Below are positions 1 through 20,120 of a stretch of DNA of 20,120 nucleotides, piece after piece. Every line of letters begins with the position of its first letter. Positions within the stretch are counted from its first letter, which is position 1. Below the pieces are notes generated by a model, which was not told where the DNA came from, did not search any database, and saw nothing but the letters and a program-made list of their open reading frames with translations. The translations under genes were made by a program, and so were the position numbers. The stretch covers positions 1 through 20,120 of IMG/VR virus record IMGVR_UViG_3300012920_000375, one strand, 5' to 3'. This stretch comes from a virus.

Positions 1-193
1 CCCGGTTAAAGAGGTCATCATATTGTTCAAGGTGGAGCAAATTAATGTCTGCACGACCTTCCGGTGGAAATCTACCTTTCCTCTGATCCGCTTCCCGCTT
101 TTTATTGATCTTATATCTCGCGGTTTTGATTGCGCTTAATATTTTCATGCAATCAGCCCAAGTAAGATCCATTGACTCTGTGTCAACACTCAT
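1..193 (-). CDS. Unknown small phage protein, 3' end outside window
   Basis: Only the first 64 residues are in the window; the reading frame stays open to base 1. The ATG at 193 follows a GAGGG Shine-Dalgarno-like stretch, and the stop of the neighbouring minus-strand gene lies 10 bases upstream, so the two are probably one transcript. The visible part is hydrophilic, with a short acidic N-terminus (MSVDTESMDL), a Trp/Cys segment and then a basic patch (around residues 26-41) rich in Lys and Arg. There is no signal peptide or membrane segment. I do not recognise the family. Confidence 0.6.
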   Translation of the reverse strand, partial: MSVDTESMDLTWADCMKILSAIKTARYKINKKREADQRKGRFPPEGRADINLLHLEQYDDLFNR

Positions 194-203
194 GACTTAT
201 CCC

Positions 204-896
204 TCAATGGCCGTAGCCATGCTCCTCGAAATGTTCCAAACCACGGTCACGCATTGGCGATGCATTGAAACAACGCCACTGGTCAAACGTCACCTGATGC
301 AAACTCTGTGGACCTTCACGCGACTCACCAAACCCACTGATCCAATCAGCCGCTTCAAACCAGTCCGTGAATATCTTAATGCCCTCCGACTCACACAGAT
401 CACAGTCCCGAGACCAGTGGTAAAAGAATATCGACTCACGCAACTTCTTCTCACGATGCCATTCATATGTCTTCATCGACTTGACCAACTTTTCAAAGAA
501 AATAGGAGCAGGAAACTGGGGCCAATGGTTCGCGTCCCACATACCTAGTTGAAAGATTAGATCTGCTTCAATCCACATGTCAGGTTCTGAATCAGCAGTT
601 TGATCGAATGCAAAAGGACTGAACTCATACTCTACTTGTGTGAGCCACCCCTTTGCGTTATCACGAGAATGATCCATCGCGGCACACCACGCCGGTGAAC
701 CGGGTTCCTCACGCATAACGTCTCCGTTGGCGGCAGAATACATTTCTACCAGAATATAGGTGTCCTTGTAGTTGCGGCGCTCTCTTACCGGACCAAGAAC
801 CTTGGCCCATGACGTATGATAGTCCACACCTTCGTAACGAAAATCGCCCACATAAGAAGAGCATTTGAGAAGGTAGTCTGGGTTATACTGCAACAT
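204..896 (-). CDS. Unknown 230-residue protein, Trp-rich
   Basis: The ATG at 896 follows a perfect AGGAGG ribosome binding site at good spacing, and a sigma70-like promoter lies just upstream (929-958). The protein is soluble-looking, acidic and unusually rich in tryptophan and other aromatics. It has a CDLC cysteine pair in the C-terminal half and no membrane segment. It is the first gene of a minus-strand unit that continues into the partial gene at 1-193. Its position, transcribed away from the terminase genes with its own promoter, suggests an accessory or early gene rather than a virion part. I do not recognise a family. Confidence 0.75.
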   Translation of the reverse strand: MLQYNPDYLLKCSSYVGDFRYEGVDYHTSWAKVLGPVRERRNYKDTYILVEMYSAANGDVMREEPGSPAWCAAMDHSRDNAKGWLTQVEYEFSPFAFDQTADSEPDMWIEADLIFQLGMWDANHWPQFPAPIFFEKLVKSMKTYEWHREKKLRESIFFYHWSRDCDLCESEGIKIFTDWFEAADWISGFGESREGPQSLHQVTFDQWRCFNASPMRDRGLEHFEEHGYGH

Positions 897-928
897 TGTT
901 AGTCCTCCTGTTATATTTACCCAAGTAC

Positions 929-958
929 ATTATGATGTTGCATCACATAGTATGTCAA
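929..958 (-). promoter_or_regulatory. Sigma70-like promoter of the 204-896 unit
   Basis: On the minus strand there is a perfect TTGACA (-35, plus-strand 953-958), an 18-base spacer and CATAAT (-10, plus-strand 929-934). An A-run lies just upstream of the -35, as in an UP element. A 15-bp inverted repeat (932-946) sits in the spacer and touches the -10 box. Confidence 0.7.
932..946. promoter_or_regulatory. Operator-like inverted repeat, copy 1
   Basis: ATGATGTTGCATCAC on the plus strand is an imperfect member of the ATGAT-N5-ATCAT family: one arm is ATGAT and the other ATCAC. It lies between -35 and -10, where a bound repressor would block RNA polymerase. Similar sites lie at 2991-3005 and 3837-3851. 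Confidence 0.55.
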
Positions 959-1104
959 GCAATTTTTTCTTAATGCCTGAGTTTTTTACATAAGGGTTTC
1001 TGTACGAAAAAATAAAAAAGTTTTTTTTTATTTCAAATTTGGTGTGACGAGTGTAAAAGTGTGACGAAAACTACTGAGTTGCCCAGACAACGAGGTTTCC
1101 AGCC

Positions 1105-1224
1105 CGTAACGTTTTTTTGCATTTCGTAACGTTTGTAACACTTCTTTATATATAAACTCATCGCATTTCCCATTTGATTTAACAAATGTTAGCTTTCCAC
1201 AAATCATCCGTAACGTTTGTAACA
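1105..1224. repeat. Direct repeats CGTAACGTTTGTAACA before the small terminase gene
   Basis: Two identical 16-base copies lie at 1125-1140 and 1209-1224, 84 bases apart. A 10-base partial copy lies at 1105-1114 and a looser relative (CGTAACGAGCGTAAAC) near 1272. Each full copy contains GTAAC-type words in tandem at 9-base spacing and an AACGTT palindrome. The last copy ends 14 bases before the terminase start. They may be sites for a regulator or for small-terminase binding (pac-type sites are often near this gene); neither is shown by the sequence. Confidence 0.6.
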
Positions 1225-1238
1225 GGTAACCCATACTC

Positions 1239-1775
1239 ATGAATGAGAAAGTTGTTTCCAAAATAGAAGAGCGTAACGAGCGTAAACTGACTAATCGTCA
1301 ACGTGAATTTGCTAAATATTTCGTAGAGGGCATTTATTCAAATGCCGAGTGTGCAAGAAAGGCAGGATTTTCTCCGACAGTTGCTCACATCCAAGCGTCT
1401 AAATTAATTAACGGCAGAGATTTTCCGCATGTTTTGGATTACATAAAGGAACTGCGAGAAGAAAGAGAGCGCCGTTATGGAGTGACGTTGGTTGGGCAAA
1501 TGAAGCGACTCGATGAACTTTCGAGAGCGGCAGAGGATGCTGGGCAGTATTCAGCCGCGATTAACGCTGAAAAGATTCGTTCCGCTCTTGGTGGTCTGAC
1601 TATTGATAGAAGAGAGACTATTAATAAATTGGATGACATGTCTCGCACAGAAATAGTTGCTAGGTTGGCGGATCTTCAAAAGCGATATCCTGCGGCTTTC
1701 ATTGAGGGAGAGTTCAAAGATGTCACGGGGACCCGAGGCGAACTTTTGGAACATAGTCCGGAAGAATCTGCCTAA
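1239..1775 (+). CDS. terS: Terminase small subunit (DNA recognition)
   Basis: This protein would recognise phage DNA and bring it to the large subunit for packaging. Residues 17-57 (LTNRQREFAKYF, then a segment with SNAECARKAGFS and a following helix) form the helix-turn-helix region typical of phage small terminases. A charged helical stretch (about 65-120) fits the oligomerisation region, and 178 residues is a normal length. The ATG at 1239 has only a weak upstream AGG; no better start exists in frame. The end of the gene overlaps the start of the nuclease gene by 56 bases. It is unusual in lying more than 5 kb from the large subunit, with unrelated genes on both strands between them. Confidence 0.8.
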   Translation: MNEKVVSKIEERNERKLTNRQREFAKYFVEGIYSNAECARKAGFSPTVAHIQASKLINGRDFPHVLDYIKELREERERRYGVTLVGQMKRLDELSRAAEDAGQYSAAINAEKIRSALGGLTIDRRETINKLDDMSRTEIVARLADLQKRYPAAFIEGEFKDVTGTRGELLEHSPEESA

Positions 1776-2157
1776 AGGCAGTCAAGCTTGGCGTTTAGAA
1801 AATCGTGTTGCGGCAGGCATGCCTGATTGTTATTTGATGATTAGTGGTCATCCATTGTGGATTGAGCTAAAAGTAACAAAATCTAATAGTATTAAACTAT
1901 CGCCACAGCAAATCGCTTGGCATACCGCTCATAGCCACGTAGGAGGTCATAGTTTGATCTTAGTAAAGAGGTCCTCGACGGGAGTGCTATTTTTATTTGA
2001 GGGCCGTGATGCTCGGGACATTGCCTCTCAGGGCCTACTTTCGGAGCCTATTTTTTCGGGTGTCGGGGTTCGGGACGCAATAGACGCGGCCATTGATTCG
2101 GTTCGGGGTCATTTCGGGGCTTTATTCGGGTCGGGTTCGGTTCGGGGCTATAAATAG
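1720..2157 (+). CDS. PD-(D/E)XK nuclease, VRR-NUC / resolvase-like
   Basis: A small nuclease, 145 residues, probably acting on branched or linear phage DNA during replication or packaging. The core motif is visible: Glu28, Pro35-Asp36, then 12 residues on Glu49-Leu-Lys51, followed by LSPQQ (60-64). This is the arrangement of VRR-NUC and phage Holliday-junction-type nucleases. I chose the ATG at 1720 because GGGAG precedes it by nine bases; an upstream in-frame start would only add a tail read through the terminase gene. It is probably co-transcribed and translationally linked with terS. The last 45 codons are oddly packed with TCGGG words and encode a Gly/Ser-rich tail (FGSGSVRGYK) beyond the nuclease fold. 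Confidence 0.75.
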   Translation: MSRGPEANFWNIVRKNLPKGSQAWRLENRVAAGMPDCYLMISGHPLWIELKVTKSNSIKLSPQQIAWHTAHSHVGGHSLILVKRSSTGVLFLFEGRDARDIASQGLLSEPIFSGVGVRDAIDAAIDSVRGHFGALFGSGSVRGYK

Positions 2158-2160
2158 AAA

Positions 2161-2176
2161 CCCCCGCGAACGGGGG
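2161..2176. terminator. Strong GC hairpin after the nuclease gene
   Basis: CCCCCG, loop CGAA, CGGGGG: a perfect 6-bp stem starting four bases after the nuclease stop. There is no T-run on the plus-strand side, so it may terminate weakly or protect the 3' end of the message. Read on the minus strand it is followed by TTTCTATTT. Confidence 0.5.
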
Positions 2177-2183
2177 TGTGGGT

Positions 2184-2201
2184 AGTAGTTGGAGGACTAC
2201 T
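2184..2201. repeat. Hairpin AGTAGT-TGGAGG-ACTACT
   Basis: Perfect 6-bp inverted repeat with a six-base loop that contains a ribosome-binding-site-like GGAGG. GGAGGACTA also occurs as the real leader of the genes starting at 896 (minus) and 4090 (plus), but no start codon follows here. Confidence 0.4.
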
Positions 2202-2218
2202 GAAACGGATTATCGGTG

Positions 2219-2242
2219 AAAAAGGCCCTATTGTCTAGGGCC
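2219..2242 (-). terminator. Rho-independent terminator of the GP88 gene
   Basis: On the minus strand GGCCCTA, loop GACAA, TAGGGCC is followed directly by TTTTTC. It is a 7-bp perfect stem with a U-run, eight bases beyond the stop at 2251, between convergent genes. Confidence 0.8.
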
Positions 2243-2250
2243 GAGGTTTG

Positions 2251-2964
2251 TTATGCGGCGGCTATTAGTTCCGGATTGTCGATAATGAAAGGCGACTTGG
2301 ACCGTTTCGCTTCGTGGCCTTTAACGCGTAAACCGATGACACTGTCGATTTGTTCGAGGTTCGCGATATCTGAAACATCGCCATCATATACCGGGCGGCC
2401 TAGAAACTTGGTAGGCAAGCCGCCGCGGAATACTGCGGTGATTGGTACGCGGTGGTTTAGTGCCCGGTTTACTTGATTTGCGAATCCTGGGGCCTTTGAG
2501 TAGCTAAACATTAGCCGGTAGTTCTTTGGTGTCTTGCCGAGTCGTGCCGGTAATTTGGTGTAGTCATACGAAAACAAGGCGCGGAATTCATCCGCGAAAT
2601 CAATATAGTTTTCCCAAGGGATATCGGAAAGAACATTTAACCGCGTGACCGGTACGACGTTTTGACGGTCACATAGTTTTATAAAGTTACGTAGCTCTTT
2701 CTTAAGCTGGACTAAAAATCCGTCTCGGTCTAAATGCCAGAATGCGGAACGTGCGGTTCGTCCGTCGATAACGTTACGCATAACGCCGCGCCCGCTCGAG
2801 CGCAAACAATCCGCCGCGCATTCTGCAAGATTACGCGCCGGGCACAGTATGTTATCCGGCATTAGTGACAAGGAAAGTATGCGGATTTTAGAACCGCCTA
2901 CTAGACTCTTTTCTGATTTCGCGACTTTGGTGTTCGTCGCGTCGATGCTAGATAGTCTCTGCAT
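2251..2964 (-). CDS. GP88-family phage protein (function unknown)
   Basis: I recognise the pattern of the 'gene product 88' family of phages and mobile elements. Residues 26-36 (KIRILSLSLMP) lead into a cysteine block at C41, C49 and C53 followed by SSGRG. Next come RLNVLSDIPWE (108-118), YDYTK (133-137), LGKTPKNYRLMFSYS (about 142-156) and GRPVYDGDVSD (189-199). The family has no proven function that I know of; the conserved cysteines could bind metal. I chose the ATG at 2964 over an in-frame TTG at 2982 because GGAG lies nine bases before it. The gene stands alone, with its own promoter (2996-3024) and terminator (2219-2242), transcribed against the neighbouring nuclease. That is the layout of a self-contained cargo gene. 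Confidence 0.75.
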   Translation of the reverse strand: MQRLSSIDATNTKVAKSEKSLVGGSKIRILSLSLMPDNILCPARNLAECAADCLRSSGRGVMRNVIDGRTARSAFWHLDRDGFLVQLKKELRNFIKLCDRQNVVPVTRLNVLSDIPWENYIDFADEFRALFSYDYTKLPARLGKTPKNYRLMFSYSKAPGFANQVNRALNHRVPITAVFRGGLPTKFLGRPVYDGDVSDIANLEQIDSVIGLRVKGHEAKRSKSPFIIDNPELIAAA

Positions 2965-2990
2965 GGTTATAGTCTCCAACAATTAACCCA

Positions 2991-3005
2991 ATGATATTAC
3001 ATCAT
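2991..3005. promoter_or_regulatory. Operator-like inverted repeat, copy 2
   Basis: ATGATATTACATCAT: perfect 5-bp arms ATGAT/ATCAT with a 5-base centre. It overlaps the -10 box of the GP88 promoter. Confidence 0.6.
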
Positions 3006-3024
3006 ACTACATTATATAGTGCAA
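2996..3024 (-). promoter_or_regulatory. Sigma70-like promoter of the GP88 gene
   Basis: Minus strand: TTGCAC (plus-strand 3019-3024), 17-base spacer, TGTAAT (plus-strand 2996-3001), with AAAAAA just upstream of the -35. A perfect TATAAT also occurs on the minus strand at 3011-3016 and could be an alternative -10. Confidence 0.6.
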
Positions 3025-3032
3025 GCTTTTTT

Positions 3033-3115
3033 GGTTCGGGTTCGGGTCGGGTTCGGGGCCATATATTCTAAACACGCCAGGCCAGGCCGGGCCCGCCCGC
3101 CCACCCACCCACCCA
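3033..3115. repeat. G-tract plus CCCG/CCCA tract module, copy A
   Basis: The left part (3033-3057) is built of GGGTTC and GGGTCGGGTTC words, with four TCGGG. After an AT-rich spacer and a GCCAG tandem (about 3076-3086) comes a pure 4-base microsatellite at 3092-3115: CCCG twice, then CCCA four times. Four G3 runs with 2-3 base loops on the plus strand, and G3 runs with 1-base loops on the minus strand, both meet the usual G-quadruplex pattern. It sits directly upstream of the GP88 promoter. Confidence 0.85.
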
Positions 3116-3126
3116 ATACAGAAGCT

Positions 3127-3149
3127 AAAAAAAGGGGCCTTGCGGCCCC
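3127..3149 (-). terminator. Rho-independent terminator of the 3155-3805 operon
   Basis: Minus strand: GGGGCC, loop GCAA, GGCCCC, then seven T. Perfect 6-bp stem with a GNRA tetraloop, five bases beyond the stop codon of the last gene. Confidence 0.85.
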
Positions 3150-3154
3150 TGGTC

Positions 3155-3316
3155 TTATTTTAAGATATGCCTTAGTTCTTTAAGAACGCAGTGCTCTATC
3201 TCTTCATCTGTCGCGAGCGCTTCATCGCGCATTGCTTCAACAAATTCTCGAAGCTGGTCACACAACAGATTGGACTCGAGCTCTTGGATTTTCTGGTCTC
3301 CGCTTATGTCTCTCAT
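3155..3316 (-). CDS. Tiny acidic helical protein, 53 residues
   Basis: A 53-codon gene too short for common length cut-offs but well supported. Its ATG overlaps the stop of the upstream gene (ATGA at 3313-3316), GGAG stands six bases before it, and a terminator follows its TAA. The product (MRDISGDQKIQELESNLL...) is strongly charged, acidic and predicted helical throughout, with one Cys near residue 19 and one near 43. No family is recognised. It is the last gene of a three-gene minus-strand operon whose members are all small and acidic, which suggests early, regulatory or host-interfering proteins (inference only). Confidence 0.75.
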   Translation of the reverse strand: MRDISGDQKIQELESNLLCDQLREFVEAMRDEALATDEEIEHCVLKELRHILK

Positions 3317-3582
3317 AAACTCTCCGTGACGTAATTTATCTTTTCTGTCTGCACGCTACCTTGGAGCACCATATCTAATGGATCGATACACTGCTTAATA
3401 TAGTCCTTAATAACGTCCGGATGGACATCTGGATTTATCTCATCGGAACCGCGATGGTTTGCGATATCTTCTGCTGTAACTTCTTCCCCGTTAAATCCAT
3501 CGAGGTCTATATAGACCTCGAAGGTTAAAGAAACGGTGAATTCAGTGTGCGCCAATGGCGTGCCTTCTTCACTATTCTTCAT
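3313..3582 (-). CDS. Unknown acidic protein, 89 residues
   Basis: The ATG at 3582 follows GGAG by ten bases and overlaps the end of the upstream gene by 11 bases; a longer frame to 3651 has no ribosome binding site. The protein has alternating hydrophobic residues in FTVSLTFEVYIDLDGFNGEEVTAED (about residues 15-39, a likely beta hairpin). A helix rich in Asp and Ile (about 55-72) and a short beta-like C-terminus follow. This is reminiscent of small phage proteins of mixed alpha/beta fold. Family not recognised. It is the middle gene of the 3155-3805 operon. Confidence 0.75.
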   Translation of the reverse strand: MKNSEEGTPLAHTEFTVSLTFEVYIDLDGFNGEEVTAEDIANHRGSDEINPDVHPDVIKDYIKQCIDPLDMVLQGSVQTEKINYVTESL

Positions 3583-3805
3583 TGTGTAATAACTCCAACA
3601 GTTCGTTAATATGTTCAATGTCGCATCCACTAAATAATGAATCCTCAACATTCTCCAAAGTTTCTACCCAATCATCGACAATGTAATCGACCTCCATCTG
3701 GACATCTATTTCGTCTTTGATATCGCTAGACAATTCATCAAGTAGATTGCGTGCCTGACTAACAAGGTCATGGGCTTTTTTGATCTTTTCTAAATGTTCT
3801 TCCAT
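3572..3805 (-). CDS. Unknown acidic coiled-coil-like protein, 77 residues
   Basis: The ATG at 3805 has a strong GGAGG six bases upstream, so I prefer it to the in-frame ATG at 3838, which lies inside the promoter. The product (MEEHLEKIKKAHDLVSQARNLL...) is almost entirely helical, with heptad-like leucines in the first 30 residues. It has a very acidic second half (DYIVDDWVETLENVEDSLF) and a single Cys. Net charge is strongly negative. First gene of the three-gene operon. A function such as DNA mimicry or binding to a host protein would fit its size and charge but is speculation. Confidence 0.75.
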   Translation of the reverse strand: MEEHLEKIKKAHDLVSQARNLLDELSSDIKDEIDVQMEVDYIVDDWVETLENVEDSLFSGCDIEHINELLELLHNEE

Positions 3806-3829
3806 AGTTTTCCTCCAATTACCTTTTAC

Positions 3830-3857
3830 ATGATACATGATTCTGCATCATACGCAA
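3830..3857 (-). promoter_or_regulatory. Sigma70-like promoter of the 3155-3805 operon
   Basis: Minus strand: TTGCGT (plus-strand 3852-3857), 16-base spacer, TATCAT (plus-strand 3830-3835), with an A-run just upstream of the -35. Spacing and boxes are weaker than in the other two, but the same inverted repeat fills the spacer. Confidence 0.5.
3837..3851. promoter_or_regulatory. Operator-like inverted repeat, copy 3
   Basis: ATGATTCTGCATCAT: perfect 5-bp arms around a 5-base centre, lying between the -35 and -10 of the operon promoter. Confidence 0.6.
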
Positions 3858-3866
3858 CTATTTTTT

Positions 3867-3965
3867 GGGTCGGGTTCGGGTCGGGTTCGGGTCGGGTTCG
3901 GGGCATTTAAAAAGCTTGACACAGCACGGCCCGCCCGCCCGCCCGCCCGCCCACCCACCCACCCA
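3867..3965. repeat. G-tract plus CCCG/CCCA tract module, copy B
   Basis: Three exact tandem copies of GGGTCGGGTTC (3867-3899) end in GGGG. After a 26-base spacer comes a microsatellite at 3930-3965: CCCG five times, then CCCA four times. The order, spacing and wording match copy A at 3033-3115, but both parts are longer. It also lies directly upstream of a minus-strand promoter. Both strands can form G-quadruplexes by the usual sequence rule. Confidence 0.9.
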
Positions 3966-3987
3966 GGCATTTAGATACCTAGGACTG

Positions 3988-4015
3988 TTGATGCAATGCA
4001 CAAAACAACTAATAC
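3988..4015 (+). promoter_or_regulatory. Possible promoter of the 4090-5318 unit
   Basis: TTGATG (3988-3993), 16-base spacer, TAATAC (4010-4015). Moderate match only; it is divergent to the promoter at 3830-3857. Confidence 0.35.
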
Positions 4016-4017
4016 CA

Positions 4018-4039
4018 ATGTAGTATGACATTATGTGAT
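4018..4039. promoter_or_regulatory. Relative of the operator elements upstream of the 4090 gene
   Basis: Its first 11 bases (ATGTAGTATGA) are identical to the sequence running into operator copy 2, read on the minus strand. TATGTGATG (4033-4041) is shared with the minus strand at operator copy 1. The ATGAT/ATCAT arms themselves are degenerate. Confidence 0.35.
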
Positions 4040-4047
4040 GTTACCTG

Positions 4048-4071
4048 CTAAAATGACTTTAGTCATTTTAG
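4048..4071 (+). promoter_or_regulatory. Perfect 10-bp hairpin in the leader of the 4090 gene
   Basis: CTAAAATGAC, loop TTTA, GTCATTTTAG. It ends one base before the AAGGAGG ribosome binding site (4073-4079). It could be an RNA stem controlling translation or message stability, or a 24-bp DNA dyad bound by a protein. There is no T-run after it, so it is not a terminator. Confidence 0.6.
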
Positions 4072-4089
4072 TAAGGAGGACTATTGAGT

Positions 4090-4359
4090 ATGAGTAAAGC
4101 ACTTTTCAAAACACCTGTGCGAGTCTCGCGCCTGACCACCGTGGATCAGGTCGCGTGGCTCAGAGATTATGCGAAGTCGATTGATGCCGCGATCAAGGCC
4201 GCGCAACAGGCCGCTGTGGATGAAGGCCTCGCCGAATGGCAATTTTCAGACCGCGAGACCTCGCCGAATAAGGCCACGTTTATTCTTGAGTTTGGCGAGG
4301 CCAAATGGTCTCAAATGTGTACCCGTTCACAACGTAGAGATTGGAGGATTAAAAAATGA
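4090..4359 (+). CDS. Unknown 89-residue protein
   Basis: AAGGAGG lies ten bases before the ATG at 4090; a TTG six bases earlier is the less likely start. The N-terminal half (residues 15-50) is a helix rich in Ala, and the C-terminal half has short beta-like segments (KATFILEFGEAKW) before a basic end. It is more GC-rich in the third codon positions than the structural genes, which hints at a separate origin. It is the first of four plus-strand genes with good ribosome binding sites and one terminator. No family is recognised. Confidence 0.7.
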   Translation: MSKALFKTPVRVSRLTTVDQVAWLRDYAKSIDAAIKAAQQAAVDEGLAEWQFSDRETSPNKATFILEFGEAKWSQMCTRSQRRDWRIKK

Positions 4360-4616
4360 ATGAGTTACAGAAACTGCTGGATGGTATGGGTATCGCTGAT
4401 ACCCGTCGTTATCAAATCGAAAACGCGCTCGCCGCTTGTCATAGTGCGTTCGCGCCGCTTGATGACACCAACCGCGAGCTAGTCGTAGAGAAGCTACCGT
4501 TCTTGGCGCAGTGCGCCCGCTTCTATGGCTTACACTCCGTTGCGTGCAACACGTTCGAGAACGAAAACATCGTCATGCCCGACGATCCAATCAAAGAAAT
4601 CTTAGACAATCTGTAA
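4356..4616 (+). CDS. Unknown 86-residue protein
   Basis: Starts at an ATGA overlap with the previous gene (4356-4359) and has GGAGG eight bases upstream, so the two are translationally coupled. It is predicted to be mostly helical, with an Ala/Leu-rich centre and two cysteines in the middle plus one near residue 64. No membrane segment and no recognised family. Like its neighbour it is GC-rich in codon use. Confidence 0.7.
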   Translation: MNELQKLLDGMGIADTRRYQIENALAACHSAFAPLDDTNRELVVEKLPFLAQCARFYGLHSVACNTFENENIVMPDDPIKEILDNL

Positions 4617-4628
4617 AGGAGAAAGTAA

Positions 4629-4862
4629 ATGGAAACGCTTAGAAATAGAGTTGGATATACCCCCAAAGAAATGGTGCTTATGCAAGTAGTCGACACCTTG
4701 ACCGCGTTAGTCCAAGAGCCAGAAAGGGAATTGCCACATTCGGCTGAAATGACTGAGAAGGAAATAGCCCGCGCCAGAAAGTCTGCTGAAAGGCTAAGAC
4801 GTTCTCTGGCTGAAAAATGGGGCCTAGACATCACACCAATTGACGTACAGCAAAACGTGTAG
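4629..4862 (+). CDS. Unknown charged helical protein, 77 residues
   Basis: AGGAG stands seven bases before the ATG. The product is fully helical in appearance: a hydrophobic helix (about residues 12-29, PKEMVLMQVVDTLTALV) and then a long amphipathic Arg/Lys/Glu helix (about 40-64, with EKEIARARKSAERLRRSLA). This suggests a small coiled-coil or nucleic-acid-associated protein. No family is recognised. It is the third gene of the 4090-5318 unit. Confidence 0.65.
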   Translation: METLRNRVGYTPKEMVLMQVVDTLTALVQEPERELPHSAEMTEKEIARARKSAERLRRSLAEKWGLDITPIDVQQNV

Positions 4863-4883
4863 ATCCTTTAGAGGAGGTAGATC

Positions 4884-5318
4884 ATGAGTAAAAAAGCATT
4901 TGCGTTGACTGAGGAAACGCTCGAGTATGTACAGCCAAATGGCTTCTGTTTTCACGCGGTGCATTTGAGTTTGGGTGCGCCGTGGGCGAGAGGGCGTGAT
5001 CCGATCTCAGCCATTCGACATTGTACCTATAGATCTCCATCGCTGGTTGCCGTCGCGTACGGAAAATTTGGAGACTTAGAAACCACCGAGATGGCTACTT
5101 TTTCATGGGAGAAAACAGCACCATCTCCCGTTGGTGTTTTCGTTGTGACCTCTAGCAGTATCAAACCCTTTTCGAAAGATATACCTAAGAAATTGAGAGA
5201 CCAGTTACATGCCCATGAGTCTGATTACTCAGACCAATGGATTGACCGGTTCCACAAGAGGGTTGAGGAGTGGAGGGAGCGGGGCAGGCAACGGAGAAAA
5301 AAGAAACTAGCCAGTTAA
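4884..5318 (+). CDS. Unknown 144-residue protein with basic tail
   Basis: GAGGAGG lies seven bases before the ATG. The first 100 residues look like a mixed beta/alpha domain (FCFHAVHLSLGAPWARG, SLVAVAYGKFG, VGVFVVTSSS). The last 30 form a strongly basic helix (VEEWRERGRQRRKKK), which could contact nucleic acid. It is the last gene before the terminator at 5352-5385. No family is recognised. Confidence 0.7.
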   Translation: MSKKAFALTEETLEYVQPNGFCFHAVHLSLGAPWARGRDPISAIRHCTYRSPSLVAVAYGKFGDLETTEMATFSWEKTAPSPVGVFVVTSSSIKPFSKDIPKKLRDQLHAHESDYSDQWIDRFHKRVEEWRERGRQRRKKKLAS

Positions 5319-5351
5319 CCTGGGGGTTACTTGCCCTAATCGGGTCGAGTC

Positions 5352-5385
5352 GGGGTGGTTCCTTCGGGGGCCACCCCCTTTTTTT
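5352..5385 (+). terminator. Strong terminator with UUCG loop
   Basis: GGGGTGG-TTCC, loop TTCG, GGGG-CCACCCC: an 11-bp stem (two G-U pairs) capped by a UUCG tetraloop, followed by seven T at 5379-5385. It closes the 4090-5318 unit. It is preceded by TCGGG words (5340-5355) like those in the repeat modules. Confidence 0.9.
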
Positions 5386-5388
5386 GCC

Positions 5389-5407
5389 GGGCCGCCGCCA
5401 GCGGCCC
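5389..5407. repeat. Second GC hairpin after the terminator
   Basis: GGGCCGC, loop CGCCA, GCGGCCC: a perfect 7-bp stem right after the T-run, without its own T-run. The rest of the gap to 5483 holds a possible -10 (CATAAT at 5442-5447) without a convincing -35, and an AGGAG at 5454-5458 too far from the next start. Confidence 0.5.
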
Positions 5408-5483
5408 ACCCTCCCGCCCTGGTTTTATATTTTCATTGAGGCATAATTTCATTAGGAGTCCCTAGGGCCGAGAAAAATCGCGC

Positions 5484-5909
5484 ATGTATTTTCATTTGAG
5501 TACCGAGCAGAAAGGGTTGTTGAAAGACACTCTTTGGTTGATGAAGCAGTCTGACTATCACCGGAGGATGTCTTTGGAGAAGATGCGGACCTATGTCCTT
5601 GGACCTTTGCTCAACAACAAACTGCTCGTGGTCCACGGATCTGGTGGTGAGCCTTTTGGTTTTTGCACGTATGCATTTTTGCCCTCGGACCGTGAATCTT
5701 TGTACATGTCTCGTCCTGGATCTTTAGACATTAGTGATTTTGAGTCGGAAGATGGTACTCTATGGTGTATTGATTTTGCCGCGCCTAATGGAGGGTGCCG
5801 GTCTATTATTCGGAGGATGCGTGAATTCTTTGAGATGCGATATGGTCATGGCACCAAGGCACGTATTTTCCGGACCCGCAAAAATCGTTATGGTTGGATG
5901 TATTCATGA
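5484..5909 (+). CDS. HlyC-like (RTX toxin-activating) lysine acyltransferase
   Basis: The HlyC family moves a fatty acyl chain from acyl carrier protein to internal lysines of a target protein. The 141-residue product follows HlyC almost end to end. LWLMKQSDYHRR (17-28) matches the segment carrying the HlyC catalytic His (here His26), and LLVVHGSGGEPFGFCTYAFLP (47-67) matches the '..PVAYCSWANL' strand. LWCIDFAAPNGG (93-104) matches the 'WFIDWIAPFG' motif with the catalytic Asp (here Asp97). SIIRRMREFF (107-116) and KARIFR (125-130) match the C-terminal MR..F and RAIRV elements. The ribosome binding site is weak, but an in-frame stop at 5463 rules out a longer start. No RTX protein is in the window. 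The following gene starts in an ATGA overlap. Confidence 0.75.
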   Translation: MYFHLSTEQKGLLKDTLWLMKQSDYHRRMSLEKMRTYVLGPLLNNKLLVVHGSGGEPFGFCTYAFLPSDRESLYMSRPGSLDISDFESEDGTLWCIDFAAPNGGCRSIIRRMREFFEMRYGHGTKARIFRTRKNRYGWMYS

Positions 5910-7120
5910 GACTGAACCCTTTCGCACCGAATGATAACCCGATGGATCAAGTTCTTTTCTGCTTTGGTAGTGGAGAGGAGACTGGTGGTGGTTCCGCTGG
6001 TGACTTTGACGATACCGTCAGACTTTCAGGAGACGATAGACCGAAGTATGAATCTGAAATAGAAAAGGCCGCTAAAAGCATTGCTGGAGGTGACAATTAC
6101 GAGAACGTGTTTGCGAATAATCCGGCGGCTTTTGCTGAACTTGAGAAAAGGTTAGCAGAACCGACGGGACGACCGGCATTTACAGACGCTCTTCCTGATA
6201 TGGCTTCAGGCAAAAACATAGGTGATAATCAATCAGCACCCGTGAATATCAAATCTTTAGTGTCAGAGCCTGACCGTCAAGCATTGATAAATACAGAAGA
6301 TAGAGTCTTAGAAATGCTGGAAAGGCAGAAGTTGGCTCGAGATCCTGACGTTGGAGAACCCACTCGACCTCCATCATCTGACAACTTAGATGATGGTGAT
6401 CTCGATACACCTGACGTTGATATTTTTGACACGGCCTTTACAGGTGGTGCCACTCCTGCGGACCAGATTATTGAGCAGGCTCGAAATCCTGATTTCTATG
6501 TTGGTGATTTGGACCCTTCGGGTCAAGGTCCTGATTTTTTGGTTGGTCCTAAAGTTACTCCTGAAATTGACCTAGAGATACAAAAACAAGCTGGAAAAGG
6601 CCCAAGAGATGAAGGCCTAGGTGCGTTGCTTAAACCGGGCGGTATTGTTAAAAATATTTTCGAGGACTTAACAAACAGAAACGCGGCCTTTGCGCGTGAG
6701 GTGCAAAGACCCGGTAACCGGTTTCAGAGAGATGCTGAAGGCACTATAACTGGTGTTTACAACCCTCAGTCGAATGCTGTCTTTACTCCAGGAAACGTAG
6801 GTCTTTTTGATTTAAAAGGTCAGGAAAGGGCCGCGGGCGATTTGTATGACATGCAACGTGCCGAGCAAGAAAGGCGTATGGGACGTGCCGGGGATGATCA
6901 GCCTGTAGTAGCATCAACCGCTCCCATGACACCGGAGGCGGTAACTCCAGAAGAGGTAGCTCAAGGTTTTCCAATCACTGCTCCGGGTGCCATACCTCCG
7001 TTTTTTGGACCGTATAGTCCGGCAACGCAGTACACGGGAATTGCAGGGCTACCTCAGTTTACGTTACAACCGACATATACCGCGCCGACAATGTTTTCTC
7101 CGCTGTATAACATTGGTTGA
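5906..7120 (+). CDS. Unknown acidic, Pro/Gly-rich protein, 404 residues
   Basis: The ATG at 5906 overlaps the stop of the acyltransferase gene (ATGA), so translation of the two is probably coupled; a TTG 12 bases earlier is less likely. The first 200 residues are very acidic and look disordered (many Asp, Gly, Pro and Ser). Then comes LLKPGGIVKNIFEDLTNRN (about 243-261). The C-terminal 60 residues are Pro/aromatic-rich (FPITAPGAIPPFFGPYSP). Low-complexity proteins of this kind just before the large terminase are common in marine phages, but I know no function. By position it could be a virion or head-assembly protein, and it is the nearest candidate substrate for the acyltransferase (inference). 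Confidence 0.65.
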   Translation: MRLNPFAPNDNPMDQVLFCFGSGEETGGGSAGDFDDTVRLSGDDRPKYESEIEKAAKSIAGGDNYENVFANNPAAFAELEKRLAEPTGRPAFTDALPDMASGKNIGDNQSAPVNIKSLVSEPDRQALINTEDRVLEMLERQKLARDPDVGEPTRPPSSDNLDDGDLDTPDVDIFDTAFTGGATPADQIIEQARNPDFYVGDLDPSGQGPDFLVGPKVTPEIDLEIQKQAGKGPRDEGLGALLKPGGIVKNIFEDLTNRNAAFAREVQRPGNRFQRDAEGTITGVYNPQSNAVFTPGNVGLFDLKGQERAAGDLYDMQRAEQERRMGRAGDDQPVVASTAPMTPEAVTPEEVAQGFPITAPGAIPPFFGPYSPATQYTGIAGLPQFTLQPTYTAPTMFSPLYNIG

Positions 7121-8589
7121 TGAACACAGCCGCACTTGAAGTACTTCCAGAAGAGGTTCTCAAAGAGATCCTTGCGCTAAAAGAGGCAGAAATACGTCTC
7201 GCGACCCGCGAAAAAGCTCAAGAAGAGTTCATGCCATTCGTGCATCATGTCTATCAGAACTTTATTGAGGGCCGTCATCACCGGATTATTGCTGAAAAAC
7301 TAGAGAGAATAGCGCGTGGAGAGCTAAAAAGGCTGATTGTGAACATGCCACCGCGTCATTCTAAGTCAGAATTTGCGTCATACCTCATGCCAGCGTGGTT
7401 TTTGGGCCGAAATCCCAAGCTAAAGATCATTCAGGCCACTCATAACACCGAACTAGCGGTCAGATTTGGTCGAAAAGTACGAGATTTGATGGGATCAGAC
7501 GAGTATCGTGATGTTTTTCCACAAACCATGTTAAAAGCTGATGATAAAGCGGCTGGTCGGTGGGGCACAGAAGCCGGTGGTGAGTATTTTGCCGCTGGTG
7601 TGGGTGCGGCGGTCACTGGTCGTGGCGCAGATTTGTTTATTATTGATGATCCGCACTCAGAACAGGACGCTTTGAGTGAGTCGGCGTTTGATAACGCCTA
7701 TGAGTGGTACACATCTGGTCCTCGTCAGCGTTTGCAACCAGGCGGAGCGATCATTTTGGTCATGACGCGGTGGGGAATCAAGGATTTGACGGGCCGTTTA
7801 CTCAGGGCACAGGGCGATGATGTCATGAGTGACGAGTGGGAAGTCGTTGAGTTCCCTGCAATCATGCCGTCAGACAATCCGTTATGGCCTGAGTTCTGGA
7901 ACAAAGAGGATTTGTTGAAGGTCAAGGCCGCGTTGCCGCTTGCCAAGTGGAATGCTCAGTGGCAACAGAACCCGGTGGCCTCAGAAGGCGCAATAGTTAA
8001 GAAAGAGTGGTGGAATCTTTGGGAAAAAGAGGAGATCCCGCCGGTCTCTTACATTATGCAGAGCTATGACACGGCATTTTCTAAAAAAGAGACGGCTGAC
8101 TACTCGGCAATCACCACCTGGGGCATCTTTCAACCTGAAGAGGGCGGTGCAGACCACATTATCCTGCTAGATGCTCGAAAAGGCCGTTGGAACTTCCCGG
8201 AACTCAAAGAAATTGCGCTTGAAGAGCATGATTATTGGGAACCGGACATGGTTTTGATTGAAGCAAAGGCTACGGGCACGCCGCTAACCGACGAATTACG
8301 CAGGACAGGAATACCTGTTGTGAATTATACTCCGTCAAAAGGCCGTGATAAGGTGACTCGAATGCATATGGTCGCTCCAATGTTTGAAGCAGGCATGGTG
8401 TGGGCACCTGAGAAGAAATTTGCCGAAGAAGTCATTGACGAGTGTGCGGCATTTCCGATGGGAGATTACGATGACCTTGTTGACAGCATGACGATGGCGT
8501 TGATTCGCTTTCGACAGGGTGGGTTCATCTCGCTGGACGGCGAAGATGACGAAGAAGACTACATTTCGACAGCGAGAGAGTATTATTGA
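7120..8589 (+). CDS. terL: Terminase large subunit (packaging ATPase and nuclease)
   Basis: This is the motor that pumps DNA into the prohead and cuts it. The N-terminal ATPase shows a Walker A variant NMPPRHSKS (about residues 75-83), a Walker B ADLFIIDD (170-177) and a motif near ILVMTRWG (212-219). The C-terminal RNase H-like nuclease shows Asp317 in QSYDTAF, Glu381 in LIEAKATG and Asp455 in DDLVDSM. Length 489 is normal, and all key residues are present. The ATG at 7120 shares one base with the previous stop. It is separated from terS by more than 5 kb, but followed directly by the portal region as usual. Confidence 0.95.
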   Translation: MNTAALEVLPEEVLKEILALKEAEIRLATREKAQEEFMPFVHHVYQNFIEGRHHRIIAEKLERIARGELKRLIVNMPPRHSKSEFASYLMPAWFLGRNPKLKIIQATHNTELAVRFGRKVRDLMGSDEYRDVFPQTMLKADDKAAGRWGTEAGGEYFAAGVGAAVTGRGADLFIIDDPHSEQDALSESAFDNAYEWYTSGPRQRLQPGGAIILVMTRWGIKDLTGRLLRAQGDDVMSDEWEVVEFPAIMPSDNPLWPEFWNKEDLLKVKAALPLAKWNAQWQQNPVASEGAIVKKEWWNLWEKEEIPPVSYIMQSYDTAFSKKETADYSAITTWGIFQPEEGGADHIILLDARKGRWNFPELKEIALEEHDYWEPDMVLIEAKATGTPLTDELRRTGIPVVNYTPSKGRDKVTRMHMVAPMFEAGMVWAPEKKFAEEVIDECAAFPMGDYDDLVDSMTMALIRFRQGGFISLDGEDDEEDYISTAREYY

Positions 8590-9074
8590 TGGCTAAAAAA
8601 AGAACAACCACAAAACGAAGAGTTAGAAACACTAAAATTGTCGTTGGTGGTCGAGTTATTTTGCCTGATGGAACAAAAGGCGTGGTTCGCAATGTTTTTG
8701 GATCAACTAAAAGCCCTCGTGCTACCGTCGTCACTTCAGAGGGTAAGTCTGTCAATGCACCTTTTTCACAACTAACACCAACTGCGGGTCGCCCAGTTGA
8801 AAATCCTGTTAAATCAAGACCTGGAACTTTATCAGAAGCAGTGGCACGAGGACAGGTTCCCGATGCAAAAGGCAATACTCGTAATCCTATGCCTGAAAGA
8901 GTTTTGCAAAAACTTATGCAAAAGGGCGTTATTACTCGTGATGAAAGTGGGTTATTCGACCCATCTCTAGGACCAAAGATAGTTAATGTTAGAAAAAGAA
9001 TTGACGATGATGATATCCCATTTAGCTCTGGTGGTATTGTCCGTGGTAAAAGCTCGTTTAAAGGAATATTTTAA
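8589..9074 (+). CDS. Unknown basic protein between terminase and portal, 161 residues
   Basis: Starts in a one-base overlap with the terminase stop (TGATG) and ends in a one-base overlap with the portal start. The N-terminus is strongly basic (MAKKRTTTKRRVRN). Residues 18-66 have the look of a small beta-barrel (VVGGRVILPDGTKGVVRNVFG), like an SH3- or KOW-type domain. The C-terminus is acidic, then ends in a Gly-rich tail GGIVRGKSSFKGIF. A similar kind of tail ends the protein at 12842-13228. Function is unknown; by position it may help packaging or head assembly. Confidence 0.7.
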   Translation: MAKKRTTTKRRVRNTKIVVGGRVILPDGTKGVVRNVFGSTKSPRATVVTSEGKSVNAPFSQLTPTAGRPVENPVKSRPGTLSEAVARGQVPDAKGNTRNPMPERVLQKLMQKGVITRDESGLFDPSLGPKIVNVRKRIDDDDIPFSSGGIVRGKSSFKGIF

Positions 9075-11512
9075 TGTCAGTTCCCTCAAATATGATGCAA
9101 GGTATGGTTGATGGCTCGATAGAAGCCGTTCCGGGTATGGAAGTTGACGTAGCACAACCAGAAAATTTTGAGGGTGGTGCACAAATAATTGATGATGGCG
9201 CGGGTGGCGCAATTATTCAGGCTCTTATGGAAGGAGAGACAGAAGTTGTCACAGAGCAATATAACCACAATGCAAATCTTGCTGAGATCCTTGATGACTC
9301 AATCTTGGGTGAAATTTCAAGCGACCTTAGAGCTAGATACGAAGAAGATCAAGATTCAAGGTCCGAGTGGGAAGACGGATATAGCAAAGGTCTCGACCTA
9401 CTCGGAGTCAAATACGAAGAAAGAAACAACCCGTTTGCTGGAGCCACTGGAGTAACGCATCCGCTGATTGCTGAATCAGTCACGCAGTTTCAGGCTCAGG
9501 CATACAAAGAACTGTTACCTTCAGGCGGTCCAGTTCGCACCGATATTATTGGCATGAAGTCTCCAGAAATCGAAGCGCAAGCTAATCGTGTCAAAGATTA
9601 CATGAACTATATGGTCACTGAGGTGATGGAAGAGTTTGATCCTGACACGGATCAGATGCTTTTCTACTTACCAATCAGTGGTTCTACCTTCAAAAAGGTT
9701 TACTTTGATGAAACTAAACAAAGACCTGTTTCTCGATTCGTCCCAGCAGAAGACTTGGTGGTCCCATACACCGCGACGGACTTGGCAACTGCCACGCGTG
9801 TTACGCATATTCTTCGCATGGACGAGAATCAAGTTCGTAAGTTACAGGTTGCTAATGTCTACCGAGATGTTGATTTACTTGCTGACTATGAAGGCGGCGA
9901 GGACACGATTAAGTCAAAAGTTGACGAACTGGATGGGCGAGAAAGAACAGAAACGGACGAGGTCCTGACAGTTCTTGAGTTTCATGTTGATCTAGATATT
10001 GAAGGTTTTGAGGACAGAGGAACGGATGGAGAGCCGACTGGTATCAAGCTCCCTTATATCGTTACTTTGGATTTGGGCAGTGGTGAGATTTTATCCATCC
10101 GTCGCAACTATGCAGAAGCAGATCCTCTGAAGCGTAAGCAACAATACTTTGTGCATTACAAGTTTCTTCCGGGGCTAGGTTTCTACGGTTTTGGTTTACT
10201 TCACATGATTGGTGGTTTAGGTAAAGCCGCGACCAGTATTCTCCGTCAGTTGATTGACGCGGGTACTTTGTCTAATTTGCCTGCTGGATTTAAGGCGCGT
10301 GGAATCCGTGTCCGTAATCAGGACGAGCCCTTGGCTCCCGGAGAGTTTAGAGACATTGATGCTCCCGGAGGAGACATTCGGAATTCTATTATTCCATTAC
10401 CTTATAAAGAACCGTCAGGAACTCTCGCTCAGTTATTAGGCGTTTTGGTTGAGTCAGGTCGTCGATTTGTATCGATTGCTGATCAACAGACAGGAAGTCC
10501 GGGCTCACAACAACAACCTGTTGGCACAACTATTGCGTTGTTAGAACGCGGTATGAAGGTAATGAGTGCAATTCACAAGCGGTTGCACTACGCGCAGAAG
10601 ATAGAGTTTCGTTTGCTAGCTACGTTAATTCGTGACTATCTACCGCAAAACTATCCGTATCAAGTTGTTGGAGGCGACGCATCTGTGATGCAGTCAGACT
10701 TTGACAATCGAGTTGATGTTCTGCCGGTATCAGATCCAAACATCTTTTCAATGGCACAGCGAGTGACTTTGGCACAAAACCAATTACAGCTAGCCCAGTC
10801 AAATCCACAAATGCACAATTTACACGCCGCGTACAAGCGTATGTATCAAGCATTAGAGGTGCAGAATATTGATGAGATTTTGCCCCCACCACCAGAGCCG
10901 CAACCTACAGATCCAGGGATTGAGAACGCTCGTGCATTGGCTGGTCAGATTATTACGGTGTTTCAAGAACAGGATCATGATGCACACATGGCGGTTCATA
11001 TTCAGTTTATGAAGTTACCCATTGTTCAGACTTCGCCACAGTCGTACGGCATGTTTCTAGCGCACATTCAGGAACACATTGCATTCAAGGCGCGTGGTAT
11101 TGTGCAACAGGAGATGCAACAACAAATGATGCAGATTCAAAGTCTGGCACAAGTTGGCGCATTAACACCTGAACAGGCACAGATGGCTCAGATTCAATCT
11201 TCTCCTGAAGGAATCGAGGCTCGAGTTGCACAAGTTGAAGCAGAACTCAATGCACAAATTCTTCAACAGTTAATGCCACAAGGTGATCAACAGGATCCGC
11301 TCGTAGCAATTCGACAGCAAGAACTCGCTATAAGGGCGGCGGATGTTGAACGTCGTGCTAAACTTGATGAAGCAGAACTTCAGTTAGAACAACAAAAACT
11401 GATGCAAAGAGCGGTAACTGATGCCGCTAGAATCGAGTCTCAGGAAGAAATAGCGGCAGAAAGGGCGGACGTAAATCGTGAACGCATAGAAGCACAGCAG
11501 AATAGAGGATAG
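9074..11512 (+). CDS. Portal protein, P22-like
   Basis: The dodecameric head-vertex channel through which DNA enters and leaves. At 812 residues it is of the long, podovirus (P22-like) type. Residues 119-150 (NPFAGATGVTHPLIAESV...AYKELLPSGGPV) are the hallmark segment near the start of such portals. The central region (about 160-560) has the alternating strands and helices of the wing and stem, including LPYKEPSGTLAQLLG and QQTGSPGSQQQPVGTT. The last 200 residues are a Gln-rich, coiled-coil barrel-like extension. The start codon shares one base with the previous stop. This long C-terminal barrel is what P22-type portals use to control headful packaging. Confidence 0.9.
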   Translation: MSVPSNMMQGMVDGSIEAVPGMEVDVAQPENFEGGAQIIDDGAGGAIIQALMEGETEVVTEQYNHNANLAEILDDSILGEISSDLRARYEEDQDSRSEWEDGYSKGLDLLGVKYEERNNPFAGATGVTHPLIAESVTQFQAQAYKELLPSGGPVRTDIIGMKSPEIEAQANRVKDYMNYMVTEVMEEFDPDTDQMLFYLPISGSTFKKVYFDETKQRPVSRFVPAEDLVVPYTATDLATATRVTHILRMDENQVRKLQVANVYRDVDLLADYEGGEDTIKSKVDELDGRERTETDEVLTVLEFHVDLDIEGFEDRGTDGEPTGIKLPYIVTLDLGSGEILSIRRNYAEADPLKRKQQYFVHYKFLPGLGFYGFGLLHMIGGLGKAATSILRQLIDAGTLSNLPAGFKARGIRVRNQDEPLAPGEFRDIDAPGGDIRNSIIPLPYKEPSGTLAQLLGVLVESGRRFVSIADQQTGSPGSQQQPVGTTIALLERGMKVMSAIHKRLHYAQKIEFRLLATLIRDYLPQNYPYQVVGGDASVMQSDFDNRVDVLPVSDPNIFSMAQRVTLAQNQLQLAQSNPQMHNLHAAYKRMYQALEVQNIDEILPPPPEPQPTDPGIENARALAGQIITVFQEQDHDAHMAVHIQFMKLPIVQTSPQSYGMFLAHIQEHIAFKARGIVQQEMQQQMMQIQSLAQVGALTPEQAQMAQIQSSPEGIEARVAQVEAELNAQILQQLMPQGDQQDPLVAIRQQELAIRAADVERRAKLDEAELQLEQQKLMQRAVTDAARIESQEEIAAERADVNRERIEAQQNRG

Positions 11513-11516
11513 TGCT

Positions 11517-11969
11517 GTGTTCTTTGTGGAAGCCATTGCCGCTATTGAGCTAGCAAACCAGGCAATCAATGGCATAAAGGAATTGGCTGGTCATGTCACG
11601 TCTGTTGGTCAGATGGGTAAGCAACTTACTCAGTTGGCGGATGCTCACGATGAGTTAGAAAAAGAATCCGAGCAAGGATCAATGGACGCATTTTGGGCCT
11701 TAGAAGATATAAAAAAGAAAGAATATGAGATAAAACAATTATTTATCTACGCTGGAAGACCTGGTCTTTGGGACGATTACCAGACATTCATTCGCAACCG
11801 CAAAGAGATGAAGAGGAAGGCGGCGGAGCGTGAAAGGCTTAAAAAACTGGCTAAGAAGAAAGCCATTAAGGACGGACTTCTTTATACTGCTGTTGTACTT
11901 GCTGGTTGCTTGGCCGTCGCTGGTGGCATTTGGCTCCTACTTGCTATCATTGCTATGAAGGGAAGGTGA
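11517..11969 (+). CDS. Membrane protein with coiled coil, lysis or neck region
   Basis: GTG start at 11517 with GAGG eight bases upstream, five bases after the portal stop. The 150 residues comprise an Ala/Ile-rich amphipathic N-terminal helix, a charged coiled coil (about 38-118) with a conserved-looking FIYAGRPGLWDDYQTF segment (76-91), and one C-terminal transmembrane helix (121-146) ending AMKGR. I have seen the same architecture next to holins in other marine phages, without an assigned role. An inner-membrane protein acting in lysis is plausible. Confidence 0.7.
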   Translation: MFFVEAIAAIELANQAINGIKELAGHVTSVGQMGKQLTQLADAHDELEKESEQGSMDAFWALEDIKKKEYEIKQLFIYAGRPGLWDDYQTFIRNRKEMKRKAAERERLKKLAKKKAIKDGLLYTAVVLAGCLAVAGGIWLLLAIIAMKGR

Positions 11970-12157
11970 TGTCTTGGGTGCTTTTAGGGATTTTTGTAAC
12001 CGACATGACGTTTTATTTTAGGATACTAGAGATACATTCCACTCACATAGAGTGCCTGTACGCAGGAGAGCAGATGGTTCAAAAGATTGGTAAGCCGTTT
12101 GTAAACTACAATGTGGTGTGCGTACCCACTAACCAGATTCAGGGAGAGATGTCCTAG
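11969..12157 (+). CDS. Small conserved phage protein, 62 residues
   Basis: The ATG at 11969 shares one base with the previous stop and has GAAGG just upstream. The N-terminus is hydrophobic (SWVLLGIFV) but contains charged residues soon after and may be a short anchor. The C-terminal half (CLYAGEQMVQKIGKPFVNYNVVCVPTNQI) has the Cys..Gly-Lys-P-x-V-NY-x-V-x-CVP pattern seen in short phage proteins between portal and holin. Function is unknown. Confidence 0.65.
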   Translation: MSWVLLGIFVTDMTFYFRILEIHSTHIECLYAGEQMVQKIGKPFVNYNVVCVPTNQIQGEMS

Positions 12158-12471
12158 TGGCTCAGAAAAAACTTCAAAAAGAGTCGATCTATAATGAATA
12201 TGACGAAGACGGTGATGGTATCGTAAGTGACGAAGAGCTTTCGCACGTCAAAACCATCAAAGAAACCGAAACCGCGTTACGTAAAAATTTAGCGCAACTG
12301 CGTATGGCAAGGTTTACATTAATTTCTATGGGCGCGTTTACAGCCGCCATGTTCTTTGTACCGATAGAGCGAGTGCAAGCTTTGTCAGACATCAGCAATC
12401 TTTTTTATATATCAGGCGCGGGTATTGTCGGCGCGTACATGGGAACAACAGCATGGATGAGTAGAAAATGA
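12157..12471 (+). CDS. EF-hand membrane protein, 104 residues
   Basis: GTG start at 12157, overlapping the previous stop by one base. The N-terminal soluble part carries a textbook calcium-binding EF-hand loop at residues 16-27 (DEDGDGIVSDEE: acids at 1, 3 and 5, Gly at 6, Glu at 12). A charged helix follows. Two transmembrane helices, about 51-69 and 81-100, are joined by a short loop (IERVQALSD). It lies directly before the holin gene and overlaps it by four bases, so a role in lysis or in sensing calcium at the membrane is an inference. A single EF-hand is unusual; pairing would need a partner or a dimer. Confidence 0.8.
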   Translation: MAQKKLQKESIYNEYDEDGDGIVSDEELSHVKTIKETETALRKNLAQLRMARFTLISMGAFTAAMFFVPIERVQALSDISNLFYISGAGIVGAYMGTTAWMSRK

Positions 12472-12839
12472 TATTAGGTGCATTAGGAAAGATATTGGGT
12501 AGTGAGTCGGTCATCAAGAAAGGCATGGACCTGATTGATGACATGCATACTTCTGAAACTGAGTCGATTGAAGCCAAAACACAAGCCAAGGTAGCCTTGA
12601 TGAATTCGTATGCTCCCTTTAAGGTAGCCCAGCGGTATCTCGCGCTGATGTTCGGTTTGACTTATGTGTCATGTTTCATCATAGTCCTCGCTATGACACT
12701 GACCGGAAAGGGTGATCCTTCCTCTGTGTCTCAAGTGATGGAGCAGTTTCAAATCAACTACGCCATGCTTTTAATTTTGGGTTTTTATTTTGGTGGAGGC
12801 GCAATAGAGTCTTTCACCTCTAGTAAAAAGGACAAGTGA
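12468..12839 (+). CDS. Holin, GTA/3TM-type
   Basis: Holins make pores in the inner membrane to trigger lysis. The 123-residue product resembles the 'holin of 3 TMs' family: an N-terminal amphipathic region (ILGALGKILG), an Asp/Glu-rich linker, then the signature-like APFKVAQRY leading into a transmembrane helix (57-79). A second transmembrane helix follows (about 97-115) with FYFGGGAIESF, and then a charged Lys-rich C-terminus. The start overlaps the EF-hand gene by ATGA. No endolysin is seen in the window, so the other lysis genes must lie elsewhere. Confidence 0.7.
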   Translation: MILGALGKILGSESVIKKGMDLIDDMHTSETESIEAKTQAKVALMNSYAPFKVAQRYLALMFGLTYVSCFIIVLAMTLTGKGDPSSVSQVMEQFQINYAMLLILGFYFGGGAIESFTSSKKDK

Positions 12840-12841
12840 CG

Positions 12842-13228
12842 ATGGCTAAGAAAAAGCTTACGGACTTAACAGGTGATGGAAAGATCACTAGAAAGGACTT
12901 CCTACGAGGCGCAGGAGTTCCAGGTTTTAAAGACGGTAAATTGGTTCGTGTCCCGATGGAACCTGATGATGAAACTCTTGATCGCATAGAGCAAGAAAGA
13001 CGAGAATCTGGAATATTATTTTCTCAAACAGCACAAGACATTGAAGATATTATGGCTGGCGAAAAAAGCGGCCCAACGGTTAAAAAGAAAAAATTGGAGC
13101 GTCGAGGAGATGACAAGCCTGTTAAGAAGTTTGGACAGGGTGGCGACGTTTGTGTAGGCGGCGGTGCCGACAGAACACAGGGCGCTCGTTCAGCGATAAG
13201 AGGTACAAAATATAGCGGAACATATTAA
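12842..13228 (+). CDS. Basic protein with EF-hand-like loop and Gly-rich tail, 128 residues
   Basis: I chose the ATG at 12842, with AAGGA upstream, over a GTG six bases earlier that overlaps the holin stop. The N-terminus LTDLTGDGKITRKDFLRG has a single EF-hand or dockerin-like loop at residues 8-19 (D, T, D-G, I, then Asp at position 12). The middle is highly charged (about 36-90). The end (GQGGDVCVGGGADRTQGARSAIRGTKYSGTY) is Gly-rich with a terminal aromatic. The same overall plan is common in marine phage genes of unknown role. It follows another EF-hand gene two places upstream. Confidence 0.7.
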   Translation: MAKKKLTDLTGDGKITRKDFLRGAGVPGFKDGKLVRVPMEPDDETLDRIEQERRESGILFSQTAQDIEDIMAGEKSGPTVKKKKLERRGDDKPVKKFGQGGDVCVGGGADRTQGARSAIRGTKYSGTY

Positions 13229-13914
13229 TGTCATATCTGATTAGCAACATCCCGTATTTTAAATGCTGGGTGCGGAAAGAGTTTACTTGCAATCACGATG
13301 ACTACCACGGAGAGTATCTCCATGCTTTAGCCATCGCAGTTAATACGATCCCAGACAGGTCGCTAAGTTTCCAGGTTGTATTTACAGGCCAGGAAAGACA
13401 CTTAGAAGATAGTGATGAGAATCGTCATGGTGGTGCGATGTGGGCCCGCATGCCTATACAAGCACTGGTCGCTGATGTAGAAACAGAGACCGACGAGTGG
13501 CCTGAACGTATGGAAGACCACATCTGCCAACCGTGGGATTGTGAATCTAGACATCACGAAGTCATTGTCATAGATCGAGTCAGTTCAAGTCCTTGGATTG
13601 CCAAGGTGAATCATGAGTTCTACGAAGCACGGTATATATTCACGGTGGATTACACGGACCATGAGATTGCTGACTCACCGGATCAACACAAACAAAGCCA
13701 TGTCTTATATTTAACTGAGGGCCCTTGGGAGGGCAACGTTATTGCTTTGCCAAATAACAGAGTCAGGGCAACGTCACCCGCACTTTGGGATACGGGTGAA
13801 GGGGCTCCTGATTTTAAACCAAGTCAGTACACACACTCAGCAGAGGGTCACTCTAGTTACACTGACCCCAACATAACGTTTGACAACCTGTATTCTGAAG
13901 GCATAGAAGACTGA
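13228..13914 (+). CDS. Conserved phage protein of unknown function, 228 residues
   Basis: The ATG at 13228 shares one base with the previous stop. The sequence (MSYLISNIPYFKCWVRKEFT..., GGAMWARMPIQALV, QPWDCESRHHEV, HKQSHVLYLTEGPWEGNVIALPNNRVRATSPALW) is strongly patterned. I recognise it as a widespread protein in the portal-to-capsid interval of marine tailed phages. It is soluble, aromatic and acidic, with many His and Trp residues and no membrane segment. No function is established that I know of. Its constant position in the head-gene cluster suggests a head-assembly or virion role. Confidence 0.8.
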   Translation: MSYLISNIPYFKCWVRKEFTCNHDDYHGEYLHALAIAVNTIPDRSLSFQVVFTGQERHLEDSDENRHGGAMWARMPIQALVADVETETDEWPERMEDHICQPWDCESRHHEVIVIDRVSSSPWIAKVNHEFYEARYIFTVDYTDHEIADSPDQHKQSHVLYLTEGPWEGNVIALPNNRVRATSPALWDTGEGAPDFKPSQYTHSAEGHSSYTDPNITFDNLYSEGIED

Positions 13915-14144
13915 TGGATATTGTGCAATTCAGTCAAGCATTGTATAAAGCTATGCGAGAGCGTGAAGATGATTTATGCGATCAATTAGCAAACGGTACT
14001 GCTCAGAACTATGAACAGTATCGCGGTATGGTAGGTGAATTACAGGGTATTGCCTTTTCCATTCAAGAATTAAAAACCCTGCTGGAGAAAACAGAAGACG
14101 ATGTCGAAGAGTTCCTTGCTAGTACCGGAACACGTCGCCGCTAG
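13914..14144 (+). CDS. Small helical protein, 76 residues
   Basis: ATG at 13914 overlaps the previous stop by one base. The product is helical and acidic (VQFSQALYKAMREREDDL..., QELKTLLEKTEDDVEEFL), with a Tyr-rich middle and an Arg-rich end. Similar short two-helix proteins are common next to head genes in marine phages. Function is unknown. The gene for the GroES-like protein begins 44 bases before its stop, in another frame. Confidence 0.65.
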   Translation: MDIVQFSQALYKAMREREDDLCDQLANGTAQNYEQYRGMVGELQGIAFSIQELKTLLEKTEDDVEEFLASTGTRRR

Positions 14145-14604
14145 TATTGCCTCAGAGGAGGTAACTAAAAAAGACGTTCCGAAGGAAAAGACTGCACCGA
14201 CGCTTGAAGACGCATATGTTGAAGAGTCTAAGCGAGTTCTTGACCCATCCTTAATTGATAAATCTCTCAAAGAAAGACTTCCTCAACCAACTGGTTGGCG
14301 AGTTCTTGTCATGCCTTATCAAGGTAAAACCACCACAGAAGGCGGCATTTATATACCAGATCAAATCAGAGAGCGTGAGCAATTAGCAACAGTAGTCGCT
14401 TATGTCCTCAAAGTTGGTCCGTTGGCATATAAAGATTCTGCCAAGTTTGGTGAATGTGAGCCTTGGTGTAAGGAAGGCGATTGGGTATGTATCGGCAGAT
14501 ATTCAGGATCTCGATTCCGAATTGACGGCGGAGAGATTCGTATCATCAATGACGATGAAGTTATTGCAACAATTTTAGAGCCAGAGGACGTGTCAAATGT
14601 CTGA
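14101..14604 (+). CDS. GroES-like (Cpn10) co-chaperonin
   Basis: Phage Cpn10 proteins cap the host GroEL and help fold the capsid protein, as T4 gp31 does. Residues 62-160 follow the Cpn10 fold: GWRVLVMPYQGKTTTEGGIYIPD (65-87, strand, mobile loop, strand), EQLATVVAYVLKVGPLAYKD (93-112), CKEGDWVCIGRYSGSRFRIDGGEIRIINDDEVIATI (123-158). The last stretch matches the 'vkvGD.V.f.kY.G.e....g.ey.il.e.dilA.i' end of GroES. A 60-residue N-terminal extension (Lys/Glu-rich) is not part of standard GroES. The start is uncertain: the ribosome binding site before 14101 is weak and the frame overlaps the previous gene by 44 bases. It lies just upstream of scaffold and capsid genes, fitting the role. Confidence 0.8.
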   Translation: MSKSSLLVPEHVAASIASEEVTKKDVPKEKTAPTLEDAYVEESKRVLDPSLIDKSLKERLPQPTGWRVLVMPYQGKTTTEGGIYIPDQIREREQLATVVAYVLKVGPLAYKDSAKFGECEPWCKEGDWVCIGRYSGSRFRIDGGEIRIINDDEVIATILEPEDVSNV

Positions 14605-15511
14605 AGAAGAACTGAAGCAAGAAGAGACAGTTGAAGTTGAGTTAGAGCAACCGGAATCAAAACCGGAACCGGAACAGCAACAACAACTCGAATTGGAACA
14701 AAAAACGGAACCAGAGGTTTCTGCGGAACCTGCCAAGGAAGAAGATTCTAAGGAAGGCGATTCCGATGAGCATATTGAGTACAGCAAAAATGTACAAAAA
14801 CGCATTAAAAAGCTCACAGAAAAATACCGTCAAGAAGAGCGAGACCGAGAAGAAGCAGTTCGTGTAGCGCAAAAACTAAAAGAGGAGAATGAGAAACTAA
14901 AATCTCAGATGGAAAACTCTCAACAAGCGCATCTGACTGAATACGGTGCTCGTATTGACAATCAACTGGATCTGATTAAAAAAGCTTATAAAGATGCCCA
15001 TGACCGCGGTGACGCAGATGCCTTAGTAGAAGCACAGCAAAAGCTTTCTCAAATTACTATTGAACAAGAGCGTTATCGATTGGCTAAGGCACAACAGGAA
15101 AAGGTTTCTGTTCAAAAAGAAGAGTCTCCTTCTACGGAAGCGCCTACTCAACAGGCAACTAAACCAGATCCAAGAGCCGAGGAGTGGGCGACAAAGAATG
15201 AGTGGTTTGGTCAGGACGAGGTCATGACTTATGCCGCTTTTGGAATTCATCGTAAGCTTGTGGAAGAACAAGGATTTGATCCAACGTCTGATGAGTACTA
15301 CAATGAAATCGACAAGCAAATTCGTTCGGAGTTTCCGCATAAGTTTGCAGGTCAATCAAATGGGAGAAGTGGACAGGTCGCCTCTGCTGACACTTCAGCT
15401 TCCCGAAAGAAGTCAGGGCGCAGAACAGTCAAGCTTAGTCCCTCTCAGGTGGCTATCGCCAACAAGCTTGGCGTTCCGCTAGAAGAGTACGCCAAATACG
15501 TGAAGGATTAA
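14597..15511 (+). CDS. Scaffold protein
   Basis: Internal scaffold for prohead assembly. The 304 residues show the usual plan: a long acidic Glu/Gln/Pro-rich disordered N-terminus (about 1-60), a coiled coil (64-105, KRIKKLTEKYRQEERDREEA...), a helical middle, and a DPRAEEWATKNEWFGQD segment (about 191-207). The basic C-terminus (KKSGRRTVKLSPSQVAIANKLGVPLEEYAKYVK) would bind the capsid protein. It overlaps the GroES-like gene by eight bases and precedes the major capsid gene by two small genes. Confidence 0.85.
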   Translation: MSEEELKQEETVEVELEQPESKPEPEQQQQLELEQKTEPEVSAEPAKEEDSKEGDSDEHIEYSKNVQKRIKKLTEKYRQEERDREEAVRVAQKLKEENEKLKSQMENSQQAHLTEYGARIDNQLDLIKKAYKDAHDRGDADALVEAQQKLSQITIEQERYRLAKAQQEKVSVQKEESPSTEAPTQQATKPDPRAEEWATKNEWFGQDEVMTYAAFGIHRKLVEEQGFDPTSDEYYNEIDKQIRSEFPHKFAGQSNGRSGQVASADTSASRKKSGRRTVKLSPSQVAIANKLGVPLEEYAKYVKD

Positions 15512-15522
15512 GGAGAACTGTT

Positions 15523-15993
15523 ATGACAGAGTCAAATACACGCACACCGCGTGCCGCGAAGAATCGCTCAACTGAAGAGCGCAGAAAACCGTGGTCTCCA
15601 CCTAGTCGGTTGGAAGCACCACCTGCCCCAGAGGGCTTTGTACATCGTTGGATACGGACAACTCTTCGTAATGAAGATGATTCGATGAACGTTCATACCC
15701 GTTTACGGGAGGGATGGGAACCAGTCAGATCTGAAGAGTATCCAGAATACGATTACCCAGTCATCAATGAGGGCAAACATGCTGGCGTTATCGGCCAAGG
15801 TGGTTTGATGTTATGCCGCATACCTGTAGAAACAGCGCAGGAAAGAAACGAGTATTACGGGGGCCGTACCCGCGAACAAATGACTGCTGTGGATCAGGAC
15901 CTAATGAAGGAACAACATCCTTCAATGCCTATCAGTCAAAATAGGCAGAGTCGTGTAAGTTTCGGAGGCCGTAATAAAAACGACTCCGAGTAA
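15523..15993 (+). CDS. Head-cluster protein of unknown function, 156 residues
   Basis: AAGGAG lies seven bases before the ATG. The first 35 residues are basic and Pro-rich and look disordered; a compact part follows (FVHRWIRTTLRNEDD..., REGWEPVRSEEYPEY, GQGGLMLCRIPVETAQERNEYY). The pattern is familiar from phages that carry a scaffold and capsid gene on either side of it, so I take it as a conserved capsid-associated or assembly protein, without proven role. Confidence 0.7.
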   Translation: MTESNTRTPRAAKNRSTEERRKPWSPPSRLEAPPAPEGFVHRWIRTTLRNEDDSMNVHTRLREGWEPVRSEEYPEYDYPVINEGKHAGVIGQGGLMLCRIPVETAQERNEYYGGRTREQMTAVDQDLMKEQHPSMPISQNRQSRVSFGGRNKNDSE

Positions 15994-16016
15994 GGAAACT
16001 TTTAGAGGTGATCTAA

Positions 16017-16634
16017 ATGGCTAACGTGAACGTAGCGTTCGGTATGAAGCCGATCAACCTGGCTGGCGGTGCCCCCAACAGCACAGGAACTAACGCATAC
16101 TTCATCAAGTCAGACGCCAGTGCGATTTATCAAGGTTCACCGGTCATTGCTACTAATGATGGCACTATTGCTATTACTGGTTCAGCGTCCGGGGACACTT
16201 ATAAGCACATCGGCGTATTTGCTGGCTGTGAGTATGTATCTTCAACAACAGGCAAGAAAGTTTTTGCGAACATCTGGCCTGGATCAGGTGCGGACACGAA
16301 TTTCGACATTGTCGGATTTGTGTACGATAACCCAACTCAGCGGTTTATAATTGCAACTGATGCAACATTTACAAACCGTGCAACTGCTATTGCGGCAATT
16401 TTTGAAAATACTCAGTTCAATACTGCAACTTCTGGTTCCACTACAACTGGTATTTCTTCAGCTTCAATGGATGTTGCGACATTGGATGCAACTAATGCGT
16501 CCCTGCCCCTCAAGATTTTGGGTCTCTATGACGATCCAGAAAATGTGGATTACACAGCGGCAGGTGCAAGCATTGTTGTGATGTTTAACAATCACGCTTT
16601 ACTGTCTAACGACGTAGAAACTGTAGTGTCTTAA
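16017..16634 (+). CDS. Probable structural protein next to the capsid gene, 205 residues
   Basis: Good ribosome binding site (AGAGGTG) before the ATG. The sequence is Ala/Thr/Gly-rich with alternating hydrophobic residues (GMKPINLAGGA, YQGSPVIATNDGTIAITG, HIGVFAGCEYV), as in beta-rich capsid accessory or decoration proteins. No signal peptide. It is placed between scaffold and capsid genes in a highly expressed operon. It could be a head-decoration protein or a minor capsid component; the sequence alone does not decide. Confidence 0.7.
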   Translation: MANVNVAFGMKPINLAGGAPNSTGTNAYFIKSDASAIYQGSPVIATNDGTIAITGSASGDTYKHIGVFAGCEYVSSTTGKKVFANIWPGSGADTNFDIVGFVYDNPTQRFIIATDATFTNRATAIAAIFENTQFNTATSGSTTTGISSASMDVATLDATNASLPLKILGLYDDPENVDYTAAGASIVVMFNNHALLSNDVETVVS

Positions 16635-16648
16635 AGAGGGGTTAGATA

Positions 16649-17560
16649 ATGGCTATTTCTCGCGCACAACTAGCGAAAGAACTTGAGCCGGGACTCAATG
16701 CCCTCTTCGGCATGGAGTACGCCAAGTACGAAAATCAACACTCAGAAATATTTACCACTGAGGCTTCAGATCGTGCATTTGAAGAAGAGGTAATGCTTTC
16801 AGGCTTTGGAGCCGCTCCGACTAAAGCGGAAGGTTCTGCTGTCACTTTTGACGATGCCAACGAAGCATTCACCGCTCGGTATAATCACGAGACTATTGCT
16901 CTAGCATTCTCGATCACTGAAGAGGCAGTTGAGGACAATCTGTATGATCGTATCTCGGCTCGCTACACTCGTGCTCTTGCTCGTTCAATGGCTCATACCA
17001 AGCAAGTCAAAGCGGCTTCAGTACTGAACAATGCGTTCTCTGCTGGTGCTAACGCTGGTGGCGACGGTGTAGCACTTGTGTCTGCATCACACCCACTGAC
17101 TTCTGGTGGTACTTTCTCCAACACTCCATCAACTCAGGCTGACCTGAATGAAACATCTCTTGAAGATGCGTTGATCAGTATCGCTGGCTTTGTTGATGAG
17201 CGTGGTCTGAAAGTAGCACTGCGCGGCACTAAGCTGATTATTCCACGTCAGCTTCAGTTCGTAGCAGAGCGTCTGATGAACACTCAACTTCGTGTTGGTA
17301 CAGCAGACAATGACATTAACGCACTTCGTTCTATGGGAATGTTGCCCGGCGGATACGCTGTCAATGACTTCCTGACAGATCCAGACGCGTTCTTTGTCAT
17401 GACAGATACACCTCGTGGATTCGTTCACTTTGAGCGGACGGCACTTTCCACTAACATGGAAGCCGACTTTGACACAGGCAACATGCGCTATAAGGCGCGT
17501 GAGCGTTACAGCTTTGGATTCTCCGATCCACGCTGTGTGTTTGCTTCTCAAGGTGCATAG
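16649..17560 (+). CDS. Major capsid protein (HK97 fold)
   Basis: Main shell protein, 303 residues. The N-terminal helix segment (LAKELEPGLNALFGMEYAKY), the early strand with EGSAVTFDDANEAFTARYNHETIALAFSITEEAVEDN and the helix SARYTRALARSMAHTKQVKAASVLNNAF are typical of HK97-fold major head proteins of the Mu gpT-like kind. LIIPRQLQFVAERLM, MGMLPGGYAVNDFLTDPDAFFVMTD and the C-terminal RERYSFGFSDPRCVF point the same way. The ATG has GAGGGG upstream. The gene is followed by two strong terminators, as expected for the most abundant transcript. Confidence 0.9.
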   Translation: MAISRAQLAKELEPGLNALFGMEYAKYENQHSEIFTTEASDRAFEEEVMLSGFGAAPTKAEGSAVTFDDANEAFTARYNHETIALAFSITEEAVEDNLYDRISARYTRALARSMAHTKQVKAASVLNNAFSAGANAGGDGVALVSASHPLTSGGTFSNTPSTQADLNETSLEDALISIAGFVDERGLKVALRGTKLIIPRQLQFVAERLMNTQLRVGTADNDINALRSMGMLPGGYAVNDFLTDPDAFFVMTDTPRGFVHFERTALSTNMEADFDTGNMRYKARERYSFGFSDPRCVFASQGA

Positions 17561-17578
17561 AGGTAGCACTGCTACGAA

Positions 17579-17601
17579 GGGGGCCTTGTGCCCCCTTTTT
17601 T
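17579..17601 (+). terminator. Terminator 1 after the capsid gene
   Basis: GGGGGC, loop CTTGT, GCCCCC, then six T. A short 13-base palindrome (GTAGCA-C-TGCTAC) lies just before it at 17563-17575. Confidence 0.9.
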
Positions 17602-17667
17602 GTTGTGATAACAATAAGAGTGTTGAGTGACCTCATCACTTAACGGTTACTTCTGACTACCTCTATT

Positions 17668-17692
17668 GGGGGCCTTGTGCCCCCTTCTTTTT
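17668..17692 (+). terminator. Terminator 2, duplicate of terminator 1
   Basis: The 17-base hairpin is identical to terminator 1 (GGGGGC, CTTGT, GCCCCC), 89 bases further on, followed by TTCTTTTTT. The 66 bases between them hold no gene. Confidence 0.9.
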
Positions 17693-17722
17693 TATATGTA
17701 TACTGAAGCTTGGGAATCCACA

Positions 17723-17773
17723 TAGCTTATTAGACAGGATGTTCCCCCTGACGTTGCACAGACTAATAAGCTA
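17723..17773 (+). promoter_or_regulatory. Structured leader with perfect 11-bp stem
   Basis: TAGCTTATTAG (17723-17733) and its exact reverse complement CTAATAAGCTA (17763-17773) are separated by 29 bases that include a possible inner stem CAGG/CCTG. It lies between terminator 2 and the AAGAGGT ribosome binding site (17784-17790) of the next gene. It may be a 5' RNA structure (stabiliser, processing site) or a DNA operator. TATACT at about 17699-17704 could be a -10 box, but the -35 is poor. Confidence 0.6.
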
Positions 17774-17797
17774 ATCCTTGTGCAAGAGGTACTTCAC

Positions 17798-18280
17798 ATG
17801 GCATCGACTACTTTTTCAGGTCCGGTTACGGCGACTAATGGTTTTATCACCGGTTCAGGTTCTCTTGTAAGTGTAACCGCAGACGTTACTTTGACTTCTG
17901 CATCACATGCGGGTCGGACAATGGTGTTTGACATAGCCTCTGGAGCTACAGTTACTCTTCCGGCGGCTTCAGGCACAGGAAATGTTTACAAGTTTTTTGT
18001 AAAAACGACTGTCACATCCAACAGTTATAAAATCCAAGTCGCTAACGCTAACGACACTATGGCTGGTTTAGCTATCGTATCTAATGACGAATCTGCAACC
18101 GCAGATATTTTTGCGACAGGCGCGACTTCAGACACCATCACTATGAACGGTACTACAACAGGAGGGATACTTGGTGCTACGGTTGAAATTCAAGACGTTG
18201 CGTCAAACGTGTTCTCAGTTCTTACGCGGAGTGAAGCGTCAGGCTCAGAAGCTACACCATTCTCTGCGGCAGTATCGTGA
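17798..18280 (+). CDS. Beta-rich structural protein, 160 residues
   Basis: The ATG at 17798 follows AAGAGGT by seven bases; an in-frame GTG 18 bases earlier is less likely. The protein is Thr/Ser/Ala/Gly-rich with regularly alternating hydrophobic residues (VTADVTLTSASHAGRT, ATVTLPAASGTGNVYKFFV, DTITMNGTTTGG). This is the look of a beta-sandwich or fibre-like virion protein. Similar proteins follow the capsid gene in marine phages and may be head fibres or decoration. It is the first gene after the double terminator. Confidence 0.7.
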   Translation: MASTTFSGPVTATNGFITGSGSLVSVTADVTLTSASHAGRTMVFDIASGATVTLPAASGTGNVYKFFVKTTVTSNSYKIQVANANDTMAGLAIVSNDESATADIFATGATSDTITMNGTTTGGILGATVEIQDVASNVFSVLTRSEASGSEATPFSAAVS

Positions 18281-18290
18281 GAGGTGGGTC

Positions 18291-18383
18291 ATGGGTAGGT
18301 TAAAAAACAACCGAAGTGCTGAAAAGAAGCCCGCTCCTAAAAAGGCGGCTCCTAAAAAGCCCGCTCCTAAGAAGAAGGGGTAA
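18291..18383 (+). CDS. Tiny lysine/proline-rich protein, 30 residues
   Basis: The ATG at 18291 has GAGGTGGG just upstream, ten bases after the previous stop. After MGRLKNNRSAEKK the protein is made of KPAPKK/KAAPKK units to its end, like the tail of a histone H1-type protein. The DNA repeat behind it is CCCGCTCCTAA-like units with AAG runs. Such a peptide would bind DNA or RNA by charge alone. It is far below usual gene-length limits; spacing and ribosome binding site support it. Confidence 0.55.
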   Translation: MGRLKNNRSAEKKPAPKKAAPKKPAPKKKG

Positions 18384-18386
18384 TCT

Positions 18387-18659
18387 ATGGCTAGTCCTAT
18401 TACAGCTAAGACTGCCACAAGCACGGGAACGTTGCTTGGTGGCAGGAACAGACTGAAATCTTTTTATGTTAAAACGTCTTCTAGTGGCTCTCCCGCAATT
18501 GTTTTCAAAAACGGAAGTGGTGGAGCAACTTTATTGTCTATGGTGTTTCACACCTCTGATGATAATCAAATAACTATTCCTGACCACGGAATAATTTTTG
18601 ATAGCGAATGTCACGTTACGTTGACTAATATTGACTCCGTAACTGGCTTCTTTGGCTAA
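18387..18659 (+). CDS. Small beta-rich structural protein, 90 residues
   Basis: Starts three bases after the previous stop. The sequence is patterned as a compact beta-sandwich: TSTGTLLGGRNRLKSFYVKTSS, SPAIVFKNGSGGATLLSM, NQITIPDHGIIFDSECHVTLTNIDSVTGFFG. The ending 'I.F...HVTLTN.....FFG' is familiar from small proteins found among the head and tail genes of marine phages. Probably a virion component; exact role unknown. Confidence 0.7.
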   Translation: MASPITAKTATSTGTLLGGRNRLKSFYVKTSSSGSPAIVFKNGSGGATLLSMVFHTSDDNQITIPDHGIIFDSECHVTLTNIDSVTGFFG

Positions 18660-18943
18660 TGGCTAGAAAACGAGATAAGCAACCCCCTAAGACGAAGAAG
18701 TATTTTCGTCCAACTAAAGCCGGTGCGGGTATGACCAAGGCGGGGGTTGCTAAGTATCGACGTGATAACCCCGGTAGTAAACTCAAAACTGCTGTCACAG
18801 GTAAAGTTAAGAAAGGTTCTAAAGACGCGAAAAGACGTAAGTCTTTTTGCGCCCGTTCCGCAGGTCAGATGAAGAAGTTTCCGAAAGCGGCAAAAAACCC
18901 TAACAGTCGTCTGCGTCAAGCCCGAAGAAGATGGAAGTGTTAA
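18659..18943 (+). CDS. DUF6321-like basic protein, 94 residues
   Basis: One-base overlap with the previous stop. I recognise the DUF6321-type pattern: GAGMTKAGVAKYRRDNPGSKLKTAVTG (22-48), RRKSFCARSAGQMKKFPKA (59-77) and PNSRLRQARRRWKC at the very end. Cysteines are at 64 and 94. It is extremely basic, with no membrane segment. The family is common in marine phages and metagenomes, and its function is unknown. It belongs to a run of small basic genes up to the window end. Confidence 0.75.
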   Translation: MARKRDKQPPKTKKYFRPTKAGAGMTKAGVAKYRRDNPGSKLKTAVTGKVKKGSKDAKRRKSFCARSAGQMKKFPKAAKNPNSRLRQARRRWKC

Positions 18944-18944
18944 C

Positions 18945-19124
18945 GTGAAAGCGGAAGAAGTTTTAGCAAAGCTTGAGCAACATGGTGCGGAATGCAATAT
19001 GCGATACGAACGTATCGAAGAGCAGTTGCAAGAACAAAAGGTGACTTTGGACAAGTTAGACAAACGTTTATGGGGATTAGCTGTATTGATAGTTGCGGCG
19101 GCAGTAGCGGAGCAATTAGTCTAA
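18945..19124 (+). CDS. XhlA-like membrane protein, 59 residues
   Basis: A 59-codon gene with a GTG start one base after the previous stop; its own stop overlaps the next ATG. The N-terminal 40 residues form a coiled coil (EVLAKLEQHGAECNMRYERIEEQLQEQKVTLDKLDKRL), followed by one transmembrane helix (43-58, GLAVLIVAAAVAEQLV). HxxxCxxRYxxIExxL, then a WG-hydrophobic helix, is the pattern of XhlA/hemolysin-type phage lysis accessory proteins. It is unlike its neighbours in being acidic and membrane-bound. Confidence 0.65.
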   Translation: MKAEEVLAKLEQHGAECNMRYERIEEQLQEQKVTLDKLDKRLWGLAVLIVAAAVAEQLV

Positions 19125-19306
19125 TGGCTATGGGACGTAGCAGTATGTCCAAACAAATTTCAAAGCCTCCACAGAAGAAAAAGTGGAGTGCAAAAAGAAA
19201 GCGGTCTGTTAATTGTGCAAGACCAAAAGGTTTTTCTGAAAAAGCGCATTGTGCGGGGAGGAAAAAACGTGCCAAAAGACGCGTGTTATCACAAGGTAAA
19301 AGCTAG
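19124..19306 (+). CDS. Tiny basic Cys protein, 60 residues
   Basis: The ATG at 19124 shares one base with the previous stop. The product is Lys/Arg-rich, with the core SVNCARPKGFSEKAHCAGRKKR (residues 28-49): two cysteines 12 apart inside a basic context. I have seen this core as a repeated short module in marine phage proteins, with unknown function. It overlaps the next gene by 38 bases. Confidence 0.65.
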   Translation: MAMGRSSMSKQISKPPQKKKWSAKRKRSVNCARPKGFSEKAHCAGRKKRAKRRVLSQGKS

Positions 19307-19439
19307 ATATAAGGTTTTCCCAAGTGCATATGCTTCGGGAGCCATAGCAAAATGTAGAAAAGTCGGTGCCGCAAATTATGGGACTGGCGGCAAAAAAAAG
19401 AAAAAGAAAACTAGTGGGAAGAAAGCTAGGAAGTTTTAA
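19269..19439 (+). CDS. Tiny basic Cys protein with SAYASGAIAKCRK module, 56 residues
   Basis: GTG start at 19269 with GGGGAGGA seven bases upstream, a strong ribosome binding site that decides the start. Residues 1-38 are a known-looking module: MPKDACYHKVKARYKVFPSAYASGAIAKCRKVGAANYG, with Cys6 and Cys29. The same module occurs fused or free in many marine phages; the function is unknown. The end is a pure Lys-rich tail. It overlaps the previous gene in another frame. Confidence 0.7.
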   Translation: MPKDACYHKVKARYKVFPSAYASGAIAKCRKVGAANYGTGGKKKKKKTSGKKARKF

Positions 19440-19672
19440 TGGCTGTTCGCAAGACGAAAAAAGGTGCCGAGCTTCGTAAGTGGTTTGGACAGAACAAGGG
19501 TAAAGGTTGGATTGATTGCAAAACCGGAAAACCCTGTGGTCGTTCAGGTAAAAGTGATAAACGAAGAAGTTATCCTGCATGCCGACCAACGAAGGCGCAG
19601 TGTAAAGCCGCTGGAGCAAAGTCTGCGATAAAGAAAAAAACTTCATCTAAACGAGTAAATTGGAAGAAATAA
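19439..19672 (+). CDS. DUF5872-like basic Cys protein, 77 residues
   Basis: One-base overlap with the previous stop. I recognise the DUF5872-like pattern KKGAELRKWFGQNKGKGWIDCKTGKPCGR (7-35) and SYPACRPTKAQCK (44-56). Four cysteines (27, 33, 48, 55) in two pairs could bind zinc, though this is not shown. The tail (KKKTSSKRVNWKK) is basic, and its coding sequence is repeated 188 bases downstream. Confidence 0.75.
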   Translation: MAVRKTKKGAELRKWFGQNKGKGWIDCKTGKPCGRSGKSDKRRSYPACRPTKAQCKAAGAKSAIKKKTSSKRVNWKK

Positions 19673-19862
19673 AGTAATGCCACATTATACAAAACCGTTA
19701 AAAAAAGTAATTAAAGGTTTAAAAAAAGCTTCACAATTACATAAGGGTCAAGCTAAGACCCTTTCTAAAATTGAAAAAGATCAAAGAAAAAGATACAAAA
19801 ATGATACAAAGAAAAAGAAAAAGAAAAAGTAATATTAAACGAGTAAATTGGAAGAAATAAAG
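19648..19862. repeat. 27-bp direct repeat bracketing the 51-codon gene
   Basis: Positions 19648-19674 and 19836-19862 are identical over 27 bases (TAAACGAGTAAATTGG... to AAATAAAG). The first copy is the 3' end and stop of the DUF5872-like gene. The second lies in the leader of the next gene, ending in its AAAGGAG ribosome binding site. The unit from copy to copy is 188 bases. Confidence 0.9.
19677..19832 (+). CDS. Tiny lysine-rich protein, 51 residues
   Basis: A 51-codon frame starting four bases after the previous stop. It has a weak ribosome binding site (AAG), which makes it less certain than its neighbours. The product (MPHYTKPLKKVIKGLKKASQLH...) is about one third lysine, helical, with a Lys7 end. 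No family is recognised. It sits exactly between the two copies of a 27-bp direct repeat, as if inserted or duplicated there. Local AT content is higher than in the neighbouring genes. Confidence 0.5.
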   Translation: MPHYTKPLKKVIKGLKKASQLHKGQAKTLSKIEKDQRKRYKNDTKKKKKKK

Positions 19863-19871
19863 GAGATTATC

Positions 19872-20120
19872 ATGGCCGAAAAAAAAGTTTACACCGAAGC
19901 ACAATTTAAGAGTCTTACAGGTGATCTTAAAAAACTTCGAGCAGAGTTAGCAAAACTAAAGAAAACTAGTCCTAGCAGGCCTCCAGTAATGAAGAAAGCC
20001 AAGGGTGGAATGATTAAGAAAGCCAAGGGTGGAATGATTAAGAAAGCCAAGGGTGGAATGATTAAGAAAGCCAAGGGTGGAATGATTAAGAAAGCCAAGG
20101 GTGGAATGATTAAGAAAGCC
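19872..20120 (+). CDS. Lysine-rich protein with KKAKGGMI repeats, partial
   Basis: The ATG at 19872 has AAAGGAG eight bases upstream. The first 33 residues contain a coiled-coil-like helix (EAQFKSLTGDLKKLRAELAKLKK), then a short SPSRPP linker, then tandem KKAKGGMI units that continue past the window end. The 83 visible codons are all open. Short Lys/Gly/Met repeats like this occur in marine phage proteins of unknown role, often near the tail or capsid genes. Confidence 0.65.
   Translation, partial: MAEKKVYTEAQFKSLTGDLKKLRAELAKLKKTSPSRPPVMKKAKGGMIKKAKGGMIKKAKGGMIKKAKGGMIKKAKGGMIKKA
19989..20120. repeat. 24-bp tandem repeat inside the last gene
   Basis: A 21-bp first unit (19989-20009, lacking one ATT codon) is followed by four identical 24-bp units (20010-20105) and 15 bases of a fifth at the window end. 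Each unit is eight codons, so changes in copy number keep the frame. The units visible are identical at the DNA level, which points to recent expansion or ongoing homogenisation. Confidence 0.95.

Follow-up and report, generated by a model that had tools for sequence, protein, structure and literature searches.

The Arc repressor of phage P22 is a small phage protein of the ribbon-helix-helix family (which also includes CopG, MetJ, RelB, and AmrZ), and acts through neighboring operator sub-sites that cover a promoter, exerting negative feedback on the operon that encodes it; it is known from a single divergent control region in a temperate phage. In Aca8-type control in the archaeal rudiviruses, one regulatory sequence serves numerous small, uncharacterized early genes within a genome, related viruses carry virus-specific versions of the sequence, and repression by a virus protein has been proposed; these viruses have archaeal promoters, a winged-HTH Aca protein, and linkage to anti-CRISPR genes (PMC11065993). 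The genomes of Cluster A mycobacteriophages contain many copies of a repressor site (operators and stoperators), with site and repressor varying between lineages; the sites are asymmetric, also occur away from promoters, and stop elongation, and the phages are temperate (PMC9283540, PMC6550527). For marine phages of the HTVC023P/027P type, the passages searched in papers on HTVC027P transcription and HTVC023P-type genomes mention neither a promoter nor a phage repressor.

The DNA analyzed here (20,120 nucleotides, termed the window) is a 20.1-kb fragment of a marine bacterial virus related to this type, and four dispersed accessory units within it almost certainly belong to one regulon. As for Arc, the candidate regulator is a small phage protein, predicted here to be strand-helix-helix, the operator is composed of adjacent sub-sites over a promoter, and negative feedback on the regulator's own operon is proposed; unlike Arc, binding is predicted at four or more accessory promoters, and the parts of these phages that are visible show no sign of lysogeny. 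As in the rudiviruses, one sequence is common to many small genes of unknown function and takes different versions in relatives, although the promoters are of a bacterial host type. Unlike the Cluster A sites, those of the window are palindromic and confined to promoters.

Shared Operator in Four Promoters

An initial annotation of this DNA had described three minus-strand promoters (P1–P3) with a common order, in which a 15-bp ATGAT-N5-ATCAT inverted repeat lies across the spacer between -35 and -10. The promoter boxes (consensus matches, as distinct from mapped transcript starts) and the quality of the arms, perfect in two copies with one mismatch in the third, are as described, but the repeat does not keep a constant place: at P3 it occupies the spacer, at P1 it straddles the boundary between spacer and -10, and at P2 it lies over the -10 (Table 1). 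Nor does it define the motif, although its perfect form is above chance (two copies in the window, 0.01 expected per shuffle, and two copies in 0 of 100 shuffles). The perfect form is too strict, missing P4, and with up to two mismatches allowed the count falls to chance level (15 found vs. 11 expected). A better unit is a palindromic 19-mer, ATGTAACAT-C-ATGTTACAT, made of 9-bp boxes joined by one G/C, and each promoter carries two or three boxes at a 10-bp period. The plus-strand site, formerly regarded as degenerate and placed at 4018-4041, proves to be a full three-box member composed of two overlapping 19-mers (ATGTAGTAT-G-ACATTATGT-G-ATGTTACCT), and its layout is repeated in a related contig (L220, retrieved by terminase alone) at 6029-6057.

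Table 1. Promoters, operators, and gene units of the window.
Feature	Position	Strand	Details
P1 promoter	-35 953-958; -10 929-934	minus	TTGACA; CATAAT; consensus match
P1 operator	935-953	minus	ATACTATGTGATGCAACAT; between -35 and -10; M1 19.3, rank 2 in window
P1 15-bp repeat	932-946		one mismatch; spacer into -10
P1 operon, first gene	204-896	minus	230 aa
P1 operon, next ORF	1-193	minus	cut by contig end
P2 promoter	-35 3019-3024; -10 2996-3001	minus	TTGCAC; TGTAAT; consensus match
P2 operator	2994-3012	minus	ATGTAGTATGATGTAATAT; overlaps spacer and -10; M1 22.3, best in window
P2 15-bp repeat	2991-3005		perfect; covers -10
P2-driven gene	2251-2964	minus	GP88 family (PF17338), Pfam E 6.5e-24
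P3 promoter	-35 3852-3857; -10 3830-3835	minus	TTGCGT; TATCAT; consensus match
P3 operator	3830-3848	minus	ATGCAGAATCATGTATCAT; overlaps spacer and -10; M1 17.2
P3 15-bp repeat	3837-3851		perfect; fills spacer
P3 unit	3155-3805	minus	ORFs 3572-3805, 3313-3582 (start 3597 also possible), 3155-3316
P4 operator	4018-4046	plus	19-mers 4018-4036 (M1 17.6), 4028-4046 (M1 16.9)
P4 possible promoter	-35 4025-4030; -10 4049-4054	plus	ATGACA; TAAAAT
Inverted repeat after P4 operator	4048-4071	plus	perfect, 11-bp arms
P4 unit	4090-5318	plus	ORFs 4090-4359, 4356-4616, 4629-4862, 4884-5318

A motif model (M1) was trained on the promoters of two related contigs, G003 and G004, only, with the window sites excluded. 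Across the whole window, its top five matches are exactly the four promoters (935, 2994, 3830, and 4018/4028), after which the score falls from 16.9 to 9.8; five matches reach at least 15, compared with 0.08 in shuffles. When genome and gene class were held out together, each site ranked 1st to 5th among ∼20,100 positions (2 for P1, then 1, 5, and 4/5), and local shuffles of 80 nt gave p values of about 0.0005–0.001. The site is repeated across promoters of this single genome at a frequency well beyond chance, and the proposal that one regulator serves all four units is strongly supported by an externally trained motif that picks out exactly these promoters in 20 kb. Stoperator-type control of the Cluster A kind was set aside, as no site of the window scoring at least 15 lies outside the four promoters. 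The sites overlap core promoter elements in all four units, and the register relative to the -35 differs (+7, +9, +13, and +16), which argues that the site is distinct from the promoter elements themselves even though the core promoter is always overlapped.

Distribution Among Related Phages

The initial annotation's expectation of conservation upstream of orthologous genes is borne out in three other phages (G003, G004, and L220), where this first operator type recurs at orthologous units. The P1 operator is found in the orthologous promoters of all three, as is the P3 element, and in L220 the ortholog of ORF 3155-3316 sits behind a P3-type promoter. Sites absent from training were also recovered: one in G003 (at 9687) precedes the ortholog of ORF 5484, and all five promoter sites of L220 were new to the model. 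A sister clade (G001, G002, G006, and G016) carries a different palindrome, CACAAnTAnTTGTG, in place of the first site in the promoters of orthologous genes, and these promoters, equally AT-rich, score below 11 on the first-site model. Sites of the first type are restricted to accessory promoters in a few related phages. Contig G005 has a ribbon-helix-helix protein (see below) like that of G004, yet its one visible unit promoter scores only 1.9. Gene calls in the relatives are simple ORF calls, and two contigs are excluded from the conclusions: G009, whose joined sequence contains a one-base error at a seam, and L122, which was found by DNA pattern and viewed as bare sequence.

Candidate Regulators

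In the relatives, the operon that begins with the P1-type site ends with an Arc/CopG-like ribbon-helix-helix gene. This gene occurs within the first-gene-promoter operon in G004, L220, G006, G007, G016, and G017, and this phage-encoded candidate is present in every contig that reaches far enough. In G004 (3300022074_000362) it spans 17969-18127 on the minus strand, and for L220/L225 it is located at 1939-2142 on the plus strand of L225. The predicted protein is small (52–67 aa), with 78–97% identity within the clade carrying the second palindrome and 38–45% between clades. In the AlphaFold model (pLDDT 75), an extended N-terminus is followed by helices at residues 21–34 and 38–50, with no strand assigned in the monomer. 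Nearly all Foldseek matches are ribbon-helix-helix proteins, with Arc, CdbA, AmrZ, and CopG foremost (probability at most 0.97, E at least 0.19), and the match to Pfam RHH_5 (E 2.3e-4) has 21.3 bits, below the curated cut-off of 26. The AlphaFold and Foldseek results are consistent with a strand-helix-helix fold. The predicted DNA-facing residues are near-identical between clades (Phe/Thr/Ala vs. Tyr/Thr/Ala) despite the different operators. RelB, a ribbon-helix-helix repressor, reads hexads of the form [A/T]TGT[A/C]A (PMC2812701), which ATGTAA in the phage boxes resembles, and the arrangement of the operator as adjacent sub-sites is of the Arc/CopG type, to which protein dimers may bind box by box. 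A peptide search with the G004 protein recovered only itself, the alignment of the family was too variable for use as a query, and 50,697 phage records gave no match.

The window itself contains no regulator gene, as noted previously, but this absence is attributable to the end of the contig, since the P1 operon runs off position 1. For the same reason, the window and G003 both ending before the regulator gene, regulator and first-type operators are seen together only in G004 and L220. As judged from gene order in these relatives, the best candidate for the repressor gene of the window phage would lie just beyond the sequenced piece.

Other DNA-binding proteins were ranked lower. An AlpA/HTH_17 gene, located between primase and helicase, is found in every genome extending to the replication genes; its product is 76–81% identical between G004 and the second clade, with the recognition helix (APSTIYRW) unchanged in phages that have two different operators. 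A second HTH ORF of G004 has no counterpart in several second-clade contigs or in L220, whose operators match those of G004.

Proposed Mechanism and Alternatives

The explanation that we favor, with somewhat more confidence than doubt, is that a repressor encoded by the phage turns off a number of accessory units together with its own operon. Each unit has a host-type (sigma-70-like) promoter whose -35, spacer, and -10 region is overlapped by the boxes, and a phage-encoded repressor on the site would block RNA polymerase. The units would be expressed immediately after the phage enters its host and would fall silent while the repressor builds up, a delayed negative feedback comparable to that of Arc or Cro. 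Dimers may sit side by side on adjacent boxes, and two-box and three-box sites would therefore differ in strength. Because all sites overlap core promoter elements, they fit repression, to which we give good confidence. The identity of the repressor, left previously as phage or host, is narrowed here to the ribbon-helix-helix protein as lead candidate, a reasonably probable assignment. The case for autoregulation is clear in the window's lineage alone, since the first-gene promoter of the second clade carries only a weak site (12.3, and 3.8 in G017).

Control borrowed from the host, with the two site types corresponding to regulators of two hosts, is unlikely: the lack of a regulator gene in the window would fit it, and host range may vary from phage to phage (one member falls in a Maricaulis MAG bin), but the confinement of the sites to a small set of related phages, and there to accessory promoters, and the phage-encoded candidate found wherever contigs extend far enough, argue against it. 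We give a similarly low likelihood to regulation by a different phage protein, either an operon protein of unknown fold or the AlpA/HTH_17 protein; the latter's occurrence in every genome reaching the replication genes is in its favor, whereas its invariant recognition helix, and the patchy presence of the second HTH ORF, do not follow the change of operator.

Activation in place of repression is less likely still. Several boxes are imperfect (TGTAAT, TTGCGT), and ribbon-helix-helix proteins such as AmrZ are capable of both activation and repression (PMC3325190), but the variable registers are easier to reconcile with occlusion than with an activator making a fixed contact. That the likeness merely reflects common ancestry of the promoters or AT-rich composition, with no regulator at all, can for practical purposes be regarded as refuted: although the P1 and P2 promoters are orthologous among the compared phages, the double hold-out ranks, the local shuffles, and the low scores of the equally AT-rich sister-clade promoters all speak against it.

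Under the favored repressor, marine phages related to the HTVC023P/027P type gain a regulator amenable to testing along with a delimited regulon, and the promoter site alone can flag co-regulated small genes of unknown function, as with the anti-defense genes of archaeal viruses. With one site type exchanged for another in front of the same genes, the two clades provide a natural example of co-evolution between repressor and operator. A more tentative, and on balance doubtful, extension is that exchangeable repressor-operator specificity groups control scattered early genes of host takeover or anti-defense, with the operators of a genome (at four or more promoters) switching jointly with the ribbon-helix-helix repressor. 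If so, co-infecting relatives of the same group would silence each other's early genes, and the genes of other groups would be unaffected.

Additional Observations

The protein of ORF 204-896 has no Pfam or PHROG match; viral contigs searched with this single protein yielded nothing, whereas an alignment-based search with its family succeeded. Single site matches occur in L032, L042, L107, and L137; the L032 match (at 312), upstream of an ORF, may represent an additional member, and that in L107 resembles coding sequence. The perfect inverted repeat directly after the P4 operator (CTAAAATGACT-TT-AGTCATTTTAG) has counterparts in the same place in L220 (CTAAAGTGGC-TTT-GCCACTTTAG) and G003 (CTACTGTGGC-TTTAAT-GCCACAGTAG).

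A Putative Palindromic Operator in the Accessory Promoters

The window, complete as a record, is a fragment of 20,120 bases (46% GC) that carries TerS, TerL and structural genes, and its four promoters P1-P4 (P1-P3 on the minus strand, P4 on the plus strand) belong to small accessory units surrounding TerS, upstream of TerL. The initial annotation had described an ATGAT-N5-ATCAT inverted repeat in P1-P3, and its -35/-10 coordinates are correct, as are its two perfect copies (0.01 expected; 0 of 100 shuffles had two) and a third with one mismatch; with two mismatches permitted, the repeat occurs at chance level in the window. The elements were said to follow the same order in all three promoters, but the position of the 15-bp repeat differs from one to the next.

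A 19-bp model, ATGTAACAT-C-ATGTTACAT, was obtained by running a purpose-written palindromic EM script on two other phage contigs, G003 (IMG/VR 3300025653_000442) and G004 (3300022074_000362), at the promoters of their orthologous units, the window sequence being excluded. Of the several widths compared, 19 was the cleanest, and three of the four window promoters also came out on top at widths 15 and 17. Over all window positions, the five best matches (scores 22.3 to 16.9) lie in P1-P4, and the sixth scores only 9.8; shuffled windows contain a mean of 0.08 matches scoring at least 15 (maximum 2), and 80-nt shuffles, promoter by promoter, give p ~0.0005-0.001. P1 and P2 have orthologs among the training promoters, and for this reason a double hold-out was run, with both the window and the entire gene class left out of training; P1 then ranks 2, P2 1, P3 5 and P4 4/5 among ~20,100 positions. 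These first-type sites can be read, from their sequence, as 9-bp boxes with one G or C between them and a period of 10; P4 has three boxes, and therefore its site is not degenerate, as its arms had been called.

Coordinates of genes, sites and repeats in the window and in related phage contigs
Feature	Contig	Position	Remarks
TerS	window	1239-1775	Pfam Terminase_2
TerL	window	7117-8589	52-62% identity to phages 023Pt_psg01, DSL-LC04, HTVC027P, HTVC023P
ORF	window	2251-2964	GP88 family, PF17338
ATGAT-N5-ATCAT, perfect	window	2991-3005, 3837-3851	
ATGAT-N5-ATCAT, one mismatch	window	932-946	
Five best 19-bp sites	window	2994 (P2), 935 (P1), 4018 (P4), 3830 (P3), 4028 (P4)	
First-type site	G003	9687	precedes ORF-5484 ortholog; absent from training
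First-type site	L032	312-330	single, score 18.2, ahead of ORF
Perfect inverted repeat after P4-type operator	window	4048-4071	
Same	L220	~6058-6080	
Same	G003	~10840-10866 (minus)	
G/C-rich simple repeats	window	2093-2152, 3027-3060, 3861-3904; 3083-3115, 3925-3965	
Hairpins after -10	G003	~11086-11100	
Same	G004	~24350-24380	
Replication/SNF2-like divergent promoter	G004	13493-13583	

Distribution in Related Phages

The proposed shared element recurs in relatives ahead of orthologous genes, first-type sites being found in G003 (five), G004 (three) and L220. The last, with L225, is a 27.8-kb contig (NZMJ01000079.1) found in another collection by terminase similarity only, whose first 15.6 kb hold five sites, each ahead of a matching unit and including a three-box P4-type site. 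L220 and G004 are near relatives (96% for the first-gene protein), which means that the P1-type site of L220 cannot count as an independent case, but at its P3- and P4-type sites the sequence is different. The G003 TerS is 77% identical to that of the window vs 78-82% to the sister clade, and its core genes are no nearer to the window than to that clade, and the shared site therefore needs more than close kinship to account for it. Elsewhere in 2.27 Mb of loci (many redundant, L220 not among them), matches scoring at least 15 occur only in L032, L042, L107 and L137. The L032 site (IMGVR 3300030372_004227) adjoins the same CCCGAA and GGGTGGGC repeats, which suggests a further phage with the first-type operator. 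The L220/L225 contig sits in a Maricaulis MAG bin, which points only weakly to the host because viral-contig binning is unreliable.

In G001, G002, G006, G016, G017 and others, promoters of orthologous genes lack the first-type site and carry CACAAnTAnTTGTG instead (best form CATAACTAGTTATG), usually immediately before a TATTAT -10. The first-type model scores 15.7-22.8 on its own promoters and at most 10.9 on the other clade; the second-type model scores 12.3-19.3 on promoters of the second clade, the first-gene promoter of G017 (3.8) excepted, and at most 9.7 on first-type promoters. The scores are thus nearly mutually exclusive.

Candidate Regulator and Proposed Mechanism

No repressor gene is visible in the window, as first reported, and we add that the contig end at position 1 cuts the P1 operon. 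In G004, L220, G006, G007, G016 and G017, the P1-type operon extends ~ten or more genes to a 52-67 aa protein with a ribbon-helix-helix pattern (Pfam RHH_5, E 2.3e-4, below cut-off). Its AlphaFold model (pLDDT 75) has an extended N-terminus followed by two helices, and nearly all of its Foldseek neighbours are ribbon-helix-helix proteins, Arc, a repressor of that fold, being first among them, although the E-values, for such a short chain, are weak. Within the second-type clade the proteins are 78-97% identical to one another; the G004 protein is 38-45% identical to them. Across the same divide, an HTH_17/AlpA protein whose gene lies between those for primase and helicase keeps 76-81% identity and an unchanged recognition helix; G004 also has a second HTH ORF, which is absent from L220. 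The candidate is therefore the only recognized DNA-binding protein whose sequence tracks operator type. Counting against it, the predicted DNA-facing residues, which we assign by analogy with Arc and CopG, are almost alike between clades (Phe/Thr/Ala, Tyr/Thr/Ala), and in G005, which has a similar protein, the single unit promoter visible carries no site.

The shared sites overlie the core promoters, at variable registers, and are conserved as a set; judged from sequence, the candidate repressor would occlude RNA polymerase. From their host-type promoters we infer that the accessory genes are early; their delayed shut-off would come from having the repressor gene at the far end of one of the operons it targets. 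Control appears limited to accessory units, because the divergent promoter of the G004 replication genes has no match scoring at least 15.

Many-operator phage repressors, ribbon-helix-helix repressors and virus-specific early-gene control sequences are each already known, respectively from cluster A mycobacteriophages (PMC9283540, PMC6550527), from Arc, RelB, with hexads [A/T]TGT[A/C]A (PMC2812701), and AmrZ (PMC3325190), and from PMC11065993. The passages searched on HTVC027P transcription and HTVC023P-type genomes describe no such regulon for the phages to which the window belongs.

Adjacent Repeats and Hairpins

Directly after the P4-type operator, three phages have a perfect inverted repeat whose arms change on both sides with pairing kept (CTAAAATGACT/AGTCATTTTAG, CTAAAGTGGC/GCCACTTTAG, CTACTGTGGC/GCCACAGTAG); should the proposed -10 be correct, the P4 repeat would span -10 to +10 and hence not lie wholly in RNA. 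After the -10 of several units, including those of G002 and G016, there are hairpins such as GTCGGGCAATTCCGCCCG or GTCGGGCATTTGCCCG, likely 5'-leader hairpins of mRNAs. Just upstream of the P2 and P3 A-run (minus strand) is (CCCGAA/CCCGAC)n, with (CCCGCC/CCCACC)n behind; in second-clade phages this position is occupied by another repeat, GGGCCGCAGG, which makes the G/C-rich repeat lineage-specific as well. The replication operon and an SNF2-like helicase gene diverge from a promoter region found at the same place in G004, G005, G006, G007, G016 and G017; this region is alike in both operator clades (TGTTGCAT...CGATACATTA.CATA), has a strong site of neither type, and is perhaps a separate control region.

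Follow-up and report, generated by a model that had tools for sequence, protein, structure and literature searches.

Tandem arrays of a short word border the small leftward accessory genes that lie near the DNA-packaging genes of marine podoviruses related to Pelagibacter phage HTVC027P. What the arrays have in common is a private word, one orientation and one set of places, not G-richness. A trans-acting reader accounts most simply for this combination, and with a probability of roughly 45% we take the arrays to be oriented multi-site operators or insulators, read by a protein with stoperator-like logic, a function that we infer from sequence comparison.

The window, by which we mean the whole stretch of 20,120 bases analysed (IMG/VR virus record IMGVR_UViG_3300012920_000375), is a fragment of a marine podovirus related to HTVC027P. 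Its terminase large subunit (TerL, 7117-8589) is 85-90% identical to those of the best contigs in our collection and about 61% identical to those of HTVC027P and phage 023Pt_psg01. Most relatives are fragments, and the promoters and terminators given here are consensus predictions. In the window and its relatives the order is terS (1239-1775 in the window), a VRR-NUC-like gene whose 3′ end carries array A, the leftward GP88-like gene, array B at the GP88-like promoter, leftward cargo, array C at the cargo promoter, rightward genes, site D and the structural operon. The arrays lie at the borders of the small accessory genes in this zone between terS and the late operon. The GP88-like gene (2251-2982, minus strand; Pfam PF17338, E 6.5e-24), the counterpart of HTVC027P gp33, lies between arrays A and B. 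The variable cargo consists of three small leftward ORFs (3155-3838, minus strand: 3155-3316, 3313-3651 or a shorter start, and 3572-3838), for which protein BLAST found no shared family among the compared zones. At the end of the window (19992-20120) a perfect 24-bp coding tandem repeat (KKAKGGMI, 5.4 copies) runs off the contig, probably marking an assembly break.

Read leftward, the three word-array sites of the window (A, B and C) are tandem CCCGA cores. Array B (3033-3058, minus strand) has four cores (CCCCGAACCCGACCCGAACCCGAACC leftward, GGTTCGGGTTCGGGTCGGGTTCGGGG on the plus strand) and is connected by an A-tract linker (AAAAAAGC/CC, 3025-3032, minus strand) to the predicted promoter of the GP88-like gene (2996-3024, minus strand; -35 TTGCAC at 3019-3024, 17-nt spacer, -10 TGTAAT at 2996-3001). 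Shortly ahead of site B the leftward cargo operon is closed by a hairpin terminator with a T7 run (3133-3150, minus strand). Array C (3867-3903, minus strand; six cores in 11-bp 5+6 units, GGGTCGGGTTC on the plus strand) stands at the predicted promoter of the cargo operon (3830-3857, minus strand; -35 TTGCGT at 3852-3857, -10 TATCAT at 3830-3835), whose 16-nt spacer contains the palindrome ATGATGCAGAATCAT. Array A (2055-2147, minus strand; eight units with leftward CCCGA cores) is located within the 3′ end of the plus-strand VRR-NUC/endonuclease-like gene, where it follows the terminators of the leftward GP88-like gene; hairpin terminator-like sites occupy the interval at 2160-2177 (minus strand) and 2224-2242, and no promoter follows the array. 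A typical border read leftward comprises a stop codon, a hairpin terminator with a T-run, the array, an A-rich linker, the -35 and the -10.

Word arrays B and C are each paired with a plus-strand C-rich array, (CCCG)2(CCCA)4 at 3092-3115 after a 33-nt spacer and (CCCG)5(CCCA)4 at 3930-3965 after 26 nt. The original prediction described these two pairs as one composite element; its coordinates (3033-3058/3092-3115 and 3867-3903/3930-3965) and unit counts are exact and far beyond chance, and the G-rich word arrays do abut a T-run (the minus-strand A-run) beside a plausible predicted minus-strand promoter. Both sites are real, but the count of two overlooked the third word array (2055-2147) and a third C-rich array (5405-5419). 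At three mismatches or fewer, GGGTCGGGTTCGGG has 11 matches, whereas shuffled sequence gives 0.83 on average and 0 of 100 shuffles reach 11; CCCnCCCnCCC occurs three times on the plus strand of 1-7117, with 0.016 expected under a first-order Markov model. A palindrome, TGATGnnnCATCA, sits between the -35 and -10 of leftward promoters (window 933-945, L020 5590-5602, L081 5849-5861), including that of the 204-896 gene, which has no array, and CACAAnnnnTTGTG takes its place in the GCAGG phages L006 and L108. It looks like a second, group-specific operator.

Across relatives the array sites are kept and the word is replaced. The word is CCCGA in the window, L016, L020, L081, L110, L045 and L048, GCAGG in L006, L107, L108, L119, L011, L025, L041 and L069, and CAAGC followed by two free bases (7-bp spacing) in HTVC027P and most contigs fetched with gp33 (dozens). 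Relatives were inspected for loss of the element at the same promoters: an array is present there, but its word has been replaced. Assembly error is not the explanation, as numerous independent contigs show the same anatomy, and so do the deposited HTVC027P and 023Pt_psg01 genomes. The 5-mer overlap of arrays (bounded according to TRF tables, or manually in two contigs) is 0.83 within genomes versus 0.23 between them, and 0 of 2000 label permutations reach the within-genome value. Between the window and L006 it is 0.00, despite identities of 88-89% for TerL and 83% for the GP88-like protein. All arrays of one phage have a single orientation, sense to the leftward genes, and in HTVC027P every minus-strand tandem CAAGC falls in one of three clusters around gp33 and gp34. 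Unit number differs between arrays and between close relatives, as proposed (six in L045, five in L046). The GP88-like gene is present but an array absent in L112, L113, L115, L116 and L118. Neither the array words in a phage context nor a G-quadruplex or intergenic phage element of the same build was found in the literature, searched mostly through open-access papers.

Two annotations were noted during this comparison. In the part of HTVC027P (MN698241) spanned by 16216-16587 and 16499-16747, a plus-strand VRR-NUC-like ORF lacks annotation, and the annotated gp32, on the opposite strand and overlapping the repeat array, may not be a real gene. The L081 contig (NZMJ01000079.1), which was placed in the bin of a Maricaulis MAG, represents a phage of the window's group (TerL 85%), and the host assignment is doubtful because the array word in that MAG is confined to this contig.

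The arrays are tied to promoters. In most phages with the CCCGA or GCAGG word, 8-10 nt separate the last core from the predicted -35. Site C of the window computes to 15 because its last unit, CCC, lacks GA; from that CCC to the box is 9 nt. In HTVC027P the distance is 0 nt, the array running into TTGACA, and at least three AAGC words stand upstream of TTGACA in 58 of the 64 HTVC027P-like contigs with this box. At site B of L025 and in L045 and L048 the array is not near a good -35. Within the window's group, 9/9 same-word pairs remain homologous from the GP88-like start codon up through promoter and array (-74 or further), whereas 12/12 different-word pairs of similar gene divergence lose homology at that codon or close to it (descriptive counts, the pairs and arrays sharing ancestry and members). 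As the extent of homology follows the word, promoter and array are replaced together. A published transcriptome study that does not discuss the arrays groups HTVC027P gp33 and gp34 in a separate expression cluster with high levels at 6-9 h (PMC12753301); they are exactly the array-preceded genes of that phage.

The arrays adjoin variable leftward cargo genes, and they could be recombination borders, short shared stretches that serve, or persist, for exchanging cargo cassettes among phages with the same word; we regard this reading, the main rival to an operator, as doubtful but of real weight. None of the window's cargo ORFs has a relative in the zones compared. For 118 pairs of close HTVC027P-like phages, chosen by a GP88-like gene identity of 85% or more, homology is 0.96 at -50, 0.58 at -100 and 0.37-0.44 from -200 to -350, and is back near -1250; of 82 breakpoints no more than 300 nt from the -35, 47 lie inside the array. 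Comparison of L108 and L119 shows a cargo gene that differs up to its stop codon, with the terminator, array and promoter then shared. The homology pattern thus fits cassette exchange at the borders, with no implication that the arrays cause it. However, fast divergence of the arrays may make their ends mimic breakpoints, and the pairs are not independent. Direct repeats at several sites would, moreover, delete the intervening gene, and recombination leaves the conserved 5-bp core, the free linkers and the tight placement at the -35 unexplained. Two of the roles first suggested, transcription insulator and cassette-exchange signal, each have some support.

The constraint on core and linker was determined from 40 distinct HTVC027P-like arrays, using heptads upstream of an anchor and not requiring the word. 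The five CAAGC positions of the unit nearest the anchor carry 1.6-2.0 bits. Over the two nearest units core positions hold 0.8-2.0 bits and linker positions 0.1-0.6 bits, and the core remains well above the linker (0.1-0.6 bits) in the other units too. The gap from one CAAGC to the next is exactly 7 bp in 237 cases; successive linkers are identical in just 14 of 110. With the 5-bp core conserved and the 2-bp linker free, the CAAGC arrays are not plain slippage, which can account for the regular spacing but leaves such a constraint unexplained, and they do not resemble a simple microsatellite, whose units are alike throughout and most alike between neighbours. Neutral simple-sequence expansion, in which a local word multiplies by replication slippage and stays uniform through copying from site to site, is consequently improbable. 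It would accommodate the copy numbers that vary between close relatives, the different (CCCG)n at the two sites and the reach of array A into a coding 3′ end; it sits poorly with unrelated words occupying identical sites in distant relatives and with the absence of arrays elsewhere in HTVC027P.

The original prediction pointed to G-quadruplex potential and listed a supercoil-sensitive switch among the possible roles; the arrays would then act as a G-quadruplex or i-motif switch upstream of the promoters. By sequence, both strands of the window arrays do satisfy the G-quadruplex rule, the minus strand with 1-nt loops, and the GCAGGGTC arrays of L025 and L041 do likewise. At the same positions, however, CAAGCNN arrays contain zero G3 tracts and GGCCGCAGG arrays are mostly G2. 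The G3+ tract pattern expected of a G-quadruplex regulatory element is therefore present in the window but not conserved at the sites of its relatives. Such folding potential is not supported as the working principle and is most probably a by-product of the word used by the window's lineage; a switch of this kind is very unlikely.

The two-part element is real, and is found at the same places in L016, L020 and L081, but it is not a fixed composite, since the parts occur separately. Word arrays are present and the C-rich array absent in L006, L041 and HTVC027P, and the C-rich array that precedes the structural operon has no G-word array with it. (CCCG)n(CCCA)4 is a separate element, distinct from the word arrays. 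It always lies on the plus strand, with three copies in the window zone. The AT-rich zone of 023Pt_psg01 contains five where 0.006 are expected, and the rest of the 50 kb of that genome examined contains none. The CCCN stretch has the look of a microsatellite; the core and linker analysis covered CAAGC arrays only. A search of IMG/VR with the exact two-part pattern, as had been proposed, was too strict and gave 0 matches; a looser pattern gave four, two of them known relatives and two on contigs of 128 and 350 kb, of which the one inspected falls in coding sequence. At site D the C-rich array CCCACCCTCCCGCCC (5405-5419) is fused to the block GTTTTATAnnTTCATTG...ATAATTTCATT (together 5405-5465, plus strand), preceded by a terminator hairpin with an 11-bp stem and a T7 run (5352-5377, plus strand). 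In 11 contigs this block is conserved ahead of the structural operon. No clear -35 box is seen in it (CCCACCCTCCCGCCCnnGTTTTATAnATTCATTG...ATAATTTCATTGG) in the window or those 11 contigs, and it is possibly a late promoter dependent on an activator.

Pairing of the G-rich and C-rich halves in read-through transcripts, as a terminator or stability element, is about as unlikely as the G-quadruplex switch. The halves can form a long imperfect stem (-37.7 to -54.1 kcal/mol) and the arrays follow terminators, but the stability is mostly derived from composition (z -0.71 to -2.29), dialects without the C-rich array are unable to form the pairing and there is no Rfam match. Least likely of all is a host-matched Chi-like 5-mer (AddAB/RecBCD) near the packaging start: oriented 5-mers, one per phage, near terS and presumably at recombination borders would suit it, but the G-rich strand points in opposite directions among dialects, Chi needs no tandem spacing, and the bacterial genomes searched lack such arrays (single Chi sites lay outside that search). 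A host-derived, STRR-like repeat was sought in 289 alphaproteobacterial genomes, a sample of one class, and no array-rich genome was found; a GCTTGAA array occurs in 0 of the 289, and TCGGGTTCGGGTTCGGG in 11, which have 1-2 matches each once the phage contig in the Maricaulis MAG is set aside.

The operator/insulator reading starts from what is directly observed, namely positions, orientation, one word per genome, the core and linker constraint, co-replacement with the promoter and cargo turnover beside the arrays; from these we infer reading by a protein, a DNA rather than an RNA signal, and a regulatory effect. The arrays would be iterated, oriented recognition sites, a 5-bp core with a short free linker, marking the borders of leftward accessory transcription units in the terS-terL zone. 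Each would come behind one unit's terminator and, if a promoter stands next, a short distance upstream of that promoter's -35. The reader may be a sequence-specific protein, encoded by phage or host, that binds the cores cooperatively, sets the output of the leftward promoter and, in the fashion of stoperators, holds back polymerase reading through from the adjacent unit. A phage would keep one word because one factor would have to read all its sites, and a change of factor would lead to replacement of promoter and array as a single unit. Interchangeable border modules of promoter, array and terminator would also permit swaps of cargo. Against an operator stand the variation in spacing among dialects (5-8 bp), unusual for helically phased sites, and site A, which has no promoter and lies inside coding sequence. 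Local candidates for the reader were considered: across the window, L006, L020 and L081 the word is tracked by neither TerS nor the VRR-NUC protein, and the same goes for the GP88-like protein and the 204-896 product. The AlphaFold model of the GP88-like protein is of low confidence (pLDDT 64), with weak barrel-like matches and no DNA-binding fold. Avoidance of the core elsewhere in HTVC027P (11 occurrences against 30 expected from a Markov model) was dropped as an idea because codon usage explains the deficit (10 against 13.3 ± 3.2 with synonymous codons shuffled).

Tandem short conserved cores at regular spacing are known from iterons, multi-site operator arrays and the hexamer clusters of P1-type pac sites. 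The border arrays share this build and a location near a packaging gene, but occur at several sites between units and have their word replaced between close relatives. Beside terS the window has 9-bp repeats (1042-1067, 1105-1140 and 1209-1224; GTGTGACGA..., inverted CGTAACGTTTGTAACA) with counterparts in L006, L081, L028, L030 and L041. Their word varies independently of the border word: the window and L006 share the GTGTRACGA type and differ in border word, and for L020 the reverse holds. These repeats are a candidate TerS/pac site or origin iteron, and a better pac candidate than the border arrays. Cyanobacterial STRR heptamers are likewise intergenic tandem repeats with lineage-specific words, but are spread genome-wide in the host; the border arrays occupy few phage sites, and the 289 alphaproteobacterial genomes contain nothing comparable. 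Moron-type accessory cassettes are, like the border-array cargo, small variable genes that have their own promoter and terminator and run opposite to the main operons; a shared private-word array at each border is not known from morons.

The nearest described logic is that of the stoperators of Cluster A mycobacteriophages (L5, Bxb1, TipsytheTRex). Each genome has several of these asymmetric sites, located in promoters and short gaps between genes, with one orientation relative to transcription and a lineage-specific consensus; they are single 13-bp sites across the genome, read by the immunity repressor (PMC6550527, PMC9283540). HTVC027P is described as lytic (PMC11066056). The border arrays are also lineage-specific, asymmetric and of one orientation to transcription, but are built of tandem 5-bp cores in one zone (three clusters in HTVC027P) rather than of dispersed 13-bp sites. 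Since site length, tandem build and confinement differ, we do not claim that the arrays are stoperators.

HTVC027P-type pelagiphages infect SAR11, which is among the most abundant bacteria of the ocean. The arrays may bear on the timing and insulation of accessory genes in these phages, and they separate a real regulatory signal from an eye-catching but incidental G-quadruplex. One word at all borders of a phage predicts a single reader that should be findable. More tentatively, a large group of marine podoviruses may use a border code in which a private 5-bp word marks the ends of accessory units for one phage-specific reader, word and promoter are exchanged together and cassettes are interchangeable within a dialect. 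The border word would also be a sequence tag predicting which phages can trade cargo genes.
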